This document shows, in pieces, positions 1 to 64,000 of a stretch of 64,000 nt of DNA. Within the stretch, counting starts at the first letter, position 1. The number at the start of each line of letters is the position of its first letter. The stretch lies in assembly GCF_949769195.1 (NCBI RefSeq), contig NZ_OX458333.1, forward strand, positions 806,001 through 870,000, given 5' to 3'. The position numbers and the translations under genes were made by a program. A model generated the notes under the pieces. The model saw nothing but the letters and a program-made list of their open reading frames with translations, did no database searches and had not been told where the DNA came from. Source of the DNA: Methylocaldum szegediense (GTDB taxonomy: Bacteria; Pseudomonadota; Gammaproteobacteria; Methylococcales; Methylococcaceae).

Positions 1-129
1 AAGAATATCGATAGAAAAAATTGTTATATAAATTTGGTTTGTTATATCAATGAAGAGGATATTAAAATCCAACACACTGATAGGTATGCGCTAGGTTTAT
101 CCATTATTATGGATAAGTATCCAATATAG
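1..129 (+). CDS. C-terminal end of an unidentified AT-rich gene (partial)
   Basis: Frame 1 is open from the first base to a TAG at 127-129 (42 codons). The DNA is about 30 % GC, where stops should be frequent; the other two forward frames close within 30 bases. The tail ends in GLSIIMDKYPI. I do not recognise the family. Its base composition matches the two glycosyltransferase genes downstream, so it may be the end of another polysaccharide-cluster gene, but that rests on position and composition only. Confidence 0.4.
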   Translation, partial: KNIDRKNCYINLVCYINEEDIKIQHTDRYALGLSIIMDKYPI

Positions 130-228
130 TGGAAAATCTTAATTAACCAAGGATAAAGATCTGTCAGGTCTGATTTGTTTCATAACTTTTTTTGTGGAAG
201 CGATGGGGATGAAGTACTCGCTACTTTT

Positions 229-558
229 TCACGGTTTGGATTGGGGTGAGATGGCCCAAGGACTGTTGAGGAAGGTGGTTGTTAGCGTGATGTAGCGAAA
301 CCGGGTGGTATTCGATGTTTGGTTCGCCGCAGAACCGATCGAACTCGTGTGTGCCCGAAGGCTGTTGGCGCAGGTCGGGAAACAGTCGCTGAACTTGAAG
401 CCGGGGTCGGCCACATATGCCTGGATACGGAAAGGGACCTTGCGGACCATCGTCCGGCTGGCGTCTTGCTTTTGGGCTAAGGCTCGCTCAACTCGAAGTT
501 TCGCGTCCTGCCGCACGGTGGGAGTGGTACGGACCTTCTTGTGAAGGCGAATCGGCTT
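229..558 (-). pseudogene. Degenerate, internally deleted IS481-family transposase
   Basis: Read on the minus strand, this is a shrunken relative of the transposase at 3387-4394. The N-terminus PIRLHKKVRTTPTVRQ matches PIRLHKNARTTPAVRQ, but the start codon has become AAG (558-556). The HTH part ALAQKQDASRTMVRK matches ALAQKHGISRTTVRK. After a large deletion come the RIQ...DPGFKFSD region (for RIQ...DNGSEFTD) and THEFDRFC. A second deletion and frameshifts lead to a NNHLPQQSLGHLTPI stretch. About two thirds of the gene is lost, including the last acidic active-site residue. Homology continues upstream to about 625, so the original element end lay there. No function is expected. Confidence 0.8.
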
Positions 559-662
559 TGTGATGAACCTTAGTTGGATAAACCAAAGATCTTCTGAAGA
601 ACGTTTTGGATTTCGAACGGATGATCGCTTCTTCTTAGAAGATAGTAACGGGATTTGACATT

Positions 663-1172
663 ATGAATACGCATTCGACTGATTTTTCGAAAAAAAAAGT
701 ACTAGTAACCTTGGGCGGCGGTGGCCATCTGTGGCAATCAAAACGTCTTATAAGCGCTCTTGGCCAGAATTTCTATTATTGCTATGTGACTGGCTACGAC
801 TGCTTAGTTCCTCCGGAAGTACGTGATAAAGAGGTTTATCAACTAATAACATTCGCAACAATCAGCGGGCGCGGAATAATAAAAAGATTGGCACGGCTAT
901 TTAGCAGCTTGAAAGACGCTTTCCTGATTTTAAGGAAAGCAAATCCAGATGTTGTTATATGTGTCGGAACTTCGCTATCTGTGCCTTTAAGTTTATGGGC
1001 TAACCTATTTGGCAAGAAAGTGGTTTTCATTGAAAGTATTACCCGGATTCAGCGACCATCCGTAACTGGCCGAATTTTATCATCATTAAAATTAATTGAT
1101 CGGCTTTATGTGCAATGGCCAGAAGCAACAAATCTTTATAAAGGGGCAATCTATAAGGGTACAGTTTTATGA
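663..1172 (+). CDS. Alg14/PssD-like glycosyltransferase subunit
   Basis: This 169-residue protein resembles the Alg14/PssD family, the membrane-anchoring and acceptor-binding half of a split GT-B glycosyltransferase. It opens with VLVTLGGGGHLWQ, the glycine-rich loop of the family, followed by a CVGTSLSVPLSLWANLFGKK segment and FIESITRIQRPS, typical of Alg14 proteins. The next gene overlaps by 4 nt (ATGA) and encodes the matching Alg13-type half, so the two are translationally coupled and probably form one enzyme adding a sugar to a lipid-linked polysaccharide precursor. GC content is near 40 %, far below most of the window, which suggests transfer. The acceptor and sugar cannot be told from sequence. 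Confidence 0.8.
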   Translation: MNTHSTDFSKKKVLVTLGGGGHLWQSKRLISALGQNFYYCYVTGYDCLVPPEVRDKEVYQLITFATISGRGIIKRLARLFSSLKDAFLILRKANPDVVICVGTSLSVPLSLWANLFGKKVVFIESITRIQRPSVTGRILSSLKLIDRLYVQWPEATNLYKGAIYKGTVL

Positions 1173-1621
1173 TTCTCGTTACGGTTGGAACTACAATCCC
1201 ATTTGACGATTTGATACGTAGCATAGATAGCTTGATTGAGAAAAATAGGATCCATGATAAAGTGATCTGCCAGATAGGCCGAGGCAAGTATATTCCAAAA
1301 AATTGCGAGTATTTCCGTTTTAAAGACTCTCTCGACGAACTGGTAAAACAAGCTTCCTTAGTAGTCACACACGGCGGTACAGGTACCGTTCTGTCCTTGC
1401 TTACAGAAGGAAAACGATTTGTCGCCGTAGTCAACAAGGATGCAGCGGATAACCACCAACAGGACTTTCTTGATCGACTATCGAAAGAAATTCCTATACG
1501 TTGGGTTACCGATTGTTCAATGCTTGATCAGGCTATTCAGGAAGCGCAAAGCGCGCAAGTTCCATATTTGGCATTACCATCTCTTGCAGGTGATTTAATC
1601 AACTACATTCGGGCAATATAG
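1169..1621 (+). CDS. Alg13/PssE-like glycosyltransferase catalytic subunit
   Basis: This 150-residue protein is the C-terminal GT28-type half of a split GT-B glycosyltransferase, as in Alg13, PssE and EpsF. It begins ILVTVGTTIPFDDLI, the family hallmark, and carries VVTHGGTGTVLSLLTEGK, the nucleotide-sugar binding loop. The conserved DNHQQDF segment follows. It overlaps the Alg14-like gene by 4 nt, which supports a heterodimer acting at the inner face of the cytoplasmic membrane during exopolysaccharide or capsule synthesis. No terminator is obvious right after it. DNA is AT-rich like its partner. The donor (UDP-GlcNAc, glucose or glucuronate) is not predictable here. Confidence 0.85.
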   Translation: MILVTVGTTIPFDDLIRSIDSLIEKNRIHDKVICQIGRGKYIPKNCEYFRFKDSLDELVKQASLVVTHGGTGTVLSLLTEGKRFVAVVNKDAADNHQQDFLDRLSKEIPIRWVTDCSMLDQAIQEAQSAQVPYLALPSLAGDLINYIRAI

Positions 1622-1944
1622 TTTTAAGACAAATAAAAATTCTTGCGATTCTTGATGTGGCAGAGCGAACGTCACATTGAAATAATGCTACGAAAGCATG
1701 CTCACTCAATGTAAAAGCCCGTAAAGTTCAGCCACGAACTGACATAGAGCGTGCGCAAGAGAGCTGTACTATTCCACGTTAACGCATTAGAGCGCTCATA
1801 ATCCCAGTGAATTGAGCAGATGCCGGGCGATCGTGCCCGGCAGACTTCGGGCGCGGTACGTGTAACCCAGCGTCGCCGTGCTACCCCGTCCTGCTTCGCC
1901 CCAAGCCCTGGATAATCCTTTCCATAGCTTGTCCGCTCGCCGCA
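1622..1944. other. Gene-free stretch with one strong hairpin
   Basis: No convincing gene. Composition climbs from AT-rich to GC-rich, marking the edge of the polysaccharide island. A perfect 8-bp stem with a 6-nt loop (TGCCGGGC/GCCCGGCA) lies at 1821-1842. It has no T-run on either side, so it is a weak terminator candidate at best. Confidence 0.4.
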
Positions 1945-2290
1945 AAAGCTTCTTTCAATGCCGCATCAGGACGGTCTAACCCATCGAGCGTTTATCGATT
2001 GGTGGCTTGTGTACGACGATCATGCCCAGGCGGCCAATCCATTCACCTTGCTAGGAAATCGCGTCGAATGGACGCGGAACCGGTCTTCCGATTCGCCAGC
2101 TACCCGAGAGGATTGGAGAAATGGTCATGAACACGGCAAAAGCGGATTCGATCGGACAATAGCTCCTCAAGCGTCTGTTCGACACAGGCGTAAAACATAT
2201 CTTCGATGTTCCGGGGGACTACGTGCTCGGCTTCTACGATCCGATGGCGAAAAGCCCCATCCAGCATACTCCCCACGCTTCGGCGTTTGG
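1945..2290 (+). pseudogene. Degraded copy of the 5' part of the alpha-keto acid decarboxylase gene
   Basis: This stretch repeats, in opposite orientation, the upstream region and first ~55 codons of the intact gene at 7056-5410. From the ATG at 2127 it reads MNTAKADSIGQ, then a TAG, then LLKRLFDTGVKHIF and VPGDYVLGFYDPMAKSPIQH, against MGTAKADSIGQYLLKRLYEAGVKHIF in the intact gene. About 170 bp before the start codon (including the GGAGA ribosome site) are also recognisably copied, at roughly 75-80 % identity by eye. After about 2275 the similarity stops. It cannot make an enzyme; it shows a partial inverted duplication or a former paralogue. Confidence 0.8.
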
Positions 2291-2426
2291 TAAATCTCCA
2301 ACCGCTTAGCGTGCCGTCAAGCTTTCCTTCCGCCGCAAGAATTTCATAGAGACTCCGCCCTTGAAACGGAAGCGACCATAAGCACCAAAGGGTCAATTCT
2401 TCGACCCAGCAATAATTGAGGACGCT

Positions 2427-3005
2427 CTAGCACCGGTGGTCAGCATAAGCCATAACGAGGTACAGATGAGCTTCGGCATCGGATGGGTTTTGATAAACAT
2501 GTGGCACGTCGGCGTTGAAGAGAATGGAGTCACCGGTGTTAAGCGTGTAATCCTGTGAGCCTACAATGATCTGCACGATGCCTTGGCAGACGGCAAGATT
2601 TTCGGTAGTTCCCGCAGGATGGGGCTTCGCCTCCTCGACCGCTCGCGCAGCGAGCCTTACCTCGTAAAATTCGACCTTGCGGTTGACATCAAGAGGAAAT
2701 AGAGCTCTTGAACAGAACGTACCATCCGGCGAAGAAATAATTTTCGCTTCATTGGCTTTAACGACCCGTGGGAGTTCCGAAGGATTTCCGCTAAGAAAGT
2801 TGCTGAGAGGCAAGTCCAGCGCCCGCGCGATTTTCCACAGGACTTTTATGGTGGGCACGCTGCGGCCCAATTCGATTTGTCCGAGCATGGCCCGACTTAC
2901 TCCGGTCAGCTGCGCGAACTGCTCTAGAGATAGATTCCGTTGTTTGCGGAACCGATGCAGATTCTCAGCAATCACAGCGCTCAATGCGTATTCGTTTTCC
3001 TCCAT
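2427..3005 (-). CDS. XRE-family regulator with C-terminal cupin domain
   Basis: The 192-residue protein has an N-terminal Cro/CI-type helix-turn-helix (about residues 8-63; key segment LSLEQFAQLTGVSRAMLGQIE) and a C-terminal cupin (about 115-185) with HPAGTTENLAV, DSILFNADVPHVYQNP. This XRE-cupin (PuuR-like) layout belongs to repressors that sense small ligands, often amines or amino acids, through the cupin. The start at 3005 is chosen because GGAG lies 5 nt upstream; an in-frame ATG at 3029 has no such site. It lies between the decayed and intact decarboxylase copies; it may control that gene, but no operator was identified, so this is only positional inference. Confidence 0.85.
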   Translation of the reverse strand: MEENEYALSAVIAENLHRFRKQRNLSLEQFAQLTGVSRAMLGQIELGRSVPTIKVLWKIARALDLPLSNFLSGNPSELPRVVKANEAKIISSPDGTFCSRALFPLDVNRKVEFYEVRLAARAVEEAKPHPAGTTENLAVCQGIVQIIVGSQDYTLNTGDSILFNADVPHVYQNPSDAEAHLYLVMAYADHRC

Positions 3006-3309
3006 GCTGTCTCCGTCAAAGAGATACAAGAAAGATATCCTTCGGGTTAATCCGCTTGTTTTTCCCGTTCGAGCATCGACTTTTTGCCGATGCGCTTGAA
3101 AATCGACAGCAAGAAACCACGGATTTTTTCGGCTGAGGGCGCGCTTCTATGGGCAGGACCCGCCTGGGCTCAAATGAACATGGCATTCGGCTCCCGGTAA
3201 TCCAGAATTGTTATTTATCCGCGCTTGTACCGCTTGTAAACGAAGGTGGGTTCGGCATCAGGATGGCTCTAATCGACCTACGTGTCGCGTCTCGTGTGAT
3301 TATTTACCG

Positions 3310-4395
3310 AGAAGGAGTTATGCTCTGTTCGAAGCCCGGAGCCTTCTCCAGGAGATATTCGGTTCGTCCAAGTGAGGTTTCTCTCCATGCCGATTCGTCT
3401 TCATAAGAACGCCCGTACCACCCCGGCCGTTCGGCAGGCCATTCAAGCGTCCACGTTGAGCGAGCGCGCCTTGGCCCAAAAGCATGGCATTAGCCGAACG
3501 ACCGTCCGCAAGTGGAAACACCGCTCCTCGGTCGAAGATGCCTCACACCGGCCCCACACCCTCAGAACCACGCTCACGCCCGCCCAGGAAGCCATCGTGG
3601 TCTACCTCCGCCAAGCTCTGCTCCTCCCCTTGGATGATCTCCTGGCCGTGACCCGGGAATTTCTCAATCCCGCCGTGTCCCGTTCCGGGCTAGACCGCTG
3701 CCTGCGCCGCCACGGGGTGGCGTCCCTCAAGACCCTGCTTCCGCCTACAGAGAAGGCGAAGGTCAAACCCTTCAAGGCCTATGAGCCCGGCTTCCTTCAC
3801 CTGGATGTTAAGTACTTGCCCGCCATCGACGGCGAACCCCGCCGATACCTGTTCGTCGCCATCGACCGCGCCACCCGCTGGGTCTATGTCGCCCTCAAGC
3901 CCAACCGCACCGCCTTAAGCGCAAAGGACTTCCTCAAAGCGGTGATTCAGGCCGCGCCTTTCCGCATCCAGAAATGCCTGACCGACAACGGCTCGGAGTT
4001 TACCGACCGTTTCCTGACCCGAACTCGGCAGCCCTCGGGGACGCATGAGTTTGACCGCCTCTGTACTGAACAAGGCATCGAACATCGCCTGATTCCGCCG
4101 GGCCGGCCCCAAACGAATGGCCTGGTGGAACGCTTCAATGGCCGCATCGAGGAGGTGTTGCAAACCCATCACTTCGATTCAACCGCCGATCTGGACACCA
4201 CCCTGCACCGCTATGTCGAGCTGTACAATCATCACATTCCCCAAAAGGCCTTAGGCCATCTCACCCCGATCCAGGCTCTCAAAAACTGGCAACTGTCCCA
4301 TCCTCATCTTTTTCGAAAGAAGGTTTACGATCTTGCGGGACTTGACACCTACGGGCAAGTTTTCTGTTATAGAGACAAGCCATACCCCGAATAGA
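3310..4395 (+). mobile_element. IS481-family insertion sequence
   Basis: Approximate extent of the element carrying the transposase at 3387-4394. The left boundary comes from where similarity to the degraded copy at 225-630 ends (near TCTGTTCGAA at 3324-3333). The right part contains TCTGTTATAGAGACA at about 4360-4374, whose TGT...ACA character suits an IS481 tip. I could not pair clean terminal inverted repeats. An 11-bp word TGTGATTATTT occurs at 3295-3305 and 4429-4439, outside the likely ends, and is probably not the target duplication. Confidence 0.65.
3387..4394 (+). CDS. IS481-family transposase, apparently intact
   Basis: The 335-residue DDE transposase is complete. The N-terminal winged HTH includes ERALAQKHGISRTTVRKWKH (about 29-50). 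The rve-type catalytic core shows the first aspartate in HLDVKYLP, the second in CLTDNGSEFTD, and the glutamate in QTNGLVERFNGR. The C-terminus has YNHHIPQKALGHLTPIQALKNW. ATG 3387 matches the usual MPIRLHKNARTTP start; a GTG at 3372 would add five residues. The last ~20 residues may read through the element tip. A shrunken relative sits 3 kb away, so this family was active here more than once. Confidence 0.9.
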   Translation: MPIRLHKNARTTPAVRQAIQASTLSERALAQKHGISRTTVRKWKHRSSVEDASHRPHTLRTTLTPAQEAIVVYLRQALLLPLDDLLAVTREFLNPAVSRSGLDRCLRRHGVASLKTLLPPTEKAKVKPFKAYEPGFLHLDVKYLPAIDGEPRRYLFVAIDRATRWVYVALKPNRTALSAKDFLKAVIQAAPFRIQKCLTDNGSEFTDRFLTRTRQPSGTHEFDRLCTEQGIEHRLIPPGRPQTNGLVERFNGRIEEVLQTHHFDSTADLDTTLHRYVELYNHHIPQKALGHLTPIQALKNWQLSHPHLFRKKVYDLAGLDTYGQVFCYRDKPYPE

Positions 4396-5409
4396 CCGTG
4401 GATGATCATTCCAATGCGGTCGAAACACTGTGATTATTTTAGGTTGCTGCCTTTCTGCCGGATTCCACCGTAGAGCTGCAGACGCAACGGACCACGGGGC
4501 CTGCGAGGTAACGTCCCGCTCGGTGAAGACGGGTCTTGAAGGCCCTTCAACCGAATTCAAGGCAGACTTCGCAAACGACCCGTCCTGCGCAATTGAGCAC
4601 GTCCGACTGCGGTGTCTAAGAACGAGTGCTTCGTTCGTTGGCGCCTGGGTGGCAGAAATTGGCTGCTACGGTCCCCAGTTGCTCCCGCTGCGTGAAATCT
4701 GTCTTTTTTGCTGCCCCCTCGGCAACACCTTGAAGGAATTCGACAACCAAGGCATGGAGGTTATGCCCTTGAGCTTTGAGGTTCTGGGCTAAGACGTAAG
4801 GTATGGGTACTTGAACCGATGAGGGCGAATGGTGGACTGTACGATTAAGCATGGTCGTTTCCCTCTAATTACATGATGTGCAAGGCAAAAATAGCAGAGC
4901 AACAGTCGTTGCACGGTGATTGTTTTAGTTGAAAAGTAGCTTACCGATACTTTCTTATTTCTTAAAGGAATATTAATTAATAAAGTGATAACATTAAGTT
5001 ATAAAAAGATAGGCATTCTTCGTACGGCCACATTCGTGTCAAGACGGCAAGCTGATCTTGACAGCCTGATTGTTTAAGAGACCCCGAGGCTAATAGCATT
5101 GTCATAGGGTAGGGCGCGAACATGGGTTTTGCCCATCTCGTCGCACATGAACACACGCACCTGATCCCCTCCGCCATGCCCCACCTCACAGCCGCGTCGC
5201 ACGATACGTCTTATCCAACGGCGCACCAAACGGATGGCCGTTAAGAAACGCTCCCGCTAGTCTACGGAGGTTAAAAACCGTCGCGAGCGAAGGAAATTCT
5301 GCCGCGGCAAGCGGCTTTAGATCTCGCCAGGGTACGGGTGAGGAAAGCCATTTCGTACAGGCGCAGGTCGTTCTGTTTCTCTCCGGATATTGCTCGATCG
5401 AATCCCGCT
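4395..5409. other. 1-kb gene-poor stretch
   Basis: No confident gene. A minus-strand frame at 4852-4616 (78 codons, starting MLNRTVHHSPSS) has an AGAGGG about 8 nt before its ATG and could be a small protein, but it has no recognisable domain. The interval 4850-5030 is AT-rich. The rest looks like eroded DNA between the insertion sequence and the decarboxylase gene. Confidence 0.3.
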
Positions 5410-7056
5410 TCAGCCCCTGACCCTGGATTTCAAGACTTCGGCAAGGCGCCTCATGGCCGAAGACGAGTCGTCACGCGAGATATGAACGTTGATGATGCTG
5501 GGTGTCGCGTGGTTGGCGAGCGCTTCGACAAGGGCTTTCTCGAAGGATTCTTCATCGGGTGCGTCGTACCCATTCAAAGGGCCGAAGAGCTCGCCGAGCC
5601 GGTCGAAATTCCAGCAGCTGATGTCGTTGAAAGGCCCGTCGAGGATGTACCTTTCGGTGCTGTACCCGCAATTGTTGAAAACCACCACGATCGGCGCGAG
5701 GCCGAAGCGTATGTGGGTCGAGAGTTCGGTGCCGGTCATCTGGAACGCGCCGTCTCCGACCAGAATTAGCGCGCGATGGTCAGGCCGGGCGATTTGCGCG
5801 CCGAGCGCCGCGGGCACCGCGAACCCCATCGTGGTGTAGAACGCGGAGGACAGAAATTCGCTCCGCTCATAGACCCGCAGGTCGATCGCGGCGAACAGAC
5901 AATCCCCGACGTCGCTGACCACGATCATGTCGGGCGTAAGCGCGCGATCGAGCCGTTCGATCAGCCGCGCGATGGTCATTGGGCGCTCTGGCATGGGAAA
6001 CTCGGTGGCCTCCGGCGTGGTTACCGGCGCCGGGAAGGTTTCGTGTTTAGCTTTCACCGTACGCGCGAGAGATAGGACGAAATCCGATAATGTGACGCGA
6101 GGATAGCGGTGATAGCGGATCACGACTTCATTTTGCGCTGCGCGCACGATGCGGTGAGGGTCGAGGCGCGCGGTGTAGACGCCAGTATCGATATCGTTCA
6201 ACGTGACGCCCAACATCAGCAACAAATCGGATTGCTCTACCATGTACCGCGCGTTCTCCGAACTCATCGCGCCTTCATAGACCCCAAGATAGGCCGGATG
6301 CCGCTCGGCGATCACCGATTTACCGGTCAACGTGGCCGCCACTGGCAGACGCGCCCGCTCGACCAGCTCGACCAGAGCGTCCTGAAGGCCGCGCCGATGC
6401 AGCTCTACTCCCGCCAAGACGGTCGGCGAAACCGATTTACTCATGAGTTCTGCGGTCTCGGCGACCGCTTCCGATAGCGCGGCTTCGTCGCTGGCGGGCT
6501 CCTCCGGCGGCTCCGTGGGTACCGGATGGCCTTCTGCCATGACTAGATCTCGCGGCAGTTCGATGTAGACCGGCTTGCACGAATGGCGAGCGGCTGCGAT
6601 GACCCGGTCGATCTGGCGAAAGGCGATGATCGGATCGTCGAGCGTCACAGCGGCGCAGGTGATGCGATCGAAAATTTCGCGCTGAAACGTGAAGGGACCG
6701 AAACGGTGATGAATCATTGGATCTTCCTTCTGTTCGCGCACCCCTGGAGCGCCGCTGATGACGATTACGGGCGAGCTTTCCGCATAGGCACCGGCGACCG
6801 CGTTGACCGTATTCAGAGCTCCCACGCCGTAAGTCACCGCCAAAGCGCCGAGTCCTCGGCAGCGGGCATAACCGTCCGCCGCAAAGGCCGCGGTATCCTC
6901 CCGCGTTGTGCCGACATGCTGGATGGGGCTCTTAGCCATCAGATCGTAAAAGCCGAGCACGTAATCCCCGGGAACGCCGAAGATGTGCTTTACGCCCGCT
7001 TCGTACAGACGCTTGAGGAGGTATTGTCCGATCGAATCCGCTTTTGCAGTGCCCAT
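5410..7056 (-). CDS. Thiamine-diphosphate alpha-keto acid decarboxylase (pyruvate/indolepyruvate decarboxylase type)
   Basis: This 548-residue enzyme has the three-domain ThDP decarboxylase fold. The N-terminal PYR domain has GVPGDYVLGFYD and a conserved Glu in TTREDTAAFAADGYAR. A His-His pair lies in PMIHHRFG, typical of pyruvate and indolepyruvate decarboxylases rather than acetolactate synthase. The C-terminal ThDP motif runs GDGAFQMTGTE to NNCGYSTERYI. It probably turns a 2-keto acid such as pyruvate into an aldehyde plus CO2 in the cytoplasm. Start 7056 is chosen because GGAGA sits 7 nt upstream; ATG 7062 is only 1 nt from it. A degraded copy of its 5' end lies at 1945-2290. The exact substrate is not certain. 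Confidence 0.85.
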   Translation of the reverse strand: MGTAKADSIGQYLLKRLYEAGVKHIFGVPGDYVLGFYDLMAKSPIQHVGTTREDTAAFAADGYARCRGLGALAVTYGVGALNTVNAVAGAYAESSPVIVISGAPGVREQKEDPMIHHRFGPFTFQREIFDRITCAAVTLDDPIIAFRQIDRVIAAARHSCKPVYIELPRDLVMAEGHPVPTEPPEEPASDEAALSEAVAETAELMSKSVSPTVLAGVELHRRGLQDALVELVERARLPVAATLTGKSVIAERHPAYLGVYEGAMSSENARYMVEQSDLLLMLGVTLNDIDTGVYTARLDPHRIVRAAQNEVVIRYHRYPRVTLSDFVLSLARTVKAKHETFPAPVTTPEATEFPMPERPMTIARLIERLDRALTPDMIVVSDVGDCLFAAIDLRVYERSEFLSSAFYTTMGFAVPAALGAQIARPDHRALILVGDGAFQMTGTELSTHIRFGLAPIVVVFNNCGYSTERYILDGPFNDISCWNFDRLGELFGPLNGYDAPDEESFEKALVEALANHATPSIINVHISRDDSSSAMRRLAEVLKSRVRG

Positions 7057-7240
7057 GACCATTTCTCCAATTCTCTCGGGTGGCTGGTGTGGTGGTTCGG
7101 AGATCCGATTGGATGTCCATTCGAGGCGATTTCCGGACGAGGTACATGGATCGGTCGTCCTACCGTGATCGTCGTCCACGAGCCACCTATCGATAAACAC
7201 TCGATGCCTTAGACCGGTGCTGGCCTGCTCCGGCATCGAT
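7057..7240 (-). promoter_or_regulatory. Conserved upstream region of the decarboxylase gene
   Basis: The 170-odd bases before the decarboxylase start are preserved in the inverted duplicate at about 1955-2126, including a GTTTATCGAT..GGTGGCT block and the GGAGA ribosome site. This probably contains the promoter and 5' leader. No sigma-70 hexamers could be assigned with confidence. Confidence 0.4.
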
Positions 7241-7460
7241 AAGGAAAGTGGCGGGGTATTCGAAACCTGGCGCATACCGCCCGTGCTTCGTTGTATAACC
7301 CAAAACCGGGTGTTTTAAAACCCGAGCCCAATCGCCGACCGTTTCGGTGAGGCGGACTCCCTTAAGAAAGCGCTGACGATATATCCAGGCGCTGGCTGTT
7401 TTCTTTTATTTGAATTAGCCGACCTCAATAAGTTAGGGCCGCCCCCCACGGGGTGAACGC

Positions 7461-7815
7461 GTGACCGATAGACGTACGGTGTCGTTGCGCCGAACGACCG
7501 TGAACACCACCGAGCAAGAACTGGATGCCTAGTGCTGCGATCAAGGTGCACTGACCGTAGAACGTTTCGTGGCATATCTCGATGTCGATGTGCTGCCGCT
7601 CTTGCTCGCCGATAGGACGCTGATTCTCGACCGATACCCGGTTCGCTGGACACGCGCTGTCCGGGCGTTTCTGGACCGCCATCACATCCGTTATGTCGAC
7701 TTTCCGCTGCACCCACTGGCGTTCGATTCAAGCGAGTAAGCGTGGTTCAACTCAAGCACGTTTTGAAATGCGAGAATCCGCGCACCGTGGACCACCTCCT
7801 CAATACCCTTCACTG
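7461..7815 (+). pseudogene. IS630-family transposase remnant
   Basis: From 7533 the frame reads DQGALTVERFVAYLDVDVLP, LLADRTLILDRYPVRWTRAV and FLDRHHIRYVDFPLHPLAFD, the D-box to E-box region of IS630/Tc1-type DDE transposases (compare TLILDNAPVH and YLPPYSPDFNPIE). A TAA at 7737-7739 interrupts just before AWFN, and a one-base deletion shifts WFNLKHVLKCENPRTVDHLL into another frame. The second aspartate region is altered (RYPV for NAPV). This is a dead fragment without visible element ends. Confidence 0.7.
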
Positions 7816-8099
7816 AGCCGGCCAATCCATTACCCCGAATGATGCTCATGAGTACTTGAACAGGTCGAGGACTTTTCAGTCACCGACTCAAATTGAAAAC
7901 GCTGTAAGCCGGGTCGTTGCAAAAAGGAAAGTTACCGCTCGGTGAATTTTTCACAGGATTGTTAGTAACCTTTTTCTAGACTAGCTCCGGCTTGGAAACG
8001 CGTTAGACAAGAAACCGTTTTCGGATTTTTCGAAACTATATTCGACGGATGCCTTATTTAAGGTTTTTAGTCAACGAATATAAAAAAGGATAATCATCC

Positions 8100-9083
8100 A
8101 TGATTATTAAACATAAGGTTTCCAAATTTCTGGTGACGGTATTTATCACGTTTCTAGTAACTTCGACCGTGTCGGCAGGCCCCAAAAAGAAGCCATCCAA
8201 GACTCGTAGCGAGGAGGCAATACAAGCCGAATTCTTCTTTTGGGAAGTTTTTCATAATGGCTTGTACGACTTGATTCCGGACGTGCTTAATGCGTTAACA
8301 GCGGCATATCTTACAAATCCTAACGATTCGACGACCGCGGCTTATATCGGGGCTGCGCATGCCTGGCGTCTGAGCGAAAGAGCGAGAACGGATCCTATTC
8401 CAGCGACCATTACCGATCACGCGGTACTCGCGCGCAAATACTTTGAAGAAAAGGTTCGCATGGATCCTCACGACGCTCATTACATTGGCTTCTTAGGCAG
8501 CCTGATGATGTCGGAAGCCGATGTACACGGGGATGCCAAGCTGATGGACGAAGGTTATAAGACCTTGCTGAAGTCCACCAAGCTTTATCCTGAGTTTAAC
8601 TACGTTACCGCGGGGCTCACATTAACCGGTGGCATTGTGGAGTCACTGCCTTCGGCCAATTCGAAAATTTTCAAGACTGCGCTTGAATGGCAATGGAAAG
8701 CCATGGAATTGTGTTTGGGTGCAAGGATCAACCGTGCGAATCCCGACGCCTCCCCTTACATGGACCGCTTTACGACGGAAGGGCCTAAAAAAGTGTGCTG
8801 GAACACCGAGCTTGCACCGCATAAATTCGAAGGTTTCTACCTGAATATGGGCGATATGCTGGTCAAATCGGGCGACTGGCGCACGGCCCAGAAGATTTAT
8901 GCCAATGCAAGGCTTTCACCTAACTACGCAACGTGGCAGTTTGCCCCGATTTTGGAGCAGCGTATCGCGGAAGCACAGTCGAATGTTGCTCTGTTCAACA
9001 CGCCTCCTGGTCCGTCCGGACAGTTTGTTAAACCGATGATGGCTCAGTCCGCCTTTGCCTGCACGGGTTGTCATCAATATTAG
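8100..9083 (+). CDS. Exported TPR-like protein ending in a single CxxCH haem-binding motif
   Basis: The 327-residue protein begins with a Sec signal peptide (KHKVSKFLVTVFITFLVTSTVSA, cleavage near residue 26). Helical repeat-like segments follow (AYIGAAHAWRLSER, ARKYFEEKVRMDPHDAHYIGFLG, FYLNMGDMLVKSGDWRTAQKIYANARLSP) resembling TPR units. The chain ends FACTGCHQY, one canonical c-type haem attachment site within six residues of the C-terminus. It would be a periplasmic protein with a C-terminal monohaem or redox tail. No named family was recognised. A possible ribosome site AAGGATAATC precedes ATG 8100. It stands alone between transposon remnants. Confidence 0.75.
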   Translation: MIIKHKVSKFLVTVFITFLVTSTVSAGPKKKPSKTRSEEAIQAEFFFWEVFHNGLYDLIPDVLNALTAAYLTNPNDSTTAAYIGAAHAWRLSERARTDPIPATITDHAVLARKYFEEKVRMDPHDAHYIGFLGSLMMSEADVHGDAKLMDEGYKTLLKSTKLYPEFNYVTAGLTLTGGIVESLPSANSKIFKTALEWQWKAMELCLGARINRANPDASPYMDRFTTEGPKKVCWNTELAPHKFEGFYLNMGDMLVKSGDWRTAQKIYANARLSPNYATWQFAPILEQRIAEAQSNVALFNTPPGPSGQFVKPMMAQSAFACTGCHQY

Positions 9084-9830
9084 AGCGGTTCTCAGGTCAG
9101 TGAAGGGTATAGCCACACCGGGTGAACGAGTGTCGAGCATCGATTGGGGTGGTTGTTGCCAGAACGGCGGCGAGAGCCTGATCTTCTCCAAAGTCCACAA
9201 CACACTCTAGCAATGGTAATTCGATGGGCCGGAGCGCGCGGCCGACAGCTCGTCCGGCAATCCGGTCCTCAGCCTCGTTGCAGAGCCCGCCCCACGCTCT
9301 GTCCAAGGAGCGTGATACCTCGGTGCGTCCGCCCGCTGTGCGATGGGGGCGGGCGCAGCCGCACTCATACGGTAAACTCGACAAGAAAGGTAACTACCGA
9401 CATCAAGGCTGCGTTTCGACCGCATTGACGCGATCGTCCGTCGTTTCCAGTACTCTGTTACCAATCGAAAGTGGGTCAAAGCTTACGGAGTTTGATCCGC
9501 ACGTCGGCGTTGGTGAACAGCCCGTTTGCTTTCACTCTAGTGTGGCTACGGCACTGAGCCCAGGTGACGAGGCATCGCTGGCGCTCCCAACCAGCCGTTT
9601 GTGACCGGCGCACCCGGATGGCCGTTCCACCGTATGGGGCATTCCGTTTGACGCATTAAACGATAGCGTATGCCAATGCGCCCTATGCGAGCTGGACAGT
9701 TGGAACTCCAAGCAGGGCACATAGGGAAGCCTGCGCAGTGTAACGTGCCTTCTGAGATTCACCGATACTTCCCGGTTCAATACGCGCCGTTGTTTTCTGT
9801 GGAGAGCTGGACTGTCAAAGCAAATAACGA
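9084..9830. other. Gene-free stretch
   Basis: About 750 bp without a coding frame I can support. Several overlapping frames on both strands exist because of GC-rich sequence, none with recognisable motifs or a ribosome site. It may contain further eroded mobile DNA. Confidence 0.3.
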
Positions 9831-9859
9831 AAGCCTGACTTGTTTCTAAGGTTAGGCTT
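9831..9859 (-). terminator. Probable intrinsic terminator
   Basis: AAGCCTGAC at 9831-9839 pairs with GTTAGGCTT at 9851-9859 (8 of 9 positions) around an 11-nt loop. It lies directly after the stop of the minus-strand gene at 10551-9865. On that strand it is followed by TTTCGTTATTTG, a moderately T-rich run. Confidence 0.55.
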
Positions 9860-9864
9860 CTTTG

Positions 9865-10551
9865 TCAATTGAGCATCCCGAGTATGCTTTCCAGCTCAAA
9901 CTCGTCAAAATTGACAATCTCTCTCAATCTGATCGGTTTTGAGAGCGCAAATTTCTTCCAACTTTCTTTGAATCTTTCGTCCCCGCCTTTTGCATTCTCA
10001 TTGATGTTTTCTCTTATTCGCATCTTTTTGGTCAGAAGGTTTATGCTGACTGAGCGTTCAACAACAGGACCGCGGTTCACGCTGTCATCGTAACCAATTA
10101 GTTCAAAATCGGAGTTCTGGTATCGAAAACTGTAGGTCCGATAGCCGTATCTGCCATGGGCGTAGTGAAGGCGGAGATTTCCTTTGCTTATGGTGACGCT
10201 AAGCTCCGGCGCAAAATAGACGCCGCCATCCTCATTTTCAGATGAAAAACAATCGCTATTTTCCAGCACAAGTTCATATCCATCTTGACTTTTGAAGGCA
10301 ATGATGATGCCTCGACGGTTGCGTTCCAGTTCCCCGCGATACTCATCTTTGACGACGTTATTTCTGTCCGTTCCCTTAATTATGAAGACGTAATCCGCTT
10401 GATTGTCTTTGTTTAAATCTCCCTGAATTTTCTCGAAGACAACATATCCGGCTGGGACAAATTCAGTGGGGGATTTTGCTATTCTCGCTTTCGGCTGTCC
10501 GAAAGCATTTGCTCCTATTGCAAGGAACATGATGAAAATAAGTTTTTTCAT
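9865..10551 (-). CDS. Exported hypothetical protein with a calcium-loop-like segment
   Basis: A 228-residue protein with a clear signal peptide (MKKLIFIMFLAIGANAFG). Residues about 40-60 read KIQGDLNKDNQADYVFIIKG, resembling the Asp-rich loops of FG-GAP/EF-hand-like repeats. The rest (LRLHYAHGRYGYRTYSFRYQNSDFELIGYD, then a YDDS..RGPVVERSVS stretch) looks like a single beta-rich domain, as in uncharacterised exported proteins. The DNA is AT-rich compared with its surroundings, which suggests acquisition. It is followed by a terminator at 9859-9831. Function unknown. Confidence 0.7.
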   Translation of the reverse strand: MKKLIFIMFLAIGANAFGQPKARIAKSPTEFVPAGYVVFEKIQGDLNKDNQADYVFIIKGTDRNNVVKDEYRGELERNRRGIIIAFKSQDGYELVLENSDCFSSENEDGGVYFAPELSVTISKGNLRLHYAHGRYGYRTYSFRYQNSDFELIGYDDSVNRGPVVERSVSINLLTKKMRIRENINENAKGGDERFKESWKKFALSKPIRLREIVNFDEFELESILGMLN

Positions 10552-10950
10552 TCCGCACCTTAATATTGCATGGATTCAATTGAGCCTGACGATAAAAGCT
10601 GAAGCGCGCCTCTGATAACGCATGAAAAACCCGCAAAGCTTGCCGGGGTCGCGATGCTTCGAGCATCTTTTCGAGCTACGCCGAAAAAGGGGATTGATGA
10701 GTCTGAGGATTTTTCGTGGTCAATAAAGGGCCCGTTCCATATTCGAAATTCACACTCTTCGTAGGTGCGCCCGCGTTTCGACCCGGTGCCAGTAACCACA
10801 ATTGTGCCCGCTGACTACCACCTGGTTCGGGCGGAGGACCCGCGATCTCATAAAAGCCCGTCGTTCAGCTCGCCAGAGAGGCTGAAATCCTGAGGCAAAC
10901 GGCAACCCCGCTAAAGCGGCTTCTTCCGTCCACCCCGAGCTGTTGCAAAA
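10552..10950. other. Gene-free stretch
   Basis: 400 bp with no supportable gene. It contains the promoter region of the minus-strand exported protein and eroded sequence leading into the DUF5996 pseudogene. Confidence 0.3.
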
Positions 10951-11388
10951 TTCAGTCCGGTCCATTTTTTCTGGGGCAGCTGCGAGCTGGCGGGCACGCG
11001 CTGCTCCGGCCGGCGCGCCCGAGCACCGCGGCGGCGTGTCCGATCTGCCTGACGGGGTGGTTCGGGAAGCCTATTCCCTGAGGTGAGCAGCTGAGGCTTC
11101 TAGTCGGGCAACGATGCCGTCCCGTTTCCGGCTTTCTATGGCTGTGTCTATCCGGAGCCGAAAGGATTTCCCGACGCGCGGGCACAGCCGGAAACCACGT
11201 TTTACAGCCCCGAACTCGAGGAATTCATCCTGCCTGATGCCGAGATGCGGCAGGCGGATTCGCCCGACAGCTAGAGACTCGAGTTTCTCCAAAGCACCCA
11301 CGATGCGGCCGCCGATCTGGGACACTGGGATCGGCCGTCATCGGAACGGAACCTGTCCGGCAAAGAGTCGTCTTTTCTTTCGACCTAA
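10951..11388 (+). pseudogene. DUF5996-family protein, C-terminal remnant with frameshifts and a stop
   Basis: Plus-strand frames give, in order, FSPVHFFWGSCELAGTRCSG, then after a frameshift APEHRGGVSDLPDGVVREAYS, then VPFPAFYGCVYPEPKGFPDA, TTFYSPELEEFILPDAEM and, after an internal TAG, LEFLQSTHDAAADLGHWDR. These are the characteristic C-terminal blocks of DUF5996 proteins (HFFWGSFDLAVTRFSGR, APEHPGG, REAYS, LLAFLQSTYEAAADLAGWDR). The N-terminal half is missing. The end overlaps the tail of the convergent pirin gene by a few bases. Nonfunctional. Confidence 0.75.
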
Positions 11389-12245
11389 AAGTTGCCCGAC
11401 CGGAATTCTTGCATGGCCTGTTCGATTTCCTCGCGCGTGTTCATAACGAAGGGTCCCCACTGGACGATCGGCTCGTTGAGCGGGCGGCCGGCGGCCAGTA
11501 ACAGTCTCGCTCCCCCAGTACTGGTCAGCCGTACGCCATCGGCATCAGCGCGGTTGGTCAGAACTGCGAGCTGACGGGCGCGCACCGGCTCGCCGCGTGT
11601 TCCGACGCAGATTTCTCCGTCGTAAACATACAGAAACGCGTTGTGTCCCGCAGGAATCCGCGCCTCGTAAGTGCTTCCGGCCGGCATTTCGAGGTCAAGA
11701 TAGAGCGGCTCGGTCGCCTCGCGCCTGACCGCGCCATCGATGCCCTCCACTGATCCGGCGATGATCCGGATGGTGACGCCTTCCTGCGTGACGGTGCGCG
11801 GGATCGCTTCGGCCGGAATATCCCGGTAACCCGGCTCGGTCATCTTCTCACGCGCCGGGAGATTGATCCAAAGCTGAAAACCGTGCATCAGCCCCTGTTC
11901 CTGCTCGGGAAGCTCGGAATGGATGATGCCTCGACCGGCGGTCATCCATTGCACGCCGCCGGCGGCCAGCAAACCTTCGTGGCCGGCGTTGTCGCGATGC
12001 CGCATGCGCCCGGCGAGCATGTAGGTGACCGTCTCGAAGCCCCGATGGGGATGATCTGGAAAGCCCGCAAGATAGTCGTCCGGGTTGTCGGAACGAAACT
12101 CGTCGAGCATAAGGAAAGGATCGAGCCGGCGCTGCAGGTCCGGAGTCAGCACGCGCAGCAGTTTTACGCCGGCGCCGTCCGATACCGAGGCGCCGGTAAC
12201 CAGTCGCTCGATCTCGCGGGTAACAAAATTCGGAGAGATGATCAT
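11385..12245 (-). CDS. Pirin-family bicupin protein
   Basis: A 286-residue pirin. The N-terminal cupin carries the metal-binding signature FPDHPHRGFETVTYML with the His residues, followed by GGVQWMTAGRGIIHSE and GLMHGFQLWINLP, all diagnostic. Pirins of this type are mononuclear metal proteins, some with quercetinase-like dioxygenase activity. Start 12245 (MIISPNF) follows AGGAG by 7 nt. It lies 23 bp downstream of azoR on the same strand, so the two form an operon divergent from a LysR gene. The pairing suggests a role in handling quinones or other electrophiles; the true substrate is unknown. Confidence 0.9.
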   Translation of the reverse strand: MIISPNFVTREIERLVTGASVSDGAGVKLLRVLTPDLQRRLDPFLMLDEFRSDNPDDYLAGFPDHPHRGFETVTYMLAGRMRHRDNAGHEGLLAAGGVQWMTAGRGIIHSELPEQEQGLMHGFQLWINLPAREKMTEPGYRDIPAEAIPRTVTQEGVTIRIIAGSVEGIDGAVRREATEPLYLDLEMPAGSTYEARIPAGHNAFLYVYDGEICVGTRGEPVRARQLAVLTNRADADGVRLTSTGGARLLLAAGRPLNEPIVQWGPFVMNTREEIEQAMQEFRSGNF

Positions 12246-12268
12246 GGGTGTTCTCCTAGAACAATCTG

Positions 12269-12907
12269 TCAAACATCGACCGGTTTCCCGGCAGTCGTGA
12301 TCGTTCGGGAATCGATAAGTCGGGAGATTTGCCCGAGCGCGGCCGTCTCCGCCCGGTCCTTGGCGAGCTCCCCTAAAGCGAGTCCTTCCGCATAGATGAA
12401 ACTCACATCCGTCATCCCGAGAAAGCCCAGCACATTGCGCAGGTAAGCGGTTTGCGTGTCCTGCGGTGTGCCGCTATAAATCCCGCCGCGGGCGGCAAGC
12501 ACGAACACCTGCTTATCTTGGACCAGTCCGACCGGCCCGTTTTCGGTGTACTTGAACGTGATTCCGGCCCGGGCGACGTGGTCGATCCAGGCTTTAAGGG
12601 TCGACGGGATACCGAAGTTGTACATGGGAACGCCGAGCACGAGAACATCCGCCGCCTGAAGCTCCGCAATCAGTTCGTCGGAAAGTTCCACTGCCGCCCG
12701 CTGCTCGGGCGTGCGCCGCTCAGCCGGCGTGAAGAAGCCAGTGATTGCGGTCTCGTTCAAATGCGGAATCGGGTTGCGGCCGAGGTTGCGGGTGAGGATC
12801 CTGTCTTCCGGATGCCGCGCGCGCCACTGCGTGATGAAAGCGTCGACTAAGCGGTTGGCGTTGCCGGTATCGGACAGACTGGTCTTGATTTGCAGCACGG
12901 TGGTCAT
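12269..12907 (-). CDS. azoR: FMN-dependent NADH:quinone oxidoreductase / azoreductase
   Basis: A 212-residue flavodoxin-like enzyme. The phosphate-binding loop follows beta-1 (LQIKTSLSDTGNANRLVDAF). The FMN-contact motif VLGVPMYNFGIPSTLKAWIDHVARAG and the ARGGIYSG segment are typical of AzoR. It reduces quinones, and azo dyes in vitro, by two-electron transfer from NADH, protecting against thiol and quinone stress. Start 12907 is placed after CAGGAGATCGCC; a longer frame from 12976 lacks a site. It is the first gene of an azoR-pirin operon divergent from the LysR gene, its probable regulator. Confidence 0.9.
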   Translation of the reverse strand: MTTVLQIKTSLSDTGNANRLVDAFITQWRARHPEDRILTRNLGRNPIPHLNETAITGFFTPAERRTPEQRAAVELSDELIAELQAADVLVLGVPMYNFGIPSTLKAWIDHVARAGITFKYTENGPVGLVQDKQVFVLAARGGIYSGTPQDTQTAYLRNVLGFLGMTDVSFIYAEGLALGELAKDRAETAALGQISRLIDSRTITTAGKPVDV

Positions 12908-12992
12908 GGCGATCTCCTGGTAAGAATCGATAGACGGCACCAGGATAGTTTTGTGTGTTTCGATTAAAAAGCTCAAAATTTAGGTAGTTCTT

Positions 12993-13007
12993 ATCGAAAA
13001 ATTCGAT
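12993..13007. promoter_or_regulatory. Candidate LysR operator between azoR and lysR
   Basis: ATCGAA-AAA-TTCGAT is a perfect inverted repeat that fits the T-N11-A LysR-box pattern. It lies 3 nt before the LysR start codon and about 85 bp upstream of azoR, in the 103-bp divergent spacer. That position suits autorepression plus control of azoR. Confidence 0.5.
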
Positions 13008-13010
13008 CAT

Positions 13011-13928
13011 ATGAAAATTCCTCGGACTACCCTGGAGCAATGGCGCGTGTTGCAGGCTATCGTGGAATACGGCGGATTCGCCCAGGCCGCCGAAGCGCTG
13101 CACCGCAGCCAGTCCTCCGTCAGCTATACGGTCGGCAGGCTGCAGGAGCAACTCGGCCTGAAGTTGCTGGAGATTCACGGTCGCAAGGCGAAATTGACCG
13201 AGGCGGGAGAGACGCTGTTGCGGCATGCCGAAGAACTGCTCGGCGAAGCGTTCAAGCTGGAGAGACTGGCGTACAGCCTAGCCCAGGGCTGGGAGGCGGA
13301 AATCCGTCTGGTGGTTGATGCGCTGTTCCCCACTCCACTGCTGCTGCGCATCCTGAGGGAATTTGCGCCTTTGAGCCCGCACACGCGCGTGCTCCTCAGC
13401 GAGGAGGTATTGTCGGGGACGGACGAGGCGCTGATCACGGGTCGCGCCGATCTCGTGATCGGCGGACGAGTGCCGCCGGGATTTCTGGGAGACCACCTGC
13501 TGGACGTGGATCTCGTTGCCGTGGCGCATCCCGACCATCCCCTGCACCGGCTGGGAAGGCCCCTGGATGCCGATGACCTGAGCCGGGAACTGCACGTCGT
13601 CGTGAGCGACTCGGGCACGCTGGCGCCGCGCGATTCGGGCTGGCTCGGCGCGACGCGGCGCTGGAGCGTGACTAGCCCCGAGAAGCGGATCGCCTTGTTA
13701 TGCGCGGGACTGGGCTTCGGCTGGATTCCATGCCATCTGATCGAAGAGCCTCTCGCGTCCGGCCGGCTCAAGCCGCTGCCTTTGCGCGAGGGACAGCACC
13801 GCAAGGTGCCGCTGTATCTCATGTTCGCCCAGCCCAGGCTCGCCGGCCCCGCCACCCGCAAGCTCGCCGAACTGATTCGCGCCTGCGTCGCCGAAGGCAG
13901 AACAGGGATGAACAGCGGTTCCGTCTAG
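13011..13928 (+). CDS. LysR-family transcriptional regulator
   Basis: A 305-residue LysR protein. The N-terminal winged HTH (about 6-65) contains FAQAAEALHRSQSSVSYTVGRLQEQLGLKLLE. The C-terminal periplasmic-binding-protein-like effector domain (about 95-295) includes LVIGGRVPPGF and ALLCAGLGFGWIPCHLI. Length and layout are normal. It is divergent from azoR-pirin with a palindrome in the spacer, which is the classic arrangement for a regulator of its neighbour. The inducer is not predictable. Confidence 0.9.
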   Translation: MKIPRTTLEQWRVLQAIVEYGGFAQAAEALHRSQSSVSYTVGRLQEQLGLKLLEIHGRKAKLTEAGETLLRHAEELLGEAFKLERLAYSLAQGWEAEIRLVVDALFPTPLLLRILREFAPLSPHTRVLLSEEVLSGTDEALITGRADLVIGGRVPPGFLGDHLLDVDLVAVAHPDHPLHRLGRPLDADDLSRELHVVVSDSGTLAPRDSGWLGATRRWSVTSPEKRIALLCAGLGFGWIPCHLIEEPLASGRLKPLPLREGQHRKVPLYLMFAQPRLAGPATRKLAELIRACVAEGRTGMNSGSV

Positions 13929-14018
13929 TCCGGATATTTCACCATCAGGAGGTTCGGCGCAGCGTTGAACCCCGCATAAAATCAGGTTGCGAAACAGATT
14001 TTGCGGCGAGCTGTGCCG

Positions 14019-14785
14019 ATGCCAAATTGTAGCGCTGATGAGATGACATTTGGACGCCTGGGACGGCGGGTCATCGAAGCCAATTTCCGGGGTGGAGCGA
14101 TCAGTTCCGATGGCGGACTCGTGCTCTTGCGGCAGTTGGATCGACGCCTTGGCTGATCAAAGGCGGTAGCGCAGGCGTTGAACGATCCGAGGGCTCCGAA
14201 CCGCATCACACATGCCCTGCAAGACCTGGTCGCCCAACGGCTTTAGGGTCTGTGTTGCGGCTATGAGGACCTCAATGATCATGACCGGCTGCGGCACGAT
14301 CCGCTGCTGCAAACGGCGGTGGGCAAGGTGACGGCCCTGGCCAGCAGCCCGACGTTCTCACGCCTGGAAACCCGTGCCGGCCGTGCCGATGTGGTGGCCT
14401 TGAATCGGGTGCTGGTTGAGCAGTTCATCGCGTCCCAGCCTCGAACACCGCGCGAACTCATCCTCGACATCGACGCCTCCGATCTGCCGCTGCATGGGCA
14501 TCAGGAATGGGCCCAGTTTCATGGCTCTTACGACCACTACTGCTATTATCTGCCGTTGTATGTATTCTGTGGCCAAGCGTTACTTGCGTGTCTCTTGCGG
14601 CCCAGCCGGATCGATGGGATGAAGCATTCGGCGGCCGTGATCAAACTGCCGGTGACGCGCTTGGCGAGCAGGCATGGCCGATCTTCCTAACGTGCTGCAA
14701 CTGCCGTGGGGCGCCCTCGCGTATACGCTGATGCCGCGCCTGCGCGAGACTGTCTTCACCGCTACCCGTATCCTCGCCACCTGAC
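14019..14785 (+). pseudogene. IS1380-family transposase remnant
   Basis: From ATG 14019 the frame reads FGRLGRRVIEANFRGGAISS then DGGLVLLRQLDRRLG, followed by TGA (14154-14156), then a second in-frame stop TAG (14244-14246), then GLCCGYEDLNDHDRLRHDPL, LASSPTFSRLETR and ELILDIDASDLPLHGHQE. These are the hallmark blocks of IS1380 transposases. Most of the second half is deleted; a C-terminal piece (LPWGALAYTLMPRLRE) follows in another frame. Dead element, no ends identified. Confidence 0.8.
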
Positions 14786-14953
14786 CCGACCCGCGTGCGG
14801 TCCCCGGCACGACGGCCAACCAGGGGGTAAGGGGACTCGCGTCTTTTGTCCAGAAAGCCACTCGTTTTGCCCTATTGTCTCCCTAATCGTGCGCCTTTGA
14901 GCCTACCACCCTGTTACTGCAGCCGGTGAAAGGAAGCTGATGAAATAGTCGGG

Positions 14954-16585
14954 TCAGAAAAACAAACGCCCGCTGACCGCCTTCAATCCGCGGACCAGCC
15001 AGCGGTAGTGGCGGACGGCCGTCCACTCGTCCGGCTTTAGATGGTCGTTCGGGCCGAAAGCGATGATCGGCCGTCCGTCGAAGTCACGTAAAGGGCGACC
15101 CGCGTTGTTTCGGGCGATGTGGTATTCGTAGGCGGTCGGTGGGCCTGCGGTGATGAGTTGCCGGCCGGTTTTCAGCAGCTGTTCGGCGAACCGGGCGGAC
15201 CATACCGCGACGACCAGTTCACTGTTGAGGGCCATGCTGAGGGGATCGAGATTGTATGTTCCCAATAGACCAAGCTGGTCGTCGATGACGGCGAACTTCC
15301 CGTGCAAGTTATGGCGATCCCCCGCGACGAACAGCCTCAGCGTCGGCACCCGGGCCATGAGTTCCGGCCATTGTTCGAGGAAGAAAGCTTGGCTGAGCGG
15401 GTTATCGCTGGATACGGGACTGTTGGTGAGAATCGTGATTTTTACGCCGCGTCGTGCCGCATCTTCCAAGGCTTGTACGGCTTGCTCCGGCAGTACCAAA
15501 TAGGGGCTCACAACGAAGATCGATTTTTTGGCGCCGCGTACTAATCGGGCGAGGCTGGAGGTGATCGGGTCGTCGGTTCGGATCAGACGGGTGCGGCTGT
15601 CGAGAAGTCGAACCGGTGCTTGCACCGACTCGGGAGCCGGCCTTGCCAAGGCACCCTGGAGCGTCGGATGCGCCTGAAGTTCGTCGATCCAAGACAATCG
15701 ACGGTCCCGAATCCGGTCTGACAAGGCTTCCGGAAACGGTTCACCCCGCAGCCAGTGATCCATGGCCTGGTACGCGAGCAACAAATCGGCGTTCGGATCG
15801 AGAATGTCGAGGGTCTCTTTTGTGATCGGGTGCACCTCCCCACCGTTGTATTGGGAATCGAACACGGCTTCGAGCACGGCACCAGCCTCCCGCCCGGTCA
15901 ATACCGCATCAGCGTCGCGAAACGCCTTGGGGTCGACAGCTTGGTCGGCGAAATACTCGGCCGCGATGTTCCTTCCCCCGATCAGGCCGTGACTTCCGTC
16001 AGCGAGAAGAATCTTGTCGTGGTCGCTGGCGAAGATCGCGGCGGGATTCAGTGTGAGAAAGGCGTCCTGGAAGCGGTAGCGCAGCGGGCGGTACAGTTTG
16101 GCGGTGACGTTGGGCGTTTGCACCAATGTATCGAGATAATCGTTGCCCTGCACGGAGCGTGACATCTTGGTGCCTATGGCGTCCAGCATCACCCGGACCC
16201 TCACCCCCTGGCCGGCCTTGTGGACCAGATGACCGAGGAATGCGATGCCGAACACGTCCTGTTTCAGGATGAAATAGCAGATGTCCAGGCGCTTTCGGGC
16301 GCCGGCCAAGAGCCGCCAGCGCTCGACCCAGGCCATCGTATTGTCGTCCAACAGCGTGACCTGCGCGGGGGCGGTTCCTTCGGCGGGCAGGGACTCGAAA
16401 ACCGCGCGCAAGGACGGTTCCCGGTTATGTAGCGGCTCGACATCGGCGGATGTGGCGACGGAGTCTGGGAACTGGACGTCCAAGAACAGACGACCGACCA
16501 GCCAGCTCGCAATCACGGCGGCCAGGGCGACAAGGACGAAGCGGCCGAATCGGCGGGTTTTGCGTCCTTTTCGTTTCGAACTCAT
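14954..16585 (-). CDS. Membrane-anchored phospholipase D / cardiolipin-synthase-like protein
   Basis: The 543-residue protein has one N-terminal membrane segment (FVLVALAAVIASWLVGRLFL, about 16-35) and two PLD catalytic repeats. The first is FASDHDKILLADGSHGLIGGRN (H-x-K), the second NLHGKFAVIDDQLGLLGTYN (H-x-K with the downstream N). Such proteins transfer or hydrolyse phosphatidyl groups at the envelope. It is the last gene of a same-strand run with an EEP-fold hydrolase, a nucleotidyltransferase and a metallophosphoesterase. Its tail (AFGPNDHLKPDEWTAVRHYRWL) is outside the PLD core. It could be a cardiolipin synthase or an exported nuclease-like PLD. Confidence 0.85.
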   Translation of the reverse strand: MSSKRKGRKTRRFGRFVLVALAAVIASWLVGRLFLDVQFPDSVATSADVEPLHNREPSLRAVFESLPAEGTAPAQVTLLDDNTMAWVERWRLLAGARKRLDICYFILKQDVFGIAFLGHLVHKAGQGVRVRVMLDAIGTKMSRSVQGNDYLDTLVQTPNVTAKLYRPLRYRFQDAFLTLNPAAIFASDHDKILLADGSHGLIGGRNIAAEYFADQAVDPKAFRDADAVLTGREAGAVLEAVFDSQYNGGEVHPITKETLDILDPNADLLLAYQAMDHWLRGEPFPEALSDRIRDRRLSWIDELQAHPTLQGALARPAPESVQAPVRLLDSRTRLIRTDDPITSSLARLVRGAKKSIFVVSPYLVLPEQAVQALEDAARRGVKITILTNSPVSSDNPLSQAFFLEQWPELMARVPTLRLFVAGDRHNLHGKFAVIDDQLGLLGTYNLDPLSMALNSELVVAVWSARFAEQLLKTGRQLITAGPPTAYEYHIARNNAGRPLRDFDGRPIIAFGPNDHLKPDEWTAVRHYRWLVRGLKAVSGRLFF

Positions 16586-16754
16586 CGGTGCTTGACGCGT
16601 ACGGTTCTCGTCTTCCCGTTGGCGATGAATTCAAGAAATTCGTCATCCGGGAACAGCTAGTCGTCGCGTAGCCGGTTACTGCCGGGGGCGAGGATGATAT
16701 GAGGCCAGGCAGTGTCCTTCGGCGACGTTCTGAACCAGTAGATTCCGTTCATAT

Positions 16755-16813
16755 CCTTCGACAAGCCTGTCCTGAGCTTTGTCGACGGGCCTGTCCTGAG
16801 CCGTGTCGAAGGG
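16755..16813. repeat. Intergenic repeat, CCTTCGACA..CCTGTCCTGAGC family
   Basis: Two tandem half-units (CGACAAGCCTGTCCTGAGC and CGACGGGCCTGTCCTGAGC) close with GTGTCGAAGGGC, forming an imperfect palindrome. Related copies lie at 23809-23833 and 27186-27228. This family is common between genes in many proteobacteria and lies here between two convergent-looking gene ends. Confidence 0.7.
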
Positions 16814-16839
16814 CTGTCGGGGGCAGGTCGAATAAGTTC

Positions 16840-18117
16840 TTAATCAGCGTTTCCTAAAGACATTTCCTTCACTGTGTCACCGAGCCTATCGAGGAAGCTC
16901 GCGAAACCGGTATTCGCCTTTAGCCATTCGAGATAACGGTGCTTGTCCGGGACGAAGTCGGAAAGGTCGCAGTCGATGATACGGACGAATTGGCGCTCGC
17001 GCACCGCATCGCGCCAGCGGACGAACGCGGATTTCGCCTCGGGTGTGAGCCAGGCGTAAGTGACCGACAATCCGCGGTGGTCCGATTCGTCGCCGCCGAT
17101 CACTTGTACGTCGTGGGGCGCCAGATCGGGGGTAGCGAATGAGCCGTCCAGGGCCCATACCGGCGCCGGTGCGGGATAGGTGGCCCAAGCGGAAAAGTCG
17201 CTCACGCCGCCGCGCGCCGCAGCGACAATCCGCGCGTCGGCGAGCTCGCCGCTGGTCAAAACGTCGTGCGTGCGGTCCGCGGCGAAATGAGGCCGTTCGT
17301 AGGTCAGGGCGGTCGGAACCGTGTTCATATCGCCCAGCAGAATCGACGTCCGGCCCGGTTCGATGAACCGCCGCAGAAGGTCCGCCGCCTGCGCTTCCCG
17401 CCGCGCCGGATTGAAGGCTTCGAGGTGGGTGACCAGAACATCGACGGGATGGCCGAAGAATTGGATTTGAACGTGCAGCACCCCGCGCGGCTCGTTCAAG
17501 AACTTGTCCAGAATTCCGGTAGGAAAAGCCGAGGCGTAGCTGGTTTTCTGGGGTTTCCGGAGCATCCGGGCGTCCATCGAGAGCGCCGAGTGCCGAAACA
17601 GAACGGCGTTGCCGAAACGCACCTCGAGTCCGGGCACCTTGCGGCGCCAGGTTTCGCCTCGCTCCACGGTGTAAGACTGGCCGGTACGGCGCTCGAGTTC
17701 GGCCGCGATAAACTCGGCTTGATCCATCCAGCCACTGCGCCGAGAACCGAAATCCACCTCGTTGAGCGCGACCACGTCGACCGGCGTTCCGGGCGATGCC
17801 ACGGCGATCCTTTCGGCAATGCCGGCGAGATTGCGTTCGACCTCACGGCGATCGGCGTAAGCGCGCCAGCGCGGCCCGAGTCCCGAATGCAGGTTGTACG
17901 TCACGACCCGGAGCTCCGGGAGGTCGTTACGGGTTTCCAATTGCGGAAACGGCGCGGCGTGCTCCCAGCCGAACGAAGGAGCGGAGCAGAAAGCCCCAGC
18001 GTCGGGACGCCCGAGGGTGCTGGCCAACTGATATCCGCCCCAGAAATCGGTCAATGTCGTCATGGTCAAAATGCCGGAAAAGGCGGTCAATAAAGCGATT
18101 CGTAATAGTCTTAACAC
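16840..18117 (-). CDS. Endonuclease/exonuclease/phosphatase (EEP) family protein
   Basis: A 425-residue protein with a hydrophobic N-terminus (about 3-22) that could be a signal peptide or anchor. The EEP fold shows RVVTYNLHSGLG, VVALNEVDFGSRRSG (metal-binding Glu), VLVTHLEAFNP (His), LLGDMNTVP (Asp-Asn) and the final GGDESDHRGLSVTY (catalytic His). The family includes sphingomyelinases, phosphoinositide phosphatases and nucleases. Its placement directly before a phospholipase D gene hints at phospholipid or nucleotide-headgroup cleavage in the periplasm, which is inference. About 80 extra residues follow the catalytic domain (ending VKEMSLGNAD). Confidence 0.85.
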   Translation of the reverse strand: MLRLLRIALLTAFSGILTMTTLTDFWGGYQLASTLGRPDAGAFCSAPSFGWEHAAPFPQLETRNDLPELRVVTYNLHSGLGPRWRAYADRREVERNLAGIAERIAVASPGTPVDVVALNEVDFGSRRSGWMDQAEFIAAELERRTGQSYTVERGETWRRKVPGLEVRFGNAVLFRHSALSMDARMLRKPQKTSYASAFPTGILDKFLNEPRGVLHVQIQFFGHPVDVLVTHLEAFNPARREAQAADLLRRFIEPGRTSILLGDMNTVPTALTYERPHFAADRTHDVLTSGELADARIVAAARGGVSDFSAWATYPAPAPVWALDGSFATPDLAPHDVQVIGGDESDHRGLSVTYAWLTPEAKSAFVRWRDAVRERQFVRIIDCDLSDFVPDKHRYLEWLKANTGFASFLDRLGDTVKEMSLGNAD

Positions 18118-18226
18118 GTAAGCTTGGTTAATGGTGCGGGCGGATTTCCTTTCTCGGCTGTAGCGAACGGTATCGTATGAATCCCGGGAAAGCGTGATGA
18201 GCGGAAATTCGGTGGCTCATGCGGGC

Positions 18227-19048
18227 TCACTCCTTGACGTCGATCGCCGCTGTCCAGTGGGCGATGTTTTCGTGGGTCATTTGGCCCTTGGGCTGCAGCC
18301 GCGCATCCTCGTAGCCCCAGCGCATGATGTCGGTCAGATATTGTTCCCGCGAGAGCAGCGTGCCCTGGCAGAGACGGCCGGATGGCGGCGCGTTGCGGAC
18401 CTCGTCGGCCAAGAGGATCAACAGCCGCTGCATGACCCACTCGGGAATTCGGCCTCTTTCGGTGGGATAGATAAAGCCGAAGAGAATGAGATGACTCAGC
18501 AACACGCGCCAATGAGGGCCGAAGCGATCCAGGAGCCGTGGCCAATTCAGTCGCTCGGCGCACACCCGGAGGATATGGGCGATGTCGGCGCCGTCATAAC
18601 GTTCCCGCTCCAATACGAAAGCTTTCGACCAAATGATTTCCTCGATCGGGCAGAGCAGTACCGGCACGCCGAGCACTTCCCGCTCGGGGGCATGCTCGAA
18701 CCAGGCTTCATCGACGACGCAGATGCCGTTTCCGGAACTGAAAATGATGTCGATGAAATATTCCCCGTAATACGCCTTGGCGAGCCAATGCGGATACGTT
18801 ACGTCGGCTTGATAGCCGGCTCTCGCCAGAACGTCGATGATGCGATCGCGATCGCGAGGCTGAACGAAGATGTCCAGATCCTTGGTATATCGCGAAATTC
18901 CGGTGTAGCACTCCAAGGCGTAGGCGCCGCCGACCAGAAACGGAACCCCGGCTTCGTTCAGAAGCGTCAGCCCGTGGCGGTAGAACGTCCTTCCGGCTTG
19001 GTCGGGCGGCTGCCGGTGGTTATCGGTCGTCGGAAGCGGTGTGTCCAT
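18227..19048 (-). CDS. Nucleotidyltransferase-fold protein
   Basis: A 273-residue protein with the minimal nucleotidyltransferase motif: FLVGGAYALECYTGISRYTKDLDIFV gives hG..A followed by the D-x-D pair, with a later acidic residue at YFIDIIF. It resembles AbiEii-like or nucleotidyl-transferase AbiEii/aminoglycoside-like families; the substrate is unknown. It is preceded by the metallophosphoesterase gene with a 14-nt gap, so they are almost certainly cotranscribed. A 109-nt gap then leads to the EEP gene. Confidence 0.75.
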   Translation of the reverse strand: MDTPLPTTDNHRQPPDQAGRTFYRHGLTLLNEAGVPFLVGGAYALECYTGISRYTKDLDIFVQPRDRDRIIDVLARAGYQADVTYPHWLAKAYYGEYFIDIIFSSGNGICVVDEAWFEHAPEREVLGVPVLLCPIEEIIWSKAFVLERERYDGADIAHILRVCAERLNWPRLLDRFGPHWRVLLSHLILFGFIYPTERGRIPEWVMQRLLILLADEVRNAPPSGRLCQGTLLSREQYLTDIMRWGYEDARLQPKGQMTHENIAHWTAAIDVKE

Positions 19049-19062
19049 CGGTATCGCTAGCC

Positions 19063-19857
19063 TTATACGGGATGTGGCTTATAGGTGGATGATCGATACG
19101 CCTCCTCGCCGGGTGCTTCGATCGGAAGTTCGATCAGCCGGACAGGGGGACGGTCCGGAAAGGCGCGCCGCAGGAGGGGCAGGGCCACATTGTAGACGGG
19201 AATGTTGCCGCCGGTTCGTCCAATTGGGCTCCCGCGGTGAGCGTGTCCGTGAAATACCGCGGTTACCGAGTAGCGATTCAAAGGTTCTTCGAGTCGGCTC
19301 GACCCCAGGAAGGGATAGATCTCGACCGGCTCGCCCTCCACCGTGGCCTTGACCGGCGCATAGTGGAGCAGGGCGATTCGGTACTGGGTCCGCAGTTTGG
19401 CGAGCGCCGACTCCAGCTTCAGCGATTCTTCCACGGTTTCGTGAACGAAAAGTTTCATCGTCGGCTCTCCCCAGGCCTGCAGGGCATGCGCGCCGAAGCC
19501 TCCAGCAAAACCCTTGACGCCGGCGAAGCCAATGCCATGCACTTCGTGAGCGTCTCCGTCGAGCAGGATGATTCCGGCGTCGGAAAAAATGTCACGCACT
19601 TCCATTACCCGGCCCGCTTCGTACTCGTGGTTGCCGAGCACGGCGAGAGTTGGAATCTTCACGCCGCCCGTCAGTTCCTTAACGAACAGCCGCGCTTCCT
19701 CCGGTCGGCCGTCATCTACGATGTCGCCGCAGAGCAGCAGAATATCCGCGTTTTCGGAGACATAAGGACAAATGTTCTGAAGCATTCCCTGGGAGGAGGG
19801 CGTGTAGTGAATATCGGCCACGGCCGCGATGCGGACCGTTTGTCTATTTGACGGCAT
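19063..19857 (-). CDS. Calcineurin-like metallophosphoesterase
   Basis: A 264-residue phosphoesterase with all five metallophosphoesterase blocks: AAVADIHYTP (D-x-H), LLCGDIVDDG (GD), LAVLGNHEYE (GNHE), ALLHYAP (H) and VFHGHAHRG (GHxH). It hydrolyses a phosphomonoester or diester with a di-metal centre in the cytoplasm (no signal peptide). It leads the same-strand set MPE, nucleotidyltransferase, EEP, PLD. The substrate is unknown. Confidence 0.9.
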   Translation of the reverse strand: MPSNRQTVRIAAVADIHYTPSSQGMLQNICPYVSENADILLLCGDIVDDGRPEEARLFVKELTGGVKIPTLAVLGNHEYEAGRVMEVRDIFSDAGIILLDGDAHEVHGIGFAGVKGFAGGFGAHALQAWGEPTMKLFVHETVEESLKLESALAKLRTQYRIALLHYAPVKATVEGEPVEIYPFLGSSRLEEPLNRYSVTAVFHGHAHRGSPIGRTGGNIPVYNVALPLLRRAFPDRPPVRLIELPIEAPGEEAYRSSTYKPHPV

Positions 19858-20025
19858 GGCGGTAGTTTGCGGTTTTTTCTCGTGAGGCGGGTGTCCAATA
19901 AACCAAAGACAGCTCGGCCGGGCAAAAGTGCCCGCGTGGGATCGGCTTAGCTCTTGTTCAATGATGCAGGTCCTGCCGGAGTCCGGTAAGTCGCATCCGG
20001 GTGTTTCCAGGATGACCGTGCAACC

Positions 20026-23000
20026 CTAATGCAAAGATGAATCGCGTACGGTTGCGGTTTGTCCCGATGCAGGAGTAGCGACCAAGGGAAGTTCGACCAC
20101 GAACTCGCTGCCTTTGCCGGGTCCGCCGCTGAAAGCCTCGATCCGGCCACCGTGCAGTTCCACCAGACGCCGAACCAGCGTAAGTCCGATCCCGAGGCCG
20201 CCTTGGCTGCGGTCCAGCGAACGCTCGCCCTGGATGAAAAGATCGAAAACGTGGGGTAGCAATTCCGGCGCTATGCCAAGGCCCGTATCCTTGATACGGA
20301 TCAACACGCGTTCCCCCCGCGTTTCGGTGCGGAGCGAAATGGACCCACCTTCCTCGGTATATTTGGCGGCGTTGTTCAAAAGGTTGGCGACAACCTGGAT
20401 CAATCGGGTCGCGTCCCCGACGACCAGTAGCGGTGCCGGGGAAGTCTTGACGTCGAGATGGTGGCGCCGCGATTCGATTAACGGCCGCGTGGCCTCGATC
20501 GCTCGCTCGATGACGGTGTTCAGGGCGATGATTTCTTTTCTGAGGGTCACCTTGCCTTGGGTAATGCGTGAGACATCTAGTAGGTCGTCGACCAACCTGG
20601 AGAGATGGATGAGCTGACGGTCTATGATCTCCCTAGCGCCTTGAAGCCTGGGTTCGTCGGCGCCCAGCTTTCGTATCAGTTGGGCGGCATTGCGGATCGG
20701 TGCCAACGGATTGCGGAGTTCATGTGCGAGCATGGCGAGAAATTCGTTCTTTCGCCGATCGGCCTCATGCAGCGCATCCATCGCCCGGGTACGATCCCAA
20801 GCCATGGCGGTGAATAGGGAAAGCGTTCGGAGGAATTCGATTTCTTCCGGATCGAAATGGTCTCGCCGCGTGCTGGCGAACGACAGCGTGCCGAGGGGGC
20901 GCCCATCGCCCGCCATGAGAGGATGGCAGGCGTAGGCGCGTAGGCCCGCTTTGCGGAGAATGACGCCGTCGGGGTCGTCCTCGATACGCGCGCTGTCGGC
21001 ACTCAGGGGAGAGCCAGTAGCGGCCACTGTGCCACACAAACTGGTTTCCATTTCCAACTTCTCGATATCCGGCAGCAACGTGTCGGAGACGCCATAGGAG
21101 GTGATCAGCCGAAGACTTTGGGCACTCTCGTCAACCCGGTGGCTGAAGCCCACGTCGGCATCGAGTAACGCGTGCACTTTCTCGAAGACCATACGGCTCA
21201 GTTGAACATCGGTGGTATGGCTGTCTAGGGCCGCGCGGCTGATCGCCAGAAGCTCCGCCTGCCGTTGATTGTGACGGCGTAGCGCCAGCTCGGCTCGTTT
21301 CAGGTCGGTGATGTCCTGGGTCGTGCCGAAGGCGCCGACCAACGTTCCCCGGTCGAATTCCAGCTCGGCTTTCTCGTGAACCCAACGGATGTCCTTGCCG
21401 ACGACGATGCGGTGTTCGATATCGTACGGTGCACCGCCAAGTGCCGCCTTCCAGCTCCGGTCGACATACCTTCGATCGTCCGGATGAACGCAGTCGAGAA
21501 ATGTCTGATAAGTCAGAGGCGTACCCTCGGGTATTCCGAAGATCCGGTGGTTTTCCGCCGACCAGAGCAACTCGTTGCTCTGAATATTCAGCCGCCAGCT
21601 CCCGATTTTGCCGACCGCCTGTGCACGGTTCAAATCGTGTTGGCTCTGCTGCAGCGCCTTTTGGGCCTCTTTGCGCATCGTGATGTCGTTGGCGATGCCG
21701 AGATAGCCGGTGATGGCCCCCTTTTCATCGCGCATGACCGAAATCGACACTTGAGCGGGAAAGCGGCTCCCGTCCTTGCGGATCAAACTCCATTCCGTTT
21801 CGGTCGATCCACAAGCTTCGATCAGCGCCGGCAAGACTGTGACAGACGACGAAGCGGGCTGGCCGAGCTTGTCGGCCAGCGTTTTCGCATAAGCTTCGAG
21901 CTCGGCAGGATCGTGAAAGATCGCGGGCGTCTCCTTGCCGACGAGTTCTTCGGCGGAATAGCCGAGCGCCTTCTCTGCGGCTTTATTGATGGTCTGGATG
22001 ATGCCTTGTCTATTGACTGAGACGATGCAGTAATTGGCTCCGTCGAGGATTGCCTGCTGTAACCGGAGCGTGTCGCGCAAGATGGCCGTGCGTTCGTCGA
22101 CTTTTTTCTCGAGCTGATCGCGCGCCCGCTTCAGCGCCACCAGCGCCTGCTGCCACTGGTTCGCCAGGGCGCCCAACACCAGTACCGAAATCGAGAACAG
22201 CACGATCAGGGACTGCACCAAAAGAGCGCGGTCGGAAGTGTCGAACTGCGGTTCAGCAAAAGCGCCGTGCCCCTCAGCCGTACACCGCGCGGCAATCACT
22301 CCCAGCACGAGAATCGAGAAGGAAACGCCGGGGATGCCGAAACGCACGCCCATCCAAAGCAGCGGCGGCATGATCACATAGGGAAAGGGGATGCGGTTGG
22401 TAAAAACGGCCAAAGCCAGACCCGCGACCGACGCCATGGCAGCCAACGCCTCGATCCGCCGGGCGGGCGCCAGCATCCGCCAATACGACCAAGTCGCCGG
22501 CAGCGCAAGGCTGAAGGGAGCCGTCACCATGATCCCGGCGATATCGCCCGTCCACCATGTGAGCCAGACCGAGGCGGGCGGCTCACCATAGGCTGCAGCT
22601 ACGGCCACCGTTCCCACTGTTGCGCCAACAGCTGAGCTTAGCAGAGCTCCCAGTACGGTCAGCGCCACGACATTCTGAACCGTGTCCAGCCTCAGCGGTG
22701 TACCGATCACTCGCCCCAGCAGCCATGCGCCCGTCAATGCTTCAACTGTGTTGCCAAAAGAGAAAGCGGCGGCAACCGAATAAACTTGCTCGAAGACTAG
22801 GACATTGACGCTGAAATCGACCGTAAGCGCCGTGATGATGAACGCCGGCCAAAGCAGCCGGGGACGGGTGGCGAGCGTCGCCAAGTAAAACCCGCCGGGC
22901 AGCCAGAACGGAATGAAGTGATAAGGATTGGGGGAGATCCAATCGCTAGCCAGCGCAAGTCCGAAGAGACCGACGGCAAACCCAAGCAGCGACCAGACGG

Positions 23001-23076
23001 ATGGCCACCGGTGGGTTGTTTTATAGCCTGATGAAAACCTTTCGCTTTGCATGCTTGCAGCAATGATAGTGTCCAT
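20026..23076 (-). CDS. MASE1-PAS-PAS-GAF sensor histidine kinase
   Basis: A 1016-residue sensor kinase. The N-terminal MASE1 membrane domain (about 30-315) contains FIPFWLPGGFYLATL and the aromatic GEPPASVWLTWWTGDIAG segment. A coiled linker follows, then two PAS domains (about 345-465 with VSVNRQGIIQTINKAAEKALGYS, and 490-600 with a PAC-type HEKAELEF..GTLVGAFGTTQD), a GAF domain (about 625-765), HisKA with the phospho-acceptor in LAHELRNPLAPI, and HATPase with NLLNNAAKY, DTGLGIAPE and GGLGIGLTLV. No receiver domain and no adjacent response-regulator gene were seen, so its partner is elsewhere. The signal is unknown; an alternative start is ATG 23052. Confidence 0.92.
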   Translation of the reverse strand: MDTIIAASMQSERFSSGYKTTHRWPSVWSLLGFAVGLFGLALASDWISPNPYHFIPFWLPGGFYLATLATRPRLLWPAFIITALTVDFSVNVLVFEQVYSVAAAFSFGNTVEALTGAWLLGRVIGTPLRLDTVQNVVALTVLGALLSSAVGATVGTVAVAAAYGEPPASVWLTWWTGDIAGIMVTAPFSLALPATWSYWRMLAPARRIEALAAMASVAGLALAVFTNRIPFPYVIMPPLLWMGVRFGIPGVSFSILVLGVIAARCTAEGHGAFAEPQFDTSDRALLVQSLIVLFSISVLVLGALANQWQQALVALKRARDQLEKKVDERTAILRDTLRLQQAILDGANYCIVSVNRQGIIQTINKAAEKALGYSAEELVGKETPAIFHDPAELEAYAKTLADKLGQPASSSVTVLPALIEACGSTETEWSLIRKDGSRFPAQVSISVMRDEKGAITGYLGIANDITMRKEAQKALQQSQHDLNRAQAVGKIGSWRLNIQSNELLWSAENHRIFGIPEGTPLTYQTFLDCVHPDDRRYVDRSWKAALGGAPYDIEHRIVVGKDIRWVHEKAELEFDRGTLVGAFGTTQDITDLKRAELALRRHNQRQAELLAISRAALDSHTTDVQLSRMVFEKVHALLDADVGFSHRVDESAQSLRLITSYGVSDTLLPDIEKLEMETSLCGTVAATGSPLSADSARIEDDPDGVILRKAGLRAYACHPLMAGDGRPLGTLSFASTRRDHFDPEEIEFLRTLSLFTAMAWDRTRAMDALHEADRRKNEFLAMLAHELRNPLAPIRNAAQLIRKLGADEPRLQGAREIIDRQLIHLSRLVDDLLDVSRITQGKVTLRKEIIALNTVIERAIEATRPLIESRRHHLDVKTSPAPLLVVGDATRLIQVVANLLNNAAKYTEEGGSISLRTETRGERVLIRIKDTGLGIAPELLPHVFDLFIQGERSLDRSQGGLGIGLTLVRRLVELHGGRIEAFSGGPGKGSEFVVELPLVATPASGQTATVRDSSLH

Positions 23077-23428
23077 ACAATTCGACCAGTTCCGTGGCGT
23101 TTCGCTCAGGTCAGGGGCGGTCAGGCGCTCCCGTTCATCCTACGGTTACCGTAGCGCTTGCGCAATCCGCAGCTTGTTTAGCCAGGCCTGGAATGAGCAA
23201 AGCGAAGGCTTGTAGGTCAGCGATCCCTTGCCGACGAACCGCTTGGCTCAGCTGCGCCGTCGAGAAGAACTCCCGGGCTCGATCGGCGGAATGGGAAGCA
23301 TAGTAAAGACCGGTGCTCGAAAGACTGGGGATCTTGTGGCGATTTTCCGTCCTTGACCTTGCCGGTATGATGATGACTTTGGCCGGATTACCGGAAAGAT
23401 ATAGAGAACGAGTGGACAGGAGACTGAT
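23077..23428. other. Divergent intergenic region
   Basis: 350 bp between the histidine kinase and the small plus-strand gene. No gene was recognised; promoters for both must lie here. An AGGAGACTGAT ribosome site ends it at 23418-23428. Confidence 0.3.
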
Positions 23429-23701
23429 ATGGCGAAGGTGACGGTAAAAAAGTTGACGGAATCCACTTTCGAGGTGACGGTGGAAGCGCGGACCACGACG
23501 ACGCATACGGTCACCGTGGATCCAGACTATGCGGCCCGATTGACCGACGGCAAGGTGCCGACCGAGCGACTGGTCAGCCGTTCGTTCGATTTCCTGTTGG
23601 AGCGGGAACCGAATACCAGCATCCTGCGCCGATTCGATCTCCCCGTCATCGGCCATTACTTCCCGGAGTACGAGCGGACGATCAAGAACATGCTGGCCTA
23701 A
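23429..23701 (+). CDS. Small conserved-looking protein of unknown function
   Basis: A 90-residue protein with a strong ribosome site (GGAGACTGAT before ATG). The first half is beta-rich and threonine-heavy (VTVKKLTESTFEVTVEA, TTTHTVTVD), the second helical (RLVSRSFDFLLEREPNTSILRRFD, VIGHYFPEYERTIKNML). No signal peptide or domain is recognised. Codon use matches the surroundings, so I take it as real. Confidence 0.65.
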   Translation: MAKVTVKKLTESTFEVTVEARTTTTHTVTVDPDYAARLTDGKVPTERLVSRSFDFLLEREPNTSILRRFDLPVIGHYFPEYERTIKNMLA

Positions 23702-23741
23702 TCCGATTGACTCGAAATCGGTTCAATAAGGCAGTCATTTT

Positions 23742-24215
23742 TTGTAGCGTGGGTTAGGGCGCGAGGCCGTAACCCACCGAGTAACCTCGAAGTCGCAGGA
23801 TACACGGGACTTGTCCTGAGTTCGGTCGAACGGCGGTTCGGTTGGCTCACCACATCCGACGGGCGATAACGTGTAGGGTGCGGTGAAGAATGAACCGCAC
23901 CGATCGCGTCCTGTCGATGTCACCTTAATCTAGGTCGAGAATGTTGCGGTTCGCTTCGCTTACGACATCCTACAGCCGGAAACTGGTAGGATGCGGTGAG
24001 GAACGACAAACCGGCAGGTTTGATGAAAAACATCCTTGTTTTTCACCCTTACGGGCGCTCCGCGTCCCAACCCTCTCCCGGAGGATTGGTGCCGGTTTAC
24101 TCGTCTCATCCCTGAGACTCGCCCTTCGGGCCGTGCTTCGCACGTTCCCGTTCGCTCCCGGCGAACGGGTGCACGGAGCCCGTAGGGTGCCGGACAAGGA
24201 TGTCCGGCATGAGCC
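23742..24215. repeat. Cluster of intergenic repeats (GTAGGGTGCGGTGAA and related)
   Basis: Several short palindromic repeats crowd a gene-free stretch: a GTGGGTTAGGGCGC...CCGTAACCCACC unit at 23742-23782, a GACTTGTCCTGAGTTCGGTC unit at 23809-23833, GTGTAGGGTGCGGTGAAGAA...CCGCACC at 23871-23902, GTAGGATGCGGTGAGGAACG at 23986-24006, and GTAGGGTGCCGGACAAGG at 24182-24199. These resemble intergenic repeat families seen in many gammaproteobacteria. No gene is visible from 23702 to 24252. Confidence 0.65.
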
Positions 24216-24252
24216 GCGCCAGTCGAACCGCACCGGTTAGGTCTCGTCGCCA

Positions 24253-25023
24253 TCACCTTTCCAGCTCTGGCGGCTCGGGAGACGGCGGTAAAACCGTATC
24301 CTGCTCGTCCTTGAGACCAACCCCGGAAATGCGGCGGCGCATGGCTTCCTCAGTCAGATAGATCAGCTTCGCGGCGGCGGTTTCGTAACTCAATCCTTCG
24401 GGCGGTCGGATATTGGAGATACAGTTGCGCTGGGCGTCGGTATTCCCGGGCCGCGGCGCGTAAGTGAGATAGATGCCTAGACTATCGGCGGCGCTGAGCC
24501 CGGGCCTTTCACCGACGATGATGACCGCCACACGCGCGCCGAGGGCGAAGCCGATTTCGTCCGAGAGGGCCACCCGGCCGTTCTCCACCAGAGCGATCGG
24601 CCCGAATCGGATACGGCGCGAGCGGTAGCAAGTGACCACCGTTTTGAGTAGGGACAGGCCATGGCGTTCGACCGCCGTAGAAGAAAGTCCGTTGGTGACG
24701 ATCAGGGCCACATCCGGATCACCGCCGTTCAGGTCATCCAGCCGTCGGCGAGATTCGGTGTCGAGCATACGCCCGCGATCAGGGCGGCGCAGGTATTCGC
24801 CGCGGCTTCGGATGGGTGTTCGCAGGATTAGAGATTCCAACCTCATCGCGCGTAGGTCTTCGGCGAAGCGTTCGACGTTCCAGGGGAAGTGCACGGCGTC
24901 GCGCGCCCGGGCATGGGCGAGCTGGAAATCGAGCAGGGCCTGGGTCGGGACGGCGTGACCCGCGCGCCCCAGAGCGATACGGGCCTGGGTGAAACGTCGA
25001 AGGGCGAACCAGGGATCGGTCAT
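24253..25023 (-). CDS. eutC: Ethanolamine ammonia-lyase small subunit
   Basis: A 256-residue EutC. Diagnostic blocks are RIALGRAGHAVPTQALLDFQ, HARARDAVHFP, VALIVTNGLSSTAVERHG, VAVIIVGERPGLSAADSLGIYLTY and the C-terminal NCISNIRPPEGLSYETAA. With EutB it forms the adenosylcobalamin-dependent enzyme that converts ethanolamine to acetaldehyde and ammonia. Start 25023 overlaps the eutB stop by 4 nt (ATGA), showing translational coupling. No eut shell protein, permease or reactivase gene is present in the window. Confidence 0.95.
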   Translation of the reverse strand: MTDPWFALRRFTQARIALGRAGHAVPTQALLDFQLAHARARDAVHFPWNVERFAEDLRAMRLESLILRTPIRSRGEYLRRPDRGRMLDTESRRRLDDLNGGDPDVALIVTNGLSSTAVERHGLSLLKTVVTCYRSRRIRFGPIALVENGRVALSDEIGFALGARVAVIIVGERPGLSAADSLGIYLTYAPRPGNTDAQRNCISNIRPPEGLSYETAAAKLIYLTEEAMRRRISGVGLKDEQDTVLPPSPEPPELER

Positions 25024-26417
25024 GCGCCGTCCTTCGCCAATGCGTTGACCGCACCGAGCAGGCGAGGGGGCGAGGAACCGGGGCTCAGCGCGTTGCGTCC
25101 ATCGAAAATGCCCATGCGGTTCAACCAATCCTCGAATTCCGGAGCGGGCCTGAGTCCTAGGACCTTGCGCAGATAAAGGGCGTCGTGAAAGGACGTGCTT
25201 TGATAGGCCAGCATGATGTCATCCGCACCGGGCACGCCCATGATATAGGTGCAGCCGGCCACCGCCAGCAGGGTCAGAAGATTGTCCATATCGTTCTGAT
25301 CGGCTTCGGCGTGATTGGTGTAACACACGTCGCAACCCATGGGCAGGCCCAGCAGCTTTCCGCAGAAATGGTCTTCCAGCCCGGCGCGGATGATTTGTTT
25401 TCCGTCGTACAGATATTCCGGCCCGATGAAGCCGACCACAGTGTTCACCAAGAGCGGCGAGAACGCGCGGGCGACGGCGTAGGCTCGTGCTTCGCAGGTC
25501 TGCGCGTCGATGCCGTGGTGTGCGTCTGCCGACAGAGCGCTTCCTTGCCCTGTCTCGAAATACATCACGTTGTCACCGACTGTGCCGCGTTTCAATTCGA
25601 GCGCCATTTCGCGGGCTTCGCTTAACAGGGAAAGATCGATCCCGAAACTCCGGTTCGCCGCTTCGGTCCCGGCGATCGATTGGAACACCAGGTCCACCGG
25701 CGAGCCGCGCCGCATCAGTTCCATCGTCGTCGTGACATGGGCCAGCACGCACGACTGGGTGGGGATTTCGTGTTCGGCGATGATGTCGTTCAGCAGGCGG
25801 AGTAGGGTGTCGACGTTCCTCGGGCTATCGGTCGCGGGATTGATGCCAATCACCGCATCCCCGTTGCCGTACAGCAAACCGTCCAGAACGCTCGCAGCGA
25901 TGCCGCGCGGGTCGTCGGTCGGATGGTTCGGTTGCAGCCGTGTGGAAAGCCGTCCCGGCAGGCCGATGGTATTGCGAAACCGGGTCGTCACCTTGCAGCG
26001 CTGGGCGGCGGCGATCAAATCCTGGTTGCGCATGATCTTCGATACCGCCGCGGCCATTTCCGGCATCAGGCCGGTTCGGATCCCGACTATGGTTTCGTCG
26101 GGGGTGGTGCCGGACAGCAGCCATTCGCGAAACTCACCGACCGTCAAAGGGGCGATAGGCTCGAACGCGGCGCTGTCGTGGGTTTCAAAAATCAGACGGC
26201 TTACCTCGTCGTCCTCGGGCGGAATCAGCGGCTCTTCTAGGAAGCGGCGCAAAGGAACCTCGGCCAACACCCGCTGAGCGACGGCGCGCTCCTCCTCGGA
26301 TTCCGCCGCGATCCCGGCGAGTTCGTCCGCCGAGCGTAGAGGCGATGCCTTTGCCAGCAAAGTCTTCAGATCGGCGAACGCGTAGTGGCGTCCTTTAAGG
26401 CTTGCGCTGTATTTCAT
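25020..26417 (-). CDS. eutB: Ethanolamine ammonia-lyase large subunit
   Basis: A 465-residue full-length EutB, the TIM-barrel catalytic subunit. Blocks include FRNTIGLPGRLSTRLQPNHP, NGDAVIGINPATDSPRNV, QSCVLAHVTTTMELMRRG, FETGQGSALSADAHHGIDAQ, GFIGPEYLYDGKQIIRAGLE and YTNHAEADQNDMDNL, which together bind substrate and coenzyme B12. Followed by eutC with a 4-nt overlap. An aldehyde dehydrogenase lies 1 kb upstream on the same strand and could oxidise the acetaldehyde. No cobalamin riboswitch could be recognised upstream. Confidence 0.96.
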   Translation of the reverse strand: MKYSASLKGRHYAFADLKTLLAKASPLRSADELAGIAAESEEERAVAQRVLAEVPLRRFLEEPLIPPEDDEVSRLIFETHDSAAFEPIAPLTVGEFREWLLSGTTPDETIVGIRTGLMPEMAAAVSKIMRNQDLIAAAQRCKVTTRFRNTIGLPGRLSTRLQPNHPTDDPRGIAASVLDGLLYGNGDAVIGINPATDSPRNVDTLLRLLNDIIAEHEIPTQSCVLAHVTTTMELMRRGSPVDLVFQSIAGTEAANRSFGIDLSLLSEAREMALELKRGTVGDNVMYFETGQGSALSADAHHGIDAQTCEARAYAVARAFSPLLVNTVVGFIGPEYLYDGKQIIRAGLEDHFCGKLLGLPMGCDVCYTNHAEADQNDMDNLLTLLAVAGCTYIMGVPGADDIMLAYQSTSFHDALYLRKVLGLRPAPEFEDWLNRMGIFDGRNALSPGSSPPRLLGAVNALAKDGA

Positions 26418-26453
26418 GGCGGAGACGTTCCTTTTAACAAAACAACCGAATTC

Positions 26454-27131
26454 CTAAACATCCGGAAGCGCGCTCCGCGGGTTTCCGTTCGCGGGCCTGT
26501 TGAACAGCCGGCTAAGGTAATGATGCCACAGCATCCGAGCGGCGACCGCTCGCCAGGGACGCCAGATTTCGGCGATCGCAACCATGGTTTCCGGATTCGG
26601 ACGCGACGGCAAGCGCTTGACGTCTTGCACCGCTTGGATCAGCCCCAAATCCCCGGCGGGCCAGGCATCCGGCCGGCGCAGCGCCATCAAAAGATAAATA
26701 TCCGCTGTCCAAGGGCCTATGCCTTTGAGTTCGATCAACCGGGCTTTTGCCGTTTCATCGTCCATCAGGTCCAGTTTATCGAGATCGAAGCGACCCTCGG
26801 CGATAGATTGGGCCAGGTACCGGCCGTAAGCCATCTTCTGGCGGCTAAATCCGATTCTGGCGAGCGCGGTATCGTGAAGGGCCAGAAAGCTCTCGGGGGT
26901 GAGCGGCGATGCCGAGGCGAGCAGCCGTTCAAAGGCGGCGCGCGCCGAGGCGAGTGACACTTGTTGCTCGAGAATGATGCGGATCAGCGTAGAAAAACCA
27001 GGATTCCGCGCCCACATCGGCGGTTTCCCGAGCTCGGTGTACAGCCTCGCCAGGTCCGCATCGCGCGCCGACAGCTCGGCCAGAGCGATTTCCAGATCGA
27101 TTTCCGTCAGTTTGTTAGGAACGGCAATCAA
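26454..27131 (-). CDS. DNA-3-methyladenine glycosylase II family protein
   Basis: A 225-residue HhH-GPD glycosylase of the AlkA/Mag1 type. The helix-hairpin-helix is LIELKGIGPWTADIYLLMALRRPD and the catalytic aspartate lies in WPAGDLGL. LEQQVSLASARAAF is the usual N-terminal helix. It removes alkylated bases such as 3-methyladenine. It is shorter than E. coli AlkA and lacks its N-terminal extra domain, like the single-domain bacterial forms. It sits 36 bp before eutB on the same strand but has no functional link with it. Confidence 0.9.
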   Translation of the reverse strand: MIAVPNKLTEIDLEIALAELSARDADLARLYTELGKPPMWARNPGFSTLIRIILEQQVSLASARAAFERLLASASPLTPESFLALHDTALARIGFSRQKMAYGRYLAQSIAEGRFDLDKLDLMDDETAKARLIELKGIGPWTADIYLLMALRRPDAWPAGDLGLIQAVQDVKRLPSRPNPETMVAIAEIWRPWRAVAARMLWHHYLSRLFNRPANGNPRSALPDV

Positions 27132-27185
27132 CGGCGGCTGCGTTAGGGGCGATTTGATTAGAAGCCTATCCCGGCTGGCCGTTCG

Positions 27186-27228
27186 CCCTGAGCCCTTCGA
27201 CTGAGCTCAGGACAGGCCTGTCGAAGGG
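27186..27228. repeat. Intergenic palindromic repeat, CCTTCGACTGAGCTCAGGACAGG family
   Basis: CCCTTCGACTGAGCTCAGGA followed by CAGGCCTGTCGAAGGG forms an imperfect palindrome related to the repeats at 16755-16813 and 23809-23833. It lies in the 300-bp gap between the aldehyde dehydrogenase and glycosylase genes. A second repeat type (CCCCTTCTCCCTCCGGGAGAA at 27274-27294, with CTAACCCTCTCCCTC at 27348-27362) shares the gap and is related to the one at 44400-44470. Confidence 0.65.
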
Positions 27229-27430
27229 TATGATCGGAATCCGTTTGTTCAAAACAGGACTTGCGCATTTCGCCCCTTCTCCCTCCGGGAGAAGGTCGGG
27301 ATGAGAGGATGGAAAAGAAAAACTCCTTCATTGCTTCGTCTTACCCTAACCCTCTCCCTCTGAAAGCCGGGCTAAAATCCGTTTGCCTCAGTCCTGCAAA
27401 TTTCCTTAGCAGCCGCCTGAGCCCCATCGA

Positions 27431-28909
27431 TCACAACGCCACGGTAACGGTCTTGACCTCGGTGTAGTTCTCCAGGGCATAACTGCCGAGTTCGCGGCCT
27501 ATGCCGGACATCTTGAACCCGCCGAAAGGCGCGGCCGTGTCGAAGACGTCGTAGCAATTGATCCACACGGTGCCCGCCTTGAGCTCCGCCGCCAGGCGAT
27601 GGGCCTTGTTGATGTCCTTGGTCCAAACCGCGGCCGCGAGCCCATACATGGTACGGTTGCCCCGGGCGATGACCTCGTCTACATCCTTGAACGGAATCAT
27701 GGACAGCACCGGCCCGAATATTTCCTCGCGCGCGATCTTCATGTCCTCGCCGACGTCGGCGAAAATCGTCGGTTCTATGAAAAAGCCACAGCTGCCGACG
27801 CGATTGCCGCCGGTCAGAAGCTTCGCGCCTTGTTCCTTGCCGGAGCGGATGTAGTCCATGATCTTGTCGAACTGCTCCTGGCTGACCTGCGGCCCCTGAG
27901 TGGTTTTCGGATCGAACGGGTCACCCACGACTTGCTTGCGGCTCCGTTCGACCAGCTTCTGGGCGAAATCGTCGTAGACGTTCTTTTCCACAAAGAGGCG
28001 GGAACCGGCACAGCAGCACTGGCCCTGATTGAAAAAGAGTCCCTGGAAAGCGCCTTCTAGCGCCGCATCCAGATCGGAATCGGCGAACACGATGTTCGGG
28101 CTCTTTCCGCCGAGTTCCAGGGTGACGCGCTTCAAGTTCGAGCGTCCGGCGGCCTGCATGATCAGCTTGCCCACTTCAGTCGACCCGGTGAAAGCCACCT
28201 TGTCGATATCCATGTGTTCGGCAACCGCGGCTCCTGCGGTTTCGCCGAATCCCGGCACGATATTGACGACACCTTCCGGAATGCCAGCCTCGAGAGCCAG
28301 TTCACCCACCCGGAGCGCGGTCAGCGGCGTTTGCTCGGCGGGTTTGAGCACGATGGTGCAGCCGGCCGCGAGCGCCGGCCCCCACTTCCAGGCCTGCATC
28401 AGCAGCGGAAAATTCCAGGGAATGATTTGTCCCACCACGCCGACCGGTTCATGCCGCGTATAGGTAAAGAACGGGCCGTTGATCGGAATGGTCTTGCCCT
28501 CGATCTTGTCCGCCCAGCCGGCGTAGTAGCGGTAACACTCGATCGTCAGCGGCAGATCAGCCGATCTGCTTTCGTTGATCGGCTTGCCGTTGTTGAGCGT
28601 TTCCAGCGCCGCCAATTCGTCAAAGTGTTTCTCGATCAAATCCGCCAGGCGGTACAGGCACCGGCCCCGTTCGCGCGCGCTCATTTTCCGCCATGGGCCT
28701 TCCTCGAAAGCCTTACGGGCAGCACGAACTGCCCTGTCCACGTCCTCGCGGTCGCCTTCCGCGACATGGGCGATCACCTCGCCGGTCGCCGGGTTGATCG
28801 TTTCGAAAGTTTTTCCGCTCGCCGAATCGACCCATTTGCCGTCGATCAGCATCTTGGTTTGAGAGATTTTGATTTCGGACGGGTTAATCAGTTTGGGTTC
28901 CGCACTCAT
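27431..28909 (-). CDS. NAD(P)-dependent aldehyde dehydrogenase
   Basis: A 492-residue ALDH of the class-1/2 type. The general-base Glu is in [12 protein letters not shown], the catalytic Cys in [13 protein letters not shown], the cofactor region includes [20 protein letters not shown] and [11 protein letters not shown], and the C-terminus ends [24 protein letters not shown]. It oxidises small aldehydes such as acetaldehyde to acids. Start 28909 follows GAGGGAATACAG; the frame extends to 29017 without a better start. Its closeness to eutBC and the keto-acid decarboxylase (both acetaldehyde producers) suggests that role, but that is inference. Confidence 0.93.
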
Positions 28910-29290
28910 CTGTATTCCCTCGTGGTTGAATTCAAACGGGTCTCGGTTCGACCCTTGTTCTGAACTATCGTGTGCCGCCGCCTGCGGCCATGGTTTTGAC
29001 AGACGGCGCCGCTCCAAAAATCCGCATCATCCGATTCCGGATAGCGTCCGCTTAGATTACACCTGTGGCCGGAAAAATCCTGCATCTGGCTTTTACGACC
29101 GATTTTCGAAGCGCCAAAAACCATGGGCGCCGCCGATTTGTCGCCGTTGCTGGCTGATAACGGGGGAGATAGGATCTCAGGATGCGGTGAAGGACGGATC
29201 GCCCCTCGACTTTGCTCGAGGCAGGTGTTGTCCGCGATTGGGGCAGTTTCTGTTGTCACCGCACCCTACGGGCTACACTTCGACACGGCG
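28910..29290. other. Gene-free stretch with repeat units
   Basis: 380 bp without a gene. GGATGCGGTGAAGGACGGAT (29179-29198) and GTCACCGCACCCTACGGGC (29256-29274) are inverted units of the same repeat family as in 23742-24215, separated by about 60 bp, so they could form a long hairpin. Confidence 0.5.
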
Positions 29291-29677
29291 CTAGAAAACG
29301 CGAATGGTAGTCCCGTAGCGGGCCAGCTTTGCATCCGTCGTTACCAAAATCAGCGGTTCACTTACGCTTTGCGCTACTAGTAAGCGGTCGAACGGGTCTT
29401 TATGGTCATCGAATACCGGAAGGCTCGCCACCTGGAGCACATGATGATTTTCGATGGGAAGCCAGACAAAACCGTCAACGGTTACTTGCTGTGCAAAGCG
29501 AGGCAAATCGATGCGCAGTTTGCCCAAACCGATCTTGATCGCCATTTCTCACAGCGAGGCCCGACTGACATAAACGACCTCGGCCGCTTGCTCGACGAGT
29601 TCCCGCGCCTTGGGTGGAACCGCCGCGGCATGGGTTAGCTACCTAATGATCAGTTGGGTATCCAGCAGTAGTCTCAT
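29291..29677 (-). pseudogene. PIN-domain (VapC-like) toxin inactivated by two nonsense codons
   Basis: Starting at the ATG that overlaps the antitoxin stop by 4 nt, the frame reads MRLLLDTQLIIR, TAG, LTHAAAVPPKARELVEQAAE, VVYVSRASL, TGA, EMAIKIGLGKLRID, and continues to LILVTTDAKLARYG. This is the VapC-type PIN fold (LLLDT..L aspartate at the start, S..SLWEIAIK, VFDDHKDPFDRLLVAQ, TTDAKLARYG). The stops at 29641-29639 and 29551-29549 sit exactly where relatives carry Trp (LLWWL, SLWEIAIK), so each looks like a G-to-A change in TGG. The RNase is therefore dead, although a shorter product from an internal ATG (29545) could be made. Confidence 0.8.
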
Positions 29678-29913
29678 TCGGCATCATCCGGCCCGTCGAA
29701 CAGCGCATCCACGGGTGCATCGAAATCCTCCGCGACCCATGCCTGCCCCTCCAGACTGCCCGGCGGAGCGATCTTGCATCGATTCGGTTGATACCGGCTC
29801 AAGCGCACGATAGGCTGACCAGAGCGCGCAATGACAACATCCTCACCCTTTTCGACTTCTTCAAGCAAGCGCGAGAGATGCGTTTTAGCTTCGTGAATAT
29901 TGACAATGCGCAT
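29674..29913 (-). CDS. Phd/YefM-type antitoxin
   Basis: A 79-residue protein beginning MRIVNIHEAKTHLSRLLEEV, then GEDVVIARSGQPIVRLSRY, the signature of the Phd/YefM fold. It would bind its toxin and the operon promoter. The C-terminus is acidic (DFDAPVDALFDGPDDAE), as in toxin-binding tails. Its stop overlaps the toxin start (ATGA). The toxin is a pseudogene, so this is an orphan antitoxin that may still repress its own promoter. Confidence 0.85.
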   Translation of the reverse strand: MRIVNIHEAKTHLSRLLEEVEKGEDVVIARSGQPIVRLSRYQPNRCKIAPPGSLEGQAWVAEDFDAPVDALFDGPDDAE

Positions 29914-30140
29914 AGGATTTCAACGGTGTTAGCTAAGCGTTAGTCTAGCTCGGCAGCGGCAATGAAAACCAGCTTTAGGCGTCGCGCAAGGAAGGGCAGC
30001 ACATGTAGTTGTCCGTATGGGTGGAGTTGTTATCACGCTGATTAGGAACTTCGCTACTCGCATACCGGGACTGACATGCGGTGCCGGAAAGGTACTCCCG
30101 TACTTCGCCGATTGGAAACCTTCCATTCGTCACACTACGC

Positions 30141-30878
30141 TCAAAGACGGTTCTCAATGATCAAAAACCACGGCCTTCTAGCCGTCGGTTGCAAATGTCC
30201 GTTCTTGTCGAGTTTCAAAATGTTCTTGGAAACGGAGTTTCTGACGTTTCCGCCGATGGCTTCAAGCGTGCGCCCGCGTCTTGCGACGACGATGTCGCAG
30301 TGAAGCTTGCTGTTCTCGATGACTTCGAGGGGTGGCAATTCGGCGAGCTGGGGAATGGTCGACGACCCTCGGCTCGCGCAGATCAGGTCGCCGGGGCGCG
30401 GGGTATAGTCGCGTATGCTTCTCGGCACGAAGCTCGCTCCGGGCGCGTCGGCGTTGCGGATGATGTGTGAAAGATAGATCCAGTGGGCTTCCGCGGGCGG
30501 AAATCGGTCTTTCGGCACACCCGCAGTGGCCATGACCCAACTGACGAAAGCCGCCGACCAGGGTTGTTCGCAGTTTCGGCCAGTACGTTCCGGCATGCCG
30601 ACTGTACGCCAATACTGGTTGATGCGTTGAGCGTAAGGGGATTCGTCCTCCCAGTATCCGACCTGCGGGATGCTTTCCTTGTCGCCGTCGTGGACGACGG
30701 ACTGCTGGCCGAAATAAAGCCACTCGCTGAGTGCGAGAGCAAGAATTCTGTTTTTGATGGGCGGGAGGTCGAAAACGCCGATGGAAGAAGTCGGCCCCAT
30801 AGCCCTATCCGTGGATTTTCCGGGCAGCAGTCCGCAGGCGGATAAGCCAAGAAAAACAAGAAGAAAAAGGATTCGCAT
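30141..30878 (-). CDS. DUF2272-domain lipoprotein
   Basis: A 245-residue exported lipoprotein: signal MRILFLLVFLGLSACG with lipobox LSAC (Cys 15). The DUF2272 domain contains PWSAAFVSWVMATAGVP, FPPAEAHWIYLSHIIR, YTPRPGDLICASR and HCDIVVARRGRTLEAIGGNV; the C..S..H-type arrangement recalls NlpC/P60-like or CHAP hydrolases, so it may act on peptidoglycan. Start 30878 is chosen for the lipoprotein signal; the open frame continues 99 codons further upstream without sense. Function of the domain is not established. Confidence 0.85.
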   Translation of the reverse strand: MRILFLLVFLGLSACGLLPGKSTDRAMGPTSSIGVFDLPPIKNRILALALSEWLYFGQQSVVHDGDKESIPQVGYWEDESPYAQRINQYWRTVGMPERTGRNCEQPWSAAFVSWVMATAGVPKDRFPPAEAHWIYLSHIIRNADAPGASFVPRSIRDYTPRPGDLICASRGSSTIPQLAELPPLEVIENSKLHCDIVVARRGRTLEAIGGNVRNSVSKNILKLDKNGHLQPTARRPWFLIIENRL

Positions 30879-31143
30879 AGTTGCCGAACTTGGGTGATTT
30901 TCGATAGTCTGGCGGGCGGGGAGTTCGCCGCTTACTTCGGCTCTGTCTCCGATGATTACGAGATCAGCCGCAATCGGCTCATCCTGGGCATGGCCGAAGA
31001 AGGCACAATCGGACTCATAACGACGCTTATTCGCACGGATACAGGTCGATTTCATCATAGTTTCATCGGTGTCGCCGAGGCGATAAGCGGAACATCTGAA
31101 TTTGAAGTAGAGATAAAGGCGTGAATCAAACGCCGATTTCGTA

Positions 31144-31797
31144 ATGGTAAAGGCAGTGTTAACGAATCGACCCAATGCTGCTGGCCCGGTGCTGCTCTAT
31201 TTCCACGATCCCATGTGCAGTTGGTGTTGGGCGTTTAGGCCGGTATGGCAGCGCGTTAAGAGCGGATTGCCGGCCGGTGTCGAGATCGAGCAGTTTTTGG
31301 GCGGCCTGGCACCGGACAGCACCGTGCCGATGCCGGCTGAAATGCGCGAAAAGATTCAGGGCACCTGGCGAACCATAGAGCGCTCCGTGCCGGGCACCCG
31401 GTTCAATTTCGATTTCTGGGAGAAATGTGTTCCGAGGCGCTCCACCTATCCGGCCTGCCGCGCGGTGATCGCCGCTCGCCGACAGGGCGCCGACTTCGAG
31501 GAAGCCATGATCTTCGCCATTCAGCGGGCGTATTACCTGCAAGCGCGCAACCCCTCGAACGATTCGACTTTGATCGAGCTGGCGGAAGAGGCCGGCTTGG
31601 ATAAAGACCTTTTCGAGGCGAATCTCCGGCATCCGGATACTCAGGTGGAGCTGCTCGAGGAAATCCGTTGCACGCGAGAGTTCGGGGTTCGTGGTTTTCC
31701 GACCCTATTGTTGTCGCATGGTCGCGAATACTCGGAAATTCCCGTGAACTATCGCGACCCGGAGCCAATTTTGGCGGCTATCGCCGCGCATTTGTAG
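31144..31797 (+). CDS. DsbA-family thioredoxin-fold protein
   Basis: A 217-residue protein with a CSWCW redox motif (FHDPMCSWCWAFRPVW) after beta-1, an inserted helical domain (FWEKCVPRRSTYPACRAVIAAR) and the cis-proline region FGVRGFPTLLL. It resembles the FrnE/DsbA-family proteins that are cytoplasmic (no signal peptide). It may be a disulphide oxidoreductase or glutathione-linked isomerase. The divergent neighbour is the DUF2272 lipoprotein; no operon partner is evident. Confidence 0.85.
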   Translation: MVKAVLTNRPNAAGPVLLYFHDPMCSWCWAFRPVWQRVKSGLPAGVEIEQFLGGLAPDSTVPMPAEMREKIQGTWRTIERSVPGTRFNFDFWEKCVPRRSTYPACRAVIAARRQGADFEEAMIFAIQRAYYLQARNPSNDSTLIELAEEAGLDKDLFEANLRHPDTQVELLEEIRCTREFGVRGFPTLLLSHGREYSEIPVNYRDPEPILAAIAAHL

Positions 31798-31861
31798 CGC
31801 CGCCGCGCCTAAGATGGCGCGAGCGTTCTCGAAAGCAGGCCAAGTCGCAGTCGCGTGCGGA

Positions 31862-32101
31862 CTAGCCGCTTCGCAGGCGTTTTCGCACCTCTATTTCCAG
31901 TTGCCGCCACTGCGCGCCGTTCAGCCATTTCTCGCACCAGTATGCCAGCTGCGCCGGGTTGGTGTTCATGATTCTGTATTCCTGTTTGGCTTTTTCCGGC
32001 TCTTCCGTCGGCCACCAGGAATGCGTGTCGAATTGTTGCTGGATATGAGCCTTGGCGGCTTCGTACGTATCCCAATCGATTTGAAAATGTCGAGTAGTCA
32101 C
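31862..32101 (-). CDS. Small hypothetical protein
   Basis: A 79-residue, Trp- and Glu-rich protein (WDTYEAAKAHIQQQFDTHSW, LAYWCEKWLNGAQWRQLEIE). An AGGAGACCC site lies just before ATG 32101. It is predicted helical and cytoplasmic. I do not recognise the family. Coding potential is supported by the ribosome site and by the lack of a better frame here. Confidence 0.55.
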   Translation of the reverse strand: MTTRHFQIDWDTYEAAKAHIQQQFDTHSWWPTEEPEKAKQEYRIMNTNPAQLAYWCEKWLNGAQWRQLEIEVRKRLRSG

Positions 32102-32249
32102 AATGGGTCTCCTGAAAGCGGTCGGGAATCCGCCGTTATCTGCTTTGACGTTTTATAAGGAGCTTATATCACTGGACTGAGGAGCTCGGCGCAAACGGTT
32201 TGCTGACATAGGCTCGCACGGCGTGATTATCGTCAGGCCCGTGAATACC

Positions 32250-32385
32250 CTCCTGGTATTGACGGGCCGCCGCTCAAGCCGGTAAACGCCCGGCCTGGGC
32301 TCACGCGGCTTGTTGCCGCGCCTGGGCATCCCTGCTCCGGATTAACCCGGGCGAAATTTATAGGCCGGGTTAATAGAAAACAAAA
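32250..32385. repeat. GC-rich hairpin-forming leader
   Basis: GCCCGGCCTGGGCTCACGCG and CCGCGCCTGGGC nearby form repeated and inverted GGGC/GCCC blocks, followed by two inverted halves of TTAACCCGG/CCGGGTTAA (32342-32350 and 32363-32371). The second pair is a perfect 9-bp stem with a 12-nt loop ahead of the oxidoreductase gene. It could be a terminator or leader structure; no long T-run follows. Confidence 0.4.
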
Positions 32386-32422
32386 TCCGTTTCGAGTTCG
32401 ATATCCGCACAAGGAGTCATCC

Positions 32423-33385
32423 ATGAAAGCGATGCAATATACGGGTTACGGCGATCCTTCGAAAATTCGTGAGGCCGACGTGCCGATACCGAAACCGGCG
32501 CCCGACCAACTGCTCGTCAAGGTAGCCGCGAGCTCGGTCAATCCCATTGACTGGAAGCTACGTAACGGCAGTCTGCGTTTTCTCGTTCCGGTCCGGTTTC
32601 CGTCCATTCCCGGCATGGACCTCGCCGGCGAAGTGGTGGAGATCGGCACCAAGGTCACGCGCTATCGGCCCGGCGACCGGGTGATGGCGTCTCTGACTTC
32701 TCGGCGCTTCGGAACGGCGGCTGAGTTCGCCGTCGTAGACGAACGGTTGGCCGCCCCAGTGCCGAAGATGATGAACGACCATGAGGCCGCTGCCTTGCCC
32801 CTGGCCGGGCAGACCGCACTCCAAGCCCTCCGCGACCTCGGCCGGGTGAAGGAGGGCGATACCGTCCTGATCGTGGGGGCGTCCGGCGGGGTCGGACATT
32901 ATGCCGTGCAAATCGCCAAGGTGTTCGGGGCGAAGGTTTTCGCGGTATGCAGCGGCGTCAACGCGCCTTGGGTGCGTGAGCTCGGGGCGGACGAGATCAT
33001 CGACTATACTCAGACCAGCGAGTTCGGTTCTCCGGCATCTTTCGATGTGATTTTCGATACCGTGGTTTCCGAACCTTTCGGGCGTTATCAGGGCCTACTG
33101 AAACCGGATGGCATTTATGTATCCACCCTACCGACGCTTGGACTGATGGCCCGCTCAGTATTATTGCGGCTTCTGTCGAAGCAGCGGATTAAGACCATCA
33201 TGTTCAAGTCTAATGGAGAAGACTTAGCGTTCTTGAGCAAACTGGCGGAGGAGCGGCGATTGCGTTCCGTCATCGATAGTGTGTTTCCGCTGTCCCAGTT
33301 GGATCTGGCGCATCGACGAAGCCAATCGGGACATGCGAGGGGAAAAATCGTCATCGATCACGGCGGGTCTGCTGCACCGACTTGA
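32423..33385 (+). CDS. NAD(P)H quinone oxidoreductase-like MDR protein
   Basis: A 320-residue medium-chain dehydrogenase of the zinc-free quinone-oxidoreductase branch. Features: GroES-like N-terminus with SVNPIDWKLRNG and PGMDLAGEVVEIGTKV, Rossmann loop VLIVGASGGVGHYAVQIAKVFGAKV, and the branch-typical DVIFDTVV and RSVIDSVFPLSQLDLAHRRS. Structural-zinc cysteines are absent. It reduces quinones or enones with NADPH. AAGGAG lies 8 nt before ATG. It appears to be a single-gene unit. Confidence 0.9.
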   Translation: MKAMQYTGYGDPSKIREADVPIPKPAPDQLLVKVAASSVNPIDWKLRNGSLRFLVPVRFPSIPGMDLAGEVVEIGTKVTRYRPGDRVMASLTSRRFGTAAEFAVVDERLAAPVPKMMNDHEAAALPLAGQTALQALRDLGRVKEGDTVLIVGASGGVGHYAVQIAKVFGAKVFAVCSGVNAPWVRELGADEIIDYTQTSEFGSPASFDVIFDTVVSEPFGRYQGLLKPDGIYVSTLPTLGLMARSVLLRLLSKQRIKTIMFKSNGEDLAFLSKLAEERRLRSVIDSVFPLSQLDLAHRRSQSGHARGKIVIDHGGSAAPT

Positions 33386-33465
33386 CGGCTCCGAGATTCG
33401 GAGACCGGTCCTCCCCAGGTTACCGGTAAGACGCTATTCACTTTAATCGTTTTGGCGACAGATCT

Positions 33466-33681
33466 ATGCGTATCGACTCAGACGGCTACATGGAGTTAAC
33501 GACGGAAGAAAACCAAGACCTCATGGATCGACTGGGTGTCTCCGAGAGCGAATACGACGATCCGCCGGTCGAAATCGAATGTGTCGGAGTGGAGAACGAC
33601 ACCGCCATCTTTAAAGCCACGAACACGAAAACGGGAAGATCGGTTCAGATGGTGTTCGATTTGATGGAGGAGGAAGACTAG
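33466..33681 (+). CDS. Small acidic protein of unknown function
   Basis: A 71-residue very acidic protein (MRIDSDGYMELTTEENQDLM, YDDPPVEIECVGVEND, ending MVFDLMEEED). No signal or membrane segment. The composition is consistent with a real cytoplasmic gene, but there is no recognised family and only a weak ribosome site. It may be cotranscribed with nothing; the autotransporter gene begins 57 bp later. Confidence 0.55.
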   Translation: MRIDSDGYMELTTEENQDLMDRLGVSESEYDDPPVEIECVGVENDTAIFKATNTKTGRSVQMVFDLMEEED

Positions 33682-33738
33682 GTTTTTCTTCGGGTGTAAG
33701 TCTGCCGAATCCGAAATGCATTTGTAGCCGCCGGGCCG

Positions 33739-36009
33739 ATGTTCCACGTGCTTCTTCGTGCGTCGGGCGTTCGCCGTTTTTGCGGCATCACGGTCGCGCT
33801 ACGGCTTGCGTTATGGCAAACGACGACCCATGCGGATTTCGTCCCGTTCGCCGATCAGATCGCCGTCAACTTCTATTCCTTGCAATTGCGGGGCATTTCC
33901 TTCGAATCGGAAGGACAGTTCGCCGAAGTTTACGTGGCCGAGGGGACCATGGATCCCGCCTCGTTCGGCCACATCCGGATCACCGACTTAAGCACCCAGT
34001 CGATTCTCTTCGAGCAAACCTACGGAGATCTGGGGGGCGTCTGCTGCAGTCCGCAGATCCGGGGCAGCTTTGCTCAGCAGCTGGTATTGCCCTATGCCAC
34101 GCCGCTCCAGATCGACATGAACGGTCAGGAGTTCAGTGGAATGTCCATCCTCTACGGGGACACCGTTGTTGCATCGGGAAGAAGCGTCGACAACGTGTTT
34201 CCTTCCTTTTCGACAAGCCTGACCATAAATACGAACATACCGCCGACGGCAGTCGACGATCGCGTGGCGGTTATGCGCGAACAAGCGGCGGTGGTGGGTG
34301 TGCTGGACAACGATAGCGGAGTACAGCTCCAGCTCGCAGGCGTTTCCGCGCCGGCCCACGGTACCGCGGTCGCGAGCGGTGGGTCGGTGATCTATACCCC
34401 CGACGCGGGATACGTGGGTACGGATTCGTTCGTCTATACGGTTACCAACCCGGCCGGAAGCGCCAACGCAACCGTGACGATCACGGTCAACCCACTCCCG
34501 CCCAGCGCCTCCAGTCACAGAACCAGCACCACGACCGGGCAGCCGGTAACGATCACGGTGGTGGAAAGTAATCCGGATCAGGTCGTCGTGTCCTCGGTGT
34601 CCCAGCCCGCCAACGGCACCGCGACGGTGAGCGGAACCGCCCGGATCGTGTATACGCCGAGAGCGGGTTTCGTGGGGGAGGACCGTTTTACCTATACCGT
34701 CGTCAACTCGAGCGGTGAGAATACCGGCACGGTGACCGTGGTGGTCGGGGCCACTTTGAACACCGCCGGGGATCTGGTGCGGCAGGAATCCTTGGCCGGT
34801 ACGATTCAGACCATCATCAGTACCGCCAGCGCGTCCGAAGCCTTGCGGGAGCGCATTCTAGGGCTTACCGAATTGTTGAATCGACCCGGCGGGCTGGAAC
34901 GGGTGGCGGAAGCCCTCCACAGTATCAGTCCCGAAGAAGCCGCCGCGCAGGCCCTCGGCGGCGGGCGGATTTCGCAGATTCAAGTCGGCAATGTCAACCA
35001 GCGGCTGGTGGAACTGAGGGCCGGAAGTTCTGGTTTCAGCGTGAACGGATTGACCCTGAATCTCGGCGGACAGACCCTGCCGGGCAACCTGCTGGCCGCG
35101 ATGCTTCCTTTCGGCAGCTCGGGCGGAGCCAGCGGAGACGAGGACAGCGGATTCAGCCGGTTGGGCGTGTTCGTGAACGGTCAATTCGAGTCGGGGTCCC
35201 GAAACACCACACGCTTGCAACGGGGATTCGATTCCAAGGTTTACGGCTTCACGACGGGCGTCGACTACTGGTTCACTCGGCAGTTCCTGATGGGTGTGTC
35301 CACGGGTTACGGCCATACCGAATCGAAAACGGTCCGAAACGGAGGCGATCTCGAAATCGACGGGATGACGTTTTCCCTGTTCGGCAGCTATCAGCTCACC
35401 GATCGCGGGTATGTGGACCTGGTGGTCAACGGTACCTATAACCAATATAGTTCGACCCGGAACATTGCCTATGTCGATGCGTTCGGGCCGGTGCGAATGA
35501 GTGCCAAGAGCAATACGGAAGGCTGGCAGCAACGCTACAGCATCAACAGCGGCTACGATTTTCCTTTGGGCGCGTGGACGCTCGGTTTACGCGGGCGCAT
35601 GGAATACGGACGGACCACCATCGATGGCTATACGGAACGCGGCGCGGATCCGCTCAATCTGGTGATTGACGCTCAGACGGTGGATTCGGTAACCACGGCC
35701 TTAGGCGGAATCGTGTCTTATACCGCCGGTACGGCCGTGGGCGTATTCGTATCGCAGCTCGGCGTGGAATGGGAGCACGAATTCGAGAAGGACGGCCGTC
35801 TGATCGGCGCCCGTTTCGCGGCCGATGCCGGCAGGCATCGATTCACCGTTCGTACCGATAACCCGGACCGGGACTATGTCAATCTCAGAACCTCGGTTTC
35901 GGCGGTTCTCCCCCACGGCGGATCGGCATTCGTCCAGTACGAGACCCTGGTCGACAACCGCTTCGAAACCCGCCATACCGTCAATGCGGGCGTGCGGATG
36001 GAGTTTTAG
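33739..36009 (+). CDS. Autotransporter with two Ig-like repeats
   Basis: A 756-residue surface protein. After an N-terminal signal-like region (to about residue 31, ending TTTHA), residues 32-170 form a beta-rich unit. Two bacterial Ig-like (cadherin-like) repeats follow, about 170-260 and 260-335, each ending in a YTP(D/R)AGFVG(E/T)D.F.YTV pattern. A linker (about 336-470) leads to the autotransporter barrel (about 480-756: GFDSKVYGFTTGVDYW, GVSTGYGHTESK, to the terminal aromatic F of NAGVRMEF). The passenger has no long beta-helix. It is probably displayed on the outer membrane as an adhesin or barrier protein. Confidence 0.85.
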   Translation: MFHVLLRASGVRRFCGITVALRLALWQTTTHADFVPFADQIAVNFYSLQLRGISFESEGQFAEVYVAEGTMDPASFGHIRITDLSTQSILFEQTYGDLGGVCCSPQIRGSFAQQLVLPYATPLQIDMNGQEFSGMSILYGDTVVASGRSVDNVFPSFSTSLTINTNIPPTAVDDRVAVMREQAAVVGVLDNDSGVQLQLAGVSAPAHGTAVASGGSVIYTPDAGYVGTDSFVYTVTNPAGSANATVTITVNPLPPSASSHRTSTTTGQPVTITVVESNPDQVVVSSVSQPANGTATVSGTARIVYTPRAGFVGEDRFTYTVVNSSGENTGTVTVVVGATLNTAGDLVRQESLAGTIQTIISTASASEALRERILGLTELLNRPGGLERVAEALHSISPEEAAAQALGGGRISQIQVGNVNQRLVELRAGSSGFSVNGLTLNLGGQTLPGNLLAAMLPFGSSGGASGDEDSGFSRLGVFVNGQFESGSRNTTRLQRGFDSKVYGFTTGVDYWFTRQFLMGVSTGYGHTESKTVRNGGDLEIDGMTFSLFGSYQLTDRGYVDLVVNGTYNQYSSTRNIAYVDAFGPVRMSAKSNTEGWQQRYSINSGYDFPLGAWTLGLRGRMEYGRTTIDGYTERGADPLNLVIDAQTVDSVTTALGGIVSYTAGTAVGVFVSQLGVEWEHEFEKDGRLIGARFAADAGRHRFTVRTDNPDRDYVNLRTSVSAVLPHGGSAFVQYETLVDNRFETRHTVNAGVRMEF

Positions 36010-36059
36010 AGGATTTTCCGGTTGGGTGCAGAGGATGCGTCGCCGAGCGGCTGCATTTC

Positions 36060-36200
36060 CTCTGTGTAGGGCGGGTTAGGTGCGCACCACGCCTTCCGCG
36101 CGTAACCACTCGAGTCCATGCGCGCACCGTAACCCGCCGAAGGACGGTGTGGAGGATTACGGCGCGCCCAACCCGCCATCGATGGGTTTCGCTTCGCTCT
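36060..36200. repeat. Intergenic repeats of the GTAGGGCGGGTTA...TAACCCGCC family
   Basis: GTAGGGCGGGTTAGGTGCGC (36066-36085), CGCACCGTAACCCGCCGAAGG (about 36123) and ATTACGGCGCGCCCAACCCGCC (about 36157) are related inverted units, like those at 23742-23782. They lie in the 250-bp gap between the autotransporter and the convergent transaldolase-transketolase gene. Confidence 0.55.
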
Positions 36201-36261
36201 ACCCATCCTACGAAATTCGGGTTCGCTAAGCCGTCTAAATGGGCGGAAGCTCGTTTCATCG

Positions 36262-39213
36262 CTATCCAAACGCCAGAATCGCTTCTTCAATCGCTCTCCG
36301 GGAAATACCGTGCCGTTCCAGCAGTTGTTCCATCGTACCCGAGCGGGGTTCTTTGCTTACCGCGAGACGATGCACGGGCACCGTGGAGTTCAGGGCCGCC
36401 GCGACCGCGTCGCCGAGTCCACCGTCGCGCCAGTGGTCCTCGACGACCACGATGCCCTGCGTCTCGCGCGCCGCCTGTTCCAGGGTCGCGACGTCCAGCG
36501 GCTTGACCGAGTAAGCATCGATGACGCGCACCGAGATGCCTCGCTGCTTCAGGCTGTCATGGGCGGCGAGCGCGTCGTGCACGGTGATGCCGGCCGCGAC
36601 CACCGTGAAACGGTCGTTCCCGCCGGAGCGGAGCACCTTGCTTCCGCCGATCGGAAAGTCCTCGGCCTCGGAATAGATGACCGGGGTTGACGGGCGGGTG
36701 GTACGGAGATAGACGATGCCCGGCGTCTTCACCGCCAGTTCGGTCAGGCGTTCGGCGCTGACCGCGTCGCACGGGTACAGCACGGTGCTGCCGGCCAGGG
36801 CGCGGAACATGGCCAGATCCTCCAGTCCCATTTGCGAAGGGCCGTCCTCGCCGATGGACACGCCGGCGTGGCTGCCGCAGAGAACGAGGTGTGGAGGACG
36901 GCTGTGGCCCGCCATGCGGATGAAGTCGTAAGCACGCGAGAGAAAGCAGGCGAAAGTGGCGGCGACTGGAACCTTGCCGGACACAGCCAGACCGAGCGCG
37001 GTTCCGACCAGGTTCTGCTCGGCGATATAGCTTTGGAAGAAGCGCTTCGGATAGCGCCGGGCGAAAAATTCGGTGTAGGTCGAATTGCTCACGTCGCCGT
37101 CGAGCACCACGAGGTCCGGCATCGATTCCCCGAGTTTCTCGAGTGCAATCCCGAACCCTTTGCGCGTGGCGACCTTTTCGCCCGGCCGATAGCCGGGCTT
37201 GAGGGGCGGCACGGGTTCGGATTCGGAGCGGCGGATCTGGCCGAGCCGGCGCGGTTCGACCGTCATGTGCACGCCGGTTTCGCCGAGTTCCCTGAGCGCT
37301 TTTTCCATCGCTTCCCGGTCGAGCGCTTTTCCGTGCCAGCCGTGAACGCCTTCCAGGAAGGAAACGCCGCGGCCTTTTTCGGTTTTCGCGATGATCGCCG
37401 TCGGACCGCCTTTCCGGGCCCGATACAAGGCGTCGAGTAGGGCTTCTATGTCATGGCCGTCGATTTCGATGGTCGACCATCCGAAAGACTGAAAGCGGCG
37501 AGCGAAGACCTCGGTGCGGTGGCCGTAAGGCGTGGGGCCGGTCTGGCCCAGGCCGTTGACGTCGACGATCGCGACCAGTCCCGACAGCTTGTTGAGAGAT
37601 GCGAACTGCGCCGCTTCCCAAACCGAGCCTTCGGAGCATTCGCCGTCTCCCAGCAGGCAATAGACCCGGCCGGGGATGCCGTCCAGACGATTGGCCAGTG
37701 CGATCCCGTTGGCCGCGGCCAGCCCCTGGCCGAGGGAACCGGTTGCGACTTTGACCCAAGGGTTGGTCGGCGTCGGATGTCCTTCGAAAGTGCTGCCGAG
37801 CTTGCGCAGCGAAGTCAGACTCTCATGACAGGCACCGGATTGGTGGAGGGCCGCCCACAAGATCGGCGCGGCGTGGCCCTTGGACAGAACGAACGTGTCC
37901 ACGTCGCGGGCGCTCGGGTCCGTTGGGTCCCAGCGCATTTCATGAAAGAACAGGGCGGCGACGATGTCGGCGCAGGACAGACTCGAAGTCGGGTGCCCCG
38001 ATCCGGCCTCGGTCGTCATGGTGACCACGTCGCGGCGGAGTTCCCGCGCCACTTTCTGCAAGAGGTCGACGCTGCGGCGGTTCGAATATTTCTGGCATTT
38101 GTCCGCCAAGCTGGCCATCAGGGCGTCGTACGGTTCGATGAATTTCTGAACGCCTTCGTTTTCGAGCTGAGCGGTGACCAGACCGAAATCGATGCCGAGT
38201 TTGGCAAGGCCGTTCATCACGGCGTTCGCCTCGTCCAAGCCTTCTTCGATTGTGTCGCGCACCGCGCCGTGATCGGCGAAGGCGTCGATCGTCTTTTCCG
38301 GCATGGTGTTAACCGTGTTGGGCCCGATCAGCGGCTCCACGTACATGACGTCCGAGTAGGCCGGATTTTTCGTGCTGGTGCTCGCCCAGAGCATGCGCTG
38401 TACGCGCGCGCCCTTGTCCTCCAGAGCTTTCCAGCGATCGCTCTCGATGATCCGCTTGAAGCTCTGATAAGCCAGCTTGGCGTTGGCGATCGCACTCTTT
38501 CCCAGCATCGTTTTCGGGTCCGGCTCGGGCCTGCGGGTAACCTCGGGGGTGATCCGGTGGCGTAGGAGTTCGTCGGTCAACACGTCGATCCGGCTCAGGA
38601 AGAAGCTGGCCACCGAGGCGACCTCGTCGAGCGGAAGGCCGGCTTCGCGCCGCCGTTCGAGCGCTCGGAGATAAGCCTCGGCGACGGCTTCGTAGCGTTC
38701 GACCGAGAAGAGCAGGGTGATATTGACGTTGATGCCCTCGAACAGAAGTTCCTCGATTGCGGGCAGGCCGGCCAGGGTGCCCGGAATCTTGATGAACAGA
38801 TTGGGTCTGTCGACCAGGCGGAACAAATGCCGCGCCTGTTCGATCGATGCCTCGGTGTAATGGGCGAGGTGCGGGGATACTTCGAGGCTGACATAGCCGT
38901 CGAGGCCGGACGTGTCGTCGTAAACGGGGCGCAGGATGTCGCAGGCATTTCGGATGTCGGTGGTCACCAGCGCTTCGTAGATCTCGCGCACGTCGGGGCA
39001 CGGACGGCCGCCTCCCACGAGATTCTCGATCTGCTCGTCGTAGTCCTTGGTCCCGGTGATGGCTTTCTGGAAGATCTGCGGGTTCGACGTCACCCCGCGT
39101 AAGCCTTCGCGGCGTACGCGGCATTCGAGTTCGCCGCTGGTGATCATGCGCCGGGTGAGGTTGTCGATCCAATAACTTTGGCCGTGCTCAACCAATTTCA
39201 ATAGAGCATTCAT
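36262..39213 (-). CDS. Fused transaldolase-transketolase
   Basis: A 983-residue fusion. Residues 1-365 are a transaldolase: GVTSNPQIFQKAI, Schiff-base Lys in NLFIKIPGTLAG, NVNITLLFS and LWASTSTKNPAYSDVMYVEPLIG. Residues about 375-983 are a transketolase: AGSGHPTSSLS, SKGHAAPILWA, ThDP site GDGECSEGSVWEAAQFA...DVNGLGQTG, then YIAEQNLVGTALGLA, CGSHAGVSIGEDGPSQMGLED and the C-terminal domain ending IEEAILAFG. Both halves keep their catalytic blocks. The fusion would link two steps of the pentose-phosphate or RuMP sugar rearrangements in one chain. Start 39213 follows CGGAGGACACC. The order (Tal first) differs from the better known Tal-Pgi fusion. Confidence 0.92.
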   Translation of the reverse strand: MNALLKLVEHGQSYWIDNLTRRMITSGELECRVRREGLRGVTSNPQIFQKAITGTKDYDEQIENLVGGGRPCPDVREIYEALVTTDIRNACDILRPVYDDTSGLDGYVSLEVSPHLAHYTEASIEQARHLFRLVDRPNLFIKIPGTLAGLPAIEELLFEGINVNITLLFSVERYEAVAEAYLRALERRREAGLPLDEVASVASFFLSRIDVLTDELLRHRITPEVTRRPEPDPKTMLGKSAIANAKLAYQSFKRIIESDRWKALEDKGARVQRMLWASTSTKNPAYSDVMYVEPLIGPNTVNTMPEKTIDAFADHGAVRDTIEEGLDEANAVMNGLAKLGIDFGLVTAQLENEGVQKFIEPYDALMASLADKCQKYSNRRSVDLLQKVARELRRDVVTMTTEAGSGHPTSSLSCADIVAALFFHEMRWDPTDPSARDVDTFVLSKGHAAPILWAALHQSGACHESLTSLRKLGSTFEGHPTPTNPWVKVATGSLGQGLAAANGIALANRLDGIPGRVYCLLGDGECSEGSVWEAAQFASLNKLSGLVAIVDVNGLGQTGPTPYGHRTEVFARRFQSFGWSTIEIDGHDIEALLDALYRARKGGPTAIIAKTEKGRGVSFLEGVHGWHGKALDREAMEKALRELGETGVHMTVEPRRLGQIRRSESEPVPPLKPGYRPGEKVATRKGFGIALEKLGESMPDLVVLDGDVSNSTYTEFFARRYPKRFFQSYIAEQNLVGTALGLAVSGKVPVAATFACFLSRAYDFIRMAGHSRPPHLVLCGSHAGVSIGEDGPSQMGLEDLAMFRALAGSTVLYPCDAVSAERLTELAVKTPGIVYLRTTRPSTPVIYSEAEDFPIGGSKVLRSGGNDRFTVVAAGITVHDALAAHDSLKQRGISVRVIDAYSVKPLDVATLEQAARETQGIVVVEDHWRDGGLGDAVAAALNSTVPVHRLAVSKEPRSGTMEQLLERHGISRRAIEEAILAFG

Positions 39214-39365
39214 GGTGTCCTCCGTCCTGTGGGGATTGCGGCGCTGGATACTGTTGGGCAAGGTCGAGGCGCGTTTCGCTGCCTATTAGAGGTGAGCTGT
39301 CGTTGCAACGGCTGTCGGAAGGAATTCCCGATTTGACCGGCAATCCCCGCCGACGAAAATCTTCG

Positions 39366-40553
39366 TCAAAGTCTCCCCTTCAAACTCTCGGGCTCGATAG
39401 GGCCGGGTTCGGCGATGAGTTCCCGTGCCAAATCGACCCGCTCCCATACATTCCATAACAGCACGCCTCTGACTCGGCCGTCCCTAAGGTAATAGACGAC
39501 GCCTTTTCGGTTCGGCTCCGACCAATCGGCCACGGTTTCGAGCCGGGAATCCGTTTCTCCGACCGCTTCGTATCCAAGATCGAACAGGTCGGAGTAAAAA
39601 AACGGCAAGTGATGATAAGGAACACTTTCGCCGGCCATGTTTCGGCCCGCCTGTCTGCCCATGGTATTGGCATTATCCTCATGTTCGACTCGCAAACGCT
39701 TGCCCAGGGCGGGATTGAAGAAATTAGCGACGTCTCCGGCCGCATACACGTCCGGCACACCGGCTTGCAGGACCTCGTTCGTCACGATGCCGTCCTCCAC
39801 CTGAAGTCCCGCGGCTTTCGCCAGCTCGATGTTGGGCACGATACCGATGCCAGCCACGGCAGCGTCCACGGAAATCGTCCGTTCATTGGTGGTCTTCCCG
39901 TCGCGTATGGTGAGAAGGAGTTGGTCGTTCGCGCGTCGAAAATCGGTGACCTTTTGTCCAGGCAGAACCTCGACGCCCTGTTGTCGATAGTAGTCGTTCA
40001 GGAACAGGCTGAGGTCGGGCGGGAACAGCCGCGCCCCTATCCCATCGTCAGGAAAGATCATGACCACTTCCTTGCCGTTCATCGCTAAGGCGGCCGCGAT
40101 TTCGGAGCCGATGAACCCGCCGCCGATGACGGCGAAGCGCTGTTTTTCATCGCTCAGCGTGCGAAGACGCTGATAGTCGTCCAGGGTCCGAAAGTAAACG
40201 ATATCGTCGCCGCCGAATGGGAAGCGCCGAGGCGTTCCGCCGGTCGCGAGCAGCAGTTTGTCAAAGGTGTAGGACACGCCTTGATCGTCGTCGACCCGCT
40301 TGGCGGCGAGATCCAACGCCTTGGCGGTCCGACCGAGGTGTAGGCCGACATTCCGTTCGGCGGTCTTGCGCCAGATGCGCTCGATCGGTTTTCCTTTCCA
40401 CAGCCCTTTGGAGAGGGGCGGACGGTCATAGGGCGGGTGCGCTTCCGCGCCGATCAGACCTACCGAACCCTCGGTATCGATCTCGCGTATGCCCCGAATC
40501 GCGGCGTCGGCCGTCATTCCGCCGCCGATGATGAGATAGTTGTAGTGCGGCAT
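39366..40553 (-). CDS. FAD-dependent pyridine nucleotide-disulphide-type oxidoreductase
   Basis: A 395-residue flavoprotein. The N-terminal FAD loop is YLIIGGGMTADAAIRGI, the middle NAD(P) loop is FAVIGGGFIGSEIAAALAMNGKEV, and the FAD-closing motif is VPDVYAAGDVANF. PPYDRPPLSKGLW is the usual ferredoxin-reductase-family block. It has no CxxxxC disulphide, so it looks like a rubredoxin, ferredoxin or nitrite-reductase-type reductase. It sits 68 bp downstream of the OsmC gene on the same strand, perhaps cotranscribed. The electron partner is unknown. Confidence 0.88.
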   Translation of the reverse strand: MPHYNYLIIGGGMTADAAIRGIREIDTEGSVGLIGAEAHPPYDRPPLSKGLWKGKPIERIWRKTAERNVGLHLGRTAKALDLAAKRVDDDQGVSYTFDKLLLATGGTPRRFPFGGDDIVYFRTLDDYQRLRTLSDEKQRFAVIGGGFIGSEIAAALAMNGKEVVMIFPDDGIGARLFPPDLSLFLNDYYRQQGVEVLPGQKVTDFRRANDQLLLTIRDGKTTNERTISVDAAVAGIGIVPNIELAKAAGLQVEDGIVTNEVLQAGVPDVYAAGDVANFFNPALGKRLRVEHEDNANTMGRQAGRNMAGESVPYHHLPFFYSDLFDLGYEAVGETDSRLETVADWSEPNRKGVVYYLRDGRVRGVLLWNVWERVDLARELIAEPGPIEPESLKGRL

Positions 40554-40621
40554 ATCGTTTATCTCCGTCGGCGCTCGGCTTCACCGGCGTTTGGAGCCAA
40601 GCGCCTTATGCTTGTGGGGTG

Positions 40622-41047
40622 CTAAACCAGCTTCGCCCGAAGTTCGATTTCGGCGCCGGTGAGAAGCTGGGAAACCGGACAATTCCGTTTTGCGTCGTCG
40701 GCGAAGGTTTGAAAGGTCGCTGCATCGATTCCGGGGACATCGCCCTCGGTATCTAACTCGATTCGAGTGATCTTGAATCCTTCGCCCACTTTTTCGAGAC
40801 GAACTTTGGCGGTCGTCGCGATGCGTTTTGGGGTGTGTCCGGATTGCGACAAAGCGTGCGCCAGCGCCATAGAGAAGCATCCTGCATGCGCCGCGCCGAT
40901 CAATTCCTCGGGATTGGTGCCCTGTCCTTCTTCAAATCGGGACGAAAAAGAATAGCTGCCGGTGAAGGCGCCGCTGCCCAATCGCATGCTTCCTTTTCCT
41001 TGAGCAAGGTCGCCCTCCCACTCGGCCGATGCGCTTCGTATCGCCAT
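40622..41047 (-). CDS. OsmC/Ohr-family peroxiredoxin-like protein
   Basis: A 141-residue OsmC-type hydroperoxidase. Catalytic cysteines are in GAAHAGCFSMALAHAL and KRNCPVSQLL, the standard pair. It reduces organic hydroperoxides. Start 41047 is chosen because MAIRSASAEWEGDL is the family start with GGAGGAACGG upstream; the open frame runs on to 41869 only as the antisense of the kinase gene. Divergent from the Ser/Thr kinase gene (142-bp spacer). Confidence 0.92.
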   Translation of the reverse strand: MAIRSASAEWEGDLAQGKGSMRLGSGAFTGSYSFSSRFEEGQGTNPEELIGAAHAGCFSMALAHALSQSGHTPKRIATTAKVRLEKVGEGFKITRIELDTEGDVPGIDAATFQTFADDAKRNCPVSQLLTGAEIELRAKLV

Positions 41048-41189
41048 GATCCGTTCCTCCAAGCTTGGTCTATGGTGTGAGACCCATCTTCGGGAAGAGA
41101 GTTGCACGCTGGTTTTTCCGTGTTGCTCGGAGAACGGACTATCATAAAGAACGCTTTCGAACCGCGACGCCTTCGCAACACCATCCCGA

Positions 41190-43019
41190 ATGAATAAAAA
41201 TATGAGTGAGATCCAGCCAAACACCGATGATGACGCGCTCGACAAAACCAGAGTCGTGCCGTTTTCCGCTGTCCCGCGCTCTCGACTACCCGAGAATGAC
41301 GACGAAAAGACGCGCCTAGGGACCTTGACTCCTGGGAGGTCGGACGCCTCATGCCCGGTTGCGGCTGACATGCCGAGCAAGGATATCGACTCGACACGAC
41401 TGAATCCGAAGTCGAGCCGCGGCACGTCGTCTCCGGTCGAGATCTCAGCGTCGACAAGGTCTTCGCAGATCGGCGATTTCCTCAAGAAAGATATGAGTGA
41501 GATGCAGTCAAATGCCGGTGATGACGCGCTCGACAGGACCAGGGTTGTGCCATTATCCACGGCCACCGGTTCTCGACTACCCGAGGAAGACGACGAAAAA
41601 ACCCAGGTAGCGGGTTTCGCCCCAGGTAGGTCTGATGCCTCACGTCCGGATACGACCAATGTACCAAGCCATGAGATCAGCGCGACACGGTTGAATCCAC
41701 GTACGAGCCCCAGTACGCCTTCTCCGGTCGAGAGCTCAGGGTCGGCAAGGCCCTTGCAGGTCGGCGATGTCCTGAAGGAGCGATTCGTGCTGGAGCAGGT
41801 GCTGGGCGAAGGCGGCATGGGTGTGGTGTTCAAGGCACTGGACTTGCGCAAACGGGAAGCAAGGGACAAGGACCCCTATGTGGCTCTGAAAGTGCTCAAT
41901 CAGGATTTCCAGCAAAATCCGGTTTCCCTGATCGCGCTCCAGAGGGAGACCAAACGGGCGCAGACGCTTTCCCACCCGAACATCATCAATGTGTACGATT
42001 TCGACAGGGACGGCCGGTATGTCTTCATGTCGATGGAATATCTGGAAGGCCAGCCTCTCAACCGGCTAATCCGGGAGCTTCCCGAGGGTGGCATGCCGTT
42101 TAAGAAGGCCTGGCCCATCATTCAGGGCATGGCGGCAGCGCTGGGCTACGCCCATAAGAAAAACATCGTCCACTCGGACTTCAAGCCGGGCAATGTCTTC
42201 GTCGATAAAAACGGTGAGGCCAAGGTGCTCGACTTCGGCATCGCCTGCGCGGCGGGCCGGGCGGACAAGAAAGGCGGCGACGCGACCGTGTTCAACGCCC
42301 GTGACCTGGGCGCCCTGACGCCGGCTTATGCCAGTTACGAGATGCTAAGGGGAGAGGAGCCGGACCCGTGTGACGACATTTACGCTTTGGCATGCGTCAC
42401 GTACGAGCTTTTGGCGGGGAAACACCCGTACGCGAAAGTGTCGGCGGACGTCGCTGTCGAGCTGAAGCTGCAACCCAAACCCATCCCCGGTTTGAACGGC
42501 AGACAATGGAGAGGTCTTAAGAGAGCGCTCGCCCTCAAGCGGGAGGACCGAACCCCGACCGCTGAGGAATTCATCGGCGAGTTGCAAAAGCGATCGCCGC
42601 TTTTCTACGGAACTTGGGCAGCGGCTACGATCGCGGTCATCGCCATCGGCGGCAATGTTTACATGGGGCTTCACACAGCGAAGGAGCCGCCCAGGGTCCC
42701 GACCACACTCACCGCCGAGCAGCAGGCGAAAGTCGCGGATTTGTTGGAGTTAGCGGATATTCACTTCGAGGTCGGTTATCTGACCGCCCCGACCGGTGCC
42801 AACGCGCTGTGGGCCTACCGGGAAGCGCTCAAGATCGATCCCTATAACGAAAAGGCGGCCAACGGCATACAAAAGATCGCGAACGCCCTGGAACTGGAGG
42901 CATGGAAAGCGTTCGAGGAGGGCGATCGCGTCAACAGCCTGAAAAAAGTGCTGGAGGGCCTGGAGGCCGTGCCGAATCACGACGGTTTGCTCAAGCTCAA
43001 GGCTAAGCTCGAGCGTTGA
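41190..43019 (+). CDS. Membrane Ser/Thr protein kinase with duplicated N-terminal segment
   Basis: A 609-residue Hanks-type kinase. Residues 5-100 and 102-198 are a near-perfect 97-residue tandem duplication (MSE.Q.N..DDALD.TRVVP ...). The kinase domain (about 199-460) has LGEGGMGVVF (P-loop), VALKVL (Lys), HSDFKPGNVFVDK (HSD replaces HRD) and LDFGIA (DFG). A membrane segment (FYGTWAAATIAVIAIGGNVYMG, about 472-493) precedes a C-terminal TPR-like region. Thr-Arg motifs (DKTR, EKTR, DSTR) recur through the N-terminal repeats and could be phospho-sites for FHA partners. It faces the cytoplasm with its repeats and kinase domain. Confidence 0.9.
   Translation: MNKNMSEIQPNTDDDALDKTRVVPFSAVPRSRLPENDDEKTRLGTLTPGRSDASCPVAADMPSKDIDSTRLNPKSSRGTSSPVEISASTRSSQIGDFLKKDMSEMQSNAGDDALDRTRVVPLSTATGSRLPEEDDEKTQVAGFAPGRSDASRPDTTNVPSHEISATRLNPRTSPSTPSPVESSGSARPLQVGDVLKERFVLEQVLGEGGMGVVFKALDLRKREARDKDPYVALKVLNQDFQQNPVSLIALQRETKRAQTLSHPNIINVYDFDRDGRYVFMSMEYLEGQPLNRLIRELPEGGMPFKKAWPIIQGMAAALGYAHKKNIVHSDFKPGNVFVDKNGEAKVLDFGIACAAGRADKKGGDATVFNARDLGALTPAYASYEMLRGEEPDPCDDIYALACVTYELLAGKHPYAKVSADVAVELKLQPKPIPGLNGRQWRGLKRALALKREDRTPTAEEFIGELQKRSPLFYGTWAAATIAVIAIGGNVYMGLHTAKEPPRVPTTLTAEQQAKVADLLELADIHFEVGYLTAPTGANALWAYREALKIDPYNEKAANGIQKIANALELEAWKAFEEGDRVNSLKKVLEGLEAVPNHDGLLKLKAKLER
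41202..41783 (+). repeat. 291-bp tandem duplication within the kinase gene
   Basis: Two copies, about 41202-41492 and 41493-41783, encode 97-residue units that differ at many positions but keep ALD.TRVVP, SRLPE.DDEKT, PGRSDAS and TRLNP in register. It is in frame and inside the gene, so the duplication lengthens the N-terminal segment without breaking the protein. Confidence 0.85.
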
Positions 43020-43384
43020 ATCCCAGACGAGATTGTCGAAATTCCGGCTCCGCTACGAACGGTTGCTTATTTCCGGATAGAACCGACTTCGCTCCGATCG
43101 AACCTATTGGGTACGGGCACCGGATCCCGTCCCGCTAGCCTAGAAGGGTTTAGGGCGAATAGCCTTCGGCCCATTGCTGGGGTCATCATCGGCTTTCAAA
43201 GCACTCATCGATCACGCCGATCCTGAAGGCGCTCGTGACCAGCACTCTCGCATGGATAGGCTCTCAGCGAACCGCACAGTCTGCTGGTGAGTGGCAACGG
43301 CATTTATTGGCACATCGTGGTGGTCTGGATGCCGCTGCGCGCCACTCTGTATTAGGGGCCACGGATTCTCAAGTGACGCGGGCC
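43020..43384 (+). pseudogene. Stretch with a possible cytochrome-oxidase subunit III tail
   Basis: No complete gene between the kinase and ctaG. The short frame 43260-43355 ends LLVSGNGIYWHIVVVWMPLRATLY-stop, which resembles the last helix of haem-copper oxidase subunit III (compare the YWH.V..VW pattern). CtaG normally follows that subunit, so this may be the eroded 3' end of a lost coxC. Only about 31 codons support it. Confidence 0.3.
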
Positions 43385-44362
43385 ATGGAACGACACCGCC
43401 TTGTCCGCCGATATCAATTTTCTTCCCTGCTCGCTACGTTCGGCGTTCCCGCCTTTGCCCAGGCTCACGACGGGAGTTCCTCGATTTCAGGCTTTGAGTG
43501 GACCGCCTGGAATGTCGAACCTTGGGTACCACTCTGTCTTGCGCTGTCAGCCGGGTTGTTCACAGCCGGCTTGCTGCGGTTGTGGCCGAAAGTCGGCGCG
43601 GGCCGTCGGATGCTGGTTCAAAAGTCGCTGGTTTATGCCGGGGGATGGCTGTTCGTTGCCGTCGCGCTGGTTTCGCCTTTGGACCCGCTCTCCGACGTGT
43701 TGTTTTCGGCACACATGGTCCAGCACGAGGTTCTGATGCTTCTTGCCACACCGCTGCTGGTCCTGAGCCGGCCGATCGCCGTTGCTCTATGGGCGTTTCC
43801 GCGTGGGTGGCGGAGATTGCTTGTGAGGTTTTCTACCACCGGTTGGATCGGCCATTTCTGGCGTTACATAACCGCGCCGTTCGCCGCCTGGGCAATACAC
43901 GGTGTCGTAATTTGGGCTTGGCACGCACCGATCTTGTTTCAGGCGGCGCTGAAGGATGAACAGGTCCATACCGTCCAACACCTGAGCTTTTTCATGTCCG
44001 CGTTGGTTTTCTGGTGGGCGATCATCCGTGGCCGCGAAGGAGCGAGAGGGTATGGTGCCGGGGTGTTGTACCTGTTCTTGACGACCGTCCATACAAGCCT
44101 GCTCGGAGCGCTGCTGACCTTTAGCCGCCAGCCATGGTATTCGGCTTACGGCGGCTCGGCGGCCGCCGGCTTGAGCGCGCTCGAGGATCAGCAGCTCGCG
44201 GGGCTCATCATGTGGATTCCGGCCGGCACGATCTATCTGCTCATTGCCCTCGGGATGTTCGCCGCGTGGCTGGAGGCGATCGGAAAAAACGCGGGCGGTG
44301 CCCCAGTACGTGACTGCCGAGAGGATAATGTCGTTATCGTTCCGTCGAAACATTCAACCTAA
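43385..44362 (+). CDS. CtaG-family (caa3-type) cytochrome c oxidase assembly protein
   Basis: A 325-residue polytopic membrane protein with about seven hydrophobic segments after an N-terminal signal-like stretch (ending FGVPAFAQA). Family blocks: SPLDPLSDVLFSAHMVQHEVLMLLATPLL, WAIHGVVIWAWHAPILFQAAL, VQHLSFFMSALVFWWAIIRG and LTTVHTSLLGALLTFS. Such proteins help copper insertion into CoxA. There is no structural oxidase gene next to it, only a possible subunit III tail upstream. Start 43385 fits the signal peptide; the ribosome site is weak. Confidence 0.85.
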   Translation: MERHRLVRRYQFSSLLATFGVPAFAQAHDGSSSISGFEWTAWNVEPWVPLCLALSAGLFTAGLLRLWPKVGAGRRMLVQKSLVYAGGWLFVAVALVSPLDPLSDVLFSAHMVQHEVLMLLATPLLVLSRPIAVALWAFPRGWRRLLVRFSTTGWIGHFWRYITAPFAAWAIHGVVIWAWHAPILFQAALKDEQVHTVQHLSFFMSALVFWWAIIRGREGARGYGAGVLYLFLTTVHTSLLGALLTFSRQPWYSAYGGSAAAGLSALEDQQLAGLIMWIPAGTIYLLIALGMFAAWLEAIGKNAGGAPVRDCREDNVVIVPSKHST

Positions 44363-44394
44363 ATCCGGCCGTTGGACACAATCTGAAAAGCGCA

Positions 44395-44475
44395 AGGCCC
44401 TCATCCCCGGCCCTTCTCCCAAATGGAGAAGGGAGTTTCGCCTCGCTCCTTCTGGGAGAGGGGTTAGGGTGACGG
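44395..44475. repeat. Intergenic repeat, CCTCATCCCC...GAGAAGGGAG family
   Basis: CCCTTCTCCCAAATGGAGAAGGG (perfect inverted arms) and TCTGGGAGAGGGGTTAGGG are parts of a widespread proteobacterial intergenic repeat. A relative is at 27274-27362. Confidence 0.6.
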
Positions 44476-44553
44476 CATTCGGCGGCTGATGGGGCATTGC
44501 GGTCATTTCGGAAATTTAACCGCTGCCCGGCCTGCCATACCATCTCCCACTGC

Positions 44554-44603
44554 AAAAAATCCGGACGGCAGTGAACCTTTTCCGTATTTCCCGAAATTTA
44601 CGG
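44554..44603 (+). promoter_or_regulatory. ECF-type promoter element before the first small exported protein
   Basis: This 50-bp segment matches the one upstream of the sigma factor gene (49803-49754, minus) at 42 of 50 positions. Invariant blocks are AAAAAATCCGGACG, GTGAACCTTTTC (likely -35) and TTTCC.GAAAT.TAC (toward the -10). It lies about 60 bp before ATG 44663, as its twin lies about 53 bp before the sigma start. Such similarity between unrelated genes points to recognition by the same ECF sigma factor. Confidence 0.75.
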
Positions 44604-44662
44604 TGAAAGAAAGGACGCAAAGGTAGGGGAGGTGTTAACCCTTGAATACAAGGAGTTCGATT

Positions 44663-44956
44663 ATGAAATCCTATGCAATGGCTGTTTTGTTATCTTCGGT
44701 AATTACTGCCGGGCCGGTAATGGCCGAGAGCGAGTTCCGGGCCTTGGACAAGGTGTCCGGTGTGACCGCGATGAGCGAAGGTCGACTCGCGAGCGTCGAA
44801 GGCGGTGTTATTAAGCACGGTAGCGGTACGTGCTCCGGCGTGGGAAATGTGTGTCTCAACCTGGCCATACCGACGATCACGGCGGTGAATCTCGGGCTTT
44901 TCAGCAAAAATGCCAACCAATTCATCGTGCAGAAGACGACTCAGGTCATCAGGTAA
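44663..44956 (+). CDS. Small exported protein with double-glycine-like motif (paralogue 1)
   Basis: A 97-residue protein. The Sec signal peptide (MKSYAMAVLLSSVITAGPVMA) is followed by ESEFRALDKVSGVTAMSEGR, then LASVEGG. The last part (VIKHGSGTCSGVGNVCLNLA and onwards) has two Cys. The SEF.ALDK start and L..VEGG motif recur in the next gene. L(S/D)..(E)L..V.GG is the pattern of double-glycine leaders cleaved by C39 peptidases, but here it comes after a Sec signal, so it would face the periplasm. AAGGAG lies 7 nt before ATG 44663. Its promoter resembles that of the sigma factor. Function unknown. Confidence 0.75.
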   Translation: MKSYAMAVLLSSVITAGPVMAESEFRALDKVSGVTAMSEGRLASVEGGVIKHGSGTCSGVGNVCLNLAIPTITAVNLGLFSKNANQFIVQKTTQVIR

Positions 44957-45070
44957 CGACTAGTGCTGACCTCGTAAAGAATCCTGATCGGGGTCGGAGA
45001 AAGGGGCGGGGGAGCCGTCATGCGCGCCTCTGCCTTTTTACCTCAACTTGAAAATCTCATGGAGAGACCG

Positions 45071-45442
45071 ATGAGAACATCATTCGTATGGGGTGGCCTG
45101 CTCTCGCTCGTTGTCTCAGCTACGACCTCTGTCTATGGTCAATCCGAATTTCATGCTTTGGATAAGCTGTCTTTGCAGGAAACCCATATCGCATCGTCTC
45201 GGCTGGACGACAGCGAACTCGGTCGAGTGGAAGGCGGGCTGGAAGTCGTAAGCGTCTCGACAATTCCGGTTGATTTGACATCACAGGTCGTTATGCAAGC
45301 GACATTGCTCGAAAGCACCGCACAAGCCTCCAGCAGTAGTGGGACCGAAAATCGGGTCGATCAGACGACCTCTCTGATTCAAGTTTGCGGGCCTCCACCC
45401 TGTAGCCAAAGCTTGAGTCAAACGACTTATTCGGGTTTTTAG
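45071..45442 (+). CDS. Small exported protein with double-glycine-like motif (paralogue 2)
   Basis: A 123-residue protein related to the previous one. Signal peptide MRTSFVWGGLLSLVVSATTS plus VYG, then QSEFHALDKLSLQETHIASS, RLDDSELGRVEGG (a textbook L..SEL..V.GG), and a Ser/Thr-rich tail with CGPPPC near its end. Shared with paralogue 1: SEF.ALDK, the VEGG, and a Cys pair in the tail. Start 45071 follows GGAGAG; an upstream ATG at 45059 lacks a site. The 115-bp gap to paralogue 1 and absence of its own copy of the 50-bp element suggest cotranscription. Confidence 0.75.
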   Translation: MRTSFVWGGLLSLVVSATTSVYGQSEFHALDKLSLQETHIASSRLDDSELGRVEGGLEVVSVSTIPVDLTSQVVMQATLLESTAQASSSSGTENRVDQTTSLIQVCGPPPCSQSLSQTTYSGF

Positions 45443-45945
45443 GAAAGAGGGATAGCGATAATCGTCCATCGGTGTACGGAGTGAGGGGTATGGATTGGCT
45501 CAGCGATCCGTACACCGGTCGTCAATCAAGACGGTTCCCTCGCTTTTTCGCCGAACGGCAGACAGCATTTTTGATCTTCTGATTCCGTCCGGCACGTATG
45601 GGGCCGCCGTGATCATTTCAGAGCGGGTTGAACTTTCAGATATTCCTACTTATTCCAAGTAGAAGTCACGACTGACCGCCGTTATCTTTGAATTGGATCA
45701 CGAACCCATCGGCTCCCGCCTTCGCATAGCCAGCGGATAGGTCTGTGAGCACCAGATCGGTCACCGACTCGGGAGGAGTTTCCTATGACTAGCCGACGCT
45801 CAACCCTCGAGATACGTTCTGCTCAGCTTACGTGCGCCGTCGCGGTGTGCACTGTCTGAATACACGCGTCTCGAACTCGATCTCTCCTGATCGTTCGCGG
45901 AGAGAATCCCGTCAAATCCCTTTGCCAAAACCGATTAGATTCTCG
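45443..45945. other. 500-bp gap between the small exported proteins and the TorF gene
   Basis: No gene recognised. It contains GTGTACGGAGTGAGGG...GATCCGTACAC (45473-45513), an imperfect inverted pair. The TorF promoter and leader must be here, but no match to the 50-bp ECF element was seen. Confidence 0.3.
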
Positions 45946-46665
45946 ATGAATCGTAGCTTTTCGTGGCTGTTGCTCGCCTCGCTCAGCGTTCCGGCGTCTG
46001 CCGAATTCAAGGGATCCGCAACTTTTGCAACGGATTATGTTTACCGGGGCTATACGAAGAGCAGGAATAATCCTGTCGGCCTGGGAAATTTGGAATATGA
46101 GCACGAACTCGGCCTGTATGCCGGCTTCTGGGTGGCGCCGGTTAGTTTCGACGATGAACACGGCGACGATCGAGCCCGTGTGGAAATCAATCCGTATTTG
46201 GGCTGGGCGACCAAGTTTGCCAAGAACTGGAAGCTTGATCTCGCGGCTAGCCGGTATCTTTACGATGGTAATGTGTTCGGCCGGGACGCGGACTACAACG
46301 AATTCTACGGTTCGTTCCATTACCGCGATCTTCTGAGCGCTCGGGTGGCGTTTGCCTACGATACCTATAACCGTGATGCCAATACCTCGGCCTATGAGCT
46401 GATTGGCCGCTATAGCCCGTTGGATCGGCTGCAACTATCCGCGGGCGTGGGTTTTCATCAGGCTGGCGAACTGGCGCACTACGACTACTTTTTCTGGAAT
46501 GCCGGCGTGACCTGGTATGTGAATCGGTACATTTCGGTCGATTTGCGCTATGTGGATACGAAGTTGCCGTATGAAGAGCGTCACGAGGACGAGCCCGAGA
46601 ACGGATCGGTGTATCTTCGGCCGCTAGACAATCGCTTTCTGTTTTCCCTCTCTGTCGCCTTCTAG
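45946..46665 (+). CDS. TorF-family outer-membrane beta-barrel protein
   Basis: A 239-residue protein with signal peptide (MNRSFSWLLLASLSVPASA) and the TorF opening GSATFATDYVYRGYTKSRNNP, followed by alternating amphipathic strands (LGLYAGFWVAPVSFDDEHG, LDLAASRYLYDGNVFG, ISVDLRYVDTKLP) and a terminal aromatic F. This fits a porin-like barrel of 8-12 strands. Start 45946 is at the signal peptide; the open frame begins earlier at 45832. It follows the small exported proteins and precedes the anti-sigma gene on the same strand. Substrate unknown. Confidence 0.85.
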   Translation: MNRSFSWLLLASLSVPASAEFKGSATFATDYVYRGYTKSRNNPVGLGNLEYEHELGLYAGFWVAPVSFDDEHGDDRARVEINPYLGWATKFAKNWKLDLAASRYLYDGNVFGRDADYNEFYGSFHYRDLLSARVAFAYDTYNRDANTSAYELIGRYSPLDRLQLSAGVGFHQAGELAHYDYFFWNAGVTWYVNRYISVDLRYVDTKLPYEERHEDEPENGSVYLRPLDNRFLFSLSVAF

Positions 46666-46697
46666 TGAACCTTTGGCCTTGCCGCGGAATAAATAGA
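46663..46697 (+). promoter_or_regulatory. Weak third copy of the ECF-type promoter motif
   Basis: GTGAACCTTT overlaps the torF stop codon and is followed 12 bases later by GGAAT, resembling the -35 half of the elements at 44554 and 49803. It would lie about 300 bp before the anti-sigma start. The remaining positions do not match well, so this is only a candidate. Confidence 0.25.
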
Positions 46698-46992
46698 GTA
46701 GAACCGCGGATTGACAAGTCCCCTGGTATGCGATTCGTCGCTTACGAGCCGAATGGCCGAACGGCCAAAAAAGCAAGGTCGACCTTGTCCGTGTCCAATG
46801 GTTCAGTAACGACGGCAGGTCGAGTTTCCCGTGAAGGAAGCTCCTGAAATGCAGGCGTATGGGTTAGACCTGTTCGATAGCGGTGTAGCGTTCGAGAAGC
46901 GCTGAACTTGTAATTCATATTTGCAAATAGCCCGAGCTCTTCTTGGATGACGGGATGCCCGAGTTGGAAGCTCTTATTGTTGGAGAAGTGCG
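46666..46992. other. 327-bp gap upstream of the anti-sigma gene
   Basis: No gene. CCGCGGAATAAAT...GAACCGCGG (46682-46711) is a GC-rich inverted pair with a long AT loop. A GAGAAGTGCG ribosome site ends the gap. Confidence 0.3.
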
Positions 46993-47700
46993 ATGAATCC
47001 GAGTAAGCCATCCCCGCCAGACCGTGAGCACGACGATGTGCTTTCGCTTTTGCCCTGGCATATCGCCGGAACCCTAGAGAGCGATGAACAGGCACGCGTT
47101 ACGGCACATTTGAGCCGTTGTCCGATTTGCCGACGTGAACGGGCGAAGCTTTGCGCGCTTTCGGAACGGATCTCTCGCATACCCAGTCCGAATCAGGATC
47201 CAAAGGCCCGCTATTCTCGCCTGCTTGCCACCATTCGGCAGCGTGAACGATCCCAATCGGCGGCGTTGCATTTAGGTCGCTTCGGCCGACTTCGAACCCG
47301 GCTCCCGCGTTTTCCGGTCATTGCGAGTAAGCCTCCGCTCCGTATCGCTTTGGTGGTGGCGATTTTGCTGTTGGTCGTACCCTTGAGCTGGCACCGGTGG
47401 GATCAATTGACGGAGCCCCGGTTTCGGACTTTGGCCGATTCTGCTTCGACCGCGGCCTGGAATCAGGGGGATTTGCGCTTGGTGGTCGAACCCGGGCTCA
47501 GCGCCGAACGCATTGATGCGCTCTTGAAAGCCGTCGACGGGAGCCGAGTCGACACGCGCGGTTCGGCGGACGTTTATACGATCAGACTTGCAGACGGCAT
47601 AGACAAGAATGCGAAGATCGAAACAGCCTTAGCCTACCTTCGGCGCCAACCGGGCGTATTGTTGGCTGAGCCGGCTACCGGACCGCCCGCGGTGCCATGA
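46993..47700 (+). CDS. Zinc-finger anti-sigma factor with a subtilisin-propeptide-like periplasmic domain
   Basis: A 235-residue single-pass protein. The cytoplasmic part (1-~110) has the ZAS motif H39-x3-C43-x2-C46 (AHLSRCPICRRE) typical of ECF anti-sigma factors. A membrane segment follows (LRIALVVAILLLVVPLSW, about 116-133). The periplasmic end (about 160-228: LRLVVEPGLSAERIDALLKA ... YTIRLADGIDKNAKIETALA, YLRRQPGVLLAEP) has the beta-alpha-beta-beta-alpha-beta rhythm and final V..AEP of subtilase propeptides (I9/fervidolysin-like). The next gene, overlapping 4 nt, is a subtilase. It could be held or cut by that protease, releasing the sigma factor at 49701-49075; this is inference. Confidence 0.8.
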   Translation: MNPSKPSPPDREHDDVLSLLPWHIAGTLESDEQARVTAHLSRCPICRRERAKLCALSERISRIPSPNQDPKARYSRLLATIRQRERSQSAALHLGRFGRLRTRLPRFPVIASKPPLRIALVVAILLLVVPLSWHRWDQLTEPRFRTLADSASTAAWNQGDLRLVVEPGLSAERIDALLKAVDGSRVDTRGSADVYTIRLADGIDKNAKIETALAYLRRQPGVLLAEPATGPPAVP

Positions 47701-49004
47701 GCTTCGGCTTGACCGCTTTGGCCTTGGCGCTCTTGTTGCAACTGGCCGGATGCGCGACAGACCTCGACGTTCCTAGCATCGATCCAGCGCCGGACCCGTC
47801 GATCGAGGAGCGGCGCATCCTGGTGACCTTCACCGATTCGAGCATCGGACGCAAGGTACCCGGCAACATTCTGGATCGCTATCGCGCACATGGCCGTTAC
47901 CTGGGTTCTGCCTGGAGCACTCGCGTCGCGGCAGACCTGGCGGAACAGTACGGGCTAAAGCTGGTCGCGGAATGGCCGGTTACCGTCTTGAGAGTGGTGT
48001 GCGTGGTGTATGAAATTCCTACAGATCAAATCCCGGTCGACATGATGAATACCATCGCGCAGGATCACCGGGTCGAATCCGTGCAGTTTATGCGGACCTT
48101 TCAGGCTTTAGTCGATGATACGTCGGCTTCCCTCGGCGGCGATCCTTACTTTCGATTGCAAAAAAATCTCCAGCGCATGCGCATCGAGACGGCTCACCGT
48201 CTGGCGACCGGAAGAGGCGTCCGCATCGCGCTGGTCGACACCGGCGTGGACGACGCCCACCCCGATCTCCAAGGCCAAATCGCTGTGTCGAAAAATCTGG
48301 CATCGTCGAATCACGACAAACCGACCGATGATGTCCACGGGACGGCGGTCGCCGGCATCGTCGCCGCTCGCAGTGGAAACGGAATCGGCATTGCCGGAAT
48401 TGCGCCCGGTGCCAAGATCTACGCGCTCAAAGCGTGTTGGCCGGAGCACCCCGGTTCAGTTTCTGCGCTCTGCAACAGTTTTACGCTCTTGGCGGCGCTT
48501 AATGAGGCTGTGCGTCTTGGCATCCCCATCGTCAATCTGAGCTTGACCGGGGCTGACGATCCTCTGGTCGGAAGGCTTCTTCGGGCAGCGATCGATCAGG
48601 GTATCCTCGTGGTCGCCGCGGATGCCAGTGAAAACGGCTCAAACCCGGGTTTTCCCGCCAATCAGACCGGCGTCATTGCGGTTCGAACAGTCCAGACGGA
48701 TCACAAGCCGAAAGCGACCGCCGATGATGGGATCGTTGCTCCGGGCACCGATATTCTCACGACACTGCCGTATGGGAGATACGACTTCGTGTCCGGCAGT
48801 TCTTTCGCCGCTCCCCATGTCACAGGCGTATTGGCACTGATGCGACAACTCAAGCCCAGCTTGACCGCGCCCGAGGCCGTAAAGCTCCTGCACGCATCGG
48901 TTGTGAGCTCTACGCAAGCTCAGGATCCTTTAAACCGGGTCATCGATGCTTGCCTTGCGCTCGCGCGATTGCTCGGTCTCCCTGATTGCGGGAAGCCTTC
49001 GTAG
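47697..49004 (+). CDS. Lipoprotein subtilisin-family (S8) serine protease
   Basis: A 435-residue S8 protease with a lipoprotein signal (LLLQLAGC, Cys 19, Ala at +2, so likely outer membrane). Its own propeptide-like region is about residues 38-130 (ILVTFTD ... VYEIPTDQIPVDMMNTIAQD, HRVESVQFMRTF). The catalytic triad is visible: D181 (IALVDTGVDDAHPD), H214 (DDVHGTAVAGIVA) and S379 (SGSSFAAPHVTGVLALM). The oxyanion Asn region is unusual (VVAADASENGSNPGFPA rather than AAGN). Two Cys (KACWPE, ALCNSF) may form a disulphide. It overlaps the anti-sigma gene by 4 nt (ATGA). Likely targets are the anti-sigma factor or the small VEGG proteins. Confidence 0.85.
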   Translation: MSFGLTALALALLLQLAGCATDLDVPSIDPAPDPSIEERRILVTFTDSSIGRKVPGNILDRYRAHGRYLGSAWSTRVAADLAEQYGLKLVAEWPVTVLRVVCVVYEIPTDQIPVDMMNTIAQDHRVESVQFMRTFQALVDDTSASLGGDPYFRLQKNLQRMRIETAHRLATGRGVRIALVDTGVDDAHPDLQGQIAVSKNLASSNHDKPTDDVHGTAVAGIVAARSGNGIGIAGIAPGAKIYALKACWPEHPGSVSALCNSFTLLAALNEAVRLGIPIVNLSLTGADDPLVGRLLRAAIDQGILVVAADASENGSNPGFPANQTGVIAVRTVQTDHKPKATADDGIVAPGTDILTTLPYGRYDFVSGSSFAAPHVTGVLALMRQLKPSLTAPEAVKLLHASVVSSTQAQDPLNRVIDACLALARLLGLPDCGKPS

Positions 49005-49074
49005 CTTTTTTCGTGCTCGCGCACGACCGCTTCATGGCGATATGGAGAGACTTCCTCCGCGCAAGCGCTCGGCG

Positions 49075-49701
49075 TCATGACATATCCACTCCGGCAGGCT
49101 CCGGCGTCAGTTCGCGAAATAAGGTCTGAAGTTTCTTGCGCGCGTGAAACATCCGTGTTTTCACCGTATTTTCCGGGCAGTCGAGAATGGCAGCGATCTC
49201 TTGATAGCGAAGCCCTTGGCCAAAGGTCAATTCGATAACGGCGCGTTGATCCTGCGGGAGTGACTCCAATGCCACCGAGAGGAGATCCTCGCCTTCCACC
49301 TGCCGGGCAGGTGACGCTTTGCTATCCGCCAATTCCTCCCCGAATTCGTCTATAGGCACGGCATGGGCGGATCGGGCCTGCTTCGCCGAGACTTTAAGTG
49401 CCTTGCGATAAGCAATACCGAAAATCCAAGTCGATACCTTACAGGTGTAATCAAAGGTCTCCGGCTTTTCCCAAACGACGAGCATCGTTTCATTGATCAC
49501 ATCCTCTACCATATCGAGCTGTCGCGTCACCTGAAAAACAAACCGGGACAAGCGCCGGTAAAAGCTCGAATACAGCGTCTCGAAAGCACCTATGTCGCGT
49601 GCCTGGATGCCTGTCATCAGTTTGCGATCTCGATGATCATCGATGCATGAGGCGGTTTGTCCATCAGACAGGCTTATCGTCGGATCGACAGTCATATGCA
49701 T
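49075..49701 (-). CDS. ECF RNA polymerase sigma factor
   Basis: A 208-residue ECF sigma factor, convergent with the protease gene. Sigma-2 (about 30-100) has FETLYSSFYRRLSRFVFQVT, VEDVINETMLVVWEKPETF and STWIFGIAYRKAL. Sigma-4 (about 145-195) has LPQDQRAVIELTFGQGLRYQEIAAILDCPENTVKTRMFHARKKL. It would direct polymerase to promoters like that at 49803-49754 upstream of itself (autoregulation) and 44554-44603. The zinc-finger anti-sigma gene nearby is its likely partner. ATG 49695 or 49615 are alternative starts; the ribosome site is weak. Confidence 0.88.
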   Translation of the reverse strand: MHMTVDPTISLSDGQTASCIDDHRDRKLMTGIQARDIGAFETLYSSFYRRLSRFVFQVTRQLDMVEDVINETMLVVWEKPETFDYTCKVSTWIFGIAYRKALKVSAKQARSAHAVPIDEFGEELADSKASPARQVEGEDLLSVALESLPQDQRAVIELTFGQGLRYQEIAAILDCPENTVKTRMFHARKKLQTLFRELTPEPAGVDMS

Positions 49702-49753
49702 AGAATCGGTGCCATGACGAGTTCTTTCAAAGCAGGAATGGGCAGGGTCTAAT

Positions 49754-49803
49754 CTGTAGATTTCCGGAAACGCAGAAAAGGTTCACGGTCGTCCGGATTT
49801 TTT
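49754..49803 (-). promoter_or_regulatory. ECF-type autoregulatory promoter of the sigma gene
   Basis: Minus-strand sequence matching 44554-44603 at 42 of 50 positions: AAAAAATCCGGACG, then GTGAACCTTTTC, then TTTCC.GAAAT.TAC. It ends about 53 bp before the sigma start codon, a distance similar to its twin. ECF sigma genes commonly drive their own promoter, so this pair defines the likely recognition sequence. Confidence 0.75.
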
Positions 49804-50200
49804 CGCGAGGGACCAGGCGTGGTGGAAAAGGTCGTCTACCTTTGCGCGGGCGGTCGACAACTATGGCCGTGGGCACGCTCGGCTCATATCCGTTTCGGAG
49901 GCCAATCTCGGCCGGTGCAGTGCAGGAAGTTTCTAACCGGTAGAATGGCGCGAGTAGATGCGGGAAACCGGTGCGCCAGGTCGTGCATAGTTCCGAATCA
50001 GCGAGTTCTCTGCGAAACTTGTGTTTCTGAAGAACGACTAACAGCCTAACCCGGTCAGCCGTTTGCCTGAACTTCAGCTTCGTTCGGTACAGGTCTGGCG
50101 AAGGGTTGCTCGAGCCTATCGGGGTTAGCTTTACGAGAACGTTCCGGAGAGTTCTTCCACTTAACCCGCTCATCTTTCAACCCATCATTGGGAAGCGATC
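49804..50200. other. Divergent gap between the ECF promoter and the DUF2231 gene
   Basis: 400 bp with no supportable gene. The promoter for the DUF2231 gene should lie here; no copy of the 50-bp element was found on the plus strand. Confidence 0.3.
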
Positions 50201-51145
50201 ATGTTTGATTTTCTAGGACCGGATTCGACCGGACACTATTTACAGCCCGCCGTGCACGGAGCGGGCGACGGGAACGGCGGCGGATTTCTTGTGCTTATCG
50301 ATAGTGCGTTGGACGCCGTGTCGCGTGCGCTGGAATCGGGGGATTCTGGTAACCCCTTGGTAGGCGTCGAGGCGTTAGGAACCAATTGGCACCCACTGAT
50401 CGTTCACTTTCCGATCGCGTTTCTGACCGGCTTTTTTCTGCTTGAGCTCATAGGCGTAGTGCTGAGACGGCAGGGCTTACGGTACGCTGCCAGTTGGATG
50501 CTTTATCTTGGGGCGTTGGCAGCCATTGCGGCCGCTACCGCCGGATTGATTGCGGCAAATACCGTCCCCCACGGCAGCGGCGTACACGAGATCATGGAAT
50601 GGCATGAACGACTGGGATTGACGATCGCGGGCCTTTCTTCTGTTCTGGCCATCTGGCGTTTGCTGGGTCGTGAGCGCATATCGGCGATGGCCGAAGCCCT
50701 GCATCTCTTCCTGGGAGCGATACTCGTCATCGCCATCGTTTTTGCGGCAGACCTGGGCGGATTGATGGTCTATCAGCACGGAGTGGGTGTCAAAAGTCTG
50801 CAGGTCGCCGACGATCACCATCACCATCATCATCACGACGATCACGAGCATGCTCAGGCGGATTCCAACCGGGCTTCGGATGCTCAGCCAACGCAAGGTG
50901 CCGAAGCGGCGGACAATTCCGGCGAGTCTGACGGTTCCTCCGTCGAACCGCGCTCCCACGGAGCATCGGATAGCGCCGACGAAGCCCATTCGCACGAGGC
51001 GTCCGGCTCCGAAGCGAAACCCCATTCGCACGAAACTCCCAGCGGCGATGGCAAAACGCACTCCCATAAGGATTCCCATACCCATGGCAAGCCCCATTCC
51101 CACGGAGTTGCCGGTACTCGCAAAGAACCTCGTGCCAAACCGTAA
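50201..51145 (+). CDS. DUF2231 membrane protein with histidine-rich C-terminal tail
   Basis: A 314-residue protein. After about 60 residues come four hydrophobic helices with the DUF2231 signature NWHPLIVHFPIAFLTGFFLLE, ASWMLYLGALAAIAAATAGL, HEIMEWHERLGLTIAGLSSV and ALHLFLGAILVIAIVFAADL. The tail from about residue 205 is soluble and His-rich: a run of seven His (DDHHHHHHHDDHEHA) and repeated HSHE, HSHK, HTHG, HSHG motifs. This suggests metal buffering (zinc, nickel, copper) at the membrane. DUF2231 proteins have no fixed role. It lies next to the ECF sigma gene but without a matching promoter. Confidence 0.8.
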   Translation: MFDFLGPDSTGHYLQPAVHGAGDGNGGGFLVLIDSALDAVSRALESGDSGNPLVGVEALGTNWHPLIVHFPIAFLTGFFLLELIGVVLRRQGLRYAASWMLYLGALAAIAAATAGLIAANTVPHGSGVHEIMEWHERLGLTIAGLSSVLAIWRLLGRERISAMAEALHLFLGAILVIAIVFAADLGGLMVYQHGVGVKSLQVADDHHHHHHHDDHEHAQADSNRASDAQPTQGAEAADNSGESDGSSVEPRSHGASDSADEAHSHEASGSEAKPHSHETPSGDGKTHSHKDSHTHGKPHSHGVAGTRKEPRAKP

Positions 51146-51510
51146 TCACGGGTATTGCCGCGTCCGAGTTTCCGTCCCGCTGCCGAATCGTGTATCAAGG
51201 AACAATATGCGATTATAGGGGTGGGTGGCGGCTGCCGAGAGGCAGGTATGGCATCATTCCACGACGAGGTCTTTAGTTCGTAGGTTGAAGATCAGCACAT
51301 GATCCTGCGGGAAAACCAGCGAGTGCTTTTACGCAGGACTCGGCTCACTCGACGTGCCGTGCTCTGTTCCAATCGGTGGCGGCGAATGTCGTCGCCGAAA
51401 TACGCGAAACCCATGTGTTTGGGGTATCCAGTCCCGTGTGCTCCACTTGCTTGCCGTTTTTCAGAACCCGCGTCAGGGGCGTAAGCCGTTTCTCCGGTTT
51501 TTTCGGCGAG
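51146..51510. other. Gene-free convergent gap
   Basis: 365 bp between the DUF2231 gene and the convergent GH15 gene. No gene, repeat or clear terminator was recognised. Confidence 0.3.
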
Positions 51511-53298
51511 CTAGAAAGCCTCTTCCCACGGCTTGGACAGAACCATGGCCGAATGAATGATGCCGACCATCGAATAGGTCTGCGGAAAATTGCCCCACAT
51601 TTCGCCGGTCCTGGGATCGGTGTCTTCGGACAAAAGCCCTAGGTGGTTGCGGCAGCGGAGCATCTCTTCAAACATGGCGCGAGCGTCCTCTTTTCTGCCG
51701 ATAGCTGCGAGAGCGCTGATCATCCAGAAAGTACAGATGTTGAACGCGTTCTGCGGTTGGCCGAAATCGTCCGGTTCCACGTATCGCATCATGTGATTCC
51801 CTCGACGCAGTTCCTTTTCCACTGCCTCGACGGTGCCAATGAAGCGCGGATCGTCCGCTGCCAGGAATTGCAGGTCGTGCAGAAGCAAGAGGCTAGCGTC
51901 GAGTTCGGAACCGCCGAAGCTGCCGACGAAGGTATTCCGTCCGGGATCGTACGCGCGCTCCATGATTTCCGCTCGAATCCGCTCGGCCTGGGAACGCCAA
52001 TATTGGGCGCGGTCGTGCAAGCCGATACGGTCGGCGATGCGGGCCAAGCGGTCGCAGCCCGCCCAGCACATCACCGCTGAAAAGGTATGGACGCGGGCGA
52101 AACCACGGAATTCCCACAAGCTCGCGTCCGGCTGGTTGTACACCCGGGTGCATTGACGGCCGAGATTCTCCAGGCGTTCGAACAGACGCTGATCGCCTGG
52201 GTGGGCGAGACGGAGGTCGAAAAAAGCTTGCGTCGCTGCCATGATCACGCTGCCGTAGATATCGTTCTGGACATGTTCGTAAGCTTGATTCCCGATGCGT
52301 ACCGGCCTGTGATTCCGATAGCCGCGGAGCGATGAGATCGTGCATTCAATCAGCTTTTTCTCCAGTGCGATGCCGTAAACTGGTTGAAGCCGGCTGTCGT
52401 CGGCCTCGGCCGCGATATTGGAGATGTAGTCCAGATATTCCTCCATGGTTCCGGTCGCGCTCAGCCGGTTGAGCGCGTTGACGACGAAATAGGCGTCGCG
52501 CAGCCAGCAGTAGCGATAATCCCAGTTGCGCTCGGTTCCCGCGGCTTCGGGAATCGACGTGGTCATGGCGGCGATCACGGCGCCGGTTTCCTCGAAGCAG
52601 CAGAGCTTGAGGGTGATGGCGGCACGGATCACCGCTTCCTGCCATTCGAAGGGGATGGACAGCGAGCGGGTCCATTCGCGCCAGTACAACAGGGTCTGCT
52701 CGTAACTTTCCCGCGTCGCCTCGGCAACGGTGTAGCGGAGCGGTTCGTCCGGACCGAAGGTGATCGCCGACGGCTCTTCCAGCAAGAACGGTGTTTCGTC
52801 CAGGATGTAAGAAACCGGCATGTCAGTGGTCATGCGGAAACAGGTACCGGGCGCCAAAAATTGGATGTAGTTGGATCCCTGGATCGTTTGCATGGGTTTG
52901 GCGCCGTAGTCGTAGGTCGGGCGGACGCGCACCGAAATCCGTGGCGTGCCGTTGATCGGGTGAAGCCTTCTGACCAGCCGCTGCGAACGGTGCATATGGC
53001 CGTACCGTCTGAAGCGCGGCGCGAAATCGGTGATCTGTACCGCCGCGCCGTGCCGGTCGTAAAGCGTGGTCACCAGGATCGCGGTGTTGTGTTCGTAGTG
53101 TTGTTCGCTGTGGGAGAAATCGTCGATAAGGATATCGAAGAATCCTTCCTGAACCTCGTCCTCGTCACCATTGATCAGACTGCAGAAGATGGGATCGCCG
53201 TCGAACCGTGGCAGGCAGCACCAGACGATGCGCCCCTTGCGGTCGATTAGCGCGCTGTACATGCAGTTGCCGATGATTCCGAGTTCGAGATTGCTCAT
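51511..53298 (-). CDS. Glycoside hydrolase family 15 protein (trehalase/glucoamylase type)
   Basis: A 595-residue GH15 enzyme. The N-terminal beta-domain (SNLELGIIGNCMYSALIDRK, VWCCLPRFDGDPIF) precedes an (alpha/alpha)6 barrel with GTERNWDYRYCWLRDAYFVV, NDIYGSVIMAATQAFFD, DASLWEFRG and FNICTFWMISALAAIGR, then LLSEDTDPRTGEMWGNFPQTYSMVGII near the end, which carries the family acidic residue. No signal peptide, so cytoplasmic. It lies directly downstream (111 bp) of a sugar ABC importer operon, so it may hydrolyse an imported alpha-glucoside such as trehalose or maltose. The substrate is not proven. Confidence 0.9.
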   Translation of the reverse strand: MSNLELGIIGNCMYSALIDRKGRIVWCCLPRFDGDPIFCSLINGDEDEVQEGFFDILIDDFSHSEQHYEHNTAILVTTLYDRHGAAVQITDFAPRFRRYGHMHRSQRLVRRLHPINGTPRISVRVRPTYDYGAKPMQTIQGSNYIQFLAPGTCFRMTTDMPVSYILDETPFLLEEPSAITFGPDEPLRYTVAEATRESYEQTLLYWREWTRSLSIPFEWQEAVIRAAITLKLCCFEETGAVIAAMTTSIPEAAGTERNWDYRYCWLRDAYFVVNALNRLSATGTMEEYLDYISNIAAEADDSRLQPVYGIALEKKLIECTISSLRGYRNHRPVRIGNQAYEHVQNDIYGSVIMAATQAFFDLRLAHPGDQRLFERLENLGRQCTRVYNQPDASLWEFRGFARVHTFSAVMCWAGCDRLARIADRIGLHDRAQYWRSQAERIRAEIMERAYDPGRNTFVGSFGGSELDASLLLLHDLQFLAADDPRFIGTVEAVEKELRRGNHMMRYVEPDDFGQPQNAFNICTFWMISALAAIGRKEDARAMFEEMLRCRNHLGLLSEDTDPRTGEMWGNFPQTYSMVGIIHSAMVLSKPWEEAF

Positions 53299-53409
53299 GA
53301 CGACTCCCTCTTCGTTTTGATCATTTCGACCTGGAAACGGCAGTCCCCTTTCCGGGTTCTATCGCCGCCCGTCGCTAAATCATCGAAGGCGCTTCGACCA
53401 ACGTTCGTT

Positions 53410-54558
53410 TCAATGGTTCCGCAAAAAACTCTCGCCGGTATCGGCATCGAATAGATGAATCTTCGTGGCGTCGTAGGTCAGTTCGATCCTCTCGCCGCGT
53501 CCGACCCGGAGATCGGGAGGCACACGCACGATCAGAACGACTCCGGGCTTGCCGGTTTCATGCGCGATGAGCGACGATGCTTCGTGCGGTCCCGGGTGCG
53601 GCAGGACCGGCTGAACATGAAGGTAAAGATCGGCGCCTAGCCACTCCGCCATGACGATCTCGGCCGAAAAAACCGGACCCGGCTGAGGCGCTGCTTCCGG
53701 CAGGTAAAAGTGCTCGGGACGGATGCCGACAACGACTGTGCGGTTGCCCAAGCGATCGAGAGGAAAAGATGCCGGCAGGGGGCAAGGCCCCATGGGCAGC
53801 AGCAGATTGTTGTCGCCGATCTCGGCATGCAGGAAGTTCATCGCAGGCGAGCCGATGAAGCCGGCCACGAATTCGTTGCGCGGTGTCTCGTATAGCTCCT
53901 TCGGCGTCCCGATCTGTTGCACTTCGCCGGCACGCAGCAGCGCCACCCTGTCACCCAGTACCATGGCTTCGGTTTGGTCGTGAGTGACATAAATGGTCGT
54001 GATGCCCAGCCGCTGCTGAAGCGCCGCGATTTCGGTACGCATTTGAACACGTAAGCGGGCGTCCAGGTTCGACAAGGGCTCGTCCAGCAAGAACACCTGC
54101 GGTCTGCGCACAATCGCCCGTCCCATGGCTACCCGCTGACGCTGCCCGCCCGAGAGATCAGAGGGTTTGCGGTCGAGCAGCGCATCCAGCTGCAGAATGC
54201 CTGCAACTTCGTCCACTCGCCGCTTAATTTCGCTCCGAGGCAGTTTGGCCAGCAGCAGCGGAAACGCGATGTTCTCCCGGACGGTCATGTGGGGGTAGAG
54301 CGCGTAGCTCTGGAACACCATGGCCATATTGCGGTCCTTGGGATCGAGCTCGTTGATTCTCTTGCCGTCTACCCGGATTTCGCCTTCGGTGATGTCTTCC
54401 AGACCAACGATCATATGAAGCAGGGTCGATTTGCCGCAGCCCGACGGCCCCACGAGGATGAAAAACTCTCCGTCTTTCACGGTGAAATTCGCCTTTCTGA
54501 TCGCCCAGGCACCGCCAGCGAAACGTTTGCTGACATGATCGAGAACGATTTCAGCCAC
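53410..54558 (-). CDS. Sugar ABC transporter ATP-binding protein (MalK/UgpC/SugC type)
   Basis: A 382-residue ATPase. Walker A VGPSGCGKSTLLHMI, Q-loop MVFQSYALYPHMTVREN, signature LSGGQRQRVAMGRA, Walker B VFLLDEPLSNLDARLR and switch His YVTHDQTEA. The C-terminal TOBE region (VVGIRPEHFYLPEA, DLYLHVQPVLP) is the regulatory domain of the MalK class. It is the fourth gene of the operon (binding protein, two permeases, ATPase) and powers both permeases. Confidence 0.95.
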   Translation of the reverse strand: MAEIVLDHVSKRFAGGAWAIRKANFTVKDGEFFILVGPSGCGKSTLLHMIVGLEDITEGEIRVDGKRINELDPKDRNMAMVFQSYALYPHMTVRENIAFPLLLAKLPRSEIKRRVDEVAGILQLDALLDRKPSDLSGGQRQRVAMGRAIVRRPQVFLLDEPLSNLDARLRVQMRTEIAALQQRLGITTIYVTHDQTEAMVLGDRVALLRAGEVQQIGTPKELYETPRNEFVAGFIGSPAMNFLHAEIGDNNLLLPMGPCPLPASFPLDRLGNRTVVVGIRPEHFYLPEAAPQPGPVFSAEIVMAEWLGADLYLHVQPVLPHPGPHEASSLIAHETGKPGVVLIVRVPPDLRVGRGERIELTYDATKIHLFDADTGESFLRNH

Positions 54559-54573
54559 GTTGAGGTCTCCCGC

Positions 54574-55410
54574 TTATCCTTTGACCGCGCCGGCGGTGAG
54601 TCCCGCGATGATCCGGCGTTGAAACACCAGGACCAGCGCGATGACCGGTATCGTGACCACCACGGAAGCGGCGGCAATGGAACCAACCGGCAGTTCGTAT
54701 TGAGAACTTCCCGTAAAAAACGCGATGGCGACCGGTACGGTGCGGGCGCGATCCGTGGAGGTGAGGGATGCCGCAAACAGAAAGTCGTTCCAGGCGAAGA
54801 TGAAGACTAGGATGGCCGAAGCGAAAATGCCCGGCGTCACCAGCGGCAGAATGACCAGCCGGAACGCCTGCGACGGCGTAGCGCCGTCGACCCGGGCCGC
54901 TTTTTCCAGTTCCCACGGGACCTCGCGGAAAAAAGCCGTCAAGGTCCAAATGGCGAGCGGCAGGGTGAAGCTCAAATAAGGGAGGATGAGTCCGGGCCAG
55001 GTATCGAAAAGACGCAGCGTGCGCCAGAGCTCGAACAGAGGGCCGACCACGGAAACCGCGGGAAACATGGCAACGGCGAGCGTGCCGTAAAAAATCCATT
55101 GTTTGCCGCGAAATTCGAGCCGAACGATGGCGTAGGCCGCGAAAACGGCGATCAGTATCGATAATGCGGTCGTGATCGAGGCGATCCCTAACGAATTCAA
55201 GATCGCCGCTGGGAACTGCGGGTCCGTGAACACTGCGCGGTAGTGTTCCAGACTGAAGGTCTCGGGAAGAAAACGCCCATTGCCGAGCTCGCGGCCCGGT
55301 TTAAGCGACAACGACACGATCCAGATCACCGGCAGCAAGGCATACGCAACGGCTAGGATACTTCCCAAGGCACCGGGCAATCCGTCCATGCCTCTCAAGC
55401 TCAATCGCAT
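54574..55410 (-). CDS. Sugar ABC transporter permease (MalG type)
   Basis: A 278-residue inner-membrane permease with six predicted helices (first about 16-36). The cytoplasmic EAA loop is [28 protein letters not shown], which contacts the ATPase. It lies 15 bp before the ATPase gene and 6 bp after the other permease, clearly one operon. It forms the channel with the MalF-type partner. The C-terminus ([16 protein letters not shown]) is typical of MalG-class proteins. Confidence 0.93.
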
Positions 55411-55416
55411 TCGATA

Positions 55417-56280
55417 TCACCTTCCGGCGCGGAGCAAAGGCGTGCCGAAGCCCTTAATGAACAGCAGGGCAATGGCGAGCGCGCACAAAAAAATGAGGAC
55501 CGACACGGCCGAACCGAGTCCTAAGTTGAGACGGGCGATCAGCGTATTGTAGCCGACCACCGACACCGATTCCGTGCCGTGAGCGCCGCGCGTCAGAACA
55601 TACACTGCATCGAAGATGCGAAACGCATCCAGGCTGCGGAACAGTAGAGCAACCACGATGGACGGTTTCATCAAGGGCAGGATGATAAGGCGCAAACGTT
55701 GCATTGCGGATGCGCCGTCGACCCTGGCTGCCTTGATCACCTCGTCCGGAATGAGGCTCAGTCCTGCGAGCAGGAGGAGCGCCATGAAAGGCGTGGTTTT
55801 CCAGATCTCGCTGACAATGATGACGACGAAGGCCGACCAGCGTTGGTTGAGCCAAGCCAGATCGGTGCCGAGTAGGCGGTTGACGAACCCGGTGGTTGGA
55901 TCGAACGCGAATTTCCAAGCGAGAGCCGCAACCACAGTGATGATGGCGTAAGGCACCAAAACCGCGGATCGCACCGTGCGGCGCCCGAATACGGCTTTAT
56001 GCATGAGAAGCGCGAGAGCGAATCCAAGCAGCAGTTCGAAAAAGACGGAAACGATCGTAATCAGGAGCGTGTTCCAAAGTGCCTGCCACCAGATTTCCGA
56101 GCTCAGAACGCTAAAATAATTGCCAAGACCAACAAACTCCGGCGGAGTCGCGAAGCGGAGATCGTAGCGGTAAAGCGAAAGCTGTACGGCATAGAGAATA
56201 GGGTAGGCCGTTACCAAGGCCATGGCGGCTAGGGCAGGGGTGCACAGAAGCCAGCCCTTGAGGTTCCGTGTTCGCTTCAT
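55417..56280 (-). CDS. Sugar ABC transporter permease (MalF type)
   Basis: A 287-residue permease with six predicted helices. The EAA loop is [20 protein letters not shown] followed by ILPLMKPSI. It starts within the last codons of the binding-protein gene (4-nt overlap) and ends 6 bp before the MalG-type gene. It lacks the long periplasmic P2 loop of enteric MalF, like the SugA-type permeases. Confidence 0.93.
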   Translation of the reverse strand: MKRTRNLKGWLLCTPALAAMALVTAYPILYAVQLSLYRYDLRFATPPEFVGLGNYFSVLSSEIWWQALWNTLLITIVSVFFELLLGFALALLMHKAVFGRRTVRSAVLVPYAIITVVAALAWKFAFDPTTGFVNRLLGTDLAWLNQRWSAFVVIIVSEIWKTTPFMALLLLAGLSLIPDEVIKAARVDGASAMQRLRLIILPLMKPSIVVALLFRSLDAFRIFDAVYVLTRGAHGTESVSVVGYNTLIARLNLGLGSAVSVLIFLCALAIALLFIKGFGTPLLRAGR

Positions 56281-57596
56281 AGTAGCCCTTCCGATCGTAT
56301 CGCTCGTTGCACGGCTTTTCGCAAGCGCGCTTCATCGCGGTCCGGGTCGATGTCGCGCATGGGATGAAGGGTACGGCTGATGGCGAGGGAAACGTCGGCG
56401 TACAGCGGCGTTCGAGGACGCTCCACTGCGTTTTCCAAGGTAGCCCGCAGCACATCCGCGAACGGCAGCCGGCGACGTACGACCGGATCGTCGTAGAGTG
56501 CGTGCAACGTAGGCGGGAGTCCGCCCCGTTCGGCGGCGATACGTTGACTGGCCTTGCCGGCGAGACAATCGGCCGCATGGAAAGCGAGTTCGGGATAGCG
56601 CGAATAGGTGCTGACGGCCAGATCGATTCCACCGACCGTGACCCGGCTAGGTCGACCGGGTATGACCGCGGGCCAGCGCGCCCAGCCCATGTTCGCTGCG
56701 ACTTCCGGCGCGTTCTGGAGAGCACTGGGCCAGACGAAGCTGTAATTCAGCATGAAAGTCGAATGGCCGGTTTCGAAAGCCAGCCGCGATTGGTCTTCCC
56801 GGCTCGTGGAAAGTCCCGGATCGGCCGCGGGAGACGTCGCCAAGCGCTTCATGATGCTCAGCGCTTTCCGGGTGGGTCCCGGCGCTAGGGAAACCTGGGT
56901 GCCATCACCGTCTAAAATCGTGCCGCCGGCCGAGGCGAGCAGGGAAACAAAAAAAACGGTCAAGCCTTCATAACGTTCGCCCTGGACTTGAATTCGACCG
57001 TTCACGCCGAGCTTTTCCGCCATATCGATCATTTCGTCCCAGGTTTCCGGCGGCTTCGGGACGCGGTCGGTTCTATACCAGAGCAACTGAGCGTTGGTCG
57101 TGAAAGGCGTCGCCCAAAGCACATTCTTATAGGTGGCGGTTTGAACGGCAATCGGGAAGCGCCCTGCGGAAGCGCGCTGTGTCAATCTCATCGGCCACTC
57201 CCGTATCCACCCCGCCTCGGCGAATTCGGCAGTCCAGATGACGTCCATTCCGATGATGTCGATGGATTCGTCGCGGGCTGCCAGGCGGCGTGCCAGCTGT
57301 TCGCGCTGCTGATCAGCATCGGCCGGCAGGGATACAATGTCGATACGATAACGGTCTCCCGACCGTTCGGTGCAGCGTCGGGCGGCTTCACGGAACGCAC
57401 CGGACGGTTCGTCGAACACATACCAGGTCAAACGCGGCGGTCCAACGGGCTCCGGACCGCGACAAGACCATCCGAACAGGAAGAGCACTAGAAAAAATAG
57501 CCGGCGCAGCGACGTAACGGAGCGTCGCGCCGGAATGCGGACCGGCCGCTTGTCGGCTGGAGAAAACCGTCCCACGCTAGGGGGGTAGACGTCCAT
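56277..57596 (-). CDS. Extracellular sugar-binding lipoprotein of the ABC importer
   Basis: A 439-residue solute-binding protein. The membrane/signal segment is LRRLFFLVLFLFGWSC with a lipobox-like WSC (Cys 45). Family 1 features: RLTWYVFDEPSGAFREAARR, IDIIGMDVIWTAEFAEAGWI, LWATPFTTNAQLLWYRTDR, FETGHSTFMLNYSFVWPS and VTVGGIDLAVSTYS. It resembles LpqY/MalE-type proteins for trehalose or maltose-like sugars. Start 57596 is an estimate; an N-terminal extension of ~30 residues precedes the hydrophobic part, which is unusual, so a start closer to it is possible (no good ribosome site). First gene of the operon. Confidence 0.88.
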   Translation of the reverse strand: MDVYPPSVGRFSPADKRPVRIPARRSVTSLRRLFFLVLFLFGWSCRGPEPVGPPRLTWYVFDEPSGAFREAARRCTERSGDRYRIDIVSLPADADQQREQLARRLAARDESIDIIGMDVIWTAEFAEAGWIREWPMRLTQRASAGRFPIAVQTATYKNVLWATPFTTNAQLLWYRTDRVPKPPETWDEMIDMAEKLGVNGRIQVQGERYEGLTVFFVSLLASAGGTILDGDGTQVSLAPGPTRKALSIMKRLATSPAADPGLSTSREDQSRLAFETGHSTFMLNYSFVWPSALQNAPEVAANMGWARWPAVIPGRPSRVTVGGIDLAVSTYSRYPELAFHAADCLAGKASQRIAAERGGLPPTLHALYDDPVVRRRLPFADVLRATLENAVERPRTPLYADVSLAISRTLHPMRDIDPDRDEARLRKAVQRAIRSEGLL

Positions 57597-58137
57597 CGGG
57601 AAGTCCGTTCTCCTGGGCGTTCGATTTTGCGGGTGGCTCGAAGTGGAACATTGGCGCGGGTTTCGTGTCAAGTATGCGCCGAGGTATAAAAAGAGCTTGC
57701 AGAAGAGTTGATGAATTTCATGAGTCGATCGCTCAGTGCCGAACGTATGGTCAGTAATTAATTCTAAATTTTATAAGAGGCCAATATGACGGAGCGGACT
57801 TAAGTCCGATTTTCCTGAGGTTCTGTATATCGCTCGGACAGCAGTGCGAAACAAATTTGTTACATACTCGATGAGGCTCGGTTTGGCATAAAGTTTTTCT
57901 TGCGCGTCTCGCAGCCGAGGAACCGAAATATGTTAGGCTACGTCTTAGCGGTAAGAGCCGCGAGCGCTGTACGCTGTGTGCGGATGGATGAGAAAGCCAC
58001 GTTCGCTATGATAGGGATAGTTCGAACGCTCGTTGTCTTAACCAGCACTTTATCGAACGAGGCAGCTTGCGGTCCTCTCGCCGGAGACGTTACGACCTTT
58101 TTGAGCATCTGCTGATTGCAGGGGAGACCTCGCATCT
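57597..58137. other. 540-bp divergent intergenic region
   Basis: No gene recognised between the sugar operon and prkA. An AT-rich zone (57700-57790) and a longer region up to 58137 must contain both promoters. GGGGAGACC before ATG 58138 is the prkA ribosome site. Confidence 0.35.
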
Positions 58138-60060
58138 ATGGGTATCTTCGATCATTATCAATCCCGCTATGAAAAAACGCGCGAAGAAGAGTATTCGCTT
58201 CAGGAGTATTTAGAAATCTGCCGTAAGGATCCGACGGCCTACGCCAGTCCCGCGGAGCGTATGCTTATCGCCATAGGCGAACCCGAGCTGGTCGACACCC
58301 GTCTGGATCCGCGTCTGTCGCGCATCTTTGCCAATAAAGTCATCAAGCGCTATCCGGCTTTTGCCGATTTCTACGGCATGGAAGAAACCATCGAGCAAAT
58401 CGTGGCGTTTTTCCGCCACGCCGCTCAGGGTTTGGAAGAGCGTAAACAGATTTTGTACTTGCTCGGCCCGGTCGGAGGCGGTAAGTCTTCGCTGGCGGAG
58501 AAGTTGAAGCACCTTATGGAGCAGGTGCCTTTTTACGCGATCAAGGGTTCGCCCATCAACGAATCGCCGCTGGGCCTCTTCGATCCAGAGGAGGACGGCC
58601 CTATTCTGGAAAGCGAATACGGCATTCCGCGCCGTTACTTCAATACCATCATGTCGCCTTGGGCGGTCAAGCGCCTGCATGAGTACAACGGCGACATCAC
58701 CAAGTTCCGTGTCGTCAAGATGCGCCCGTCGATATTGGACCAGAGGGCGGTGGCGAAGACCGAGCCGGGCGACGAGAACAATCAGGATATTTCATCGCTG
58801 GTCGGCAAGGTCGATATCCGGAAGCTTGAGCGCTACAGCCAGGACGATCCCGATGCGTACAGCTTCTCGGGTGGCCTCTGCCTCGGCAACCGCGGCATCA
58901 TGGAATTCGTAGAGATGTTCAAGGCGCCGATCAAGGTGCTGCATCCTCTCCTGACCGCGACCCAGGAAGGCAATTACAAGGGTACGGAAGGGCTTTCGGC
59001 CATCCCGTTCGAGGGCATCATCATGGCCCATTCGAACGAGTCGGAGTGGCTGCAATTCAAGAATAACAAGAACAACGAGGCCTTTCTCGACCGTGTCTAC
59101 GTCGTCAAGGTACCTTATTGCTTGAGAGTTTCGGAAGAAATTAAGATTTACGAGAAGCTTTTGATGAACAGCTCACTGGCGAATGCACCTTGCGCGCCGC
59201 ATACCTTGAAAATGCTGGCGCAATTCGCCGTGCTGTCGCGACTGAAAGAGCCGGAGAACTCGAGCATTTACTCGAAGATGCGGGTCTACGACGGCGAGAA
59301 TCTGAAGGATACCGACCCCAAGGCGAAGTCGTATCAAGAGTACCGAGATTTCGCGGGCGTGGACGAAGGGATGACCGGGCTTTCCACGCGCTTTGCGTTC
59401 AAGATCCTGTCGAAAGTCTTCAACTTCGACCACTCCGAAGTCGCGGCCAACCCTGTTCACCTGCTATACGTGCTTGAGCAGCAGATCCCGCAGGAGCAGT
59501 TCCCGCCCGAGATGCAGGAGCGTTATCTGCGCTTCATCAAGGAATTCCTGGTGCCGCGTTATATAGATTTTATCGGCAAGGAAATCCAAACCGCTTATCT
59601 GGAGTCGTATTCCGAATACGGGCAGAACATCTTCGATCGTTACGTCACCTATGCCGATTTCTGGATTCAGGATCAGGAGTACCGTGATCCGGACACTGGC
59701 GAAAGTTTCGATCGTAGGGCGCTCAACGAGGAGCTCGAAAAAATCGAAAAGCCAGCCGGTATCAGTAATCCCAAGGATTTCCGGAATGAGGTCGTGAACT
59801 TCGTGTTGCGCGCGCGCGCCAAGAATGCGGGCAAGAACCCGGCTTGGACCAGCTACGAAAAGCTGCGTGCAGTCATCGAGAAAAAGATGTTCGCCAACAC
59901 GGAAGAATTGCTGCCGGTGATCTCCTTCAACGCCAAGGCGTCGTTGGACGATCAGAAGAAACATGAGGAGTTCGTGAACCGTATGGTTCAAAAAGGGTAC
60001 ACGCCGAAGCAGGTGCGGCTGTTGTGCGAATGGTATCTCAGGGTACGTAAATCCTCCTAA
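58138..60060 (+). CDS. yeaG: PrkA/YeaG serine protein kinase
   Basis: A 640-residue PrkA protein. The N-terminal AAA domain has LGPVGGGKSSLAEKLK (Walker A, about 118-127). MEFVEMFKAPIKVLHPLLTA, GTEGLSAIPFEGIIMAHSNE and FLDRVYVVKVPYCLRVSEE are family hallmarks. The C-terminal PrkA domain ends KGYTPKQVRLLCEWYLRV. In enterics yeaG-yeaH are induced by nitrogen starvation and stress under RpoS/NtrC control. It heads the prkA-yeaH-spoVR set, which is conserved widely in proteobacteria. Confidence 0.96.
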   Translation: MGIFDHYQSRYEKTREEEYSLQEYLEICRKDPTAYASPAERMLIAIGEPELVDTRLDPRLSRIFANKVIKRYPAFADFYGMEETIEQIVAFFRHAAQGLEERKQILYLLGPVGGGKSSLAEKLKHLMEQVPFYAIKGSPINESPLGLFDPEEDGPILESEYGIPRRYFNTIMSPWAVKRLHEYNGDITKFRVVKMRPSILDQRAVAKTEPGDENNQDISSLVGKVDIRKLERYSQDDPDAYSFSGGLCLGNRGIMEFVEMFKAPIKVLHPLLTATQEGNYKGTEGLSAIPFEGIIMAHSNESEWLQFKNNKNNEAFLDRVYVVKVPYCLRVSEEIKIYEKLLMNSSLANAPCAPHTLKMLAQFAVLSRLKEPENSSIYSKMRVYDGENLKDTDPKAKSYQEYRDFAGVDEGMTGLSTRFAFKILSKVFNFDHSEVAANPVHLLYVLEQQIPQEQFPPEMQERYLRFIKEFLVPRYIDFIGKEIQTAYLESYSEYGQNIFDRYVTYADFWIQDQEYRDPDTGESFDRRALNEELEKIEKPAGISNPKDFRNEVVNFVLRARAKNAGKNPAWTSYEKLRAVIEKKMFANTEELLPVISFNAKASLDDQKKHEEFVNRMVQKGYTPKQVRLLCEWYLRVRKSS

Positions 60061-60083
60061 CCGTGCGATAGGTATTCAAGCCC

Positions 60084-61346
60084 ATGAGTCAATTTATAGA
60101 CCGCCGCTTAAACCCGAAGAACAAAAGCGCTGTTAACCGCCAGCGCTTTCTTCAGCGCTTTCGCGGTCAGATTCGCAAGGCCGTGGCTGACGCCGTCGCG
60201 AGGCGTTCGGTAACGGACGTGGAACGCGGCGAAAAGATTCAGATTCCGACCAAGGATATTTCGGAACCGACCTTTCGGCATGGCTATGGTGGGCGGCGGG
60301 AAATCGTCCAACCCGGCAACAAGGAGTTCATCGCGGGCGACAAAGTGCCTCGTCCGGAAAGCGGCGAAGGGGGCTCGGGCAACCGTGCCAGCGATTCCGG
60401 CGAGGGCATGGACGACTTCGTGTTCGAACTGTCGCGCGAGGAGTTTTTGGAATTCATCTTCGAGGATCTCGAACTGCCCAACATGGTGAAGCGACAACTG
60501 GCGACGGAATCCACGTTCAGGAGCCAGCATGCGGGATTTACTACCGACGGATCGCCTTCGAATCTTCACGTCATCCGCTCGATGCGCGAAGCCTTGGCTC
60601 GACGCACGGCCCTGCGGGCTCCATCTGTCCAACGGAAAAGGGAACTGGAAAAAGAACTCGAGGCATTGCTGAATGGCGGAGAACCCGACGAGGAACGCAT
60701 CACCGCCCTGAAAGAAGAGATTGCATTGTTGGAGCATAAGATTCGGGCGGTACCGTTTCTCGATACTTTCGACCTTCGCTACCGGAACCGTATTCAGGTC
60801 CCCAAGCCCAGCACCCAGGCTGTGATGTTCTGCCTCATGGACGTGTCCGGTTCCATGGATGAGGTGAAAAAGAACCTCGCGAAACGTTTCTTTCTGTTGC
60901 TGTACTTGTTTCTGACGCGGAATTACGAGAAAACAGACGTGGTTTTCATTCGCCATCATACGGTGGCGCTAGAGGTGGACGAACAGGATTTCTTCTATTC
61001 CAGGGAAACGGGCGGAACCGTGGTATCGAGCGCGCTCGAGCTGATGAAGGAGATTATCCGCGAGCGCTACCCGTCAAGCGACTGGAACATTTACGGCGCC
61101 CAGGCGTCGGACGGCGACAACTGGCCCGAGGATTCGACGAATTGCTCACGCTTGCTGATCGAGGACATCATGCCGAGCGTGCAGTATTACGCCTACATCG
61201 AAATTAACAACCATGAGCCCCACAGCCTCTGGATGGAATACGAAAAAGTGGCGGAATACTGGCCGAACTTTGCTATGCAGCCGATTTACAGCGCTGCGGA
61301 CATTTATCCGGTCTTTCGAGAACTCTTCAAGAAGCAGCAGGCATGA
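60084..61346 (+). CDS. yeaH: YeaH/DUF444 VWA-domain protein
   Basis: A 420-residue DUF444 protein. The N-terminus (IDRRLNPKNKSAVNRQRFLQ, RFRGQIRKAV) and GRREIVQPGNKEFIAGDKVP are hallmarks. The C-terminal von Willebrand A-like part has CLMDVSGSMDEVKKNLAKRF (DxSxS metal site), RHHTVALEVDEQDFFYSRETGG and IYGAQASDGDNWPED. It starts 23 bp after prkA and overlaps spoVR by 4 nt. It is thought to work with PrkA in stress adaptation; its biochemical role is unproven. Confidence 0.95.
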   Translation: MSQFIDRRLNPKNKSAVNRQRFLQRFRGQIRKAVADAVARRSVTDVERGEKIQIPTKDISEPTFRHGYGGRREIVQPGNKEFIAGDKVPRPESGEGGSGNRASDSGEGMDDFVFELSREEFLEFIFEDLELPNMVKRQLATESTFRSQHAGFTTDGSPSNLHVIRSMREALARRTALRAPSVQRKRELEKELEALLNGGEPDEERITALKEEIALLEHKIRAVPFLDTFDLRYRNRIQVPKPSTQAVMFCLMDVSGSMDEVKKNLAKRFFLLLYLFLTRNYEKTDVVFIRHHTVALEVDEQDFFYSRETGGTVVSSALELMKEIIRERYPSSDWNIYGAQASDGDNWPEDSTNCSRLLIEDIMPSVQYYAYIEINNHEPHSLWMEYEKVAEYWPNFAMQPIYSAADIYPVFRELFKKQQA

Positions 61347-62833
61347 GCCGCAAACCTCTTTCCGAAGGCTCCGAGTGGACTTTCGAGCTCCTTCAGAGCT
61401 ATGACACCGAGATTGCCCGAATCGCGGCGGATTTCGGTTTGGACACATATCCTAACCAAATCGAGATCATTACCTCGGAACAGATGATGGACTGCTATTC
61501 GAGCACGGGCATGCCGGTGTTTTACCCGCATTGGTCCTTCGGCAAGCAGTTTTTGACTGTCGAGAAAAACTATCGGCGGGGTCACATGGGACTGGCCTAT
61601 GAACTGGTCATCAATTCCAACCCATGTATCGCCTATCTCATGGAAGAAAACAGCATGACGATGCAGGCACTGGTCATCGCGCACGCCTGCTACGGCCACA
61701 ATTCTTTCTTCAAAAATAATTATTTGTTCAAGACCTGGACCAATGCCGACGCCATCATCGATTATTTAGTGTTCGCCCGCAATTACGTCGCCGAGTGCGA
61801 AGAGCGCTATGGCGTCGCAGCCGTGGAGGAATTGTTGGATTCCTGCCATGCCCTAATGAACTATGGCGTGGACCGTTATCGCCGCCCTCCGCCGCTTTCG
61901 GTAAACGAGGAGAAGCACAGGCAGAAGGAGCGGGAGGAATATCTTCAGTCGCAGATCAACGATCTGTGGCTACGCACGGTTCCGAAAAAGGAAACCTATT
62001 TTCAGGAGCAGCCCCAGCATTTTCCGCCGGAGCCTGAGGAAAATCTTCTTTATTTCTTTGAGAAAAACGCGCCGCTCCTGGAGCCTTGGCAGCGGGAAAT
62101 CATTCGAATCGTCCGGAAGATCGCGCAGTATCTCTACCCTCAGCGCCAGACCAAGGTGATGAACGAGGGTTGGGCGACGTTCTGGCATTACACTATTCTG
62201 AACCGGCTCTACGACGAAGGATTGGTTACCGACGGCTTCATGCTGGAATTCCTGCAGTCGCATACCAACGTCATCTACCAACCGCCGTATTACAGCAATC
62301 ATTTTTCCGGCATCAATCCGTACGCCTTGGGATTCGCCATGATGAGCGACATCCGGCGGATCTGCGAGAACCCAACTGAGGAGGACCGTAAATGGTTCCC
62401 TGAACTGGCCGGCAGCGACTGGATCAAGGCGCTGGATTTCGCCATGCGCAACTTCAAGGACGAGAGTTTCATCGCGCAATACCTCTCACCCAAGGTCATT
62501 CGGGATTTCAAGCTGTTCAGCGTGCTGGACGACGATTTGAACGATGAACTGGAAATCACCCATATTCATGACGAGGACGGCTACCGAGCCGTTCGCCAGG
62601 TGCTTTCGGATCAATACAACCTCGGCAACCTGGAGCCCAGCATTCAGGTCTACCGGGTAGACACCCGTGGAGACCGGTCGCTGACCCTGCGACACTATCA
62701 GCATCACCGCAGGCCTTTGGGAGACAGTACCAACGAAATGTTGCGGCACGTGCGCCGGCTGTGGGGATTTAAGACGAGGCTCGAATCGGTAGACGAGAAA
62801 GGGCGGGTTCAGAAAACTTACGAATGTGATTGA
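61343..62833 (+). CDS. spoVR: SpoVR/YcgB-family protein
   Basis: A 496-residue SpoVR protein. Blocks include YPNQIEIITSEQMMDCYSST, MPVFYPHWSFGKQFL, GLAYELVINSNPCIAYLMEE, HACYGHNSFFKNNYLFK, MNEGWATFWHY and GINPYALGFAMMSDIRRICE, all conserved in the family and including His/Glu residues that look metal-binding (HACYGHN, NEGWA..WH). Starts within the end of yeaH (ATGA overlap). Linked with PrkA in spore-cortex formation in Bacillus; here it is part of the general-stress trio. Confidence 0.95.
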   Translation: MSRKPLSEGSEWTFELLQSYDTEIARIAADFGLDTYPNQIEIITSEQMMDCYSSTGMPVFYPHWSFGKQFLTVEKNYRRGHMGLAYELVINSNPCIAYLMEENSMTMQALVIAHACYGHNSFFKNNYLFKTWTNADAIIDYLVFARNYVAECEERYGVAAVEELLDSCHALMNYGVDRYRRPPPLSVNEEKHRQKEREEYLQSQINDLWLRTVPKKETYFQEQPQHFPPEPEENLLYFFEKNAPLLEPWQREIIRIVRKIAQYLYPQRQTKVMNEGWATFWHYTILNRLYDEGLVTDGFMLEFLQSHTNVIYQPPYYSNHFSGINPYALGFAMMSDIRRICENPTEEDRKWFPELAGSDWIKALDFAMRNFKDESFIAQYLSPKVIRDFKLFSVLDDDLNDELEITHIHDEDGYRAVRQVLSDQYNLGNLEPSIQVYRVDTRGDRSLTLRHYQHHRRPLGDSTNEMLRHVRRLWGFKTRLESVDEKGRVQKTYECD

Positions 62834-62981
62834 TCTCGGCCGTGCTTAGGCGGCCGGGAGGTCATGAGTTGTCGAGAATACTCCAGACTGGCCGATCCGA
62901 AAGGTTGCTCGAGCCGCCGATTCGGTTGTGGGGGTGGCTACGGCGTTGAGCGATTCTCGAAGCTCTACCGGGTATAACGAC

Positions 62982-64000
62982 GTGACACCGAAGACCCATC
63001 TGGATGATCTCCACCTGCTCATAAAGCTTTTGCCCCCTGAGCTTCAGACCTCCCTCGCACTGCAGCCGAAAGGGGATTTACTCGAGATCATCCTGGATTT
63101 GGGGCGTGTGCCCCAGGCCCGCTATCCCGATGCCGCGCTGAATTTATCGAGTCGACCGGTAACCCGGAAAGACCTCGATACCGTCATTGGCGCGGTGGGA
63201 GAATTCGGCGCGGACAACCGCGCTGGCATCGAAGGGACTTTGCACCGCATCTCGGCGATCCGCAACCGGCGCAGCCAGATCATCGGCTTGACCTTGCGCG
63301 TAGGGCGTGCGGTATACGGAACCATAGACCTGATTCGGGATATCGTCGAAAGCGGCAAGAACATCTTGCTGCTCGGCCGGCCCGGTGTCGGGAAGACGAC
63401 GAAGCTGCGAGAAGTTGCGCGGGTGCTGGCCGATGATTTCGGTAAGCGCGTAATCGTAATCGACACATCCAACGAGATCGGCGGCGACGGCGATGTTCCG
63501 CACCCGGCCATCGGTAGTGCCCGGCGAATGATGGTGGCTCACCCGGACCGGCAGCATGCGGTGATGATCGAGGCGGTGGAGAACCACATGCCGGAAGTGA
63601 TCATCGTCGATGAAATCGGCACGGCTACCGAAGCGATGGCCGCACGCACCATAGCCGAACGGGGTGTGCAGCTGATCGGCACGGCTCACGGCAACATTCT
63701 GGAGAATTTGGTTCTGAATCCCACTCTGTCCGATTTGGTTGGCGGTGTGCAAACGGTCACTCTGAGTGACGAAGAGGCCCGCCTCCGGGGCACGCAAAAA
63801 ACCGTTAACGAGCGGAAAGCTCCGCCCACTTTCGATATCGTCGTGGAAATTACCGCCAGGGACGAAGTAATCGTGCATCCAGACACAGCTCAGGCGGTCG
63901 ATGCCATTCTGAGCGGCGTACAGCCCAAGGGCGTGCGCCGCGGAGGAGCGTCTCCTGTTCAGGCGCCGATGCCCCCGGCTGAATCGGAACTCGCCAATGA
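62982..64000 (+). CDS. AAA ATPase of the R3H/Ycf45 single-stranded nucleic-acid-binding family (cut by window end)
   Basis: The frame is open from before 62982 to the last base, giving at least 339 residues. From GTG 62982 it reads TPKTHLDDLHLLIKLLPPEL, with VGEFGADNRAGIEGTLHRIS, ILLLGRPGVGKTTKLREVAR (Walker A), VIVIDTSNEIGGDGDVPHPA and EVIIVDEIGTATEAMAARTI (Walker B), then QLIGTAHGNILENLVLNPTL. This is the conserved Ycf45-type ATPase; relatives usually end in an R3H domain, which would lie beyond the window. In-frame GTGs at 62934 and 62928 are alternative starts. It follows spoVR by 148 bp. Cellular role unknown. Confidence 0.88.
   Translation, partial: MTPKTHLDDLHLLIKLLPPELQTSLALQPKGDLLEIILDLGRVPQARYPDAALNLSSRPVTRKDLDTVIGAVGEFGADNRAGIEGTLHRISAIRNRRSQIIGLTLRVGRAVYGTIDLIRDIVESGKNILLLGRPGVGKTTKLREVARVLADDFGKRVIVIDTSNEIGGDGDVPHPAIGSARRMMVAHPDRQHAVMIEAVENHMPEVIIVDEIGTATEAMAARTIAERGVQLIGTAHGNILENLVLNPTLSDLVGGVQTVTLSDEEARLRGTQKTVNERKAPPTFDIVVEITARDEVIVHPDTAQAVDAILSGVQPKGVRRGGASPVQAPMPPAESELAN

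Follow-up and report, generated by a model that had tools for sequence, protein, structure and literature searches.

Two 50-bp copies in the genome of Methylocaldum szegediense flank the gene of an ECF sigma factor and almost certainly carry promoters that this factor recognises, and the regulon, as far as sequence can define it, appears to be local in this genome. Our fuller explanation, in which three sites serve this one sigma factor and the anti-sigma factor senses a co-encoded subtilase through a prodomain, is one that we consider probable. All positions refer to the window, the whole 64,000-nucleotide stretch of DNA that was analysed.

The copies occupy positions 44554–44603 on the plus strand and 49803–49754 on the minus strand and are identical at 42 of 50 positions, as a preliminary description of this DNA had claimed; its distances to the start codons also fit (49754 to 49701, 53; 44603 to 44663, 60). 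No other 50-mer in the window agrees with either copy at more than 27 of 50 positions. The window contains two instances of the core pattern, and 100 shuffles contain none. Across the 4.9-Mb genome this core pattern gave two matches at up to three mismatches, both of them the known pair, and its reversed control gave none. The upstream half, AAAAAATCC.GACG..GTGAACC, was searched in four Methylocaldum genomes at up to three mismatches; its only matches are the two copies in Methylocaldum szegediense and a further two sites in Methylocaldum sp. 14B. Because this half is confined to two places in each of these two genomes, and the core pattern to the two copies in the Methylocaldum szegediense genome, we ruled out a dispersed repeat. 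The further statement of that description, that the two upstream regions otherwise differ, holds for this genome but not for Methylocaldum sp. 14B, in which both regions are identical over 70 unbroken bases ending at TGAACC. The promoter proper comprises about 30 bp (TGAACC, 18 bp, AT..A), and the 50-bp identity beyond it comes, by sequence comparison, from the duplication of a segment and its homogenisation in each of the two Methylocaldum genomes.

The candidate promoter of the small exported proteins, P1 (44572..44602, plus strand), has TGAACC at 44572 and a -10 element, AATTTAC, at 44595–44601, while the candidate promoter of the sigma gene, P3 (49755..49785, minus strand), reads TGAACC from 49785; each lies inside one of the copies. 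A matrix trained solely on sites upstream of sigma genes in 13 relatives, with the window sites held out, ranked P1 first in the window (29.7 bits) and P3 second (24.3 bits), followed by a match of 9.9 bits; a gapped scan gave 27.7 and 27.5 bits, respectively. In 200 shuffled windows at least one match reached 25.5 bits, exceeding the 24.3 bits of the sigma site, and leave-one-out analysis placed only 8 of the 13 sites first and did not recover the site of one locus, L045. Of 16 loci examined in relatives, 15 have TGAAC ahead of the sigma gene, including all 14 of the first set (0.31 expected per region) and L056, which is outside the training set and whose site outscores all others in that locus (22.3 bits); the exception is L057, which lacks TGAAC there. 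Across one family of 37 genomes, 29 of 32 consensus matches (up to two mismatches) fall in the 12 genomes with a match to the sigma factor (binomial P 1e-11), and the consensus occurs at 19 sites in one relative, G006, versus 1 for the control. In Methylocaldum sp. 14B, the spacer of the SEP1 promoter is shorter by one base, and the site scores 18.4 bits in the gapped scan. Promoter matches of 13–15 bits in relatives are close to chance (0.55 matches of at least 13 bits per shuffled 64 kb) and were not relied on. The matrix ranks, the co-occurrence, and the uniqueness in the genome support the proposal of an ECF-type autoregulated promoter common to the sigma gene and the small exported proteins, with a conserved -35/-10 pair before the sigma gene that it appears to share with its targets. 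RNA polymerase carrying this sigma factor would be expected to use these sites.

A third likely promoter of this sigma type, P2 (46666..46695, plus strand), begins right after the TorF stop codon, upstream of the anti-sigma and subtilase genes, and has a spacer one base shorter. At that spacer it scores 24.0 bits, third in the window, a narrow margin over the maximum of 23.9 across 100 shuffles. Over a stretch of 54 bases that begins at the TorF stop, 52 are identical in Methylocaldum sp. 14B, as counted on the alignment, and the short-spacer pattern is matched without mismatch in both genomes; there is no exact match to it outside the locus in the four Methylocaldum genomes. Here the TorF porin gene and the anti-sigma gene flank P2; in most relatives this is the place of the sigma promoter. 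The suggestion that the sigma factor, the anti-sigma factor, the subtilase, and the small proteins form one regulon is supported with a correction, namely that the anti-sigma and subtilase genes likely have their own third site starting at 46666 on the plus strand. It is likely that the sigma gene, the genes for the small exported proteins, and the anti-sigma–subtilase pair each have their own site for one sigma factor. Two further TGAAC occurrences, at 45629 before TorF (score -3.8) and at 46903 nearer the anti-sigma gene (score 0.4), were rejected as weaker promoters.

The sigma gene (49075..49701, minus strand) encodes a 208-residue protein that contains regions 2 and 4 of an ECF sigma factor (PF04542 and PF08281, both over cut-off, as is TIGR02937), and a Pfam search at E 1 gave no region 3 model. 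The gene may start at 49695, a start codon that, by eye, it has in common with a relative. Matches to the sigma factor were found in 16 of 61 genomes, its own included. Most relatives have the gene order TorF, promoter, sigma, anti-sigma, subtilase; in Methylocaldum szegediense, the sigma gene lies at the far end of the locus and is reversed. The simplest history would be that the sigma gene moved, that the old promoter remained before the anti-sigma gene, and that a promoter copy came to sit ahead of the SEP pair, so that a split operon would have been kept under one control. The copy at 49803–49754 would drive the sigma gene itself (autoregulation), the copy at 44554–44603 would drive SEP1 and SEP2, with transcription that may continue into TorF, and the site at 46666 would drive the anti-sigma and subtilase genes.

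The 50-bp pair could instead be mainly an inverted repeat, a recombination or phase-inversion site or the remnant of a mobile element, that stands before two genes by chance. The copies do flank a 5.2-kb segment in opposite orientation, and in each of two genomes they are homogenised, a pattern expected from recombination or gene conversion (in Methylocaldum sp. 14B, 70 identical bases end at TGAACC). We nonetheless regard this origin as unlikely: the pair is confined to these two places genome-wide, relatives also have the core before the sigma gene, and each gene has its own leader from the -10 element onward. Because these leaders are kept in both Methylocaldum genomes, the copies look old and seem to have stayed with their genes. 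Moreover, an inversion would still leave a promoter before both genes and therefore would not act as an on/off switch.

The anti-sigma gene (46993..47700, plus strand) encodes a zf-HC2 domain (PF13490, 30.7 bits, over cut-off), one predicted membrane helix (residues ~114–139, hydrophobic by eye), and a periplasmic domain resembling a subtilisin prodomain (~158–228). PF13490 is found in all 16 anti-sigma members at E ≤0.1, and H39, C43, and C46 (H...C..C) are invariant in their alignment; the protein thereby has the zinc-finger-like domain and predicted helix of a zf-HC2 membrane anti-sigma factor. The match of the periplasmic domain to PF22148 (Fervidolysin_NPro-like) falls just below cut-off (20.0 bits versus 21), and this family is found in 11 of the 16 members at E ≤0.1, the best at 7.9e-06. 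An AF2 model predicts a b-a-b-b-a-b fold of the pro-subtilisin type for this domain (block pLDDT 78–94; whole-model pTM 0.38). In a Foldseek search the top PDB match is the subtilisin prodomain 3cnq_P (probability 1.00, E 0.013), and ranks 4–6 are the prodomains of subtilisin E, PC1/3, and BPN'; the E-values are weak, none being below 0.001, the structures at ranks 2 and 3 are no prodomains, and the list also contains ACT domains. Based on the models, the domain is very likely of the subtilisin prodomain type. Its kinship with the N-terminal domain of the subtilase was dropped for want of sequence support (hhalign probability 14). A literature search, with most subscription journals outside its coverage, found no paper on a prodomain-bearing anti-sigma factor.

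The subtilase (47697..49004, plus strand; S8, PF00082, 2.6e-34) is a probable lipoprotein (LAGC) with a predicted N-terminal prodomain of its own, and its start codon overlaps the anti-sigma stop codon by ATGA. It has the Asp-His-Ser triad of S8 subtilases (D181, H214, and S369, invariant in 20 sequences), its best PDB matches include unprocessed pro-subtilisins, and the lipobox pattern occurs in 9 of the 20 sequences. An apparent anti-sigma–subtilase fusion at L045 reflects an ORF drawn mechanically in the frame of the subtilase and was rejected. All 17 order-level loci retrieved, picked by the sigma factor alone, have a subtilase next to the anti-sigma gene. Further families of the class also contain prodomain-bearing anti-sigma genes; among distant loci, a subtilase is near the anti-sigma gene in 15 of 21 with a prodomain versus 0 of 6 with zf-HC2 only, and of the 6 prodomain-bearing loci with no subtilase seen nearby, one ends at a contig end.

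In the proposed mechanism, the anti-sigma factor would hold the sigma factor through its zf-HC2 domain and extend its prodomain into the periplasm, where the natural partner would be the active site of the subtilase; we think it fairly probable that the prodomain engages this particular subtilase. The anti-sigma factor would thereby sense the co-encoded enzyme in one of two ways: by gauging free protease, or by being itself a substrate, so that its cleavage begins the release of the sigma factor. As a gauge, the anti-sigma factor would be protected by bound subtilase and the regulon off, until exported substrates titrate the protease, expose the anti-sigma factor to general envelope proteases, and turn the regulon on. 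Prodomains bind mature subtilases tightly and are usually inhibitors, and in relatives the predicted targets include several that look exported. The second prodomain need not be a folding aid, given the prodomain predicted in the subtilase itself, but the two prodomain-like domains show no sequence kinship, and we offer the gauge as a tentative possibility. Somewhat doubtful is that the subtilase is a site-1 protease that docks on the prodomain and cuts the anti-sigma factor, starting regulated proteolysis with positive feedback. The gene overlap and the invariant triad are consistent with such cutting, and in the distant locus L147 a caspase-like gene (identified by eye) replaces the subtilase, which would fit a role that any co-encoded protease can fill. 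However, an inhibitory role is the usual one for prodomains, and the anti-sigma domain stops ~8 residues past a conserved AEP, a product-like tail that would block the active site and leave little to cut.

The closest known systems are the autoregulated ECF sigma/zf-HC2 anti-sigma pairs (RpoE/RseA, SigW/RsiW, and ChrR types), which likewise have sigma regions 2 and 4, a zinc-finger-like anti-sigma factor, and a GAAC-type -35 element ahead of the sigma gene; the solved structures matched by the zinc-finger-like domain include ChrR and RsiW. Unlike in these pairs, the ectodomain here is predicted to be a subtilisin-type prodomain, the partner gene encodes a pro-subtilase, and the sigma gene lies apart from its operon. 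In ECF54, as far as the cited account describes it, a subtilase is also encoded next to the ECF sigma factor, which works without an anti-sigma factor (PMC8999054); in contrast, the locus described here has a zf-HC2 anti-sigma factor with a prodomain-like domain. The chances seem even that there is a broad gammaproteobacterial ECF class in which the anti-sigma factor uses a subtilisin prodomain as its periplasmic sensor and the co-encoded protease is both regulon product and signal. If so, a protease gauge would be coupled to the transcription of exported proteins. The idea that an envelope sigma factor could read protease activity is open to test. The locus also provides a computationally checked sigma–promoter pair in a methanotroph and a motif usable for predicting regulons in related genomes, and it suggests promoter copies as a way for a split operon to remain under one regulator.

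The small exported proteins SEP1 (44663..44956, plus strand; 97 aa) and SEP2 (45071..45442, plus strand; 123 aa) belong to one family by alignment and search. SEP1 has a Sec-type signal (by eye) followed by an L..VEGG double-glycine motif, and SEP2 also contains VEGG; SEP1 has no Pfam family at E 1 and SEP2 none over cut-off. Among 101 genomes the family is confined to the genus Methylocaldum. Paralogs elsewhere were rejected as regulon members: 27 of 28 family matches were examined over 160 bases upstream with a fixed spacer, which misses short spacers, and all 26 besides SEP1 of the window score ≤5.1. Downstream of the pair is a putative porin of the TorF/Gcw_chp family (45946..46665, plus strand, with an assumed ATG start at 45946; PF09694, E 7.9e-20; TIGR02001, 90.3 bits versus a cut-off of 47.15). 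TIGR03118-family proteins adjoin the module in some relatives and have no match in the Methylocaldum szegediense or Methylocaldum sp. 14B genome. The Methylocaldum szegediense genome has three C39 matches, all outside the window. Some Methylocaldum SEP clusters encode an exported C39 peptidase, a likeness to the Fap functional amyloid system of Pseudomonas; this enzyme is only FapD-like because its FapD equivalog score of 103.7 bits is below the cut-off of 330. The Fap proteins of Pseudomonas are described, in the cited source's remarks on them, as without canonical C39 sequences (PMC5557850), whereas the SEPs have VEGG. One SEP cluster with such a peptidase (L097) also encodes a PF13557 barrel protein.

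The small exported proteins SEP1 (44663-44956) and SEP2 (45071-45442), two members of one family with a VEGG double-glycine motif, are encoded on the plus strand, as are a TorF/Gcw_chp porin, a zf-HC2 anti-sigma factor, and an S8 subtilase; the ECF sigma factor gene (49075-49701) lies on the minus strand (all from ORFs and domain models). The preliminary description had reported a likeness between 44554-44603 on the plus strand, before SEP1, and 49803-49754 on the minus strand, before the sigma gene, and these are indeed identical at 42 of 50 positions, while no other 50-mer in the window matches either copy at more than 27 of 50. The core pattern occurs twice in the window and never in 100 shuffles, and the genome-wide scan that had been proposed likewise returned it twice in the 4.9-Mb genome at up to three mismatches (reversed control, none). 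A looser consensus finds 12 places in this genome at up to three mismatches, compared with 6 for the control; only the SEP1 and sigma sites match it exactly, and the runner-up, at 752082 with two mismatches, is within a 401-codon reading frame. The predicted targets of the sigma factor in its own genome are local genes. By eye, a seven-codon frame (49715-49692, minus strand, ATG...TGA) shares an ATGA overlap with the likely sigma start, as in the same layout in Methylocaldum sp. 14B, and may provide translational coupling.

A search with the sigma protein (E 1e-30) gave 18 matches in 16 of 61 genomes, its own included. In all 17 other loci, which belong to one and the same taxonomic order, the anti-sigma factor and subtilase both adjoin the sigma match, with sigma, anti-sigma, and subtilase following one another on one strand in 16; TorF is directly upstream on the same strand in 11 of these 16. 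The two Methylocaldum genomes instead have the sigma gene at the opposite end of the locus, pointing back. Outside the genus, TGAAC was first checked in 14 of 16 loci, within -250 to +60 of the sigma frame, and is present in all 14 (0.31 expected). With the remaining two counted in, it precedes the sigma gene in 15 of 16: locus L056, outside the training set described below, has a 22.3-bit site, the best in its locus, and L057 has no TGAAC in the region before the gene.

We then scored sites (TGAACC as -35, an 18-bp spacer, and AT..A as -10) with a 35-position matrix built from 13 of the 14 loci, one near-duplicate left out, and containing no Methylocaldum sequence. On the window, this relatives-only matrix gives 29.7 bits to the SEP1 site, 24.3 to the sigma site, and 9.9 to the next. 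In leave-one-out tests on the 13 loci, the sigma site ranked first in eight, second in three, and third in one, and was not recovered in one (L045). Best scores in 200 shuffled windows average 13.0 bits and reach 25.5, so a single score in the twenties is not decisive; it is position and the double match, not a lone score, that do settle the reading of these sites as putative sigma-type promoters. Across the 37 genomes of family f1, matches at up to two mismatches number 29 in 12 sigma-bearing genomes versus 3 in 25 without it (binomial P 1e-11, or 6e-10 without four sigma promoters), values to be read knowing that the pattern derives from these sigma promoters and that the genomes are related and unmatched in size and base composition. 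One of the three, in the relative G018, precedes a zf-HC2 anti-sigma-like gene by eye. At up to three mismatches the signal in this family is mixed, with 19 sites against 1 for the control in relative G006 and 7 against 16 in G036.

The likeness of the copies nevertheless extends beyond what a promoter motif would account for. The two upstream regions of Methylocaldum sp. 14B are identical over 70 uninterrupted bases up to TGAACC and have an additional block identical at 60 of 66 positions. Both copies of one Methylocaldum genome read CCGGACG and both of the other CCTGACG, while the leaders from the -10 on are gene-specific and kept across both genomes. For this reason the copies look old, with their upstream parts homogenised, and thus most of the identical positions other than those in TGAACC and the -10 are not motif.

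A third likely promoter site (46666, plus strand; 24.0 bits, spacer one shorter) ranks third in the window when the spacer may vary by one; the next scores 15.9 bits, and the best score in 100 shuffles is 23.9. It abuts the TorF stop, with the anti-sigma and subtilase genes downstream, matches the pattern exactly in both Methylocaldum genomes, and lies in a block where the two agree at 52 of 54 positions. In relatives with TorF upstream, the sigma promoter occupies the equivalent position. In the simplest history, the sigma gene would have moved away from its place after TorF and its promoter remained.

The structure model of the anti-sigma factor (mean pLDDT 76.9, whole-chain pTM 0.38) contains a b-a-b-b-a-b domain at about 160-227 (block pLDDT 78-94). 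In the PDB, this domain is matched best by the prodomain from a prosubtilisin complex (3cnq_P, TM 0.69 on target; no E-value below 0.001). Ranks 2 and 3 go to a ribosome chain and to an MgtC domain, and ranks 4-6 to the prodomains of subtilisin E, PC1/3, and BPN'. The Pfam Fervidolysin prodomain is found in 11 of 16 anti-sigma members (E 0.1 or better), the window protein falling slightly under the cut-off. The subtilase has a prodomain-like N-domain of its own, and unprocessed pro-subtilisins are among its best PDB matches. A lipobox pattern occurs in 9 of 20 subtilases, including the one here, so a lipid anchor is not general.

A class-wide search (27 of 369 genomes) yielded 27 distinct distant loci from 28 entries (L123 repeats L141), excluding our genome and one contig-edge fragment. 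Of these, 21 have the prodomain and six only zf-HC2, and a subtilase adjoins 15 of the 21 versus none of the six (Fisher P 0.003; 15 of 20 versus 0 of 5, P 0.005, without L138 and L146, which are cut by contig ends). This association is supportive rather than independent proof, given the kinship among the loci and a local profile whose training members were subtilase-linked. Three loci of one family (L134, L136, and L137) have a prodomain-bearing anti-sigma factor with no subtilase found nearby; by eye they share a setting of carA/carB-like genes. In L147, a caspase-like gene (7111-8478, by eye) follows the sigma/anti-sigma pair in the position of the subtilase, suggesting protease exchange.

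Strong sites in relatives lie upstream of genes whose products look exported. These include a cupredoxin (PF00127; 17.4 bits) and a TIGR03118 protein (19.0 bits) in L045 and, in L061, a CHRD protein; there are also several large proteins whose N-termini look signal-like by eye. Since the mechanical TIGR03118 frame begins at the site, its actual start has to be further in. Several of the 19 sites in G006 (L183-L186) precede genes for very large proteins that look exported, which may point to an expanded regulon. No clear gene follows some strong sites (L190, L183 at 15033, and L051 at 9946). The last (plus strand, 25.5 bits) faces away from TorF toward the 3' end of a neighboring gene, with no listed reading frame downstream on its strand, and possibly serves an RNA or antisense transcript.

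Members of the SEP family turned up in four genomes out of 101, namely those of this genus. Elsewhere its genes are clustered, and four clusters (L094, L097, L098, and L100) encode an exported FapD-like C39 peptidase, called by scan at L097:10589-11293 and by similarity in the others. With a Sec signal and VEGG, the SEPs would qualify as candidate substrates of a double-glycine peptidase in the periplasm. As far as scanned, the sigma promoter was not found before other SEP members, and this holds for the second SEP1-SEP2 pair of Methylocaldum sp. 14B (L102) too. The pair described here therefore probably joined the locus first and acquired sigma control later. L097 also encodes a PF13557 barrel protein (16925-18178) whose N-terminus is, by eye, a likely coiled coil, and L100 carries a truncated SEP copy with a broken frame (8132-8299) close to an intact paralog.
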